A stretch of 44,785 bases of DNA, from contig DXEK01000190.1 in the NCBI GenBank assembly GCA_019115005.1, forward strand, positions 1 through 44,785, written 5' to 3'. Shown here one piece after another: positions 1 through 44,785 of the stretch (within the stretch, counting starts at the first letter, position 1; each line of letters begins with the position of its first letter). The position numbers and the translations under genes were made by a program. Below the pieces are notes generated by a model. It ran no database searches, was not told the origin of the DNA, and saw nothing but the letters and a program-made list of their open reading frames with translations. This DNA is from Candidatus Fusicatenibacter merdavium. Its GTDB lineage: Bacteria; Bacillota; Clostridia; Lachnospirales; Lachnospiraceae.

Positions 1-20
1 AAATCTTTCTCTTTGCCCCA

Positions 21-809
21 TTAGCCTTCAATAGAAATCAACTCCTCCGCAAATTTTCTGTATGCAATGCCTGCGCTTGCCTTCGGGCTGTACCGTTCCA
101 CCGGCATGCTGTAATAAATGCTTTCCCCCACTTTCACGGTATGGGGGATCCTCGTATTAAAAATCCTGATCTGCCCATGGAAACTTTCTGTCACCTGCTC
201 TGTCAATGTCCTGCACAGGTTCGTCCTCGCCTCACACATGGTCATCAGGATGCCTGCGACCTTGAGTTTGGGATTGATCCGGCGCCGGATCTTCGTCACC
301 GTCCGAAGATAGTCCTGCAGTCCCATCATCGCCAAGAGCTGCGGATTCACCGCGATAATGACCTCATCAGCAGCCGCAAGGGCATTGATGGTCAGCATTC
401 CCAGGGAAGGGCAGGTATCAATCAGAATATAATCATATTTCTCCCTGAGCGGATCCAGGATCTCCGACAGGATCTTTTCCGCTCCCATTTCCAGCCGCAG
501 CTTTGCGTCCGCCACAGACAGATAAATAGAAGAAGGAATAAAATCTACGCCGTCCTCTGTCCGGATACACTTCTTCATGGCCGGAAGTTTTTCATCCTCT
601 ATCGCTGCCATCATCAGATGGCCGATGGTATTTTCCAGTTCCCCTGTATTTTCAATCCCATAACAGGCCGTCAGGTTCGCCTGGCTGTCAAAATCTACAG
701 CCAGCACTTTCTTCCCCTGTTTCCGCAGTGCGTATGCAAGGTTCAGGGTGGAGGTAGTTTTCCCCACCCCGCCTTTCTGTGATCCGATAACGTAAATCTT
801 TCCCATCAT
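21..809 (-). CDS. parA: ParA/Soj-family ATPase
   Basis: This is a deviant Walker-type ATPase of the ParA/MinD superfamily, about 262 residues, the usual size for Soj-like proteins. The N-terminus has the KGGVGKTT P-loop with the signature lysine, then VDFDSQANLTACYG (A' motif) and YILIDTCPSLGML (Walker B). Family members dimerise on ATP and bind DNA non-specifically to segregate plasmids, mobile elements or chromosomes. The ATG at 809 overlaps the stop of the SymE-like gene (TGATG), so the two are translationally coupled. The track begins one codon upstream at a TTG, which is less likely. No ParB is visible; it could lie beyond the left edge. The pairing with a small DNA-binding-type protein suggests a mobile element rather than the chromosomal parAB locus. 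Family assignment is confident; the role is inferred. Confidence 0.9.
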   Translation of the reverse strand: MMGKIYVIGSQKGGVGKTTSTLNLAYALRKQGKKVLAVDFDSQANLTACYGIENTGELENTIGHLMMAAIEDEKLPAMKKCIRTEDGVDFIPSSIYLSVADAKLRLEMGAEKILSEILDPLREKYDYILIDTCPSLGMLTINALAAADEVIIAVNPQLLAMMGLQDYLRTVTKIRRRINPKLKVAGILMTMCEARTNLCRTLTEQVTESFHGQIRIFNTRIPHTVKVGESIYYSMPVERYSPKASAGIAYRKFAEELISIEG

Positions 810-1063
810 CAATACCGTCCTTTCTTTTCCGCGACCTTATCCGCCGTTTCCCTGCCGCTTTCCTCAAAAACATCCACATAGCTTGCTTCCTCTCTTGGAA
901 CGATCACCAGCCGCCCCTCCTCACACGTAACAGTAATGGATGTCCCGCAGTCAAATCCAGCTTCACGGAGCCACTGCCCTTTCAGCATAATGGCCGGTGT
1001 GGATTTATACTGATATCCGCTCTGCTCATAGACTTTCATATTTCTGAATTTTTTCATTGCCAT
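809..1063 (-). CDS. SymE-fold (AbrB-like) small protein
   Basis: This 84-residue protein has a central stretch (PAIMLKGQWLREAGFDCGTSITVTCEEGRLVIV) matching the SymE toxin/AbrB-like swapped-hairpin fold. In that family the phrase 'lkGqWL.eaGF..G..i.v....g.lvi' is typical. E. coli SymE is an SOS-induced type I toxin, but many clostridial relatives sit on mobile elements and are annotated only by family. A good ribosome binding site (AAGGAGGTACATCT) precedes the ATG. The stop overlaps the start of parA, so the two form a bicistron. An AbrB-like DNA-binding or partition-accessory role is as plausible as a toxin role. No antisense antitoxin RNA can be demonstrated here. Confidence 0.7.
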   Translation of the reverse strand: MAMKKFRNMKVYEQSGYQYKSTPAIMLKGQWLREAGFDCGTSITVTCEEGRLVIVPREEASYVDVFEESGRETADKVAEKKGRY

Positions 1064-1082
1064 AGATGTACCTCCTTAAACC

Positions 1083-1098
1083 GTAAATGAATATTTAC
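1083..1098. promoter_or_regulatory. Palindrome upstream of symE-parA
   Basis: The sequence GTAAATgaatATTTAC is an inverted repeat with 6 bp arms. It lies about 20 bp upstream of the symE start codon and just 5' of its ribosome binding site. Its position fits an autoregulatory operator for the bicistron, possibly read by the AbrB-fold product. This is inference from position and symmetry only. Confidence 0.35.
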
Positions 1099-1266
1099 TT
1101 TAGAAATGCCTTTGTCTTCCAGTCATCGGCCGTCAATCCAACGGCACCACCTCCCTTAAATCCTTCTGACGGAAACATCGCTCAACTAACCTCGGCTTCG
1201 CCTCGCTAAGGCTCGCGATGTGCGTTCTCACTAAGCTCAGCTGACGCTTCGCTAAGTGTTCACAGC

Positions 1267-1304
1267 AAAAAACAGCTGCCAATGCATTTACGCATCAGCA
1301 GCTG
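1267..1304 (-). terminator. Rho-independent terminator after rlmD
   Basis: Read on the minus strand this is GCAGCTGC...GCAGCTG followed at once by TTTTTT, a 7-8 bp stem with extra pairing in TGATGC/GCATTG and a U tract. It lies about 20 bp past the rlmD stop and should end the yhaM-rlmD transcript. Confidence 0.75.
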
Positions 1305-1323
1305 CCGATTTAAGTTCCGTGTA

Positions 1324-2772
1324 TTATTTATTTGACTGTTTCTCCTGATCCTTGATCCTGTAATAGTCTTCCATATCCAGAGTCAGATCCACATGAGTGT
1401 CAGGCTTTGATTTTCGGTTGCTCAAGAGGCACACAGTCTCCACATGCCCCGTCATCGGAAACATATCCACCCCGCGCACTCTCCGGATCTCATACCCTCT
1501 CTCGCAGATCCACTTCAGATCCCTCGCCAGCGTGGCCGAGTCGCAGGAAACATACACGATCCGCTCCGGCTGCATTTTCACAAGCGTCTCCAGCAGTGCC
1601 TGATCGCACCCCTTCCGCGGCGGATCCACGACGATCACATCCGCCCGGGCCTCGCCTCTGGCGTACTTCTCCGGCAGCACCTCTTCTGCCTTTCCGACAA
1701 AGAATTCCGCATTCTCAATCCCGTTCAGCGCCGCATTCCGCTTCGCATCCTCGATGGCCGCCGGAACGATCTCGACGCCGTACACTTTCTTCGCCTTCTG
1801 AGCCAAAAACAAGGAGATCGTACCGATTCCACAATACAGATCCCAGACTATCTCCTCTCCTTTCAGTCCTGCATACTCCAGCGCCAGTCCGTACAGCTGC
1901 TCCGTCTGAACCGGGTTTACCTGATAAAAAGAAAGCGGAGAGATCTGATATTTCACCGTTCCGATATAATCTGAAATATACGGAGTTCCCCAGAGTGTGC
2001 GGATCTGATTTCCCATGATCACATTTGTCCGCTCTCTGTTAATGCTCACTGTGATGCTCGTCATTCCCGGAATCCTGCGGAGCTTTTCCACCAGCGCCTC
2101 TTTCTTCGGCACCTGCTCCCCGTTGATCACAAGGCAGACCATCACTTCCTTCGTCCGGAATCCGTACCGGATCAGGATATGGCGCACCAGCCCGGTTCCG
2201 TTCTTCTCATCGTAGGCCGGAACTTTGAACTCTTCCATCCACCCGAGCACTGCGTCCAGAACCTGCTGATTTTCCTCCACTCCCAGCAGGCAGTTTCTGT
2301 TATTGATGATATCATGGGTCCGCCCCGCGTAAAATCCCGTCACCAGGTTTCCGTCCTTATCCATCCCCACCGGAAACTGTGCCTTATTCCGGTACCGGAA
2401 CGGATGCTCCATGCCGACGATCGGCTCCATCGGAAGCTTCTCGAATCCGCCGATCCGCCGCAGATTGTCTTCGATCTTCTTCTGTTTAAAGCGGAGCTGC
2501 TCCTGATAATCCATCATCTGCAGCTGGCATCCGCCGCAGGGCCGCGCAATCGGACAGGCAGGCTCTACTCTGTGCGGCGACGGCTGCAGAATACGCATCA
2601 GCCGTGCGTAAGCATAATTCTTTTTTGCTTTCATGATCTTGGCTTCGATGACATCTCCGATCACTGCATCCTTCACAAAGAGGGTATAGCCATCTGCTTT
2701 GCCTATACCCTCTCCATCATGTCCCATATCTTCGATTGTCCCCGTCAGAATATCATTCTTCTGGTAATTCAT
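1324..2772 (-). CDS. rlmD: 23S rRNA (uracil-C5)-methyltransferase, RlmD/RlmCD (RumA) family
   Basis: This enzyme transfers a methyl group from SAM to C5 of a uridine in 23S rRNA. Residues 1-60 form a TRAM RNA-binding domain. The iron-sulfur cysteines are present as CPIARPCGGC (C-x5-C-x2-C), with a fourth in NNRNCLLG. The C-terminal Rossmann domain has DLYCGIGTISL for SAM binding, DPPRKGC, and the nucleophile region VYVSCDSATLARDL. The 482-residue length suits the family once a short charged C-terminal extension is allowed for. The start overlaps the yhaM stop (TGATG) with AGGAGAA upstream, so the pair is co-translated. Firmicutes often carry several paralogues and one enzyme may do both U747 and U1939, so the exact target is uncertain. 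Confidence 0.93.
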   Translation of the reverse strand: MNYQKNDILTGTIEDMGHDGEGIGKADGYTLFVKDAVIGDVIEAKIMKAKKNYAYARLMRILQPSPHRVEPACPIARPCGGCQLQMMDYQEQLRFKQKKIEDNLRRIGGFEKLPMEPIVGMEHPFRYRNKAQFPVGMDKDGNLVTGFYAGRTHDIINNRNCLLGVEENQQVLDAVLGWMEEFKVPAYDEKNGTGLVRHILIRYGFRTKEVMVCLVINGEQVPKKEALVEKLRRIPGMTSITVSINRERTNVIMGNQIRTLWGTPYISDYIGTVKYQISPLSFYQVNPVQTEQLYGLALEYAGLKGEEIVWDLYCGIGTISLFLAQKAKKVYGVEIVPAAIEDAKRNAALNGIENAEFFVGKAEEVLPEKYARGEARADVIVVDPPRKGCDQALLETLVKMQPERIVYVSCDSATLARDLKWICERGYEIRRVRGVDMFPMTGHVETVCLLSNRKSKPDTHVDLTLDMEDYYRIKDQEKQSNK

Positions 2773-3722
2773 CAGATTTCTCCTGTCTTTCTGATATTTG
2801 ATTCAAACAGCCGGTTGTATCCCAGCCAGTCGCCGGTGTTCTCATTGCTGGAAGCGAACAGTTCCGTCAGCGTCTCCATCTTGGCGTCTGCATTGTCCGC
2901 CAGGTTCAGCGCCAGCGCCTCTGCCAGCGCCGGTTTTTTCGGCGAGCCGTATTCCAGTTCTCCGTGGTGTGCCAGAATGCAGTGTTTCAGCTTGTTCTCC
3001 AGATCCTCCGGAAAGCCTGCGATTTTCTTTACCTCGTCATGAACGATCTCCGCCCCGATCATAATGTGTCCGAGCAGCTGTCCGTCGTCCGTATAATCAT
3101 TCTGCGGAAACGCGGAAAGCTCCCGTGTCTTTCCGATATCATGCAGGATCGCCGCACTGATCAGAAGGTCCCGGTTCAGGATCGGATACGCTTTTGTCAT
3201 AAAGTCACAGAAGCGGGTCACACTCAGCGTATGTTCCAGCAGTCCGCCGACAAAACCATGGTGTACATTTTTCGCTGCGGAACTGGTCTTAAAACGCTTA
3301 ACCATGTCTGTATCACGGACAAAGAGATTTTCCAGCATTCCCATCAGATACGGATTTTTAATGGAATGAATGTATTTCAGAAGTGTCTGATACATCTCTT
3401 CGATATCATACCGGCTGGTCGGGAGATAATCGGCAGGGTTGTATTCCCCTTCCCTGGCCTTCCGCGCCCGTTTGATTGATACCTGCAGGGCGCCGTTAAA
3501 GCTGTTCACATCTCCGACAATGTCAATATAATCAAACACATCAAACTCATCGATCCCCTGGGAATTCGGTTCCCAGATCTTCGCGTCGATCGTTCCGGTA
3601 CGGTCCTGAAGGATCACGTTTTCATACGGCTTTCCGTTTTTTGTCACTGCAGGCTGGCGGTGCTTACACAGATAAATTCCCGTCATCCGGTTTCCTTCAC
3701 GCAGTTCATTGATATATTTCAT
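2772..3722 (-). CDS. yhaM: 3'-5' exoribonuclease YhaM family (OB-fold plus HD domain)
   Basis: Residues 1-90 form an OB-fold nucleic-acid-binding domain (VILQDRTGTIDAKIWEPN). Residues ~150-290 form an HD phosphohydrolase domain with HHGFVGGLLEHTLSV, the metal-binding pair in AAILHDIGKTREL, and LAHHGELEYGSP. This is the YhaM arrangement and the 316-residue length fits. YhaM trims structured RNA and single-stranded DNA 3' ends in Gram-positive bacteria. The ribosome binding site AAGGAG sits upstream of the ATG. It is the first gene of a two-gene unit with rlmD. Confidence 0.92.
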   Translation of the reverse strand: MKYINELREGNRMTGIYLCKHRQPAVTKNGKPYENVILQDRTGTIDAKIWEPNSQGIDEFDVFDYIDIVGDVNSFNGALQVSIKRARKAREGEYNPADYLPTSRYDIEEMYQTLLKYIHSIKNPYLMGMLENLFVRDTDMVKRFKTSSAAKNVHHGFVGGLLEHTLSVTRFCDFMTKAYPILNRDLLISAAILHDIGKTRELSAFPQNDYTDDGQLLGHIMIGAEIVHDEVKKIAGFPEDLENKLKHCILAHHGELEYGSPKKPALAEALALNLADNADAKMETLTELFASSNENTGDWLGYNRLFESNIRKTGEI

Positions 3723-4045
3723 GATTTTATGTACTCCTTATTTTCCAATACTAACGTCCGGAACGCATAAAAAGACTTTTCCTTATACATCCGGGGTCTG
3801 AGATACTTCCCAAAATACCTGAAATCTCCCCTGCAAAATTACGCCGAAAACAGATCGATACGATCCGACCAGCGGTTCACTCAGCAAGACCGCCGCGGCG
3901 CCCAGCCATAAAAACGTTTCGCGACAAACTGTATGCGCAAAGAGCCGGAGTTCAAATGCCGCGACCATATCGCTCACTTCGCCGTTTGCTGCAGGGTTCT
4001 CAACTGCTTTATTATATAGTAAAACCGGAAAGGTTGCAATCAATT
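3723..4045. other. 323 bp gap with an unconvincing 86-codon ORF
   Basis: This is the spacer between the HtrA-like gene and yhaM, both on the minus strand. It holds one open frame on the minus strand (3783-4043) beginning inside the HtrA-like stop region, with no ribosome binding site and no recognisable domain. Its middle (AAFELRLFAHTVCRET) reads like a translated repeat rather than a designed protein, so it may be a dispersed intergenic repeat that happens to stay open. No clear terminator with a U tract was seen here. Confidence 0.4.
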
Positions 4046-5323
4046 TTAAATTTCCCCGATCGTCACCTCAAACTGCATCTCCGCATAACCTTCCGCGCCT
4101 TTGCGCATTGCAGTCACCGTGACTGTCTGGCCGGGACTGTATTTGCTCAGCTGTTCCTGATACTGTTTCAGAGTCTGAACCTTTTCGTCGCCGATCTGCA
4201 CGATCACATCATACTCCATGATGCCGGCATATACCGCAGGGGAATCCTCGGCTACACTGTTGACCAGCACTCCTTTCGGAATTCCGGTACGCTCGGAGAG
4301 TTCATCCGTGACGTCCTGCCCCTTAATTCCGATGTACGGTCGGGCCTCATTATTGGAGAGTGTTTCAATCAGTGACTTGATCTGAGAGATTGCCAGACTC
4401 GTCACGATATTTTTACTGTCAGAACTGTAGTTTTGCGCAATAATCCCGACGATCTCTCCGTCCAGATTGATCAGGATTCCGCTTCCCTCCGGACTTCCCA
4501 GAATATCTGTAGTCAGAAGTGTGTATTCCGTATCCAGCGTAGAGATTTTATTGGTCACAGATGTGACGACTCCATACGCGACGGAGTCGCTGTATCCCAT
4601 CGGACTTCCCAGCGCCAGCACCGGGTCTCCCTGTGATACACTGTAGGAATTTCCCAAAGGCGCAACTTCCATTCCCTCTCTTGTCGACTCAGAAAGCTTG
4701 GAGAGTTCGACCTTGAGGATCGTCAATCCCGTATTGGCGTCATGTCTCTGGTAGATTGCATCTACCGTCGACGAATCCCAGAAAGTCACCTGAATCCGTT
4801 CCACATTTTCTACGACCCGGTATTCCGTCAAAATAAAGAGATCCTGTCCTTCCTCCGCGACAATCAGTCCGGTGATCTGCTGCTGATTTTCATAATTCTG
4901 ATGGAAATAGTCCATCTGATTCGTAATGCCGATCACCGTCACCAACGCGCGTTTCGGCGTCTCCGCTACAGCAAGCATTTCCTTATACAGGTTTTCATAG
5001 TCCTCCAGCGTGATCTCCTCGTCCGGCTCCTCAGTCGGCGCCGGAGTCGGTGTCGGCGTGGAAGAAGCTTCCGGATCCGCTGCGGCATTCCCATCCGGTT
5101 CTGGTTCTTCATCCGTCGGTATATCTACTTTTTCAGTCCCATTCAGCGCCGCTGAAATCTTCGGTTCTGCGACAACAAAAGTCACCGCTGCGATCAGGCC
5201 GAAAAGCACCGCCGCACACAGAAACAGAAGACACCGGATCAGCCATTTTTTTCTGTCCGGCGGCTCTTTTTTTATCGTCTCTTTCATGAATTTATAAGAT
5301 TTGGGATCACTGTCCATAGGCAC
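4046..5323 (-). CDS. Membrane-anchored HtrA-like protein with PDZ domain, catalytic triad apparently lost
   Basis: The order is: a basic cytoplasmic N-terminus, one membrane helix (about residues 28-50), an acidic Pro/Thr-rich linker (TPTPTPAPTEEPDEE), a trypsin-like S1C domain (~110-310) and a PDZ domain (~325-420, SVAEDSPAVYAGIMEYDVIV). The fold landmarks of HtrA/DegP are clear: ALGSPMGYSDSVAYGVVTS and NLDGEIVGI. The three catalytic motifs look degenerate. The usual TNNHVV is LTEYRVV (His to Arg). The usual TDLAVLK is TGLTILK (Asp to Gly). The usual GNSGGPLVN is PEGSGILIN (Ser position Gly when aligned without gaps). The protein is probably a non-proteolytic extracytoplasmic sensor or scaffold. 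It stands divergent from mutS2. Fold certain, loss of catalysis likely. Confidence 0.85.
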   Translation of the reverse strand: MPMDSDPKSYKFMKETIKKEPPDRKKWLIRCLLFLCAAVLFGLIAAVTFVVAEPKISAALNGTEKVDIPTDEEPEPDGNAAADPEASSTPTPTPAPTEEPDEEITLEDYENLYKEMLAVAETPKRALVTVIGITNQMDYFHQNYENQQQITGLIVAEEGQDLFILTEYRVVENVERIQVTFWDSSTVDAIYQRHDANTGLTILKVELSKLSESTREGMEVAPLGNSYSVSQGDPVLALGSPMGYSDSVAYGVVTSVTNKISTLDTEYTLLTTDILGSPEGSGILINLDGEIVGIIAQNYSSDSKNIVTSLAISQIKSLIETLSNNEARPYIGIKGQDVTDELSERTGIPKGVLVNSVAEDSPAVYAGIMEYDVIVQIGDEKVQTLKQYQEQLSKYSPGQTVTVTAMRKGAEGYAEMQFEVTIGEI

Positions 5324-5353
5324 AATCCTCCGACGAAACTTAATTCAAAACAG

Positions 5354-5378
5354 GTAACTGTTCAGCCAACTGAACTGC
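5354..5378. repeat. Dispersed palindrome copy 1
   Basis: This copy reads GTAACTGTTCAGCCAACTGAACTGCC. GTTCAG and CTGAAC are perfect arms around CCAA. It is a member of the intergenic palindrome family with consensus near GTAACnGTTCAGCnGGCTGAACnGTTAC seen at many other places in this window. Confidence 0.7.
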
Positions 5379-5484
5379 CGCCAAAATGTTTCTTACTATT
5401 TTATCAAAAAAATATGAACATTCTATGAAGAAAAAGACAACAGTTTCAACATATCCTTATATTTACCGGTGAAAAGCTGAACTT

Positions 5485-5606
5485 GTAACCGGCATCCAGC
5501 CATTGAGAATCGCTTCGCGATAGGCTCGATACCCACAGGCACTATGTTTTCACAAGGTCTGCGCAGTAAATGCACAGACCTGGCGGAACTGTAACGACCG
5601 TTACAG
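5485..5606 (+). repeat. Composite three-hairpin repeat, copy A
   Basis: The order is: a CCAGCC...GGCT stem around ATCGCTTCGCGAT, then CCCACAGGCACTATGTTTTCACA, then a hairpin GGTCTGCGCA/TGCACAGACC, then CTGTAAC gacc GTTACAG. The reverse complement of 23974-24075 matches most of this length with only scattered differences. It lies in the spacer between the divergent HtrA-like gene and mutS2 and encodes no protein. Confidence 0.8.
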
Positions 5607-5624
5607 AAACCGCAGAAAATTTTC

Positions 5625-5653
5625 TTTTCCTCATAGCGATTTTGGTCTATAAT
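5625..5653 (+). promoter_or_regulatory. Candidate sigma-A promoter for mutS2
   Basis: A perfect -10 box TATAAT (5648-5653) lies 17 bp after a weak -35 TTTTCC. Transcription would start about 100 bp before the mutS2 ATG, just past the composite repeat. Confidence 0.5.
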
Positions 5654-5762
5654 GTTAATAACTTCATGCTGTCAGCAGCAGCCATTTTTCCGGCGGAACC
5701 CACAGCAATCCGCCTCCTGCTGCCGCCAGTATCATTATCAGAAACACCCGGAGGAAACAATC

Positions 5763-8141
5763 ATGAATCAAAAAGCGCTTCAGACCCTCGAGTTTGATAA
5801 AATCATAGAACAACTGACCACCTACGCCAGTTCCCCGATGGGGCAGAAACTCTGCAAGGAACTGCGTCCCTCATCGGATCTCTCCGAGATCAATCACATG
5901 CAGACAGAGACTCACGACGCGCTGAACCGTCTGTTCAAGCGGGGCAGGATCTCTTTTGGCGGAGCCAAGGATATCCGCGGCTCTCTGAAACGTCTGGAGA
6001 TCGGCAGTTCTCTGAATATACCGGAACTGCTCCAGGTAGCCGGACTGCTGGAAAATACTGCCCGGGTCAAATCCTACGGCCGTCACGACAACGCCGACAC
6101 CGGCGAGGATTCCCTGGACATTCTCTTCAACTCTCTGGAACCGCTGACACCGCTCTCCACTGAGATCCGCCGGTGCATTCTCTCAGAGGACGAGATCAGC
6201 GACGACGCCAGTCCGAAGCTGAAACAAATCCGCCGCTCCATCCGTGCAGCCGGCGACAAGATCCACAGCCAGCTGAACGCGCTGGTCAACGGTTCTTACC
6301 GCAACTATCTTCAGGACGCTGTCGTAACCATGCGCGACGGCCGCTACTGCATTCCTGTCAAATCGGAATACAAAAGTCAAGTGCCCGGTATGATACATGA
6401 TCAGTCCGCCACGGGCTCCACGATCTTCGTGGAACCGATGGCAGTCGTGAAACTGAACAATGACATCCGGGAACTGGAGCTGAAGGAAGAGGAAGAGATT
6501 CAGGTCATTCTCTCCACCCTGAGCGCGCAGGTAGCCGAACATCTGGACATTCTGCGCTACAATCTGGAAAACATGGTGGCCCTCGACTTTATCTTCGCAC
6601 GGGCTTCCCTGGCGATGGAACAGGACGCCAATCAGCCAATCTTCAACACGGAAGGAAAAATTCATCTGCGCAAAGCGCGCCATCCGCTGATCGACAAGAA
6701 AAAAGTCGTTCCCATCGACGTGACGCTGGGCGAGGATTTCGACCTTCTGATCATCACCGGACCGAACACCGGCGGTAAGACAGTCTCTCTGAAAACCGTT
6801 GGTCTTCTGACGCTGATGGGCCAGTCCGGGCTGCACATACCGGCGCTCGACCGCTGCTCCCTGGCAGTCTTCGATGAGGTTTACGCCGACATCGGAGATG
6901 AACAGAGCATTGAGCAGTCTCTGAGTACCTTCTCGTCCCATATGACCAACGTGGTCTCCTTCCTGTCGAAGGCGGATCCGCGCTCCCTTGTCCTTTTCGA
7001 TGAGCTTGGAGCCGGAACAGACCCGACCGAAGGCGCCGCATTGGCCATCGCCATCCTCTCCTCGCTCCATGAGCAGGGGATCCGCACAATGGCGACGACC
7101 CATTACAGTGAGCTGAAAATTTACGCACTCTCGACGCCCGGCGTGGAAAACGCCTGCTGTGAGTTCGATGTGGAGACCTTAAGTCCGACCTACCGCCTGC
7201 TCATCGGCGTTCCCGGGAAGAGCAACGCCTTCGCTATTTCCAGTAAACTGGGCTTGCCGGACTACATTATTGAAAAGGCAAAAGAACAGATCAGCGAGCA
7301 GGATGAATCCTTTGAGGACGTCCTGACAACCCTGGAACAGAACCGGATCACAATGGAAAAGGAACAGGAAGAGTTGCGCCGTTACCGGGAAGAAGTGAAA
7401 GAACTGAAAAGCCGTCTGGCAAAAGAGCGGGAACGCCTCGACGAACGGCGGAATAAGATCATTGCCCAGGCCACCGAAAAAGCCGAAGCTATTCTGCGCG
7501 ATGCCAAGGATTACGCCGATCAGACCATGCGCGATTTCCAGAAATTCGGAAAAGAAAGCATTTCCGTCAGCGAAATGGAGAAGAAACGAACTGCGCTCCG
7601 TGAAAAGATGGACCGCCTGGACAAGAAAAAGGCAAAAACAGAACAGCCGAAAAAAACCGGAAATCTGAAACCTTCGGATCTGAAGCTTGGAGACTCCGTC
7701 AAGGTGCTCAGCCTGAACCTGAAAGGAACCGTAAGTTCCAAGCCGGACAGCAAAGGCTACCTGTTCGTTCAGATGGGGATCATGCGGTCCAAAATCCATA
7801 TTTCCGATCTGGCTCTGATCGACGAGCCGGTGATCACCGGACCTTCGATCGCGAAGACCGGAACCGGAAAGCTGAAACTCTCCAAATCCGCGACGATTTC
7901 CACGGAAATCAATCTCCTGGGAAAGACCGTAGACGAGGCGATCGCCGAACTGGACAAGTATCTGGATGACGCTTACCTTGCACACCTGCCCAGCGTGCGC
8001 ATTGTCCACGGGAAAGGAACCGGTGCGCTGCGCAAAGGCGTCCACAATTATCTTCGCCGCCTGAAATACGTCTCCGAATTCCATCTGGCTGAGTTCGGAG
8101 AGGGCGACGCAGGCGTAACTATTGTAACTTTCAAAAAATAA
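5763..8141 (+). CDS. mutS2: Endonuclease MutS2 (ribosome rescue / recombination factor)
   Basis: The ATG at 5763 has GGAGG 8 bp upstream and gives 792 residues, the normal MutS2 length; the longer track start adds 37 unlikely residues. The core/clamp region is followed by the MutS ATPase (GPNTGGKTVSLKTVG Walker A, LVLFDELGAGTDPTEGAAL Walker B), a long charged coiled coil (~510-640), a KOW-like segment, and a C-terminal Smr nuclease domain (INLLGKTVDEAIAEL...HGKGTGALR). MutS2 lacks the mismatch-recognition domain. It has been linked to suppression of homologous recombination and, in Bacillus, to splitting collided ribosomes. It is followed after 12 bp by a response regulator gene, so the three downstream genes probably share its transcript. 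Confidence 0.96.
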   Translation: MNQKALQTLEFDKIIEQLTTYASSPMGQKLCKELRPSSDLSEINHMQTETHDALNRLFKRGRISFGGAKDIRGSLKRLEIGSSLNIPELLQVAGLLENTARVKSYGRHDNADTGEDSLDILFNSLEPLTPLSTEIRRCILSEDEISDDASPKLKQIRRSIRAAGDKIHSQLNALVNGSYRNYLQDAVVTMRDGRYCIPVKSEYKSQVPGMIHDQSATGSTIFVEPMAVVKLNNDIRELELKEEEEIQVILSTLSAQVAEHLDILRYNLENMVALDFIFARASLAMEQDANQPIFNTEGKIHLRKARHPLIDKKKVVPIDVTLGEDFDLLIITGPNTGGKTVSLKTVGLLTLMGQSGLHIPALDRCSLAVFDEVYADIGDEQSIEQSLSTFSSHMTNVVSFLSKADPRSLVLFDELGAGTDPTEGAALAIAILSSLHEQGIRTMATTHYSELKIYALSTPGVENACCEFDVETLSPTYRLLIGVPGKSNAFAISSKLGLPDYIIEKAKEQISEQDESFEDVLTTLEQNRITMEKEQEELRRYREEVKELKSRLAKERERLDERRNKIIAQATEKAEAILRDAKDYADQTMRDFQKFGKESISVSEMEKKRTALREKMDRLDKKKAKTEQPKKTGNLKPSDLKLGDSVKVLSLNLKGTVSSKPDSKGYLFVQMGIMRSKIHISDLALIDEPVITGPSIAKTGTGKLKLSKSATISTEINLLGKTVDEAIAELDKYLDDAYLAHLPSVRIVHGKGTGALRKGVHNYLRRLKYVSEFHLAEFGEGDAGVTIVTFKK

Positions 8142-8153
8142 AAGGAGGCCCTC

Positions 8154-8861
8154 ATGGTATCCAAACAGAAAATTCTGATCGTCGACGACGACAACAATAT
8201 TGCAGAGTTAATTTCGCTCTATCTGACCAAAGAATGTTATGACACCCAGATTGTCAACGACGGAGAGGAGGCGCTGCGGGCCTTTGAAACCTTCCGCCCG
8301 AACCTGATCCTGCTGGACCTGATGCTTCCGGGTATGGACGGTTATCAGGTGTGCCGGGAAATCCGCCACAATTCCGACGTGCCGATCATCATGCTCTCGG
8401 CGAAAGGCGAGGTCTTCGACAAAGTCCTCGGGCTGGAACTGGGCGCCGACGACTACATCATCAAACCATTCGACTCCAAAGAGCTGGTCGCCCGCGTCAA
8501 AGCAGTCCTCCGCCGCTTCCAGGCCGCAAGACCGGTGCCTGCGGCGCCGTCCAATATCAAATGTGTGGAGTACCCGGATCTGATCATCAACCAGACAAAC
8601 TACTCCGTGATCTATCAGGGAAAGGCCATCGATATGCCGCCGAAGGAGCTGGAGCTTCTGTACTTCCTGGCCTCTTCGCCCAATCAGGTCTTCACGAGAG
8701 AACAGCTTCTGGACCATATCTGGGGCTACGAATACATCGGCGACACCCGTACCGTAGACGTTCACATCAAACGCCTCCGGGAAAAGATCAAGGATCACGA
8801 GTCCTGGTCCATCAGCACCGTCTGGGGCATCGGCTATAAATTTGAGGTCAAAACGCCATGA
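8154..8861 (+). CDS. OmpR/PhoB-family response regulator
   Basis: The receiver domain (1-120) has the acidic pocket VDDD, the phospho-acceptor aspartate in LILLDLMLPGMDG, the threonine/serine position in IIMLSAKG and the lysine in DYIIKPF. The C-terminal winged helix (~140-232) contains PPKELELLYFLASSPNQVFTREQLLDHIWGYEY and TVDVHIKRLREKI. The ribosome binding site AAAGGAGG lies 6 bp upstream. It overlaps the kinase gene by 4 bp (ATGA), the usual cognate pair arrangement. The signal and regulon cannot be told from the sequence. The 235-residue length is normal. Confidence 0.95.
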   Translation: MVSKQKILIVDDDNNIAELISLYLTKECYDTQIVNDGEEALRAFETFRPNLILLDLMLPGMDGYQVCREIRHNSDVPIIMLSAKGEVFDKVLGLELGADDYIIKPFDSKELVARVKAVLRRFQAARPVPAAPSNIKCVEYPDLIINQTNYSVIYQGKAIDMPPKELELLYFLASSPNQVFTREQLLDHIWGYEYIGDTRTVDVHIKRLREKIKDHESWSISTVWGIGYKFEVKTP

Positions 8862-10267
8862 AGCGAACTCTGTACAAAAAGTTTATCTTCGCTTATGTAC
8901 TGTTCGGAATTGCAGGCTTCGTCTTTCTCTCCACCGTCGGCTCCCGGGTCATTGAACGCCATCTGACCGAGACCTCCAGCGCCTCGCTGATCCGCGAGGC
9001 CCGGAGCATCGCCAGCAGCCAGGCCAGCCGCTATTACCAGGAGGAAAGCACCCTGCAGGCACTATACAGAAATCTGAGCACCCTGGCCACTTACCAGGAC
9101 GCTCAGATCTGGCTGATCAGTCCCGACGGTGAAATCCTCCTGAACACAGAGGAACCTCTGGACACAGAAGATCCGGACGTCATAACCGATTTTGATCCGG
9201 TGGCCCTCGGCAGCAACTACTATTCCACCGGCGACTTCTTCAGCCAGTTCGATACTGATATGCTCAGTGTAATGGTTCCTGTCACCTCCAACTACTCCAT
9301 CAACGGTTACGTAGCGATCCACACCTCTCTCGACGACATCTACAGCCAGCGGGAGGCGATGCTGCTGCGGGTAGATCTTCTGTTTCTGGTCATTTTCCTC
9401 TTTTCCTTCGGAATCCTGGCGCTGTTCGCGTTCACCGTCTACCGTCCTCTGCAGAAAATCATTCAGGGCACAGACCAGTACGCGGAAGGCAATCTGACCT
9501 ACCAGATCCAGGTTCACTCCCAGGATGAGATGGGCTACCTGGCCAGGACCCTGAACTACATGTCCGGGGAACTGAACAAGATCGGGGAGTACCAGAAAAA
9601 GTTTGTAGCCAACGTCTCCCACGATTTCCGCTCGCCGCTGACCTCCATCAAAGGCTATGTGGAAGCCATCGCCGACGGAACCATCCCTCCCGAAATGCAG
9701 GACCGCTACCTGAACATCGTCCTGTTTGAAACCGAACGGCTGAACAAACTGACCCAGAGCCTGCTGACCCTGAACGACATCGACAGCAAAGGAAACATGC
9801 TGGAGATCACAGACTTTGACATCAATGCTGTCATCAAAAATACAGCAGCCACCTTTGAGGGAATCTGTACTTCCAGAAAGATCACCATCAGCCTGGTAAT
9901 TCCTTCACAGACCCTGTACGTCCGGGCAGATATGGGGAAGATCCAGCAGGTGCTTTACAATCTGATCGACAATGCCATCAAGTTTTCCAACAACGATTCC
10001 ACGATCACCGTGGAGACGACGGAAAAATACCGGAAAGTCTTCGTCTCCGTGAAGGATTCCGGCATCGGAATCCCAAGGGAAAGTCTGTCCAAGATCTGGG
10101 ACCGGTTCTACAAAATTGATTCCTCCCGCGGAAAAGACCGCAAGGGAACGGGACTGGGGCTTTCCATCGTCAAGGAGATCATCAACGCCCACAACCAGAA
10201 CATCAACGTGATCAGCACGGAAGGCGTCGGAACCGAATTCATCTTCACCCTCGACAAGGCAGAGTGA
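8858..10267 (+). CDS. HAMP-containing sensor histidine kinase
   Basis: The 469-residue kinase has an N-terminal membrane helix (~8-28), an extracytoplasmic sensor (~30-170, probably single-Cache/PAS-like), a second helix (~172-195), HAMP (~195-250), the H box NVSHDFRSPLTSIKGY, N box NLIDNAIKFS, G1 box DSGIGIPRE, F box DRFYKID and G2 box GTGLGLSIV. All residues expected for autophosphorylation are present. The partner is the overlapping response regulator. The architecture recalls WalK/VicK-type and other cell-envelope kinases, but it lacks a clear cytoplasmic PAS domain, so it is left unnamed. The gene ends 19 bp before the fold-back block. Confidence 0.94.
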   Translation: MKRTLYKKFIFAYVLFGIAGFVFLSTVGSRVIERHLTETSSASLIREARSIASSQASRYYQEESTLQALYRNLSTLATYQDAQIWLISPDGEILLNTEEPLDTEDPDVITDFDPVALGSNYYSTGDFFSQFDTDMLSVMVPVTSNYSINGYVAIHTSLDDIYSQREAMLLRVDLLFLVIFLFSFGILALFAFTVYRPLQKIIQGTDQYAEGNLTYQIQVHSQDEMGYLARTLNYMSGELNKIGEYQKKFVANVSHDFRSPLTSIKGYVEAIADGTIPPEMQDRYLNIVLFETERLNKLTQSLLTLNDIDSKGNMLEITDFDINAVIKNTAATFEGICTSRKITISLVIPSQTLYVRADMGKIQQVLYNLIDNAIKFSNNDSTITVETTEKYRKVFVSVKDSGIGIPRESLSKIWDRFYKIDSSRGKDRKGTGLGLSIVKEIINAHNQNINVISTEGVGTEFIFTLDKAE

Positions 10268-10285
10268 TGTGCGGCAAGGGGGGAC

Positions 10286-10519
10286 GGAGGGAAGGAGGAG
10301 GCGGCGGGGCCTGGGGAATATGGGATGCGTGCTCACTCCGACATCCGGACAGCGCAGGAGATCATGTTCGCCGGCTTTCAGAGCGGCGATCGGCCAGTCC
10401 AGGGCGGACGGCTTTGTCCGCTCTGAGCCTGTCGGACATGATCTCCTGCGCTGTCCGTCTGTAGTCGCAAGCACTGCATCTCCATATTCCCCAGGCCCCG
10501 CCGCCTCCTCCTTCCCTCC
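10286..10519. repeat. Long fold-back element 1 (IR1)
   Basis: The two arms (about 10286-10386 and 10418-10519) are inverted copies. The outer ~37 bp (GGAGGGAAGGAGGAGGCGGC... to GGAATATG) pair perfectly. GACAGCGCAGGAGATCATGT and CAGAGCGG pair in the inner part. Between them the arms differ in a fixed way: GCGTGCTCACTCCGACATC against GTGCTTGCGACTACAGAC. The loop carries CCAGGGCGGACGGCTTTGTCCGCTCTG. It begins 19 bp after the histidine kinase stop. Confidence 0.85.
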
Positions 10520-10575
10520 TGTTGCTTGGCCGCGCATGGGGAGAAAAAACGGATTTGGCTGGCGCGAATACCCTT

Positions 10576-10660
10576 CCCATTTTCCACAACCTGCCGCCCT
10601 CCACCCTCCGCTCACACTCTCAGAAATCGGCCGTGCCGCCTTGGCTCCGCTCGGGCGAGG
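10576..10660. repeat. Direct repeat, left copy
   Basis: The 58 bp from CCCATTTTCCACAACCTGCC to ATCGGCCG are identical to 10718-10775. The match continues, with a few changes, through GCCGCCTTGGCTCCGCTCGGGCGAGG. Confidence 0.9.
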
Positions 10661-10717
10661 AACTGCCGCCGGCGAACACTGCGCCCATCCTTTCCACATA
10701 TCGCAGAGAACATCCTC

Positions 10718-10803
10718 CCCATTTTCCACAACCTGCCGCCCTCCACCCTCCGCTCACACTCTCAGAAATCGGCCGCGGCCGCCTTGGCTCCGCCCGGGCG
10801 GGG
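10718..10803. repeat. Direct repeat, right copy
   Basis: This is the second copy of the ~85 bp direct repeat. Its last ~36 bp (GAAATCGGCCGCGGCCGCC...) also form the left outer stem of fold-back element 2, whose right arm carries the inverted third copy at about 11012-11055. Confidence 0.9.
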
Positions 10804-11055
10804 ATGACTGGGGCCGGCAGGAGAAATATGGAAATGCAGGGCTTGCGACTACAGACGGACAGCGCAGGGCACAATGTCCGACGAGCTCAGAGCGGGCAAA
10901 ACCTTACGCCCTGAAAACCCAAAACGCCGCTCTGAAAGCCGGCGAACATTGCGCCCTGCGCTGTCCGGATGTCGAAGTGAGCACGCATTCCATATTTCTC
11001 CCGCCGGCCGCAGTCCCCCCGCCCGGGCGGAGCCAAGGCGGCCGCGGCCGATTTC
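10765..11055. repeat. Long fold-back element 2 (IR2), inverted relative to IR1
   Basis: The arms are about 10765-10894 and 10927-11055. The outer stem GAAATCGGCCGCGGCCGCCTTGGCTCCGCCCGGGCGGGG pairs with its complement at the right end. Its left arm corresponds to the reverse complement of IR1's right arm (both contain GCTTGCGACTACAGACGGACAGCGCAG in that sense), and its right arm to IR1's left arm (GCGTGCTCACTTCGACATCCGGACAGCGCAGG). It ends 8 bp before the convergent trmL stop. Confidence 0.85.
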
Positions 11056-11062
11056 GTCCGGC

Positions 11063-11560
11063 CTACCATGAAAAGTTCCGCAGTTGTCCTTCTTTCTGCA
11101 TGTTTGCAAATCCCTGCTGCCGCAGCGCCTCATACAAAACGATCGCCACCGAATTCGCCAGATTCAGCGACCGGATACTCTCATTCATCGGGATCCGGAT
11201 CGCCGTATCCGGATGCTTCACAAGGATCTCCTCGGGGATCCCGGCACTCTCCTTGCCAAACATAATATAGCAGTCCTCTTCATACTGTACATCCGCATAA
11301 GTCTGTCTGGCCTTCGTCGTCGCCATATAAATTTTAGCACCCGGATTCTTCGCCAGAAAATCTTCATAATTCAGGTACGTCGTGACGTCAAGATCCCTCC
11401 AGTAATCCATCCCGGCTCTCTGGATCGCTTTCTCATTCAGGCGAAACCCCAGAGGTTCGATCAGATGCAGCCGCGTTCCGGTCGCCACGCAGGTACGTCC
11501 GATATTTCCCGTATTTGAAGGAATCTCCGGCTCAAATAACACAATATTCATCTTTGACAC
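11063..11560 (-). CDS. trmL: tRNA (cytidine(34)-2'-O)-methyltransferase, SPOUT family
   Basis: TrmL 2'-O-methylates the wobble base of certain leucine tRNAs. The 165-residue protein matches the family from end to end: MNIVLFEPEIPSNTGNIGRTC at the N-terminus, then GAKIYMATTKARQTYADV, the knot segment YIMFGKESAGIPEEIL, and RIPMNESIRSLNLANSVAIVLYEALRQ. Start and length agree with YibK/TrmL. It converges on the histidine kinase gene, with the fold-back block between the two stops. Confidence 0.95.
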   Translation of the reverse strand: MSKMNIVLFEPEIPSNTGNIGRTCVATGTRLHLIEPLGFRLNEKAIQRAGMDYWRDLDVTTYLNYEDFLAKNPGAKIYMATTKARQTYADVQYEEDCYIMFGKESAGIPEEILVKHPDTAIRIPMNESIRSLNLANSVAIVLYEALRQQGFANMQKEGQLRNFSW

Positions 11561-11593
11561 AATGATACACTTCCTTTTCTCACATTATTTCAC

Positions 11594-11617
11594 AACCATT
11601 CCGCCAACTGAACGGTT
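11594..11617. repeat. Dispersed palindrome copy 2 (diverged)
   Basis: AACCATTCCGCCAACTGAACGGTT keeps AACC/GGTT and TTC/GAA pairing around the typical CCAAC centre. It lies ~35 bp upstream of the trmL start codon. Confidence 0.55.
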
Positions 11618-11821
11618 CACATCTTCCATCGTTTCCATCCCGGACCATCAAAAATTATCCCTCGATGATCCAAAATGATCCGGCCACCCATTGACACTCC
11701 GTTTTTCTGCAATCCGCACGGTAAAGGAGCAATCCAGGCTGAACAGTCACACAATTTTCATGCTGCCGGAGTCCCTAAAACATTTTTTCTTATATACTCC
11801 ACACGTTTCTCTTAGATACAG

Positions 11822-11846
11822 AAAAGCCGCCACCGGGGCAGCTTTT
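11822..11846 (-). terminator. Hairpin terminator after the AIR-synthase-like gene
   Basis: On the minus strand, AAAAGCTGCC ccggt GGCGGCTTTT has a 10 bp stem with one G-U pair and ends in UUUU. It lies ~95 bp past the stop at 11940. It is symmetrical enough to act in both directions. Confidence 0.55.
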
Positions 11847-11939
11847 CATCATCCTTTCGTCAGATCTGTAGATTTCCTTCCAGATCATACAGAGCGGATA
11901 CGCTCAATCTTTCTTCCGATATAATTTTCCGAAGGAACA

Positions 11940-12917
11940 TCACTCCTGTTCCTCCGCCCGATACCACTCGTCGGTCTGCGGCTTGTCCAGATAGCGGATC
12001 TCTTCTCCGTTTCGGAGGATCCGCTCCTTCCCCGCCATCGTACGCCCGATCACTGCCGCCGGTATGTTCTGTCCGGCCAATTCCCGGACTGCCCGGGCTC
12101 CGTCCGGTACCGCTGCCAGCAGTGTATCGCTGCAGAACAGCTGGTACGGGTTCAGGGAAAAGTATTCACAGATTTCTATCGTCTCCTGGCGGATCGGTAT
12201 GCGTTTCAGCTCCACATCAATCCCGAGATGTGCGTGTTCCGCCATCTCCCAGAGCGCCGCGAAAATCCCTCCTCGGCCAGCCGCTTTCATCGGAAGGGCG
12301 CCGTCCTTCTGCAAAATACGGACGGCTGCCGGAAGCATCCGTTCTTTTCCCATTTCTTCCACATCGTGCAGGAAGCTTTCGGAAAAATGACCCGCGAGCT
12401 GCGTTCTTCTTACCTCCGCCAGCTTTGCCGCGGCAAACGACGCAACGGACCCCGCAAGAATCAGATCCTGCTCCGGTTCCGCTTCCGGCGGCAGTTTCTC
12501 TGCCTTTCCAAACGCCGTCACGGATACCAGCGGACCGGCCACCCGGTCGGTCACCTCCGTATGGCCGCCCAGAACTGCCGCCCCGTATATACCAGCGGCT
12601 TCGTCGAGGAGTTTCATCTGTTTTTTCAGTTCTGCTTCCTCATATGTCTCCGGCAGCAAAAGCTGCAGGGTAACACCTACCGGCTCCGCGCAGGCCGCCA
12701 GCAGATGGCCGCAGGCTTCATGCACGGAAAACTCCGGCGCAGTTTTCGGAAAGCCCGCCGAGCTTCCGCAGGCCGTCACTGTGATCTGTCCGCCGCTGCG
12801 AAACGCGCCATATCCGCACCCGTACGCCGGATATTGTACGACGTCCTCCTGCTGTTTTTCCAGTGTGCGGAGCACAGACCTGGCAAGTGCCGCCTGCGTC
12901 AATTTTCCTTTTCTCAT
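11940..12917 (-). CDS. AIR-synthase/HypE-like (PurM-superfamily) protein
   Basis: This 325-residue protein has the PurM-like two-domain ATP-binding fold seen in AIR synthase, selenophosphate synthetase and HypE. The phrases GAAVLGGHTEVTDRVAGPLVSVTAFG and PMKAAGRGGIFAALWEMAEHAHLGIDVELKRIPIRQETIEICEYFSLNPYQL are typical of the HypE-like 'AIR synthase related' group common in Clostridia. No hydrogenase genes are nearby and the C-terminal PRIC-type cysteine tail of true HypE is absent, so the reaction is unknown. It overlaps the vanW-type gene by 4 bp (ATGA), so they are co-translated. Confidence 0.75.
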   Translation of the reverse strand: MRKGKLTQAALARSVLRTLEKQQEDVVQYPAYGCGYGAFRSGGQITVTACGSSAGFPKTAPEFSVHEACGHLLAACAEPVGVTLQLLLPETYEEAELKKQMKLLDEAAGIYGAAVLGGHTEVTDRVAGPLVSVTAFGKAEKLPPEAEPEQDLILAGSVASFAAAKLAEVRRTQLAGHFSESFLHDVEEMGKERMLPAAVRILQKDGALPMKAAGRGGIFAALWEMAEHAHLGIDVELKRIPIRQETIEICEYFSLNPYQLFCSDTLLAAVPDGARAVRELAGQNIPAAVIGRTMAGKERILRNGEEIRYLDKPQTDEWYRAEEQE

Positions 12918-14590
12918 TCGCCGCCTCCTTCACCGCCGGTATCGCTACTCTGTTCTCCGGACGTCTGAGCGGAATCCGTCTGTCCGCCGGAACTGCCCTG
13001 ACCGGAGGAAGACGTGCCGGAATCACCGCCGCCTGAGGATCCGCCGGAACTGCTGCTGCCGGAAGAACCGCTTCCGGAACTGCTGTTATCCGTCGTCCGC
13101 CCGGAATCACTGATTGAACTGCCCGTGTCGGACGAGGAAGATGCCGGAGAAGTTCCTCCCGGATACTGTGCCGCCGCCTCGCTGACTTTGCTCAGATCAT
13201 TGGAAGCGATCGCCGACTGCATGGCAGCGAGAGCCGCCGAATCGCTGGTACTTGTACCAACATGATACGTATTCGGCGTCATATTGTAGGTGCTGGAGTT
13301 TACCTGTTCTCTGGTCTCCTCCCCGTTCACTGTGACAACCTTCCACAGCCGCGCCGTATAACCGGTATGACCGCTGGATTCCAGCGTCACGGAACCGTAG
13401 GACGCCGAAGAATCCGCTACCAGTTCCGTCGTGGATTCCGTCGTCGTCAGCGTCTCGCTTTCATAAGTCACCTTCCGGTTCGGATCTCTCGTCTCATGTC
13501 CGTAAATAACAAAGCCGATTTCGCTTCCGTCCGCATACCCCATAATATAGATCGGGGCATCTGTGTTGTTGACAAACTTAAAATCTTTATATCCCTCCGC
13601 GATCGCCGCATCCATAGAAGGCTTGACATAATTGACGATCATCGAATGGTTGTGCCGCTCCGTCACTTCCAGTTCTGCCCGAAGCACCGCCAGATACAGA
13701 GTCGTCGACACCTGACAGATTCCTCCGCCGTACGTCTCAACGACACTTCCCATCTCATAGGAAGCCGCCGGAGCATATCCGTTTTCTTCCGTGAACGGAA
13801 CGACGATCTCTTGCATGGAAAATTCTTCTCCCGGATAGAGGATCGTGCCGTTCACCAACTCAGCCCCGCGCTTCACATTCTGCTTTCGGTTGGAGTTGCT
13901 GCCGGAGTAATCCGTGCTGCTGCTTCCGAGAGCGTCGTGAACCAGTGCCAGCTGCTCCGTGTCTCCCTGGGCTTCATCCACATCTGTGACGAGAATCACG
14001 CCGCCGTTGCCGCCATGCCAATCGGTGGACATGTAGTTGACTACCTTCTCCACAGAGGCGTCCGTGTTGATCACATAACCATCCTGTCCCTCATGGACCA
14101 CAAAACTGCCGTCCTCCAGCGTCAGCGTCGCATCCACCGCTGCTGTATTCATGGCCCCCGCCTGGTTTTCGATCACGCTGCGCACCGCCTGCTCATCCAC
14201 AGAAAACTGAAGTTCCAGTACTTCCGGGCCGGTCTCCTCCAGATAGCGCTGTACCTTAAAACGGTCGAGCACATTTCCTCTCTGCCCCGCGTACAACGCC
14301 TGGCGGACCACATCCATATTCGTACAGATAAGCCCCAGTTCCCCTGCCGTCGTCTGCACCGACTGATTCCCGGCATTAAGGCTGATCACGCAGTTCTTCA
14401 GTTCTTCCACTCTCGCATTGACTGCCTCTGTGATCTCCTCTTCATTCATACCGCCGACACTGATATTCTCAATGTAAACCCCCTCCAAAGCCGTCTCAGG
14501 AGTCTCCGCCTGCACTGCATGGGGAAGTCCGAACACGGCAAACAGGCTGACCGCCAACGCGGCACAGCCCTGGATCCATTGTTTTCTCAT
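12914..14590 (-). CDS. Secreted VanW-domain protein
   Basis: A signal peptide (MRKQWIQGCAALAVSLFAVFGLPHAVQA) is followed by peptidoglycan-binding-like repeats (~30-220) and a VanW domain (~225-360) with GTILYPGEEFSMQEIV, YGGGICQVSTTLYLAVL and NNTDAPIYIMGY. The last ~90 residues are a Ser/Gly-rich low-complexity tail, probably a wall-spanning spacer. VanW proteins accompany some vancomycin resistance clusters, but here no van genes are present, so no resistance role should be assumed. The ATG at 14590 is preferred to the TTG two codons upstream, with AAAGGA 9 bp before it. It lies 15 bp downstream of the 33-residue membrane protein. Confidence 0.88.
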   Translation of the reverse strand: MRKQWIQGCAALAVSLFAVFGLPHAVQAETPETALEGVYIENISVGGMNEEEITEAVNARVEELKNCVISLNAGNQSVQTTAGELGLICTNMDVVRQALYAGQRGNVLDRFKVQRYLEETGPEVLELQFSVDEQAVRSVIENQAGAMNTAAVDATLTLEDGSFVVHEGQDGYVINTDASVEKVVNYMSTDWHGGNGGVILVTDVDEAQGDTEQLALVHDALGSSSTDYSGSNSNRKQNVKRGAELVNGTILYPGEEFSMQEIVVPFTEENGYAPAASYEMGSVVETYGGGICQVSTTLYLAVLRAELEVTERHNHSMIVNYVKPSMDAAIAEGYKDFKFVNNTDAPIYIMGYADGSEIGFVIYGHETRDPNRKVTYESETLTTTESTTELVADSSASYGSVTLESSGHTGYTARLWKVVTVNGEETREQVNSSTYNMTPNTYHVGTSTSDSAALAAMQSAIASNDLSKVSEAAAQYPGGTSPASSSSDTGSSISDSGRTTDNSSSGSGSSGSSSSGGSSGGGDSGTSSSGQGSSGGQTDSAQTSGEQSSDTGGEGGGE

Positions 14591-14605
14591 TGGCAAGATT
14601 CCTTT

Positions 14606-14707
14606 CTACACTAAAAACGACAGCACAGTTGGCACTACCATCGCAATGACCAGAATGACCGCGATCACTCCGGCGAAGATTCTTTTTCCTTTCTGGTTTT
14701 TAAACAT
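14606..14707 (-). CDS. 33-residue single-pass membrane protein (Prli42-like)
   Basis: This small gene is missing from the ORF track. It encodes MFKNQKGKRIFAGVIAVILV followed by IAMVVPTVLSFLV: a basic N-terminus and one membrane helix. Size, charge layout and the 'viLviaMvvpTvls' pattern resemble Prli42, the small membrane anchor of the Listeria stressosome, and similar tiny Firmicute proteins. Its ATG lies inside the end of the exonuclease gene (8 bp overlap, AGCATGTTTAA) with GAGGAA 5-8 bp upstream, so it is translationally coupled. The vanW-type gene follows 15 bp after its stop. That it is a gene is likely; identity with Prli42 is a guess. Confidence 0.6.
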   Translation of the reverse strand: MFKNQKGKRIFAGVIAVILVIAMVVPTVLSFLV

Positions 14708-15422
14708 GCTTTTTCCTCACAATTCTTCCATAGGTTGACAGGATGGTATCGATCATCCGGGACGCCTCATTTTTCGTCATACTCCCGATCTCCACATCCA
14801 GCTTCAGGTGATGATATTCTGTCAGATCCTTCAGATAACCGATCTGCGCGCGCGTGATCGGGCCTTCTTTTTTCACTTTGCAAACCAACGGTCTGGTCTG
14901 AAACCATTCGGGATGTTCCTGCGCGTATCGATGTTCCAGAATGTGGTACAGCTCCAGCGTCTCCTGCGCGTCGTCCATGGCCCGGTGTGCGTTTTCCCGG
15001 CGGATCCCGAAATAGCCGCACAGAAACTCCAGGCTTCGGCTCTCCAGTTCCGGCAGCGCCTGGCGCGCGATGGTCAGAGTGTCCAGCGCCTCCTTTTCAA
15101 ATTCCAGGCCGAGATTTACCGCATCGTGCTTGACAAAGCTGTAATCAAACAGGATATTGTGCCCCAGCAGCGGCAGATCCTTACAGAACTCCACCAGCGT
15201 CCGCACCGCCTCGTCTCTGCAGGGCGCGTCCTTCACCATCGTCTCCGTGATGCCGGTCAGGCTGGTGATCCGCGGCGGAATCTCCATCTGAGGATTGATA
15301 AAAGTAGAATACCGCTCTTTTACCTCCCCGTCAACCACTTTAATGGCCCCGATCTCCAGGATTCTGTCCGTTTTCGGCGTCAGTCCCGTCGTTTCCAGGT
15401 CCAATACCACAAAATCTTTCAT
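14700..15422 (-). CDS. DnaQ/PolC-type 3'-5' exonuclease (DEDDh)
   Basis: This 240-residue stand-alone exonuclease has all DEDDh motifs: ExoI VVLDLETTGLTPKTDRILEIGAI (D, E), ExoII LLGHNILFDYSFVKH (D) and ExoIII HRAMDDAQETLELY (H, D). The last ~70 residues (ITRAQIGYLKDLTEYH) resemble the small C-terminal extension of many clostridial epsilon-like proteins. It would remove nucleotides from DNA 3' ends in repair or proofreading. The ribosome binding site AAGGAAAGG is close to the ATG. It heads the coupled string exonuclease, small membrane protein, vanW-type, AIR-synthase-like. Confidence 0.9.
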   Translation of the reverse strand: MKDFVVLDLETTGLTPKTDRILEIGAIKVVDGEVKERYSTFINPQMEIPPRITSLTGITETMVKDAPCRDEAVRTLVEFCKDLPLLGHNILFDYSFVKHDAVNLGLEFEKEALDTLTIARQALPELESRSLEFLCGYFGIRRENAHRAMDDAQETLELYHILEHRYAQEHPEWFQTRPLVCKVKKEGPITRAQIGYLKDLTEYHHLKLDVEIGSMTKNEASRMIDTILSTYGRIVRKKHV

Positions 15423-15548
15423 CCTTTCATCCTTTCCTTCTTCTGACGCACTGCCGCGTCATTATGACAGGCCGGCGTCTGCATCCCCTGCAGTCACTCC
15501 GTTTTCCTGTGAGACTGCGCGAAAAAAATGCGGAGCCGCCTGACCCTG

Positions 15549-17423
15549 TCACGGCATTGTATCTTCTTCACGGACCGCTGTGATAAGCGCATTTCCCGTC
15601 AACGGATCTCTCTGGCTGTAATCGAACAGCAGCACCGTTCCACACACTCTTCCGTCTTCATCCACCGTAAAAAATTCCAGGTGCGTCATGCGCATCAGCT
15701 GTTTCCACTGATATCCGTCATAATTCTTCAGATATCTGTGTTCCTGCTCCTCTCTCTGATAAAACTGTCTGATACGGTCTTTCTGCTCTGCCAGATCCGG
15801 CGCAAACGGCGGACGGGATTTCAGGTTTTCCCGCGCATACAGATCCATCAGCGCGAGCTGCTCACTCTTCCGGCGCTCCACCTGCTTTTTCTCCGCCAGA
15901 AAATCCAACAGGATCTCATAACGCCGGATCCTTGTGTGGGCCAGTCCGTCATAACCGTTTTCTTCATAATAAATGCCCAACTCGGAAAAGAAATCAAACA
16001 TATTGTCATACAGCTGCTCCGCTAATCCCAGAAGATGCGGAAACTGTCCGCTGTTGTAATAGACCTCGACCATTTCTTCCACGACCTTCAGCCGCAGGAC
16101 GTCCCCGTAGGGAAGCCAGCGGGTGGACAGAACCTCGTAGGGCTCTTCTTCCTGATAAAAGCACTGGTAATCTGCCGTATGCTCCGCCATATAAGAACCG
16201 CTCAGCACTTTCAGGAATCCCAGCTGCAGCTGCTGCGGCTTCAAACGATACACATCGGCAAAGGAGCGCCGGAAACTGTCATAATCCTCGAACGGCAGAC
16301 CGGCGATCAGATCCAGATGCTGATGGATATTCCGCCCTTTCCGGATTTCACAGACCACCGACGACACTTTGGAGAAATCCATTTTCCTGTGGATCTCCCG
16401 GATTGTGTCCGGATTGGTGGACTGGACGCCGATCTCCAGCTGGATCAGCCCCGGCCGCATGCTCCGGAACAATTCCAATTCCTCGTCAGTGATCAGATCC
16501 GCCGCGATCTCAAAATGAAAATTTGTCTTCTGATTGTCATGTTCCGCCAGGTAGGTCCAGATCGCCATCGCGTGATCCTTCCTGCAGTTGAAGGTCCGGT
16601 CCACAAATTTCACCTGCGGCACCTGGTGATCCAGGAAAAACTGCAGTTCTTTTCTGACCAGATCCAGCGACCGGAACCGCAGCTTTTTGTCGATAGACGA
16701 CAGGCAGTAACTGCAGGAAAACGGACAGCCCCGGCTGGACTCGTAATACAGAATGCGGTTGGAAAAATTCTCCAGATCTTCGTACGGAAACGGGATCTCG
16801 CTGAGATCCATCACCGGACGCCAGGGATTCTCATGGATCACCCCATCCCCGTCTCTCCAGGTGATGCCCGCAATCTTGCACAGCCGTCTCTCCATATCAT
16901 TCGCTCCGGATATCTCTACCCCATCCGGTGTGTCTCCCGGCCGGCTGCTCTCTGCCTCATCTGCCAGGCTTCCCGGCCGGCTGCTCTCCATCTCACCCGA
17001 CTGGCTTCCCGGCCGACTGTTTTCCGCCCCGCTCGGACGCTGGTAGGCCAGCGCCAGTTCCGCAAAGGTTTTTTCTCCCTCACCCCTCATGATCCCCCGA
17101 AGGCAGGGATGCTTTTCGAGCATGGAAACGGCCCGGTAAGAAACCTCGGGGCCGCCCAGCCACAGTTCCGTCCGCGGCAGCACCTTTGACAGGTCGCTCA
17201 CCAGAGCCTCCACATAAGAAATATTCCATATATAACAGGAAATGCAAAGTACATCCGGCTGCTTTCGGAAAAGACTTTTCAGGATCTCATCCTTCTGCTG
17301 GTTGATCGTATACTCTGCAATCTCACACTGAGCGCCCATCGCTTTCGCATAGGCGCTCAGTGTATAAACCGCAAGATTCGAATGAATGTACTTTGCATTA
17401 ACTGCTGCTAACACAATTTTCAT
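15549..17423 (-). CDS. B12-binding-domain radical SAM protein with DUF4080-type C-terminus
   Basis: Residues 1-120 form a cobalamin-binding-like Rossmann domain (VLAAVNAKYIHSNLAVYTL, LWLGGPEVSYRA). The radical SAM cluster motif is CPFSCSYC (CxxxCxxC), followed by a TIM-barrel (LIQLEIGVQSTNPDTI, HLDLIAGLPFEDYDSF) and a C-terminal DUF4080-like region. Members are common in gut Clostridia but the substrate is unknown. Unusually, residues ~135-170 hold three 12-residue SSRPGS-type tandem repeats in a linker before the radical SAM domain. It overlaps the fructokinase-like gene by 4 bp (ATGA), so the two are co-translated. Class certain, substrate unknown. Confidence 0.9.
   Translation of the reverse strand: MKIVLAAVNAKYIHSNLAVYTLSAYAKAMGAQCEIAEYTINQQKDEILKSLFRKQPDVLCISCYIWNISYVEALVSDLSKVLPRTELWLGGPEVSYRAVSMLEKHPCLRGIMRGEGEKTFAELALAYQRPSGAENSRPGSQSGEMESSRPGSLADEAESSRPGDTPDGVEISGANDMERRLCKIAGITWRDGDGVIHENPWRPVMDLSEIPFPYEDLENFSNRILYYESSRGCPFSCSYCLSSIDKKLRFRSLDLVRKELQFFLDHQVPQVKFVDRTFNCRKDHAMAIWTYLAEHDNQKTNFHFEIAADLITDEELELFRSMRPGLIQLEIGVQSTNPDTIREIHRKMDFSKVSSVVCEIRKGRNIHQHLDLIAGLPFEDYDSFRRSFADVYRLKPQQLQLGFLKVLSGSYMAEHTADYQCFYQEEEPYEVLSTRWLPYGDVLRLKVVEEMVEVYYNSGQFPHLLGLAEQLYDNMFDFFSELGIYYEENGYDGLAHTRIRRYEILLDFLAEKKQVERRKSEQLALMDLYARENLKSRPPFAPDLAEQKDRIRQFYQREEQEHRYLKNYDGYQWKQLMRMTHLEFFTVDEDGRVCGTVLLFDYSQRDPLTGNALITAVREEDTMP
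16914..17021 (-). repeat. 3 x 36 bp tandem repeat inside the radical SAM gene
   Basis: In the coding sense the units read NSRPGSQSGEME / SSRPGSLADEAE / SSRPGDTPDGVE. GGCCGGGAAGC recurs at the nucleotide level. The reading frame is preserved and copy number may vary between strains. Confidence 0.85.
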
Positions 17424-18364
17424 AACTGCTTCAAAACTTCCTCTAAATTCGGCATCGCGGGAATGGCACCGCGGCGTTCCACACAGAGTCCCGCTACCGC
17501 GTTAGCGAAGCGGACATAGACTCTCGCGTTCTCTTCCGTCAGCGTCTCCGGCTTCTCATCGTTCTGCGCAAACTGGTACAGCAGACCGCCCCAGAAGGAA
17601 TCGCCTGCGCCTGTCGTGTCAACGACCTTGCACTCTCTTCCCTTTTCCTGCACTTCGATCTGTCCGGTCTTCAACAGCGCTCCGTCTTTTCCGAGAGTAA
17701 CTACCACACAGCCCACGCCCTGGCTCAGCAACGCCTCCGCAGCCTCCTTTGGATCTTCGTGATCCGTCAACAGCGCCGTCTCCTCGTCGGAAATCTTCAT
17801 GATGTCCGCATAGGGGATCATGGAGCGCATATATTTCTTGGCCTCTTCCTCATTTTTCCACAGCAGCGGGCGGTAGTTGGGATCATAAGAGATCAGCGCG
17901 CCTGCTTTCTTGGCCTCTTCCACGGCATACATGGTGGCGCTTCTGGCCGGTTCGTCTGTCAGAGACAGAGAACCACAGTGGAAAATCTTCGTGTTCTGGA
18001 TCACTTCCATCGGGATCTCTTCTTTGCGAAGCTGTGTATCCGCTCCCGGCTTTCTCGCGAAGGAAAAGCTGCGCTCTCCATTCTTCAGCGCGACAAACGC
18101 CAGAGTCGTAAAATAGTCCGGATCTTCGATCAGTCCGGTAACATCGATTCCTTCTTTTTCCAGCGTTTCCTTCAAAAGCTTTCCGTGCATGTCGTCGCCG
18201 ACTTTTCCGATAAACGCCGCAGTCCCGCCGAGACGTGCGATCGCAGCCAGCACATTGGCCGGAGCGCCTCCCGGATTCTGCTCAAACAGCGCCTGTCCTC
18301 CCTCGGAAGTTCCATAAGGTGTGAAGTCGATCAGGACCTCCCCCAATGCAGTTACATCTACCAT
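17420..18364 (-). CDS. scrK: PfkB-family carbohydrate kinase, fructokinase-like
   Basis: The protein phosphorylates a sugar with ATP, most likely fructose. PfkB signature 1 is GGAPANVLAAIARLGGTAAFIGKVGDD and signature 2, with the catalytic aspartate, is VDTTGAGDSFWGGLLYQF. ALGEVLIDFTPYG at the start and IPMEVIQNTKIFHCGSLSL fit fructokinase more than ribokinase. The 314-residue length is normal. It is divergent from an AraC-type regulator 560 bp away, which may respond to a sugar, although no sugar transporter is present. It shares its message with the radical SAM gene by 4 bp overlap. Substrate assignment is moderate. Confidence 0.88.
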   Translation of the reverse strand: MVDVTALGEVLIDFTPYGTSEGGQALFEQNPGGAPANVLAAIARLGGTAAFIGKVGDDMHGKLLKETLEKEGIDVTGLIEDPDYFTTLAFVALKNGERSFSFARKPGADTQLRKEEIPMEVIQNTKIFHCGSLSLTDEPARSATMYAVEEAKKAGALISYDPNYRPLLWKNEEEAKKYMRSMIPYADIMKISDEETALLTDHEDPKEAAEALLSQGVGCVVVTLGKDGALLKTGQIEVQEKGRECKVVDTTGAGDSFWGGLLYQFAQNDEKPETLTEENARVYVRFANAVAGLCVERRGAIPAMPNLEEVLKQL

Positions 18365-18395
18365 ATTCGTGTACCTCTCTTTGCACTTTTTACAC

Positions 18396-18416
18396 CTGTT
18401 CCGGCCGGCCGGACAG
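18396..18416. repeat. GC-rich palindrome, likely diverged family member
   Basis: CTGTtCCGGCCGGCCGGACAG has CTGT/ACAG arms with a CCGG core. It sits ~30 bp upstream of the scrK start, a position that would suit an operator, but it also resembles the dispersed palindromes. Confidence 0.5.
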
Positions 18417-18713
18417 TTGCATTCTTTCTAACTATAGTATCATGACATAGGAAAAAATTCAAGAAATCAGCCTCATTGTTTCCTGCCACATTTGTTTCCA
18501 TATTTTTCCAATTTTTATATGCTAAATCTCTTTTTTACGTATCGTTTTCATGTTTTTTGTTTCATTAAGTGACTTCTTTTGCAAATTTTCTTGTTTCCAT
18601 TCGTTTTTCAGAATAATATTTGAAAAAATAAGAATTATATCATCATATAGTCTGTCCTTCCCGGCTTTTTCCTGATCCTTTTGTTCCAGGAGACCAGGAA
18701 AAAAGAAGATACA

Positions 18714-18731
18714 TTTCATACATGTATGAAA
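18714..18731. promoter_or_regulatory. Perfect 18 bp palindrome upstream of the AraC-type gene
   Basis: TTTCATACATGTATGAAA equals its own reverse complement. It is unlike the dispersed palindrome family and lies ~200 bp upstream of the araC-type start. A regulator binding site is plausible; no experimental link can be made. Confidence 0.5.
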
Positions 18732-18798
18732 AAGTATCCGCCTGAGTTCCTGAAAGCTATGAGAAAACAGCCTGACAGGGCGAATCCCGAACATTTTC

Positions 18799-18826
18799 GT
18801 AACAGTTCAGCTGGCTGAACGGTAAC
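18799..18826. repeat. Dispersed palindrome copy 3
   Basis: GTAACAGTTCAGCTGGCTGAACGGTAAC has perfect GTTCAG/CTGAAC arms around CTGG. It is close to the family consensus. Confidence 0.75.
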
Positions 18827-18928
18827 ACATTTTCAGGATTTGAAAAGATGAAAAAGATCTTATTTGCCGTTACAGCAAAAACGTCTGTTACGATTTTGCA
18901 GCAACTTTACGGACCGGAGGACTGATTT

Positions 18929-19825
18929 ATGCACCAACCTTACATTTTCTATCGATTTGATGTTCAATCTCCTATTCAATTCAGAAAAACGGGAAAATGC
19001 GAAGCGGTTTCATCGGTTCAGATCCACAGTCCGCACAATGAAGAAGCTTATGAACTGATCATAGAAACAGAAGGAACTGTCTGTCTGCAGTTCATGAATT
19101 CCCGCTGCTGCGCCGTGCCCGGCGAATATCTACTGCTCCATCCTTCCCTTCCCAGACAGAGGATGACGCCTGGCAGCGTAAAAAATCTTCAGGAAAGCAA
19201 ATGCAGCTTCTACTGGATGCGGTTTTCCTGTTCTTCCCCCGCACTTTTTTCTGGAACTCTTGCCGAGAGCAGCAGGCAGAAAGCCGGCACGATCCCCCTT
19301 CCAATCCACGGCGCACTGATCCATCCTCAGAAAGCACTTCTGCTGATGCGGCAGCTTCAGGACTGCGTCCGGTCAGGATATGACGCCTGCTATCTGAACT
19401 ACATGGCGACACTGATCATCTGCGAGATTTCAAATCAGCACCGCTTTTTCCTCTCACGAGGAGAAAACGGTGCTGCAAACACGAAGAAACAACTGTACAA
19501 TGACATCATCGATTACGTGAATTATTTCATCAACGATGACCTGAAAGTCACCTCGATCGCCCGGCATTTCGGATATAATGACAAATACCTGTCCCGATAT
19601 TTCAAGAAAATGTCCGGCGTCAGTCTGAAACATTATATTCTCAGCCAGAAAATCGAGCGTGCCAATTTTCTTCTCACAGATACGAATCTCACAGTCAGTG
19701 ATATTTCAAACTCCCTTGGTTTTTCAGATTACCATAATTTTATCCGGGTCTACAAGTCCATGACGTCCATGACTCCTTCAGAGTACCGGAATCTCTACTC
19801 GCAGCGGATTTTGGAACATCACTGA
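18929..19825 (+). CDS. AraC-family transcriptional regulator
   Basis: The N-terminal ~150 residues form a cupin-like ligand domain (YELIIETEGTVCLQF, PGEYLLLHP). The C-terminal ~100 residues carry two helix-turn-helix motifs: LKVTSIARHFGYNDKYLSRYFKKMSGVSLKHYI and LTVSDISNSLGFSDYHNFIRVYKSMTSMTPSEYR. The ATG at 18929 is chosen because GGAGG lies 10 bp upstream. AraC regulators of this class often control sugar genes and their own expression; the divergent scrK is the nearest candidate target. Its 3' end overlaps the convergent EAL-gene by 7 bp, so the two messages share complementary tails. Confidence 0.92.
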   Translation: MHQPYIFYRFDVQSPIQFRKTGKCEAVSSVQIHSPHNEEAYELIIETEGTVCLQFMNSRCCAVPGEYLLLHPSLPRQRMTPGSVKNLQESKCSFYWMRFSCSSPALFSGTLAESSRQKAGTIPLPIHGALIHPQKALLLMRQLQDCVRSGYDACYLNYMATLIICEISNQHRFFLSRGENGAANTKKQLYNDIIDYVNYFINDDLKVTSIARHFGYNDKYLSRYFKKMSGVSLKHYILSQKIERANFLLTDTNLTVSDISNSLGFSDYHNFIRVYKSMTSMTPSEYRNLYSQRILEHH

Positions 19826-22065
19826 TCACCGTGCAGAAACCTCTCCCCGAATTCCACCGCAGGAACCGGCCGGCTGTAATAATACCCCTGGCCGTAATTA
19901 CAGCCGATCGACTGCAGGAATTTTTCGTCAGCCTCTGTCTCGACCCCTTCGGCAACCGTCCGGATCCCGATATCTTTTGCGATCTGGACCACGTTGCGCA
20001 TCATGGTCTTCTGCTTCGCTTCCCGGTTCGTCCCCATCGCCATCAGAAACTCCCGGTCCAGTTTCACCTCGTCAATCTCCAGGCCAGACAGAATATTCAG
20101 AGAAGAATAGCCGCTGCCGAAATCATCCATGGAAATCTGAAAACCTTTTTTCTTCAGCCGAAGGATCGTCTGGTTCAGTTCCTCCAGGTTCTCCGCCGCC
20201 AGTCCCTCCAGGATCTCCAGGACCAGATACTTTCTGGGAACTCTGTAGTGGTCTGTGATCTCACACAGCCGGTCGATGTAATCCTCCTGATAAAACAGAA
20301 GCTTCGACTGGTTGACGGCGATCGGGAAAATGGTGATTCCCTGATCCAGCCAGTTTCTCTGCATCTGACACGTCAGTTCCACCATATGCAGATCCAGCTG
20401 CGCGCAGAATCCATTCTTCTCAAACACCGGGATAAACCGGTCCGGATAAATCATGGAGCCGTCCTTCCGGATCCAGCGCACCAGAGCCTCCGCTCCGCAG
20501 ATCGTTCCGCCCTCCAGATCTTTTTTCGCCTGAAGATACAGATGAAACTCTCCGTTTTCCAACGCTTCCTGACGGCTGCTCTCGATCATCACGTTCATCT
20601 GTTTTTCCTCGTGCATCTTCTGATCATAAAAAGCAATCTCGCTCTCATGACCGTTCCGGATCATCTTCATCGCAAACTCCGAATGAGCTAGAAGTCTTTT
20701 TCCGAGTTCTTCCCTGTCCTGCGGCTCCTGTTCCACTGCAACGCCGCAATACAGGGTGATCGCATAATTCTTATGAAAATTCGCAGTCAGGCCGCTGATC
20801 TGCTCCATGATCCCATGCAGCCGCTCCCTGATCCGTTCTTCCTCCGTCTCGCCGAGCAGCAGATAGAACTGATCCGGCTTTTCCCGGCAGCATCGCTCCT
20901 CCTTCTTCAGCAGACGTTTCAACAGCGCCGCCGTTTCCACCAGGAGTTCATCCGCCTGGTCCTTTCCGAAAATATCATTGATATACTGAAAATGCCGGAA
21001 ATTCAGCGCCGCCACACAGTATCCGGTATCCTGAGCCAGCAGCCGCTCCGCCTCCCACTGGAATTTGCTCAGATTGTCCATGCCGGTAAGCTGATCCTGC
21101 TCCGCCAGTGACAGGATCTTCCGATTGTCTTTCTTCGTATTTCTATAGGTATAAATGATCGCCGTAATACAGGCCAGGAAGAGGATCGCAAAGGCGCCCA
21201 CGACCAGAACGATCATCGAATAGATCGGGCTGTGAATGTCTTTTCCATTGTCAATGTAGATCAGATTCCATCCATTGTCTCCCATAGAAGCGCAGTAAAG
21301 CGTATAGGAAGTCCCCTCCCAGCGGATCGTCTTTCTGAAGATCGCCTCCCGGTCAGCGTCCGACCGGTCCGGGAACTCCGCGGAAGCGATCATCCGCTCT
21401 CCGTCATCCAGAACCGTCTCGCCCTCCGACGAAGCGATCACCGTTCCGTCATTCTTCGTCCAGAAAATAGTGATCTTGTCTCCGGCAGTGGTGACGCTGT
21501 TGATGACGTTATAAAATTCATCCAGCCCCTGAATTCCAGTCAGTGCTCCCTTCACAACATCTCCCTGATACACCGGGATCGCATAAGTGACCACACGGGC
21601 GCCGTTTTCCTCATAGACCTGGGAGACGGCGTTCTCTCCGCTCCAGGCACTCCGGATCGCTTCCTGCGCCTCCGCTGGGCGGCTGCTGAACGCGTACGGT
21701 CTGTCGCTTCCCGGCAGATGGATCTCAAGTTCCTCTGTGCCGGCCGCATAATATCCTACTTTATAAAAAGAAAAATTGGGGGCCAGATCCCTGACCTGAT
21801 CCGCGATGACCATCTCCCGGGAGAGAAGGCCTTTCTCCATCAACGCCTCCAGGATCTGCAGCATTTCAAAATCCGTAGACATCTGCTCCTGAAACCGCAG
21901 CCGGTATTCGTTGACCAGAGAATCCACGTATGCCGTATAAGACCGCTCCTCCGCCTTCCGCACAGCCACCACAACAATGGTGGACGACACAAGGATCACA
22001 GCGCTGATCAACACAAGCACTGCCGTGTATTTTATGATCTTTGTTCTCAGATGTTCCTGTTCCAT
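19819..22065 (-). CDS. Membrane c-di-GMP phosphodiesterase: Cache sensor, degenerate GGDEF, EAL
   Basis: Two membrane helices (at the start and after about 280 residues) flank an extracytoplasmic Cache-like sensor (LVNEYRLRFQEQMSTDF..., WNLIYIDN). Next come a GGDEF fold and an EAL domain. The GGDEF motif is lost (EKPDQF where GGDEF is expected), so cyclase activity is unlikely. EAL landmarks are kept: EALVRW, LEILEG (LEITE-like), DDFGSGYSSL, KLDREFL and AEGVET. The protein should therefore hydrolyse c-di-GMP in response to a ligand. The start is uncertain: 22065 (MEQEHLRT) precedes the first helix directly, 22152 (MSLAKPQ) would add a basic tail, and the track uses a TTG. A TATAGA box near 22152 argues for the shorter form. 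Confidence 0.88.
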   Translation of the reverse strand: MEQEHLRTKIIKYTAVLVLISAVILVSSTIVVVAVRKAEERSYTAYVDSLVNEYRLRFQEQMSTDFEMLQILEALMEKGLLSREMVIADQVRDLAPNFSFYKVGYYAAGTEELEIHLPGSDRPYAFSSRPAEAQEAIRSAWSGENAVSQVYEENGARVVTYAIPVYQGDVVKGALTGIQGLDEFYNVINSVTTAGDKITIFWTKNDGTVIASSEGETVLDDGERMIASAEFPDRSDADREAIFRKTIRWEGTSYTLYCASMGDNGWNLIYIDNGKDIHSPIYSMIVLVVGAFAILFLACITAIIYTYRNTKKDNRKILSLAEQDQLTGMDNLSKFQWEAERLLAQDTGYCVAALNFRHFQYINDIFGKDQADELLVETAALLKRLLKKEERCCREKPDQFYLLLGETEEERIRERLHGIMEQISGLTANFHKNYAITLYCGVAVEQEPQDREELGKRLLAHSEFAMKMIRNGHESEIAFYDQKMHEEKQMNVMIESSRQEALENGEFHLYLQAKKDLEGGTICGAEALVRWIRKDGSMIYPDRFIPVFEKNGFCAQLDLHMVELTCQMQRNWLDQGITIFPIAVNQSKLLFYQEDYIDRLCEITDHYRVPRKYLVLEILEGLAAENLEELNQTILRLKKKGFQISMDDFGSGYSSLNILSGLEIDEVKLDREFLMAMGTNREAKQKTMMRNVVQIAKDIGIRTVAEGVETEADEKFLQSIGCNYGQGYYYSRPVPAVEFGERFLHGDQ

Positions 22066-22216
22066 GTCTTTTCTCTGTTTTTCTCTCAATGATCTCTTTC
22101 CACCGGCCCTTTCCCTATGTCTTTGCGAATTCTGCGGTTTCGCTAAAGACATTCTATAGTATTCCCCCGGCAATGTCCACGCGTTTTGCCCATTTTCTTA
22201 TATATGGAAAATCGGG

Positions 22217-22256
22217 TTCCGGCATCCGGCCATTGAGAATCGCTTCGCGATGGACT
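22217..22256 (+). repeat. Composite repeat, truncated copy C
   Basis: GTTCCGGCATCCGGCCATTGAGAATCGCTTCGCGATGGACTGG matches only the first hairpin module of copies A and B. The rest is replaced by the LCP gene promoter. Confidence 0.75.
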
Positions 22257-22284
22257 GGACAAGGAAGAAAAGGAAGTCTATAAT
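22256..22284 (+). promoter_or_regulatory. Strong sigma-A promoter for the LCP gene
   Basis: TGGACA (22256-22261), 17 bp spacer, TATAAT (22279-22284). The start point would be near 22291, ~80 bp before the ATG. The -35 box is the last part of truncated repeat copy C. Confidence 0.75.
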
Positions 22285-22369
22285 AAAGGCACGGAACTTT
22301 CCGGAGAGAAGAACGTCTCCGGAAAGCGCTGAACAAGCTACTGCAACATAAGAGAAAGGATTATTAACA

Positions 22370-23860
22370 ATGAGTCATTCCAGATCAAAAAAATCGAGAA
22401 AGAAAAATCCGGTTCCCGGTATTGTCCTCTCACTGCTGCTTCTGGTGGCCGCGGGCATTTTCCTCTGTCTGCTGTATCTGACACATATGCTTACGAACAC
22501 CTATCTGTTTGTGGCAGCGGGAGCATGTCTGATCGCTGTTCTGATCACCTTTTACCTCACCAGGAATTTCCGCAAGCGGATCCCCTTCGTCTTCGGAAGT
22601 CTGTGGTTCCTGCTCTGCATCGGAATCTTTTCCGTCGGAAGCATTTATCTGTACCGGACGCAGGCAGCGCTGCAGGCCATCGCAGGTACAGAGACGGAAA
22701 TCTCCAATGTCTCCGTCTATGTGCGGATAGATGATCCGGCACAAACACTGTCAGACGCGTCCGGCTATTCCTTCGGTATTCTCAGCACGCTTGACCGGGA
22801 AAACACCGATACAGTCGTGTCCAGGATCAACGAACAGCTGGGCGTCACCATCCAGACCGCCGAATTCGACGGACTGACACAGCTTGCCGACGGACTCCGG
22901 AACCATCAGGTAGACGCGCTGATCCTCAACGACGCTTACCTGGATCTGTACGAGGAGTTTGACGGATACACGGAATTCCCGTCACAGATTCGCGCGCTGA
23001 GCACAGAAAGCATCGAAACCGCAGTCCAGAATAATGAACTGACGTCCACGACGGTACAGGACCTGAACGATAACCCAGTCCTCAATATTTACATCAGCGG
23101 AAGCGATACGAGAGAATCCACTCTGCCGTCCCGCAGCCGCAGCGACGTCAACATTCTGGCAAGCATCAATACCCAGACCCATCAGGTACTCCTGATCTCC
23201 ACTCCGCGTGACTATTACGTGCCGCTGTCCATCTCCAACGGAGTTCCGGACAAGCTGACCCACGCCGGGATCTACGGAGTACAGGTCAGCATGGATACCC
23301 TGTCCATGCTCTACGAAGTTCCGATCGACTACTATTTCCGCGTAAACTTCAACGGTTTCGTGGACATCATCGATGCCCTCGGCGGAATCGACGTTTATTC
23401 CGACTACACCTTTGACAGTGGTAACGTCTCTGGCTATCACTTTAACGAAGGATGGAATTCCGTGAACGGCGAAGAGGCGCTTACCTTCTGCCGGGAACGT
23501 TACGCCTTCGCTTCCGGTGACAGACAGCGAGGAAAAAATCAGATGGCCGTGATCCAGGGTGTATTGAACAAAGCCACCAGTCCCGCGATCCTGTCCAACT
23601 ACACCTCCGTACTGGACAGCGCGGCAGGATGTATGGAGACAAACGTTCCCTACGATACCATCGCTGAGATCGTCCGCGATCAGCTTGCGGGCGGCGGCAG
23701 CTGGAACGTCGTCAGCTACAGCGTGGACGGTACCGGAGACAGCCAGGTGCCATACTCCATGAGTTCCTCCGTCTACGTCATGATCCCGGACACCTCCACC
23801 GTGGACCAGGCAAAATCCCTGCTGGCTCAGGTGGCGGCGGGCGAGACACTGCAGCAGTAA
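22370..23860 (+). CDS. LytR-CpsA-Psr (LCP) family glycopolymer transferase
   Basis: LCP proteins move undecaprenyl-linked glycopolymers such as teichoic acids or capsule onto peptidoglycan outside the membrane. The 496-residue protein has a very basic N-terminus, three membrane helices (~20-100), an accessory domain (~110-250, EFDGLTQLADGLRNHQVDALILND) and the LCP catalytic domain (~255-450) with NILASINTQTHQVLLISTPRDYYVPL, GGIDVYSDYTFD and EEALTFCRERYAF, including the key arginines. GAAAGGA lies ~12 bp upstream of the ATG. It is monocistronic, bounded by its own promoter and a double terminator. Polymers made with the rhamnose and uronic acid genes of this window are plausible substrates. 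Confidence 0.94.
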   Translation: MSHSRSKKSRKKNPVPGIVLSLLLLVAAGIFLCLLYLTHMLTNTYLFVAAGACLIAVLITFYLTRNFRKRIPFVFGSLWFLLCIGIFSVGSIYLYRTQAALQAIAGTETEISNVSVYVRIDDPAQTLSDASGYSFGILSTLDRENTDTVVSRINEQLGVTIQTAEFDGLTQLADGLRNHQVDALILNDAYLDLYEEFDGYTEFPSQIRALSTESIETAVQNNELTSTTVQDLNDNPVLNIYISGSDTRESTLPSRSRSDVNILASINTQTHQVLLISTPRDYYVPLSISNGVPDKLTHAGIYGVQVSMDTLSMLYEVPIDYYFRVNFNGFVDIIDALGGIDVYSDYTFDSGNVSGYHFNEGWNSVNGEEALTFCRERYAFASGDRQRGKNQMAVIQGVLNKATSPAILSNYTSVLDSAAGCMETNVPYDTIAEIVRDQLAGGGSWNVVSYSVDGTGDSQVPYSMSSSVYVMIPDTSTVDQAKSLLAQVAAGETLQQ

Positions 23861-23875
23861 AACAAGAAAACATCC

Positions 23876-23919
23876 GGCCGCATTCTTCCGCTCCGGCGGA
23901 AGATGCGCTCCGGCCGGCT
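23876..23919. terminator. GC-rich hairpin after the LCP gene
   Basis: CCGGCCGCATTCTTCCGC tcc GGCGGAAGATGCGCTCCGGCCGG folds into a long stem 15 bp after the stop. It lacks its own U tract and likely supports the next hairpin. Confidence 0.6.
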
Positions 23920-23922
23920 GAC

Positions 23923-23972
23923 AAAAAGCCTCCGGATTTCCACAGTGTTCTGTGAAAATCCGGAGGCTTTTC
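23923..23972 (+). terminator. Rho-independent terminator after the LCP gene
   Basis: AAAAGCCTCCGGATTTcCACAG tgttc TGTGaAAATCCGGAGGCTTTT has a ~20 bp stem ending in TTTT. It is symmetrical, so it can also stop rfbD transcription from the other side. Confidence 0.85.
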
Positions 23973-23973
23973 G

Positions 23974-24075
23974 TTACAGTTCAGCCCGGTCTGCGCATTT
24001 CCTGCGCAGACTGTATGAAAACATAGTGTCTGTGGGTATCCAGCCCATCGCGAAGCGATTTTCAATGGCTGGAAT
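23974..24075 (-). repeat. Composite three-hairpin repeat, copy B
   Basis: On the minus strand: TTCCAGCCATTGAAAATCGCTTCGCGATGGGCTGG, ATACCCACAGACACTATGTTTTCA, hairpin GTCTGCGCAggaaaTGCGCAGAC, then CGGGCTGAACTGTAAC. Most bases agree with copy A over the same order of modules. It sits directly behind the rfbD stop. Confidence 0.85.
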
Positions 24076-24079
24076 TTTT

Positions 24080-24949
24080 TTACACATCGATCTCTTTCAG
24101 ATATCTCTCCAGCGCATCCTGCCAGGACGGAAGACGCTCAAAGCCATTCTCCGTCAGCTTCTCTTTGCTCATTCGGCTGTTGGAAGGCCGTTTCGCCTTC
24201 GCCGGATACTTGCTGCTGTCCACCGGCGTCACATGCACTTTCTCATAGACTGGATTGATCTTCGCTGCCTGGCGGAAAATCTCGCAGGCGAATTCGTACC
24301 AGGAGCAGAGTCCCTCGTTGGTCGCGTGGTATCTGCCGTACTTGTCCGTCTCCACCATATCCACCAGCAATCTCGCCAGGTCGTACGTATACGTCGGGGA
24401 ACCGATCTGGTCGTCCACAACTGTAAGTTCCTCGTGGGTCTTTCCAAGGTTCAGCATCGTCTTGATGAAATTCTTTCCGTTTACGCCGAATACCCAGGCG
24501 ATGCGGACAATGTAGTATTTCGTCAGATATTTCTCAACGGCAAGCTCGCCCTCATATTTTGTCTGGCCGTACACGTTCAGCGGATGACGCTCATCGTCCG
24601 GCTCCCACGGGCGCGTGCCCTGGCCGTCAAACACGTAATCTGTGCTGATATAGATCATCTTCAGGTCAAGCTCCGCGCAAACCTTCGCGATATTTTCCGT
24701 ACCGTTGGCATTGACCTGACGCACCTTGTCAATCTTGTCCTCGTCTTCCGCCAGATCCACGGCCGTCCACGCTGCGCAGTGGATCACTGCTTCCACATCG
24801 GACGCCCTGATCACACGTTCCACGGAAGCGGCGTCGGTGATATCCATCTCCTCGATGTCCACGCCGATCCCCGTGTGATTCCGCTTTGCAAGTTCATTCA
24901 TCACATCGTGGCCAAGCTGTCCCTTGACCCCTGTCACCAATACTCTCAT
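24080..24949 (-). CDS. rfbD: dTDP-4-dehydrorhamnose reductase
   Basis: RfbD (RmlD) carries out the last step of dTDP-L-rhamnose synthesis, reducing dTDP-4-keto-L-rhamnose with NAD(P)H. The N-terminus is a Rossmann fold, MRVLVTGVKGQLGHDV. VIHCAAWTAVDLAEDE, the catalytic triad region IYISTDYVFDG with YGQTKYEGE, and IVRIAWVFG follow. The start at the sixth track codon (24949) is chosen because GGAG lies 9 bp upstream and it aligns with family starts. It follows rfbA after ~67 bp on the same strand. rfbB and rfbC are not in the window, so the pathway is completed elsewhere. Confidence 0.93.
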   Translation of the reverse strand: MRVLVTGVKGQLGHDVMNELAKRNHTGIGVDIEEMDITDAASVERVIRASDVEAVIHCAAWTAVDLAEDEDKIDKVRQVNANGTENIAKVCAELDLKMIYISTDYVFDGQGTRPWEPDDERHPLNVYGQTKYEGELAVEKYLTKYYIVRIAWVFGVNGKNFIKTMLNLGKTHEELTVVDDQIGSPTYTYDLARLLVDMVETDKYGRYHATNEGLCSWYEFACEIFRQAAKINPVYEKVHVTPVDSSKYPAKAKRPSNSRMSKEKLTENGFERLPSWQDALERYLKEIDV

Positions 24950-25016
24950 CTCATTACTCTCCATTTCGATGTATCACGGCTCGCAGCGATTCCTCTGGCC
25001 GAACCGCTGCCACGGC

Positions 25017-25904
25017 TCAATACAGTTTCTCCAGATACTTCCCATTGAGCACATCCATCAGATAACTGCCATACTGATTCTTTTTCAGCGGCTGAATATC
25101 CTCCAGCAGCTGTTCCTTGCTGATCCAGCCGTTCAGATAGGCGATCTCCTCCAGACATGCGATTTTGCGGTGCTGATGCGTCTCCATGGTCTTGACGAAA
25201 TTCGTCGCCTCGACCAGAGACTCGTGAGTCCCCGTGTCCAGCCAGGTAAAGCCCTGTCCCAGAAGCTCCACATTCAACTCACCCGCCTCCAGATAAATCC
25301 TGTTCAGGTCGGTGATCTCCAACTCGCCTCTCGCGGACGGTTTCAACTCCTTCGCATACTGAACCACCCGGTTGTCATAAAAATACAGACCGGTGACACA
25401 GTAATTGCTCTTCGGGTGCTCCGGTTTCTCCTCGATGGAGACCGCCTTGCCCTCAGCGTCAAACTCCACGATTCCGAACCGCTCCGGATCATCCACATAA
25501 TATCCGAAGACCGTCGCGCCCTTCTCTCTGGACGCTGCACTCTTCAGGCGTTTGTTCAGGCCGTGGCCCGCAAAGATATTGTCGCCAAGGACCATCGCCA
25601 CAGAATCATCGCCGATAAACTCCTCGCCGATGATAAACGCCTGCGCCAGTCCGTCCGGCGACGGCTGCACGGCATAAGAAAGCGAAATACCGAACTGATG
25701 TCCATCTTTCAGCAACGCTTCAAACCGCGGCGTGTCATCCGGTGTAGAGATGATCAGGATATCGCGGATCCCCGCGTTCATCAGCACAGAGAGCGGATAA
25801 TAGATCATCGGTTTGTCATAGATCGGTAGCAGCTGCTTGGACGTTACCATCGTCAGCGGGTAAAGACGCGTACCGGAACCTCCGGCAAGAATAATTCCCT
25901 TCAT
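25017..25904 (-). CDS. rfbA: Glucose-1-phosphate thymidylyltransferase
   Basis: RfbA (RmlA) joins dTTP and glucose-1-phosphate, the first step of dTDP-rhamnose synthesis. The N-terminal nucleotide-binding motif [38 protein letters not shown] is diagnostic. [36 protein letters not shown] and [20 protein letters not shown] complete the family pattern. The 295-residue length is normal. AAAAGGAGAAAC lies before the ATG. It is the first gene downstream of a palindrome-containing 19 bp-spacer promoter, and the upstream neighbour encodes a MerR-type regulator, which suggests direct control. Confidence 0.96.
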
Positions 25905-26042
25905 ATTCCTGTTTCTCCTTTTGTTCTGTTCAGACCACTGCTGTCAGTTCCCGAAACGTGTCACACACTCCGCGCGGTGAGAAAAGTATTCCCGGAACGA
26001 TCCAGCAGTCCTGTCACATTTCTTTTTGTACATGTTACATAC

Positions 26043-26073
26043 ATTATAAAAGATGACGTAACGTCACTTTCAA
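26043..26073 (-). promoter_or_regulatory. MerR-type promoter for rfbA-rfbD (19 bp spacer with palindrome)
   Basis: On the minus strand: TTGAAA (26073-26068), a 19 bp spacer, then TATAAT (26048-26043). The spacer contains the perfect palindrome TGACGTtACGTCA (26054-26066), within a wider near-palindrome AAAGTGACGTTACGTCATCTTT. A 19-20 bp spacer with a central dyad is the hallmark of promoters under MerR-family control. It lies ~140 bp upstream of rfbA. Confidence 0.8.
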
Positions 26074-26102
26074 GTACTTTCTTTCTTTTTACGGATAATT
26101 CC

Positions 26103-26130
26103 GTAACTGTTCAGCGGACCGGACAGTTAC
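26103..26130. repeat. Dispersed palindrome copy 4
   Basis: GTAACTGTtcagcggaccggACAGTTAC has perfect 8 bp outer arms. It overlaps the final codon of the MerR-methyltransferase gene. Confidence 0.8.
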
Positions 26131-27308
26131 ACGATTCCCACAAATACACCGGCCTCTTTCGTAATGGAAAACACCCGGGAAGTCTTCTGCTCCACATAGT
26201 TCCGAAAATCCTTAAAACGCTCCAGCAGATACTGATTCTGATTCCCGTGGCAGGACAGCACATATTCCACCAGCGGCTCTGGCCGGTCCACCAGCAGCCG
26301 GTCCTCATAGAGCCGCATTTCCACCTCGCGAAAATACGGTTCCAGATACGTTCTCCCGTTCTCCAGCCCGAACTTTTCATACAGCTTATCCGCCGACAGC
26401 GTCACCCTGCTGTCGAATCCCTGTACCAGTTCGCTGATCTCCTTCATATGTCTGCTGCTGTAAGTGCTGCACACGAACACTCCGCTCTCCCGCAGCACCC
26501 TGCGCACTTCCCGGCAAACCTGAGAAATATCGTCACAGTAAAACAACATATGATTAGCGATGACCAAATCAAAAGAGTCCTCCGGAAACGGGATCTTGTG
26601 GGCATCCACTATTTCAAAGCGGAATCTTCCGTCGTCCCCGCCGATCTCCCTCCTGGCGTCCCGGAGCATTCCCTCGGAAATATCCGAGATGACGATCTCG
26701 ATGTCTTCCGGGATCCTGTCTCTGTTTTCTGTCCAGAGATTTCCATTTCCGCTCCCCAGTTCCAGCACCTTCATACCGTCGTGCAGTCCGCACTGCTCCA
26801 TGACCCATGGGAACCACCCCTGCGGATTCTGGGAATACAGGCTATGCAGGCGGATCCTGGCGGAAATATTGCTCGCATTCTGGTACTGGCTTTTCAGACT
26901 CTTCTCCATCCCTGTCAGACGGATCAACTCCAGCATCTGGCTCCAGTCGATCTCGTGCTCATTCTCAAGAGCCGCCGCCGTGTCCTGCACCGCGTGCTCC
27001 ATCAGCTGCAGCTGCTCGATCTTATCCTGGATCAGTTTCTGCTGCAGTTTCAGGGAATTCAGCATATAATGCCAGTCCATATCATTGATCGTCATCTCAC
27101 GGATATCATCCAGAGAGAACCCAAGATATTTCAACAGGAGGATCTGCTGCAGCCGGGCGAAGTCGGAGTCCGTATAATACCGGATCCCGGACTCGCTGAC
27201 CCGGGACGGCTTTAAAATATTCTTCTTATCATAAAACCGGATTGTTCTCACCGACACATTCGCCATACCGGCAAACTCCCCGGAAGTATAATACCCGTCC
27301 TTTGGCAT
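26127..27308 (-). CDS. MerR-family regulator fused to a SAM methyltransferase domain
   Basis: Residues 1-110 form a MerR DNA-binding head (YYTSGEFAGMANVSVRTIRFYDKKNILKPSRVSESGIRYYTDSDFARLQQILLLKYLGFSLDDI) and the start of its coiled coil (~75-120). Residues ~150-300 form a class I methyltransferase with motif I VLELGSGNGNLW, PEDIEIVISDISEGML, and motif IV/post-I FDLVIANHMLFYC. In ordinary MerR proteins the C-terminal part binds an effector; here a methyltransferase replaces it, so SAM or a methyl acceptor may be sensed. GGAGG precedes the ATG. A MerR-type promoter lies immediately downstream, in front of rfbA. PH-domain and dipeptidase genes are upstream on the same strand. Confidence 0.9.
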   Translation of the reverse strand: MPKDGYYTSGEFAGMANVSVRTIRFYDKKNILKPSRVSESGIRYYTDSDFARLQQILLLKYLGFSLDDIREMTINDMDWHYMLNSLKLQQKLIQDKIEQLQLMEHAVQDTAAALENEHEIDWSQMLELIRLTGMEKSLKSQYQNASNISARIRLHSLYSQNPQGWFPWVMEQCGLHDGMKVLELGSGNGNLWTENRDRIPEDIEIVISDISEGMLRDARREIGGDDGRFRFEIVDAHKIPFPEDSFDLVIANHMLFYCDDISQVCREVRRVLRESGVFVCSTYSSRHMKEISELVQGFDSRVTLSADKLYEKFGLENGRTYLEPYFREVEMRLYEDRLLVDRPEPLVEYVLSCHGNQNQYLLERFKDFRNYVEQKTSRVFSITKEAGVFVGIV

Positions 27309-27351
27309 TCCTATCCTCCTTCCGCCTCTCCCGGCTCATCCGCCGACATGG

Positions 27352-27717
27352 TCATTCATCCTCGTGATATCCGGCATCGAGATCTTCCTGATAGAACATT
27401 CTCTTGGCCTGACGTTGCTCTTCGATCTTCTGGGAAAGCAGCTCACGCACTTCTCTTGCGTTTTTCACGCTCTCAATATCAAAGTCCTTCTTCGTCGCGT
27501 CGGAACTGCAGCAGTGGATGGTTCCCACGCCGAAGATCCGCTGTATGAAACTCTGGTCAAACGTAAGGTCCATGATCCGGTAAAGACGTACCTCATCCTC
27601 TCTCACATGGAGAAATCCCGTCCGGATAAACAGCCGCTCTTCTTCCAGCTCATACACGGTAAAGGACAGCGGAAGCCCGAAAATCGTCCGTTTCCTGTCG
27701 CGCCATAAAAGATCCAT
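27352..27717 (-). CDS. Small bacterial PH-domain protein
   Basis: This 121-residue protein has a bacterial PH-like domain: LSFTVYELEEERLFIRTGFLHVREDEVRLYRIMDLTFDQSFIQRIFGVGTIHCCSSD, the arrangement of bPH_2/DUF304 modules (YdbS/YdbT type). Unlike those it has no membrane helices. A charged helical tail (VRELLSQKIEEQRQAKRMF) follows. The function is unknown; PH-like modules generally bind protein or lipid partners. GGGAGG precedes the ATG. It lies between the pepV-like and MerR-fusion genes with short spacers, so co-transcription is likely. Confidence 0.8.
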   Translation of the reverse strand: MDLLWRDRKRTIFGLPLSFTVYELEEERLFIRTGFLHVREDEVRLYRIMDLTFDQSFIQRIFGVGTIHCCSSDATKKDFDIESVKNAREVRELLSQKIEEQRQAKRMFYQEDLDAGYHEDE

Positions 27718-27791
27718 CTTTTCCTCCCTTCTTTTTCCGGCAGCCGTTCATCCATCCGAACCGCTGCCATTTCCTGCCGCTTTCTTTTTTC

Positions 27792-29171
27792 TTACTTTAC
27801 TGCTATTGCATACATTGCCGCAGCGGCAATCTGATAAGATTTTATCATATTTTCGATGTCCGCGCATTCATTCGGCTGATGGATCAGCGCCTGCTCCCCC
27901 GGAAAGACGGGGCCGAACGCCGCCATATTCTCGAACGTCTTTGCATAGGTTCCGCCGCCGATCGCCAGCGGTCTGGCGTCTGTGCCGGTTTCCTCACGGT
28001 ATACCGCCATCAGCTTCTGCACCAATTCCGAGTCCTTCGGAAGATACAGCAGCCGCGCCTGTCCCTCCAGCTTCGCCTCCAGACCATACTCCGCCGCAGC
28101 CGTTTTTACCCTTTTGATCATCTGCTCCTTATCCGCATTTTTCGGGTAACGGATATCCAGCGTCAGGCTGATCTGTTCCGGCGTTGCCCGGACAATCCCG
28201 AGGTTCACGGTCGTCTCCCCGGTCTCCTCGTCCCGATAATAAATTCCCAGGGAAGATCCTCTGCTCTCCCCGCCGAGCTTTTCCCGGACAAAACGCGCCA
28301 CACATTCCAGATCCTCCTCCAGATCCGCATCCGCAACAGCCGCGAACAGCTTTTTCGCCGCATTCACGCCATCCTCCGGCATGCTTCCGTGTGCGCCTTT
28401 TCCGGTCGCCGTCACAGTTGTCCTTCCGTTCTCCTCCTGTACGGAGATCCCGTCGCCCGGCGTCACCTTCAGCGTTCCTTCCACTTCCAGCACACAGCGC
28501 GGCGTCACAACATTTCTGGCTGTGCCTCCTTCCAGACGGATCAGCTTCGATTTCTCCGCATGTTTTCTGCTCCGCGTCACCGTCCAGCCCAGCTGTCCCT
28601 TCTCACAGAAGATCAGCGGATAATCCGCATCCGGGGTGAATCCGATCGCCGGAAGTTCCCCGCCGTTCTGAACGTAATACTTCACACAACTGGAACCGTT
28701 CTCCTCATCCGTCCCGAAGATCACACGGATCCTCCGGTCCAGCTTCAGTCCGGCGTCACGGATCGCTTTCAGCCCGTAGATCGCCCCGATGACGGGTCCC
28801 TTGTCGTCCAGCACTCCGCGGCCATACATTTTCCCGTCGTGGATTTCTCCGCCAAACGGCGGGTACGTCCATCCGTCTCCTTCCGGCACCACATCCAGAT
28901 GGCCGAGCACCGCCGCCATCTCTTCCCCGTCGCCGTATTCCACCCAGCCGACTCTGTCCGCCATGCTGCCGGTGCGAAATCCAAGTTTTTTCCCAAGCTC
29001 CAGTGCATGTTCCAGCGCCCGCTTCGGCCCCTCTCCGTACGGCGCGCCCGGCAGCGGATCGCTCTTCACACTCCGGATCGCAATACTTTCACGGATCGCC
29101 TCCAGGATCTCCTCCTTCATTTCCAGGATACGGCGGTTTATCTCTTCATATTCAGCTCTCACAGTCTCCAT
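27792..29171 (-). CDS. pepV: Dipeptidase PepV-like (M20 metallopeptidase, Sapep)
   Basis: This zinc-dependent M20 peptidase cleaves dipeptides in the cytoplasm. Motifs in order: VLGHLDVVPEGDGWTYPPF (first His and Asp ligands), MYGRGVLDDKGPVIGAIYGL, FGTDEENGSSCVKYY (catalytic Glu pair), FTPDADYPLIFCEKG, GKGAHGSMPEDGVNA and a C-terminal AIGGGTYAKTFENMAAFGPVFPG (His-poor end typical of PepV). About 459 residues from 29171. The start is uncertain: the track's ATG at 29216 lies inside a palindrome and lacks a ribosome binding site, whereas ATG 29171 follows AAGAAAGG directly. Confidence 0.9.
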   Translation of the reverse strand: METVRAEYEEINRRILEMKEEILEAIRESIAIRSVKSDPLPGAPYGEGPKRALEHALELGKKLGFRTGSMADRVGWVEYGDGEEMAAVLGHLDVVPEGDGWTYPPFGGEIHDGKMYGRGVLDDKGPVIGAIYGLKAIRDAGLKLDRRIRVIFGTDEENGSSCVKYYVQNGGELPAIGFTPDADYPLIFCEKGQLGWTVTRSRKHAEKSKLIRLEGGTARNVVTPRCVLEVEGTLKVTPGDGISVQEENGRTTVTATGKGAHGSMPEDGVNAAKKLFAAVADADLEEDLECVARFVREKLGGESRGSSLGIYYRDEETGETTVNLGIVRATPEQISLTLDIRYPKNADKEQMIKRVKTAAAEYGLEAKLEGQARLLYLPKDSELVQKLMAVYREETGTDARPLAIGGGTYAKTFENMAAFGPVFPGEQALIHQPNECADIENMIKSYQIAAAAMYAIAVK

Positions 29172-29188
29172 CCTTTCTTCATAAACGC

Positions 29189-29216
29189 ATGACAACTCAG
29201 CCCGCTGAACTGTCAT
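29189..29216. repeat. Dispersed palindrome copy 5
   Basis: ATGACAACTCAGCCCGCTGAACTGTCAT has outer arms ATGACA/TGTCAT and inner CTCAG/CTGA(A) pairing. It lies between the pepV-like promoter and start codon, so it would be in the mRNA leader. Confidence 0.7.
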
Positions 29217-29246
29217 ACGAGATCAACAGATCTTTTTCTTCTCACG

Positions 29247-29278
29247 ATTATATTAATCTGAGTTCGCTGTGAAGTCAA
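29247..29278 (-). promoter_or_regulatory. Sigma-A promoter for pepV-PH-merR genes
   Basis: On the minus strand TTGACT (29278-29273), 17 bp, TAATAT (29255-29250); an overlapping TATAAT at 20 bp is also present. The leader would run ~70 bp to the start codon. Confidence 0.6.
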
Positions 29279-29337
29279 TCAATTCGGCAAAGATATACTC
29301 TTTTTCAGTAATAATCCGATCAGAATCGCACATTTAC

Positions 29338-29405
29338 AGCGCAGTCCGCACGAACACATAACGCCTGTAAGCATCCTGCCCGTCGCAAACGGATTTTGAA
29401 AGTGA
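29338..29405 (-). repeat. Composite repeat, decayed copy D
   Basis: CAGCGCAGTCCGCACGAACACATAACGCCTGTAAGCATCCTGCCCGTCGCAAACGGATTTTGAAAGT follows the order of copy B (GCGCAGACTGTATGAAAACATAGTGTCTGTGGGTATCCAGCCCATCGCGAAGCGATTTTCAATGG) with many substitutions. Confidence 0.5.
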
Positions 29406-29583
29406 CAACAGCGTCATCGTTTCTCCGACGGAACTGCCGCCAGTTCCAGGAACCATTCAGCCATAGCCGCGCCCTATTATTCTGAATTCAAAATAATTTA
29501 TTCGAATATTTAGACTATTCACTCTTTATTTTATGACTTTTTTCTTACATTTTTATATTTATTCTTATATTTCTTGTTTGTGC

Positions 29584-29612
29584 TTTACTTTTATCAGAAT
29601 TTAGGCTATGAT
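29584..29612 (+). promoter_or_regulatory. Sigma-A promoter for the surface protein
   Basis: TTTACT (29584-29589), 17 bp, TATGAT (29607-29612), in A+T-rich DNA. The start point would be ~45 bp before the ATG at 29664. Confidence 0.65.
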
Positions 29613-29663
29613 AAAAGTAGCAAAAAAGCTCGTGTAATTCCAGACAGAAGGGAGGTAGGAATT

Positions 29664-32453
29664 ATGAAGACCAGAACAAACAGACGTATTCTTTCTATTT
29701 TGTTGTCAATGCTGATGTGCATCTGGATGATGCAGCCGGTCCCGATCTGGGCGGCTGGCGAAGCAAGTCCGAACGATGCAACAGTCACAGTCTCCGGCAG
29801 CGCCGAAACGGACAGCGCTTCAGATGTTTTGCCGTCTTCGGACGACACCCAACCTGCTGATCAAACCGATACAGAAAGTAATCTGAAACTCCTGGACAGC
29901 ACCGGCGCTCCCGCAGAAAGCGGATACAGCGAAAAAGACAACCACATAACCGTGACAGAGAGCGGAACCTGGACCGCAGTCATCGATGGAAAAGAGTCCC
30001 CGACAGGTCTCTTGGTTGCAGCCGGATTCCACGGAATCCTCACCGTTCGGAACACAGACAAGGCATCCGGCGAAACCCTGGCGGAACGGATCTTCCTGTT
30101 CGACGGCACTGCCGCCGACGCGATCTCCCTTTCCGCTGTGACTGCATCGGTTTCCGGCTCTAAACTGACAGACAGCCAGGGGCAGAACGTTCCCGTGTTC
30201 CCCATGGAACACGCGGAGGGGATCACATCCCTGCACATTGACGACACATCATTTACGATGGGCGCAGTACCTTCCAGCGCAGCGCTCTATCTCGTACCGA
30301 AGGCAGCGGATCACACCGTCACCTTCTCCCGCGGAGACTCCGCACAGGAAACTCTGAAAATCACCTGGAACGGAAGCGCATTTGCACTCCGGACCCAGAA
30401 GGAAAACGAATGGACCATTGCCCCGTCCATGAAAGACTGGACCTACGGACAGACGGCATCCACGCCTGCAGGACAGGCGAAATACGGCGAAGTACTCTTC
30501 ACCTATGCTGCATCTCCGGACGGGACATTCGGCACAGAAGTTCCCTCCAATGCAGGCGCCTGGTATCTGAAAGCGGAAGTGACGGCGACTGACGATCATA
30601 CCGGACTTTCCGAGATCGTTCCGTTCACGATCCATCAGGCAGAAAGCACTGTCGCGATCACCACAGAATCCTTGGACAAGATCTACGACGGAAATCCCGT
30701 AGCAGCACCTGAAGTTCAGAAGACAGGAAGCACAAACGACGTTCACTTTCTCTGGCAGCAAAAGAATGCTTCCCAGTGGAATGACCTGACGGAAGTTCCT
30801 GCTCACGCCGGAGAATACAAAGTCATCGCCACGGTAGAGGGCGATACCAATCACACTTCCGCATCGGCGGAAAAAACCTTTACCATCACGGCAGCAGAAA
30901 ACACCTGGACGGAACCGCCGGCTGTCTCCCACACAGCCTACGGAACCGCTCCCGCTCCGACGGCGAAAGCCGCATTCGGCGCCGTACAGTTTACCTACAG
31001 CAGCACAAAAGACGGCGCCTACGATGAACTGCCCGCGGACGCACCGGCAGGCACCTGGTACCTGAAAGCCGAAGTTCCTGCAACAGGGGACTACAGCGGA
31101 CTCAGCGCTATCCTGGAATTCCGGATCACCAAGGCTGCCGCACCGGCGCTGACGCTTCCGGATCCTCTCACTGCGGAACAGGATTCTCTCCTTTCCACAC
31201 TGACACTTCCGGGCGGCTGGACCTGGGCGGACGGCAGCCAGAAGGTTTCTGCCGGAAACAACGGATACCCGGCACGTCTCACAGTAGACGACCGGAACTA
31301 TGATTACACCTCCGTGGACGGCTACAACGCAGACGGCCACTATGTGGAACGTCTCATCCCGGTAGCTGTGACCCGGGGCAAAAACACATGGACCGAGTCA
31401 CTCACCATCAAAGACTGGATCTACGGACAGAAACCCTCAACGCCGACTGCAAAAGCCGCACACGGGGACGTGACTTTTACCTACAGCGCTGACATGGACG
31501 GAACCTTCACCGAAGAAGTTCCGACTCAGGCCGGCATCTGGTACGTAAAGGCCACCGTTCCGGCGAGCGACGCTTACGAAGAACTCACTCAGATCGCAGA
31601 ATTTGTGATCCATAAAGCGGATCCTTCTCCCAAGCGTCCCGATCTGGAAGCCTTCTATGGACAAAAGCTTAACAGCATCAGCCTTCCGAAAGGCTTCACC
31701 TGGGATTATCCGGATCTGCCGGTTGGAGATGTCGGTAATCAGTTGTTTACCGTCACCTACACTCCGGAGGATACCGCCAATTATGAAACCCTGACGAACT
31801 TCACGCTCGCAGTAGTCGTGAAACAGGCAGAGAACACATGGACCGAGGAACCGGCAATCAAAGGATGGACCTACGGAAGCAAGGCAAACACCCCGACTGC
31901 GAAGACAGCGTTCGGAACGCCTTACTTCCTCTACAGTGACAAAGCCGACGGAACCTACACATCCACAGTTCCTGCAAACGCAGGTACCTGGTATCTGAAA
32001 GCAGTCACAGACGGAACAGACAATTACAAAGAACTCACCAGCAAAGCAGTCGCATTCACCATAGAACCGAAATCTTACGAGGAAAAAGGTTCCATCACCA
32101 TTCCGAAGATCGACAGCAGCACAGATATTTCCAAACTGGAGATCAAGGACGGTGACACAACACTGAAACAGGGAACGGACTACGAAGTCAAAAAGACACT
32201 GAAAGACAAGACCATGTCCGTGACGATCACCTTCAAAGGCAACTACAAAGGCACCGTGGTAAGAACTTACACAGCTACCGAGAAAGAGATCGAAGCACAC
32301 AAAGCCGCACAGCAGGTAAAGAGCGTACAGACCGGAGACAGAAACATGACGGAAGTCTGGGCAGCCCTGACGATCCTCTCACTGGCCGCCGTACTGCTCC
32401 TGATCTGCATCCTGCGGGTGAGAAAAAAGAACCGGGAATTGACGGACTTCTGA
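29664..32453 (+). CDS. Large repetitive surface protein with C-terminal membrane/sorting anchor
   Basis: The ATG at 29664 follows GGGAGGTAGG and opens a clear signal peptide (KTRTNRRILSILLSMLMCIWMMQPVPIWAA), giving 929 residues. Four ~78-residue repeats of the form 'ENTWTE..i..W.YG..p.tptakaafG...FtYs...dGt....vP..AGtWYLKA.V.at..Y..L....F.I' occur at about residues 246-324, 410-487, 571-650 and 721-799. They alternate with MBG/YDG-type bacterial Ig-like modules (YDGNPVAAPEVQKTGS...HAGEYKVIATVEGD). The C-terminus is VQTGDRN, a hydrophobic helix, then RVRKKNREL, like the 'xxTGD' sorting signals of Lachnospiraceae. Probably a wall-anchored adhesin or structural protein; ligand unknown. Confidence 0.88.
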   Translation: MKTRTNRRILSILLSMLMCIWMMQPVPIWAAGEASPNDATVTVSGSAETDSASDVLPSSDDTQPADQTDTESNLKLLDSTGAPAESGYSEKDNHITVTESGTWTAVIDGKESPTGLLVAAGFHGILTVRNTDKASGETLAERIFLFDGTAADAISLSAVTASVSGSKLTDSQGQNVPVFPMEHAEGITSLHIDDTSFTMGAVPSSAALYLVPKAADHTVTFSRGDSAQETLKITWNGSAFALRTQKENEWTIAPSMKDWTYGQTASTPAGQAKYGEVLFTYAASPDGTFGTEVPSNAGAWYLKAEVTATDDHTGLSEIVPFTIHQAESTVAITTESLDKIYDGNPVAAPEVQKTGSTNDVHFLWQQKNASQWNDLTEVPAHAGEYKVIATVEGDTNHTSASAEKTFTITAAENTWTEPPAVSHTAYGTAPAPTAKAAFGAVQFTYSSTKDGAYDELPADAPAGTWYLKAEVPATGDYSGLSAILEFRITKAAAPALTLPDPLTAEQDSLLSTLTLPGGWTWADGSQKVSAGNNGYPARLTVDDRNYDYTSVDGYNADGHYVERLIPVAVTRGKNTWTESLTIKDWIYGQKPSTPTAKAAHGDVTFTYSADMDGTFTEEVPTQAGIWYVKATVPASDAYEELTQIAEFVIHKADPSPKRPDLEAFYGQKLNSISLPKGFTWDYPDLPVGDVGNQLFTVTYTPEDTANYETLTNFTLAVVVKQAENTWTEEPAIKGWTYGSKANTPTAKTAFGTPYFLYSDKADGTYTSTVPANAGTWYLKAVTDGTDNYKELTSKAVAFTIEPKSYEEKGSITIPKIDSSTDISKLEIKDGDTTLKQGTDYEVKKTLKDKTMSVTITFKGNYKGTVVRTYTATEKEIEAHKAAQQVKSVQTGDRNMTEVWAALTILSLAAVLLLICILRVRKKNRELTDF

Positions 32454-32460
32454 TTTCCGA

Positions 32461-32486
32461 TAACAGTTCCGTCCGCTGAATTGTTA
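32461..32486. repeat. Dispersed palindrome copy 6
   Basis: TAACAGTTCCGTCCGCTGAATTGTTA has TAACA/TGTTA outer and TTC/GAA inner pairing. It begins 7 bp after the surface protein stop. Confidence 0.65.
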
Positions 32487-32511
32487 TAATCCCTCCCACC
32501 ACTTTCTAAAG

Positions 32512-32575
32512 AAAGCCCCCTGCCCCGGGCGGCGGATCCGCAAGGATCCGGCCGTTCCGGGGCAGGGGGCTTTTT
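32512..32575. terminator. Bidirectional terminator between convergent genes
   Basis: AAAGCCCCCTGCCCCGG ... CCGGGGCAGGGGGCTTTTT has a ~16 bp G+C-rich stem with an internal CGGATCCgcaaGGATCCG hairpin in the loop. There is a T tract on the plus side and AAAG on the other. It serves the surface protein and the DUF5011 operon. Confidence 0.85.
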
Positions 32576-32616
32576 CTGCTTTTCAGCTTATACCTGTCAG
32601 AATCAGGTTATATTTA

Positions 32617-33363
32617 TTATTTCACAGTCACTTTCAACTGTGCGGTATTCGATGCATTTCCGTCGGAGTCAATGACATGATATCCCAGTATGTATTCTCC
32701 CGGAGTATTGGTGTCCGCCTCCCCGGAGATCTGGATTCCCTGGTACAACTCGTCGCGGCTGTCTTTGTCGTCTGAAATGTCCTGAACGTAACTCAGCGGA
32801 TTGAATTCCGCTCCGCGCTCTACCTCAACGGAATACTGCGTCAGATAAAACCGCGGACTCGCGGCAGAAAGCGCCGCGATCGCGGCCTCGTTCTGCGCCT
32901 GTCCGTCGTCTGCGGCAGTCTGTGCATCTGCAGACGCATCTGTATTCTGAGCATCTGTTCCCTGGGCGTCAGTGCCTGCCGCATCCGCATTCGGGGCATC
33001 CTCCTCAGCGCCTGCTGCCTGAGCGGCAGCGCTGGCGTCTGTGGTATACTGTACCTTTCTTGTCTCTTTGGTCACATTGTTTTTGCTGTCCTTCGCCACA
33101 TAGATGACAGATGCCTCCGTCCCGTCAGCGTTGGGAATAATACTCTCGATCGTAACGGTGTCTGTCACATCTCCGTCACGGTTATCCGTCGCAGTGACGC
33201 CTTTCATCAGCACAGAACTGTCCGTGCCGGCTACGTAAGTAACCGTTTCCTCCGGGATCGTGATCTCCGGGCCGTTCCGGTCTTCTCCGACATAAACCAC
33301 TACGTTTCCGGCCAGCAGAACCACACAGGCCAGAAACAATATTGCTACAAGTCCTTTTCTCAT
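32617..33363 (-). CDS. Membrane-anchored DUF5011-type Ig-like protein (BY-kinase module)
   Basis: An N-terminal membrane helix (LVAILFLACVVLLAGNVVVYV) is followed by an Ig-like DUF5011/HYR-type domain (GPEITIPEETVTYVAG...VTATDNRDGDVTDTVTIESI..., YVAKDSKNNVTKETRKVQY). Next come an Ala/Asp/Gln-rich linker (~115-165, repeated TDAQ/NTDA) and a second Ig-like domain (PRFYLTQYSVEVERGAEFNPLSYV...GEYILGYHVIDSDGNASNTAQLKVTV). It lies 3 bp downstream of the tyrosine kinase gene, so it is the last gene of that operon. A paralogue heads the other kinase module. A role in holding or sensing exported polysaccharide is inferred from context only. Confidence 0.78.
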   Translation of the reverse strand: MRKGLVAILFLACVVLLAGNVVVYVGEDRNGPEITIPEETVTYVAGTDSSVLMKGVTATDNRDGDVTDTVTIESIIPNADGTEASVIYVAKDSKNNVTKETRKVQYTTDASAAAQAAGAEEDAPNADAAGTDAQGTDAQNTDASADAQTAADDGQAQNEAAIAALSAASPRFYLTQYSVEVERGAEFNPLSYVQDISDDKDSRDELYQGIQISGEADTNTPGEYILGYHVIDSDGNASNTAQLKVTVK

Positions 33364-33366
33364 CTC

Positions 33367-34071
33367 TTACTTCTCCTGTTTCCTCGCGTAATCCCCGTAG
33401 TACTTTCCGTAATTCTTTCCGTACTTTCCATAGGCCTGCTTCTGCATGTCCACTTTATTCAGTACTACGCCAAGAATCGGACAGTTACTCTTCTCCAGCT
33501 GTGCCTTGACCTCCTGGGCAAAGCGGTAGCTGATCACACCGGATTCGATCACCAGAATCGCCCCGTCGCACTCTTCCGCGATCACCGCGCTGTCGATTAC
33601 GTTTCCGAGCGGCGGCGTGTCAATGATCACATAATCATAAACCTTACGCACCGCTTTCAGGAACGAGCGGAAATTTTTTCCGCCCAGCAATTCCGCCGGA
33701 TTCGGCGGAAGCGGACCGGAATAGATCAGATACAGTTTCGGAATATTGGTAGAATATACCACATCCTGTAATTCCGACTGTCCCGTAAGATAATGCGTCA
33801 GGCCCTTCACCGTCTGCTGGCCGGCTTTCGTGCTTCCGAGAAGCACGGATTTTCTGAGATCCGCGTCTATGAAAAGAACGTTCTTTCCACTCTCCGCCAG
33901 AGAAATCGCCAGCTGAAGGCTGACGCTGCTTTTGCCCTCATTCGGTGTACAGCTTGTGATCGCGATCACCTTTTTATCGTCTCCGCAGAACTGAAGGTTT
34001 GCCCGGAGAGATTTGTACGCCTCTTCAATCTGGTAATTATTTTTTTCTTTCTTTACAGTAACCTGATTCAC
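33367..34071 (-). CDS. cpsD: CpsD/CapB-type BY tyrosine kinase
   Basis: This 234-residue bacterial tyrosine kinase uses ParA-like Walker motifs: ITSCTPNEGKSSVSLQLA (A), VLFIDADLRKS (A') and YDYVIIDTPPLGNVID (B). The C-terminus is a tyrosine cluster (YGKYGKNYGKYYGDYARK) that is the autophosphorylation tail. It works with the preceding Wzz-type membrane activator and is dephosphorylated by the CpsB-type phosphatase two genes upstream. Together they control exopolysaccharide chain length and export. It lies 15 bp after the Wzz gene and 3 bp before the DUF5011 gene. Confidence 0.95.
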   Translation of the reverse strand: MNQVTVKKEKNNYQIEEAYKSLRANLQFCGDDKKVIAITSCTPNEGKSSVSLQLAISLAESGKNVLFIDADLRKSVLLGSTKAGQQTVKGLTHYLTGQSELQDVVYSTNIPKLYLIYSGPLPPNPAELLGGKNFRSFLKAVRKVYDYVIIDTPPLGNVIDSAVIAEECDGAILVIESGVISYRFAQEVKAQLEKSNCPILGVVLNKVDMQKQAYGKYGKNYGKYYGDYARKQEK

Positions 34072-34086
34072 GACAATTCCCTCCCT

Positions 34087-34821
34087 TTACCGTCTTCTCT
34101 TCGTTTTGCTTTTTCTGGATTTTTTGGTTTCCCCTTCCGCCAGCGGGATCGTTCCGAGCGTACTCAGTCCCAGATAGCGCTCCACATCTTCCGATGTACG
34201 GATCGTATCATTCATCAGATAGGAAACCAGAATGATAGCTACTGCCGCAACAAATCCGAGAACAGCGCCCATCAGTGTATTTTTCATCGTGGAAGGACCG
34301 ACCGGAGTTTCCGGAATGTTCGCTTCCTCAAAGACCGTAACCGCCTCAATGTTCATAACACTCTGAATCTCATCAGCTGCAAAATCTCTCACGGAATTTG
34401 CAATGTCGCAGGCGAGATAAGGATCCGCATCCTCTACGTGAATTGTGATGATACGAGTATCCGTGGCTGTTTCCACCGAAATTTTTGCCAGAAGCTCCGA
34501 GGACTTCATATCAAGGTCCAGATTACTAATCACAGACTCCGCTACCTGACGGCTCTGGATCATCTGGGCACAGTCCTGCGTCAGCTGCTCGCTGGCCTGC
34601 AGATCGCTGCTGGTCACCGTATCGCTGTTCTGCTGTGTAAGAATATACATTCTCGTCGTCGACTGATACTGCGGGGTCAGGAAAATCCTGGTAGCCAGCA
34701 TTGCCGCCAGTCCGACCGCCGCTGCCGCAAGCACGATCACAAGTGCCTTGCTCCAGAGTACATGAAAAAGTTCCAGTAAATTAATCTCAACTTCATCGTT
34801 GTTCTGCTGTGTTGTTTCCAT
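34087..34821 (-). CDS. cpsC: Wzz/CpsC-type chain-length determinant (kinase activator)
   Basis: A cytoplasmic start (EVEINLLELFHVLWSKALVIVLAAAAVGLAAMLATRIFL) gives the first helix. An extracytoplasmic Wzz domain follows (YQSTTRMYILTQQNSDTVTSSDLQASEQLTQD... ), then the proline-rich segment before the second helix (PETPVGPSTMKNTLMGAVLGFVAAVAIILVSYLMNDTI), and a basic tail (KSRKSKTKRRR). In Gram-positive bacteria this protein is separate from its kinase and its C-terminal juxtamembrane part activates it. The adjacent BY kinase is the partner. 244 residues, normal for CpsC/YveK. Confidence 0.94.
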   Translation of the reverse strand: METTQQNNDEVEINLLELFHVLWSKALVIVLAAAAVGLAAMLATRIFLTPQYQSTTRMYILTQQNSDTVTSSDLQASEQLTQDCAQMIQSRQVAESVISNLDLDMKSSELLAKISVETATDTRIITIHVEDADPYLACDIANSVRDFAADEIQSVMNIEAVTVFEEANIPETPVGPSTMKNTLMGAVLGFVAAVAIILVSYLMNDTIRTSEDVERYLGLSTLGTIPLAEGETKKSRKSKTKRRR

Positions 34822-34831
34822 TGTTCCTCTC

Positions 34832-35557
34832 CTATCCTATGTTTTCTGTGATTTTCTGTGGATTGCGGATGAAAATGCGTTCCGTATAAGCTTTTCCCAT
34901 TTTTTTCTCCATATATTCCACACATGGACCTAAATTGGGCGTGCGCTTGTTCGTTCTGTGGCAGTCGGAACCGACAAAGTCCAGCATATCGTTCTTCATC
35001 AGCTTTTTGCAGAACCGCCTGATCTGGAATCCTTCCTCTCCCAGGATACTCCCGGCGTTCACCTGTAAATACGCGCCGATTTCCCTGAGTGCTTCCAGAT
35101 TTTCAAAATCCTTCCGGATCTGCGGATACCGCTCCACATGGGCCACGATCGGAATAAAACCGTGGCTGACCAGATCATAGATCCGCTCCCTTGCAAAAGA
35201 AAAGTCTGTTGCCTGGGAAAATTCTGTCAGAACATAATCAGAACCGGCCATCGTCGGGCGCTCCCTGCTGCTCAGCGTCTCCACCATGGACATATTTGCA
35301 TGAAACTCGCAGCCCAGATACAAGCGCAGGTCACTGACGATCGTCGCTTCCGACTTTTCTTTTAAAAGCGCAAACTGACGCTCGATTTTTTCTTTTGGAG
35401 TCTCAAACATTTCGCGGCGATAGTGAGGCGTCAGAATAATAGAACGGACACCGTCCTCATACTCCATCTGCAGCATCTTCAGCGCCATCTCCATCGTTCT
35501 GGCGCCGTCGTCCACTCCGGGTATGATGTGACAATGTATATCGAATAGATTTTTCAT
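34832..35557 (-). CDS. cpsB: CpsB/YwqE-type tyrosine-protein phosphatase (PHP fold)
   Basis: This metal-dependent phosphatase of the PHP superfamily removes phosphate from the BY-kinase tyrosine tail. DIHCHIIPGVDDGARTMEMALKML carries the first metal ligands, IILTPHYRREMFE the next, IPIVAHVERYPQIRKDFENLEALREIGAYLQVNAGSILG the third and DFVGSDCHRTNKRTPNL the last. 241 residues, as in Streptococcus CpsB. It is the first gene of a cpsB-cpsC-cpsD-DUF5011 operon with its own promoter ~40 bp upstream and AAGGTGAAG as ribosome binding site. Confidence 0.95.
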   Translation of the reverse strand: MKNLFDIHCHIIPGVDDGARTMEMALKMLQMEYEDGVRSIILTPHYRREMFETPKEKIERQFALLKEKSEATIVSDLRLYLGCEFHANMSMVETLSSRERPTMAGSDYVLTEFSQATDFSFARERIYDLVSHGFIPIVAHVERYPQIRKDFENLEALREIGAYLQVNAGSILGEEGFQIRRFCKKLMKNDMLDFVGSDCHRTNKRTPNLGPCVEYMEKKMGKAYTERIFIRNPQKITENIG

Positions 35558-35590
35558 ACATCTTCACCTTAAAAGAGTCTTTTCCTTCTA

Positions 35591-35619
35591 TTAATATCAT
35601 TTATGTCAAAAAAAGTCAA
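35591..35619 (-). promoter_or_regulatory. Sigma-A promoter for the cpsB-C-D operon
   Basis: On the minus strand TTGACT (35619-35614), 17 bp, TATTAA (35596-35591). The leader is ~30 bp. Confidence 0.65.
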
Positions 35620-35649
35620 GATATCTGTAGTACTTTCTCATGTCACCGT

Positions 35650-35673
35650 AACCGTCCAGCCAGTTGAATGGTT
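35650..35673. repeat. Dispersed palindrome copy 7 (diverged)
   Basis: AACCGTCCAGCCAGTTGAATGGTT has AACC/GGTT outer and CA/TG inner pairing. It lies ~30 bp upstream of the cpsB operon promoter. Confidence 0.5.
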
Positions 35674-35812
35674 TCAGCCTCCGGACGACTTTCGTCAGAT
35701 GCTGCCGCATGAAAACCTCAGAATTTTCTCCGGACCTCTCTCCAGCAGGATTTCAGACGCCGCCAGGCCGGCCACACCCCTGGACAAAAGTAAAGATCTT
35801 AAATACCGGGGA

Positions 35813-37063
35813 TCAATCTCTTCGGAAGATATCCCTCGTGTATACTTTCTCTTTTACATCATCCAGGCACTTGTCATATCTGTTCGCGATAATAGCCTGC
35901 GACATCTCCTTGAATTTCTTCAAGTCGTTCACCACTGTGCTTCCAAAGAATGTGCAGCCATCTTCCAGAGTCGGCTCATAGATCACCACGGTGGCTCCCT
36001 TTGCCTTGATCCTCTTCATGACCCCCTGGATACTGCTCTGACGGAAGTTATCCGAATTACTCTTCATAGTCAGTCGATACACACCAATTACACATTTCTT
36101 TTCCTCATTAGCGCTGTAATCGCCGCGGTTGAAATAGTCATAGTAACCAGCCTGTTTCAGTACACGGTCAGCAATAAAATCTTTCCTGGTCCTATTACTT
36201 TCCACGATCGCCTCTATCAGATTCTCAGGTACATCCTGATAATTAGCCAGCAGCTGTTTGGTATCTTTCGGCAAACAATATCCGCCATAACCGAAACTTG
36301 GATTATTGTAATGGGTGCCGATTCTTGGATCCAGACAAACCCCTTCAATGATCTGCCTCGTATCCAGTCCTTTGCTTTCCGCATAAGTATCAAGTTCGTT
36401 GAAATACGCAACTCTTAATGCCAGATAGGTATTCGCAAACAGTTTCACCGCCTCGGCTTCTGTGAAGCCCATAAACAATGTGTCGATATTTTCCTTGACA
36501 GCACCTTCCTGGAGCAGTCCGGCAAACACATGTGCCGCTTCAACCAGCCGCGTATCATTCACATCGGTGCCGACGATTATTCTGCTGGGATACAAATTAT
36601 CGTACAATGCCTTCGACTCGCGTAAAAATTCAGGGCTGAAGATGATATTCTTACTTCCCGTCTTTTCCCTGATACTCTTGGTATATCCGACCGGAATAGT
36701 GCTTTTAATGACCATGATAGCTTCCGGATTGTACTGCATCACAAGATCAATCACAGCTTCAACTGCGCTGGTGTCAAAATGCTGTGTAGTCGAATCGTAA
36801 TTCGTAGGTGCTGCAATAACAACGAAATCCGCAGCACTGTACGCCGTCTTTGCATCAAGCGTTGCGGTCAGATCCAATTCTTTTTCCGCCAAATACTTTT
36901 CTATGTACTCATCCTGAATCGGAGATTTTCTTTGGTTAATCAGTTCAATCTTTGACGGTACGATGTCCACAGCGTAAACCTTATGATGCTGAGACAGCAG
37001 TGTAGCAATCGAAAGGCCCACATATCCGGTTCCTGCTACAGCAATTGTATACTTCTTATCCAT
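35813..37063 (-). CDS. ugd: UDP-glucose/GDP-mannose-family nucleotide-sugar dehydrogenase
   Basis: The enzyme oxidises a UDP-sugar to the uronic acid with two NAD+. The Rossmann motif [68 protein letters not shown] and the catalytic cysteine in [15 protein letters not shown] are all present. The start at 37063 (MDKKYTIAV) with AGAGGAAG upstream is preferred to the longer track start, giving 416 residues. The sequence is of the Ugd/RkpK type found in capsule clusters. It lies between the two BY-kinase modules and should feed uronic acid into their polymer. Substrate UDP-glucose is likely but UDP-ManNAc-type oxidation is not fully excluded. Confidence 0.9.
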
Positions 37064-37355
37064 AACGTACTTCCTCTTTTTCTCCGGCATAGCCGGAATA
37101 TTTTCTATCATCGAATATCAGAAACCATGAAAGCAGCTCTTTATAAAAATTCAACTCGCTCATCTAAAGTTTCGTTATCTAAGATAAAGAACTCACCCAA
37201 AACAATCTGAGTTTTCTTCCCACTTGATCGCCGTTCGGTTGGTTTTCTGGCCAGGCTGTTCATTCCCTGTACGCTTTATCGCAAGTTCCATTTCCCGTCT
37301 GGCTGCCTGTTCTGGCTTATTTTACCATCTTTCTGCATTTTTTGGGAGCAGAGAA

Positions 37356-37757
37356 ATGTTTTTGTGTCCAGAAATTCTTTGCCAGGGTAAAAATGCAGGC
37401 AGATATCATATCCCCACAGACGAGAGCTTTGACGATGTCTATGATCTGCAATTTACCAGTCACATGAAAAGAGCACTCTGCAGTCACCTAAAATTTCTCT
37501 GTTCTTCACAAAATCAAATAATATATTTTTGTGAACACAGTATGTGCCAGCATGAAACCCTTTTATACTTGAAATCTTCTGAATTATTCCAACAAGTCAT
37601 AAAAGAATACTATCCGACAATTATGTTCTCACTTTATCATGAAGCCGCAGGGCAGTCAAGTTTGTTCCCTCTTTCTCATCGGGCCATGTACCTTTTTCTT
37701 TGTGCAAGCTATAGCTCTTGTTCTCACATTTTTCTTTTCCTATGCTTTCATCACTAA
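37356..37757 (+). pseudogene. Uncertain ORF or gene remnant
   Basis: The frame from ATG 37356 has GGGAGCAGAGAA before it. Its first ~95 residues look protein-like (GKNAGRYHIPTDESFDDVYDLQFTSHMKRAL..., SSELFQQVIKEYYPTIMFSLYHEAA). The last ~35 residues are Ser/Phe/Leu runs typical of a wrong frame. It is opposite in direction to all neighbours. No family was recognised; a truncated or decayed gene is the best reading. Confidence 0.25.
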
Positions 37758-37895
37758 AATACAGTTCCAGAATTTCTTTCAATTTATTTATATGTTTGGC
37801 GTGAGTGCTTTCTGCGCTTTCCGCTCAGCCGTTCGACCTGCAGAAAGGTTCCTTTCCGTCGGGTGCTGTCACGGACTGTATATATATAGGCTGAC

Positions 37896-37935
37896 GAAAG
37901 CCGCCCGGAGCTGACGGCATCCGTGTGCGGCTTTC
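37896..37935. terminator. Hairpin after the second cpsB-type gene
   Basis: GAAAGCCGC...GCGGCTTTC has 9 bp perfect arms and a 22 nt loop, ~45 bp downstream of the cpsB-type stop at 37981. There is only a short T run on either side, so it is a weak terminator or a stabilising 3' hairpin. Confidence 0.5.
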
Positions 37936-37980
37936 TGTTATTCAGAGCTGTGTTTGAAAGTATCTGTGAAGATTGATGAT

Positions 37981-38748
37981 TTATATTTCTCTTAAGATCA
38001 CAAGAATACTGGCCAAATGTTGCTTGTATTTACGGCGGACTTCAGGATTTTGGCAGGATTTCTCTCGAGCAGAATTTCCGACGCGTTTCCCCCCGTAATA
38101 CAGATCCAGGATCCGGGCGGTTTCTTCCAGATCCGACGTGCGCAGGACCGGGTCGTGGGCGTCGGAGGCCACCAGTCCGGCAAGCCCCATGGAAAGAAGC
38201 CAGTCTGCGGTGCGGGCGGCTCCCCGGCCGAGCTGTCCAAGAATGCTGCCCCGGTTCACCTGGAGCAGGATTCCTTCTCTGTAGAATTCTTTCAGTCTCT
38301 CCGGATCCCGCTTGGCGAATTCATACCGTTCCGGATGGGCCAGGATCAACTGGTAACCCAGCCTCTGCAGTCTTTTCAGGCGTTCCAGCGCCAGACTCCC
38401 GGACGTATCAAACAGGAATTCCACAAGAAGATACCTGCCTCCGCCGATCCCCGGAAGCGGTCTCTGTTCCGCAAGTCTGAGAAAGCTTCTGTTTACCATC
38501 AGCTCCATTCCGCTGTACACATTTACGGGGATCTTATGTTCTTCTAACAGACGCCGGAATTCCATAAGCCGCCTGTCATACAGGTTCAGATATTCTTCCG
38601 GATCACAGTGTGAAAAATCCCCGTGGGATGTCGCCGCCATGGCCCGGACGCCGCTGTCCGCGGCGATCCTGGCCATTTCGAGCGCATCCTCCGGGGACTG
38701 AGCTCCATCGTCTATTCCCGGCAGAATATGAATGTGAAGATCAATCAT
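37981..38748 (-). CDS. Second CpsB/YwqE-type tyrosine-protein phosphatase
   Basis: This PHP-fold phosphatase is paralogous to the one at 34832-35557: MIDLHIHILPGIDDGAQSPEDALEMARIA, LVEFLFDTSG, LILAHPERYEFAKRDPERLKEFYREGILLQVNRGSILGQLG, LVASDAHDPVLRT. The track start is 71 codons too early; ATG 38748 gives 255 residues, begins at the family start and has GGAGG 7 bp upstream. It overlaps the Wzz-kinase fusion gene by 8 bp, so it is translationally coupled and most likely dephosphorylates that kinase. Confidence 0.93.
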   Translation of the reverse strand: MIDLHIHILPGIDDGAQSPEDALEMARIAADSGVRAMAATSHGDFSHCDPEEYLNLYDRRLMEFRRLLEEHKIPVNVYSGMELMVNRSFLRLAEQRPLPGIGGGRYLLVEFLFDTSGSLALERLKRLQRLGYQLILAHPERYEFAKRDPERLKEFYREGILLQVNRGSILGQLGRGAARTADWLLSMGLAGLVASDAHDPVLRTSDLEETARILDLYYGGKRVGNSAREKSCQNPEVRRKYKQHLASILVILREI

Positions 38749-40225
38749 GTTCTGCCTCCTCTCCATACGGCCGGGCCGTTTCACCGGAATGGGATCTGTA
38801 ACCGTAGCGGCCGTATTTTCCATATCCGTAACCGTAACGGCCATAGCCGTATTCGCTGACCGCCTCCGGGTATGCGTTAAACACATATCCGAAGAAACGG
38901 GCTTTCCGGTCTCGCAGGAAAGAAATCCCTTCCTGGATCCTCCTCTGGGATACCGTGTCATACTTCACCACATACAGGATCGCGTCCGCATACTCCGCCA
39001 GCATTCCCACGTCCTGGAACATCTCACAGGGCGGCGTGTCGATCACTATGTAATCCATTTCTCTCTTCAACGCCTGCAGGAACTCTCCGACCCGCAGATT
39101 GCTGAGCACGGAGGCCGGCTGCTTCACCGGCTGGCTGCTTCCGACAAACCAGATACCACTCTCCTTGATCTTCTGAAAACAGTCCGCCACCGGCCGGTCT
39201 CCGTCGGCGATCGCCTGTAGACCTCCGCCGCCCCGGACGCCAAGCGCCGCCGCATCCTGCTGTTTTCTCAGATCTCCGTCGATCAGTACGACACGCTTTC
39301 CCTTCGCTGCAAGGATCTCGCAAAGATTGACCGCCAGCGTGGTCTTTCCCTCGCCGGAGGCAGTGCCCGCGACCAGAAGAATCTTCCAGTCCTCTTTCTC
39401 CATCGCATTCTCCAGGCGGAGTTCCAACGCCCGGAGGCTTTCCCTGTATCCGTAGGACAGCCGCTGATCCAACACGGAAATCTTCTGCTTCCGATTCTGT
39501 TTTCTGGCCTTGAAACGCACCTGCGGGATCATCGCCAGACAGCGGAGACTTGTGATCTTTTTCATCTCCTCCGGCGTCCGGGCAGTTTTCCTTGCCAGCG
39601 CCATCAGGCCAAGAAGAAAAATCCCGAGAAGCCCTCCGGCCGCGGCTCCCATCGCCAGACTTCTCTTCGTACCGACTCTGTTAAACGGCTCTGTGGGAGT
39701 CTCCGGCTCATCCAGATAATTAAACCGGATATCTCCGAGGACGAACCGGGCGGTTTCCGGATAGATCTCCAGCGCGGCATCCAGGATCGTCCTGGCGTCC
39801 TGCGGGTCCGGACTTTCCGCGCGCATTGTCACCACGTTGGAATTCTCCACCGTCTCCGCGGTGATCGTCCCGTTCAGGCGGTCCGTTCCCAGCCGTTCCA
39901 GCAGCGTGCTCCGGAAAAAGCTGCTGTCCAGAATATAAGGAAACGTCCTGGACAGCTGATCCGCCGTGCTGCTGTCGTAATAGAAACTGTAGCTTCCGCT
40001 CCCCTCTTCCCCTGTGGCCACCGTGAACGTGGCGCTGCAGGCGTACAGGGGCTGGGTACGGAATCTCTGGAACGCGTAAAATCCGCCTGCTCCCAGCACA
40101 ACGAGGATCAGAACCAGCCACCACATTCTGGAGAAAATCCTCCAGAAGCTTTTCAAAAGCAGGCCCAGGTCAATTTCGATCTCGTCATCGTCTCTGTTTT
40201 CCAGTTCTCTTCTCCCGTCTTCCAT
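38741..40225 (-). CDS. Wzz-BY-kinase fusion (chain-length determinant plus tyrosine kinase)
   Basis: Residues 1-230 form a Wzz membrane part: acidic start, helix 1 (WWLVLILVVLGAGGFYAF), extracytoplasmic domain, proline segment, helix 2 (SLAMGAAAGGLLGIFLLGLMAL). Residues ~270-490 form a BY kinase: LLVAGTASGEGKTTLAVNL (A), KRVVLIDGDLRKQ (A'), MDYIVIDTPPCEMF (B), then a Tyr/Gly tail (YGYGRYGYGYGKYGRYGYRS). The single-chain arrangement is the rule in Proteobacteria (Wzc) and less common in Firmicutes, where activator and kinase are usually separate as in the other module here. It follows a kinase fragment left by a deletion and precedes the CpsB-type gene by overlap. Confidence 0.93.
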   Translation of the reverse strand: MEDGRRELENRDDDEIEIDLGLLLKSFWRIFSRMWWLVLILVVLGAGGFYAFQRFRTQPLYACSATFTVATGEEGSGSYSFYYDSSTADQLSRTFPYILDSSFFRSTLLERLGTDRLNGTITAETVENSNVVTMRAESPDPQDARTILDAALEIYPETARFVLGDIRFNYLDEPETPTEPFNRVGTKRSLAMGAAAGGLLGIFLLGLMALARKTARTPEEMKKITSLRCLAMIPQVRFKARKQNRKQKISVLDQRLSYGYRESLRALELRLENAMEKEDWKILLVAGTASGEGKTTLAVNLCEILAAKGKRVVLIDGDLRKQQDAAALGVRGGGGLQAIADGDRPVADCFQKIKESGIWFVGSSQPVKQPASVLSNLRVGEFLQALKREMDYIVIDTPPCEMFQDVGMLAEYADAILYVVKYDTVSQRRIQEGISFLRDRKARFFGYVFNAYPEAVSEYGYGRYGYGYGKYGRYGYRSHSGETARPYGEEAEHD

Positions 40226-40272
40226 CCTCTATCCTTTCTCTTTTCTCCGGCTATTCCGAAATAAGCAGCATC

Positions 40273-40650
40273 TCAGCTCTTTTCACCTGTCCCGGAAGTT
40301 TTCCGGTATCCGTCATAACCGTATCCATAACTCTGCTCCTGCGAAAACCATTCCTGATGAAAGGCATTCAGCGCAAACCCTGCGAAATCACAGCCGCTCT
40401 GCCAGATCATATCCACGGTGTCGTTGATGACCCGCACATCCGACCAGTCCTCGCGCACCACCAGAAGCACGCTGTCGGCCTCCTTCATCCAGACCTCCGT
40501 GTCCGTGGAAACTCCGGTGGGCGGACAGTCGATAATCACATAATCCATCTCCTCTTTCCAGGACTCCGCCAGAGACTCCAGCGGCGCCTGTCCCAGGACC
40601 GCCGCCGGATCCTTCGCCGTGCGGTACTGAAAGAGTTCCCAGATATGACC
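40273..40650 (-). pseudogene. 3' fragment of a BY-kinase gene
   Basis: The frame 40273-40548 plus its upstream continuation (HIWELFQYRTAKDPAAVLGQ... to ...ESWKEEMDYVIIDCPPTGVSTDTEVW) aligns with the C-terminal half of the intact kinases, for example GIWFVGSSQPVKQPASVL...REMDYIVIDTPP in the fusion protein. It keeps Walker B and a short tyrosine tail (SYGYGYDGYRK) but lacks Walker A and A', so it cannot be an active kinase. It is joined directly, out of frame, to the truncated DUF5011 gene at ~40645-40655. Confidence 0.8.
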
Positions 40651-41189
40651 CCTCCAAAGCCGTTGCTGACCTCAAAGGAAACCGTATAGGAACCGGCCCT
40701 CTGATAATTTACGTCCGTATCCGTCTGGGTAAGCCATTCCGTCAGGTCGCCGTCCAGCTGATCCTCCGCGCCCAGACGTTCCATGACCGCCGAATAACTG
40801 CCCTCGCCTTCGGCGAACACCAACGGCTCCGTCAGCGTAAATCTGGGAGAACTGTAGTCGCTGAACTTCACTTTTCTCGTCAGCGAAGCGGACTGATTCG
40901 CGGAATCGAACACCACATAGGTAAGATTGCAGACGCCCTTCTCAATAAAACGGGAAAGAGAGCCCGCCACGATCTGATCGGTCAGATCCCCGTCTTCCGG
41001 ATCGCTGGCGCTCATTCCCTCCATCAGCTGCTCCGGAGAGTACGCGCAGGGGATCTCCAGCACTTCCCGGTCACTGGCAATCTCCGGCCCGTTGGGATCC
41101 CTGTCCTTCAGACTGACCGCCCGGGAAATCCCGAAGATCCCCAGGGCAAGGACAAAAATCGCGATGACTGCAGTTCTCACAATTCTCAT
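40536..41189 (-). pseudogene. Truncated DUF5011-type membrane protein with out-of-frame tail
   Basis: The true start is ATG 41189 (MRIVRTAVIAIFVLALGIFGI, a membrane helix; AGAAAGGAAAG upstream). The first Ig-like domain has GPEIASDREVLEIPCAYSPEQLMEGMSASDPEDGDLTDQIV and YVVFDSANQSASLTRKVKFSDY. The second runs to GSYTVSFEVSNGFGG and then breaks. The remaining ~35 residues are Arg/Trp-rich (ARRRIRRRSWDRRRW) because they read the neighbouring kinase fragment in another frame. The paralogue at 32617-33363 continues for ~12 more residues at this point. It may still be made as a membrane protein with a nonsense tail. Confidence 0.8.
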
Positions 41190-41246
41190 AAATCTTTCCT
41201 TTCTTTCAAACGGCAAACTTCCTGTAAAACTCACAGCAGAACTTTC

Positions 41247-43007
41247 TCAGAATTCATTGAGAAACTCCTGAATCTCCTCCTCATTGACTTCCCGGACGTG
41301 ACCGTCGCCCACCTTGTAGACCCGGCTACACATGGAAAACACACTGGGCCTGTGGGCCGCCACGATGACTGTCCGGTTCGGCTCCTTCCGGATGATCCGG
41401 CGCAGCACCCGGCGCTCCGTAGCCACATCCAGCGCACTGGTGGCCTCGTCCAGGATCATCACCGGCGCGTCCGCCAGAAGCGCCCTGGCGATGGAAAGCC
41501 TCTGCTTCTGTCCCTCGGAGAACCTGGTTCCCCGCTCCCGGACCTCCGTGTCCATTCCCTTATCCAGCTTCTCCACAAACTCCCAGGCACAGGCCGCCTC
41601 CAGGGTCTCCCGCAGCTCCTGATCCGAGGCGTCCGGCTTCACCATCCGCAGATTGTCCGCGATGGTCCCGGAAAACATGATATTTCCCTGGGGAATATAA
41701 CTGAACAGGCAGCGGGTCGACGAGGACGCACGCAGGGTCTGCCCGCCGGGATTTCCCACCTGAACCTTCCCTTTCTGCGGATGATACAGACCCAGGACCA
41801 GATTCAGCGTCGTCGTCTTTCCCTGGCCGGACGGACCGATCAGCGCCACGATCTCCCCGGGCTCCGCCCGGAAATTTCCGTCCCGGTAGATCCATTTTTC
41901 CTCCTCATAGGCAAAATTCACATCTTCCATATGTACAAACACACCGCGGTCTTTTGCCTGTCTCTTGATCTCCTCCGCCTCTTCCTTGTCCTCCATGGAA
42001 TCCCTGGGAAGAGACGTGATCTCCATGATCCGCTCCGCGCTGACTCCCGCCCGCAGCACCATCGGAAGCATGTTCAGGATCCCGCTGAAGGAACCCCGCA
42101 GCGAACCGGCCATCGACACAAACATCGTCATGGTTCCGTAGCTGATCTGTCCCTGCCACAGACGGAATGCCGCAAACCCATAGCAGGCATATCCCACCGC
42201 CTGTCCCACCAGGGACGTGGCGATGGTCATGGACTGCTGAAATTTATTCTGCTTCAGCGCCAGATCCACCGACTCCTGCTGGATCTTATGAAATTTCTCC
42301 GTCACCCGGTCCAGCATGCCGAAGGCTTTGATGAACTGGAGGTTCTGGAAGGTCTCCTGGTCGAAGACGGTACGGTCGCTGGCCACGTTCTGATTTTTTC
42401 TCTGAAAATCCTGCATCTTCCTGGCCGAATACCGGGAAGTAAGGAACGAGACCGGAGCACCCATCAACGCGATCAGAGCCATCCAGGGATCGTTCTGCAC
42501 CACGATGACAAACGCTCCGCCGAAGCTGATCAGCGTCGTCACCACATTGGGCAGAAAGGTCAGGATCGTGTTCGCCACCGTCCCCGCATCTCCATTTACC
42601 CGATACAGCAGATCTCCGGAGCGGTACTTGGCCAAAGATTCCCAGTTGGTCCGCAGCACCTGCTCATAAATATCCGCCCGGATCTCATTGGTCACCTTCA
42701 GCCGGACTTTCAAAGACAGACGGGACTTCACTGCATTGATAAAAATCTGGGACACGCCCACTCCCACGTAGGTGACGGCCACCCGCACGATTTCCAGAGA
42801 ATTCACCCCGGTGATCGCGTCCACCAGGTTCCGGCTCACCACCGAAGTTCCCAGGCTCAGGACCGAGCCGGAGGCTCCCAACAGGATATAGGCTCCGATC
42901 AGCAGCCAGTACCGGCGGACGTAAACATACATCCACAAAAGCTGCGCCAGAAGCTTCTTCAGCCGGCCCTCCCGGATCCGCTGTATGATATGTTTTATGT
43001 TACTCAT
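41247..43007 (-). CDS. ABC exporter (fused permease and ATPase)
   Basis: Residues ~20-320 form a type I exporter membrane domain with six helices (YWLLIGAYILLGASGSVLSL, VVTTLISFGGAFVIVV, ATSLVGQAVGYACYGFAAF). Residues ~340-586 are the ATPase: ALIGPSGQGKTTTLNLVLGLY (Walker A), IPQGNIMFSGTIADNL (Q loop), the signature FSEGQKQRLSIARALL (Glu in place of the first Gly of LSGGQ), VMILDEATSALD (Walker B) and AAHRPSVF (H loop). There is no N-terminal C39 peptidase domain. It follows the HPr-kinase-like gene by 134 bp, so a peptide or glycopeptide substrate is possible; lipid or polysaccharide is the alternative given the neighbours to its left. Confidence 0.92.
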   Translation of the reverse strand: MSNIKHIIQRIREGRLKKLLAQLLWMYVYVRRYWLLIGAYILLGASGSVLSLGTSVVSRNLVDAITGVNSLEIVRVAVTYVGVGVSQIFINAVKSRLSLKVRLKVTNEIRADIYEQVLRTNWESLAKYRSGDLLYRVNGDAGTVANTILTFLPNVVTTLISFGGAFVIVVQNDPWMALIALMGAPVSFLTSRYSARKMQDFQRKNQNVASDRTVFDQETFQNLQFIKAFGMLDRVTEKFHKIQQESVDLALKQNKFQQSMTIATSLVGQAVGYACYGFAAFRLWQGQISYGTMTMFVSMAGSLRGSFSGILNMLPMVLRAGVSAERIMEITSLPRDSMEDKEEAEEIKRQAKDRGVFVHMEDVNFAYEEEKWIYRDGNFRAEPGEIVALIGPSGQGKTTTLNLVLGLYHPQKGKVQVGNPGGQTLRASSSTRCLFSYIPQGNIMFSGTIADNLRMVKPDASDQELRETLEAACAWEFVEKLDKGMDTEVRERGTRFSEGQKQRLSIARALLADAPVMILDEATSALDVATERRVLRRIIRKEPNRTVIVAAHRPSVFSMCSRVYKVGDGHVREVNEEEIQEFLNEF

Positions 43008-43141
43008 CTGTCGTCCTCTTATCTTCGTTCATCCGGCTTCCTGTATTTGCCGCACGGGCTATGTGAAAAGCAGAAAAATCCCATTCCCATATTCCGTCGT
43101 TTCCCGAATACGGGAATGAGATTAATTCTTCTGAGTTTTTC

Positions 43142-43951
43142 TCAAATTCTAATAATATTTGATGGCATAAAATTCCTGCCGAAAACAGTTTCTTCTGTAA
43201 GTTTCACTGCATCCTCATCTGGACGGCAGGAAAGTTCGTAGACTGGAATTCTGGTGAGAAAATGGTCCAAAGTTTCCAAACAAAGCTCCATGCCATTTTT
43301 TAGCCAGCGAGGATAAAATACACTGTTAGAAACGGCAGTTACCTTTTCAAAACCGGTAAGCTCCCGAATAGAATTTTCTGAAGCCTGCTTCAGGACAATC
43401 ATGGCATAGACTGGAACATTAGCATTCTCACAATAAGGTGAAGAACCATGCCAAGGAGTACCCCATCCTAAGAATGTTTCCGAAGTTTCTTGAACGAAGA
43501 CCACATCACCGTTGATGATTAGGGCATCACGGTATTGATTCCATAATTCTGCCTGGGTGGTCTTACCTATACCGGAAGGTCCTAGAAACATGAGACCGTG
43601 GCGTTGATAATTAATTAAGGAACTGTGCAGATAGAGAATGTGGCGTTGAACAACACAGGTATAAAAGAATTGACACAGGAAGTTAGATAGATGCATTTTC
43701 TTCCACAGTGGTAAAATCACTCCCGTTTTCCAGTTAGCATCCGTCAGCATTATGTCACTTTCTCGACGAATAATATGTTTCCAGTTTCCAATTATGTTAA
43801 TATATTCCATTCCGTGAATTTCGCCTTTGTTTGATAGAACAAATATACTAAAATCCATCTCCTTTTTTTCTGTTTCAAACAATTTCCAATTGACATGAGG
43901 ACAATTATATATCTGAAAGCAAACGTCAATAACCATATATCGTTTTTTCAT
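43142..43951 (-). CDS. HPr-kinase/phosphorylase-like P-loop protein
   Basis: The start MKKRYMVIDVCFQIYN (43951) is 2 bp after the preceding stop; 269 residues. The second half has the HprK-like P-loop MFLGPSGIGKTTQAELWNQYRDALIINGDVVFV and the following WGTPWHGSSPYC, as in HprK C-terminal-like proteins. Such proteins are found beside ABC transporters and PqqD-type recognition proteins in peptide modification clusters, and lasso-peptide kinases of this type phosphorylate a C-terminal serine. True HprK has an N-terminal domain and capping motif not seen here. G+C content is clearly lower than in the neighbours, suggesting acquisition. Function not proven. Confidence 0.75.
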   Translation of the reverse strand: MKKRYMVIDVCFQIYNCPHVNWKLFETEKKEMDFSIFVLSNKGEIHGMEYINIIGNWKHIIRRESDIMLTDANWKTGVILPLWKKMHLSNFLCQFFYTCVVQRHILYLHSSLINYQRHGLMFLGPSGIGKTTQAELWNQYRDALIINGDVVFVQETSETFLGWGTPWHGSSPYCENANVPVYAMIVLKQASENSIRELTGFEKVTAVSNSVFYPRWLKNGMELCLETLDHFLTRIPVYELSCRPDEDAVKLTEETVFGRNFMPSNIIRI

Positions 43952-43953
43952 AT

Positions 43954-44451
43954 TTAGCTGCCCATTCCACCTATTGTTATGCAAGCATCATTATAGTCAT
44001 ATATAGCCATTTGGAAACCAAGTATATCTCTAGGTGATACACTATTATTCCAGTTATTAAAAAAGGAGTCTAAATTGCCGACGGTACTTGCTTCCCGATA
44101 TATCTCCTCATCAGTAGCATTTTGAAATGGACCGTTATCATATCCCGGTATCTCTCCACTACGATACCATCCTGAGTTCGTAATTCCTCCCGAAAATTCA
44201 TTCCCATCATAAGTAATTGTCCATTTTATTCGTGTTACAGATCCAGCACTTCCCTCCTCTCGATCCCCAAGGAGGCGCTGCTTCTGCGCGAGGAGCTCGG
44301 TATTGGTAGGATCCAGCTTTAAGAGCTTCTCCACATCCTTCAGCTGGGACTGGGTGTTCTTGATCTCCTTATTGACTCCGGATAAGGCAGACGAGAGCTT
44401 TGTGGTATCGCCGCCAATCTCAACCGTGATCCCCTGGATCCTTGAAGCCAT
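43954..44451 (-). CDS. Chimeric ORF: phage tape-measure N-terminus joined to an unrelated tail
   Basis: The start ATG 44451 follows GGAGGTG. Residues 1-~67 (MASRIQGITVEIGGDTTKLSSALSGVNKEIKNTQSQLKDVEKLLKLDPTNTELLAQKQRLLG) are the N-terminus of a phage tail tape-measure protein, normally many hundreds of residues long. After GDREEGSAGS the sequence changes to an A+T-rich ~98-residue part (TRIKWTITYDGNEFSGGITNSG..., SPRDILGFQMAIYDYNDACITIGGMGS) that was not recognised. The join marks a recombination point between prophage DNA and the HPr-kinase-like locus. The stop is 2 bp before the kinase-like start, so the tail belonged to that operon. Confidence 0.6.
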   Translation of the reverse strand: MASRIQGITVEIGGDTTKLSSALSGVNKEIKNTQSQLKDVEKLLKLDPTNTELLAQKQRLLGDREEGSAGSVTRIKWTITYDGNEFSGGITNSGWYRSGEIPGYDNGPFQNATDEEIYREASTVGNLDSFFNNWNNSVSPRDILGFQMAIYDYNDACITIGGMGS

Positions 44452-44591
44452 GGTGGACACCTCCGTTTCCGGGCTTAATAGCCCTCATGTATCAGGAGGG
44501 GACACAGATTGTTTACGATTTTTTACTTGATTGCCGCCGACAAAGGGGCTATACTTAAATTGAGAAATTATACCTTAGGAGGTGATATCCT

Positions 44592-44785
44592 ATGAGTGAA
44601 CACGATATTGACATTGCCGACATGCAGTGTTGGGTATTCCGTATGGCGCAGACTAAATGGAATATGCCCGCAAAAGACTGTGTCGAGCTGTTTAAGAAAT
44701 ACAACATTTTTGATTTCATTGCAGACTGTTACGACTCTCTTCATCTGAACAGTTATGCATGCGCCCTTGCGGATGTCGAGACGCT
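44592..44785 (+). CDS. DUF3791-type protein (5' part, runs off the window)
   Basis: The ATG at 44592 has a near-perfect ribosome binding site (TAGGAGGTGATATCCT). The 64 visible residues (MSEHDIDIADMQCWVFRMAQ..., CVELFKKYNIFDFIADCYDSLHLNSYACALADVE) match DUF3791: a short helical protein with 'vF.ie..a......e.y..lkk..i.dfI...YD.LH'. In Clostridia these often precede a DUF3990 gene, an arrangement suspected to be a toxin-antitoxin-like pair. The partner would lie beyond the right edge. Confidence 0.7.
   Translation, partial: MSEHDIDIADMQCWVFRMAQTKWNMPAKDCVELFKKYNIFDFIADCYDSLHLNSYACALADVET

Follow-up and report, generated by a model that had tools for sequence, protein, structure and literature searches.

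A MerR-methyltransferase fusion as the predicted regulator of the dTDP-L-rhamnose operon in Fusicatenibacter and related Lachnospiraceae

Introduction

What does a methyltransferase do at the end of a MerR-type regulator, and which genes does such a protein control? Both questions are raised by a locus in Candidatus Fusicatenibacter merdavium, where a gene for a protein of this kind lies directly in front of two genes for dTDP-L-rhamnose synthesis. Rhamnose-rich wall polysaccharides shape the encounters of Gram-positive bacteria with phages, host immunity, and neighbours. In the open-access literature we found no description of a MerR-methyltransferase fusion, nor of a dedicated rml regulator in Lachnospiraceae. 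Here we take the 44,785-nucleotide stretch of DNA that holds the locus (the window), identify the protein, the promoter, and the operator that it is predicted to bind, follow all three through related genomes, and weigh which signal the methyltransferase domain may receive.

The fusion protein and the operon behind it

The regulator gene and its parts, with their predicted roles, are as follows.

26127..27308, minus strand: MerR-methyltransferase fusion (MerR-MT), 393 amino acids, predicted regulator, from profile matches and a structure model
27093..27308, minus strand: N-terminal MerR winged helix-turn-helix, residues 1-72, with the recognition helix at about 20-28 and putative specificity residues V20 and R21
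26958..27074, minus strand: long helix, residues 79-117, equivalent of the MerR dimerisation helix in the monomer model
26127..26816, minus strand: class I SAM-methyltransferase domain, residues 165-393, replacing the MerR effector domain, with motif I E183-x-G185-x-G187-x-G189 and D209

A sequence-only reading of the region had described this gene as a MerR head joined to a class I methyltransferase, and the profile matches bear it out: MerR_1 covers residues 7-72 (E 2e-19) and Methyltransf_11 residues 182-280 (E 4e-19), the head matching both PF13411 (69.9 bits) and PF00376 (46.2 bits) above cut-off. The AlphaFold model (mean pLDDT 85.5) contains a winged helix-turn-helix whose second helix spans residues 20-28, a long helix, and a class I methyltransferase. 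Two traits of the MerR family, the N-terminal winged helix-turn-helix and the long helix that follows it (79-117 in the monomer model), are present. Between merR-MT and the gene for the PepV dipeptidase, a bPH_2 (bacterial PH-domain) protein is encoded at 27352-27717 of the window; tblastn gave no match to this protein among the closest relatives, in which PepV sits directly upstream of the fusion.

The predicted target comprises two adjacent genes on the same strand as merR-MT.

25017..25904, minus strand: rfbA/rmlA, glucose-1-phosphate thymidylyltransferase, heading the operon; matches TIGR01207 with 492 bits, above cut-off
24080..24964, minus strand: rfbD/rmlD, dTDP-4-dehydrorhamnose reductase, next in the operon; matches TIGR01214 with 333 bits, above cut-off

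Neither rmlB nor rmlC was found in the 96.8%-complete draft genome (G000), and six genomes of the same genus carry both, located elsewhere in the genome. Their absence may reflect either an assembly gap or a real loss; in the second case rfbA-rfbD would lack the middle steps of the pathway. A capsule-type locus with Wzz, CpsD-like ATPases, two CpsB/CapC proteins, and a UDP-sugar dehydrogenase occupies 32617-40225 of the window, and a LytR-CpsA-Psr protein is encoded near the rfb genes at 22370-23860, a neighbourhood consistent with the use of rhamnose in a surface polysaccharide. At 29574-32453 the window also encodes a secreted-looking protein of 959 amino acids without a Pfam match.

A MerR-type promoter upstream of rfbA-rfbD

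The elements of the predicted control region are these.

26043..26073, minus strand: MerR-type promoter of rfbA-rfbD, a 31-bp layout common to 73/80 orthologous loci
26068-26073, minus strand: -35 box of this promoter, TTGAAA
26049-26067, minus strand: 19-bp spacer between the -35 and -10 boxes
26043-26048, minus strand: -10 box of this promoter, TATAAT
26054..26066, no strand assigned: core dyad TGACGT-t-ACGTCA, the predicted operator core, unique in the genome, its arms covarying symmetrically across relatives
26050-26070: 21-bp operator register, centred on 26060 (-24)

Read on the minus strand from 26073 to 26043, the sequence is TTGAAA GTGACGTTACGTCATCTTT TATAAT, and the claimed arrangement of TTGAAA-N19-TATAAT with a perfect dyad near the middle of the spacer is therefore correct. 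The centre of the perfect 13-bp dyad falls 2 bp upstream of that of the spacer, at position -24 when the -10 hexamer is numbered -12 to -7, so that a third family trait, a dyad centred near -24 in a spacer of 19 or 20 bp, is present at this promoter. In a survey of 28 confirmed MerR promoters, all had spacers of 19 or 20 bp, and BmrR kinks its DNA at -24 (PMC7722741).

The 13-mer TGACGTNACGTCA has one exact copy in the 2.7-Mb genome, at the rfbA-rfbD promoter, and the reversed control pattern has none. When the whole composite was searched genome-wide with up to two mismatches, the rfbA promoter was the single match with zero mismatches, and the mismatched matches stood at background level. 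The distance from the stop codon of MerR-MT downstream to the site is 53 bp, and the gap lies between co-directional rather than divergent genes. An Rfam scan of the rfbA leader (E up to 1) returned neither a SAM riboswitch nor any other RNA family, and an RNA element in the leader was rejected on this ground.

The site is conserved and travels with the rml genes

The sequence-only reading would have fallen had the dyad been absent beside orthologous genes. We examined 80 genome loci encoding proteins 61-90% identical to MerR-MT. Their genera include Fusicatenibacter, Blautia, Coprococcus, Faecalicatena, Anaerobutyricum, and Mordavella, and at most of these loci rmlA follows the fusion. The composite promoter is present in 73, and the reading withstands this test; read in register, its spacer is always 19 bp and its dyad centre always at -24. 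The loci share the layout TTG-N4-TGAC(G/C)T-n-A(C/G)GTCA-N5-TATAAT, with the 21-bp operator consensus AAGGTGACST-n-ASGTCACCTT, and none of 60 shuffled control sequences reached the site threshold. Seven loci had no site within the sequence examined; one of them (L040) looks to be the same locus as that of genome G131, where the site is 10.7 kb away.

The first gene behind the site varies: it is rmlA, rmlB (L045, L078, L084, L095, L178, L185), or rmlC (L183). The site also heads the units MerR-MT-rmlA-rmlC-rmlB (L173), MerR-MT-rmlA-rmlB-rmlD (L174), and rmlB-MerR-MT (L170, L171), and at five loci (L103, L180, L183, L185, L207) it stays at rml with MerR-MT located elsewhere. Judged by this placement, the site belongs to the rml unit and not to the regulator gene. 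In one genome of the source genus with split rml genes (G002), two sites are found, before rmlD and before rmlB-MerR-MT. Because the same-genus rmlB and rmlC clusters located elsewhere have no site, control in this genus appears limited to rmlA-rmlD.

These arrangements bear on a different view of the inverted repeat, namely that it is the intrinsic terminator of merR-MT and resembles a promoter by chance. A terminator scan does list GTGACGTTACGTCAT followed by CTTTT as terminator-like. However, relatives keep the -35 and -10 boxes at a fixed spacing of 19 bp, and the element remains at rml when merR-MT is elsewhere and is found upstream of merR-MT as well. With conserved boxes and a site linked to rml rather than to merR-MT, we rejected the terminator, to which we give virtually no credence.

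Co-occurrence of regulator and site across Lachnospiraceae

Of 396 genomes of the family, 79 carry MerR-MT. A strict composite, defined as at most one mismatch within 15 kb of MerR-MT, accompanies it in 55 of these, on the same strand as MerR-MT in 55/55, and weaker or more distant sites, added by scoring and inspecting the remaining loci, raise the number to about 73 of 79. Since rmlA is found in 349 of the 396 genomes, at least 270 of the 317 without MerR-MT carry it, and yet only two of these (G316 and G143) have an rml-type site at rml; for both, genomes of the same genus with MerR-MT exist (G061 and G365, respectively).

Dyads of the form TGAC-N5-GTCA in 19-bp spacers are common to other MerR promoters, and one may ask whether a different MerR protein of the genome, instead of the fusion, binds the site at rfbA. 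In genomes without MerR-MT, 18 of the 37 site loci lie directly before a different merR gene, because of which we regard the general pattern as a true MerR signature, with the flanks and the score separating the rml class from the rest. Such sites have other flanks and scores no higher than about 33, compared with a median of 47, and the rml-type site is almost confined to genomes with MerR-MT, both of which argue against a second MerR protein at this promoter. Separate MerR genes of the family in the loci L301-L337 have their own dyads in 19-bp spacers directly upstream, such as TTGCTTGTGACGCTGCGTCATGAATTATAAT, and represent uncharacterised MerR regulons.

Half-site changes track the recognition helix

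Residue 20 of MerR-MT varies with the half-site: valine or isoleucine occurs mainly with TGACG, leucine mainly with TGACC, and lysine (together with K21) with TGCCC. For four operator positions, residue 20 has the highest mutual information of the whole protein. A tree built solely from the methyltransferase domain puts residues 21 and 20, in this order, at the top of about 390 columns for changes that coincide with half-site changes, residue 20 sharing its rank with residue 348 for the right half; the P values of about 1e-5 to 1e-3 are uncorrected, come from few independent events, and are inflated by relatedness. Symmetric double changes to TGCCC..GGGCA are seen at L080, L084, L190-L193, and L196, and the dyad arms pair in 442 of 516 cases against a shuffled maximum of 431. 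Few independent changes underlie this analysis, so we regard the link between half-site changes and recognition-helix residues 20-21 as strongly supported though short of conclusive. That the half-site changes follow residues of MerR-MT itself also counts against another MerR protein as the one that binds, which we consider very unlikely.

Conservation, co-occurrence, the movement of the site with rml, and the co-variation of residues 20-21 agree with the proposal that the adjacent fusion regulates this MerR-type promoter. On these comparisons, we consider it highly probable that MerR-MT acts as a MerR-type regulator dedicated to the dTDP-L-rhamnose operon, the predicted DNA recognition and MerR-type geometry being well supported. 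This judgement covers the assignment of regulator, operator, and target.

A predicted mechanism of activation

A bound MerR dimer can hold a promoter off and then activate it on a signal. By analogy, a MerR-MT dimer would occupy the 21-bp operator, which fills the 19-bp spacer between the two boxes of the rml promoter, and recognition-helix residues V20 and R21 would contact the half-site TGACG. Once the C-terminal domain had taken up the appropriate state, the spacer would be kinked and untwisted, allowing RNA polymerase to use the otherwise misaligned -35 and -10 boxes and turning rfbA-rfbD on. From the geometry and what is known of the MerR family, we infer activation by DNA distortion, as opposed to repression. 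The methyltransferase domain, standing in place of the usual ligand-binding domain, probably holds SAM or SAH and may read a second small molecule, be it one of the pathway's dTDP-sugars or the balance between SAM and SAH.

What the methyltransferase domain may sense

The fold of the domain is Rossmann-like, SAM motif I and an acidic motif II are both present, and E183, G185, G187, G189, and D209 are near-invariant in an alignment of 57 sequences. This conservation makes binding of SAM likely and would allow either SAM or SAH. Stand-alone relatives carry an LYHV motif, which in the MerR-MTs of the rml clade reads LFYC, with tyrosine in place of histidine; Y257 is found in 47 of the 48 Lachnospiraceae MerR-MTs of the alignment, and a sister clade linked to DegT genes mostly keeps H257. 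In some small-molecule methyltransferases the histidine of the LYHV-type motif is the catalytic base, and its replacement hints at altered or lost catalysis, so that we lean weakly towards sensing over catalysis as the role of the domain. Its model has small-molecule methyltransferases as nearest folds, and the strict conservation of four further residues, N147, W165, S352, and N356, suggests a specific second ligand.

One candidate signal is the SAM/SAH status: as a sensor that binds SAM or SAH, the domain would tie rhamnose synthesis to methylation capacity. The near-invariance of motif I and D209, the precedent of the SAH-responsive regulator SahR, and a leader free of SAM riboswitches and other Rfam families are in keeping with it. 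Against it, no methionine or SAM-cycle gene of the genome has the site, the rfbA promoter being the only clear one (a SAM-cycle regulon was rejected accordingly), and the sister clade points to sugars instead of SAM. We regard this signal as a tentative candidate.

The sister fusions come from another Clostridia family (L228-L240, L247), are 31-40% identical to MerR-MT, and mostly have one or two DegT/DnrJ/EryC1 aminotransferases encoded behind them, as checked with Pfam in L229, L236, L238, and L240 and elsewhere inferred from gene size and order. In the PDB, these aminotransferases are closest to nucleotide-sugar enzymes of the QdtB/WbpE type. Dyads in 19-bp spacers, in the same register, precede the fusion in L231-L234, L236, and L247 and the aminotransferase in L238 and L239; the scan returned many AT-rich chance palindromes, from which we kept those with this spacer and register before or within a MerR-MT/DegT operon, and the dyads are suggestive, not statistical. 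L228 and L230 have other neighbours, in L228 genes for arginine deiminase and ornithine carbamoyltransferase. The sister clade widens the theme to nucleotide-sugar control.

Mainly because this clade adjoins nucleotide-sugar aminotransferases, we rate a sugar nucleotide as highly as SAM status. On this view the ligand of the domain would be one of the pathway's nucleotide sugars, SAM or SAH serving as structural cofactor, and dTDP-sugar synthesis would be under transcriptional feedback. Nucleotide-sugar genes accompany both fusion clades (rml in one, QdtB/WbpE-like DegT aminotransferases in the other), and the four conserved residues fit such a ligand; on the other side, the domain is not recognisably closest, by sequence or fold, to known dTDP-sugar methyltransferases, and its assignment as one by homology was found unsupported. 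This signal, too, is a tentative candidate.

The sequence-only reading had inferred a switch coupling SAM status or small-molecule methylation to dTDP-rhamnose synthesis. The MerR-type promoter with the adjacent fusion as its regulator stands; the coupling to SAM or methylation is a candidate only, and the replaced histidine and the aminotransferase-linked sister clade make a sugar-nucleotide signal equally compatible. A MerR activator whose methyltransferase has been re-purposed, perhaps with altered catalysis, to bind both SAM and a sugar nucleotide, and which gives direct transcriptional feedback on dTDP-sugar synthesis in several Clostridia families, is a picture that we put forward speculatively.

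Significance

Several consequences follow for the study of MerR regulators and of surface polysaccharides:

(i) With the operator and the specificity residues in hand, the regulon may be predicted from sequence in Blautia, Fusicatenibacter, and their relatives.

(ii) The natural variants V/I20, L20, and K20-K21, with TGACG, TGACC, and TGCCC, respectively, offer a ready series for working out the rules of DNA recognition by MerR proteins.

(iii) An enzyme fold as a MerR effector domain would add a new type of signal input to a textbook family, and a MerR protein responding to SAM and a sugar nucleotide would, if true, be a new sensor class as well as a regulator dedicated to the dTDP-rhamnose pathway.

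Comparison with known systems

At the level of DNA, the closest likeness is to CueR on the copA promoter of E. coli, which has the same 19-bp spacer, 21-bp operator, and operator centre relative to both hexamers. CueR has no enzyme domain, unlike MerR-MT; it senses Cu(I) through a short metal-binding C-terminus. In overall build, the fusion resembles BmrR, Mta, and TipA, which combine a MerR head, a long dimerisation helix, and a large C-terminal domain, and BmrR, MtaN, and TipA are among the best PDB sequence matches of its head. Those proteins have drug-binding effector folds, whereas MerR-MT has a class I methyltransferase and sugar-nucleotide synthesis as its predicted target.

The effector domain shares its fold and SAM motif with class I small-molecule methyltransferases (UbiE/BioC-like; TmtA, GtmA, RebM, and AtmM folds), from which MerR-MT differs by its fusion to a DNA-binding domain and, in the rml clade, by the change from LYHV to LFYC. 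Stand-alone methyltransferases of about 260-275 amino acids (L241-L246), 31-41% identical to the domain, lack the MerR head and occur in varied contexts; enzymes of this type are a possible source of the effector domain. SahR is likewise a bacterial regulator, reported to respond to a SAM-cycle metabolite, SAH (PMC8877191), but it belongs to the ArsR family, acts as a repressor, and controls the SAM cycle, whereas MerR-MT is a predicted activator of sugar synthesis.
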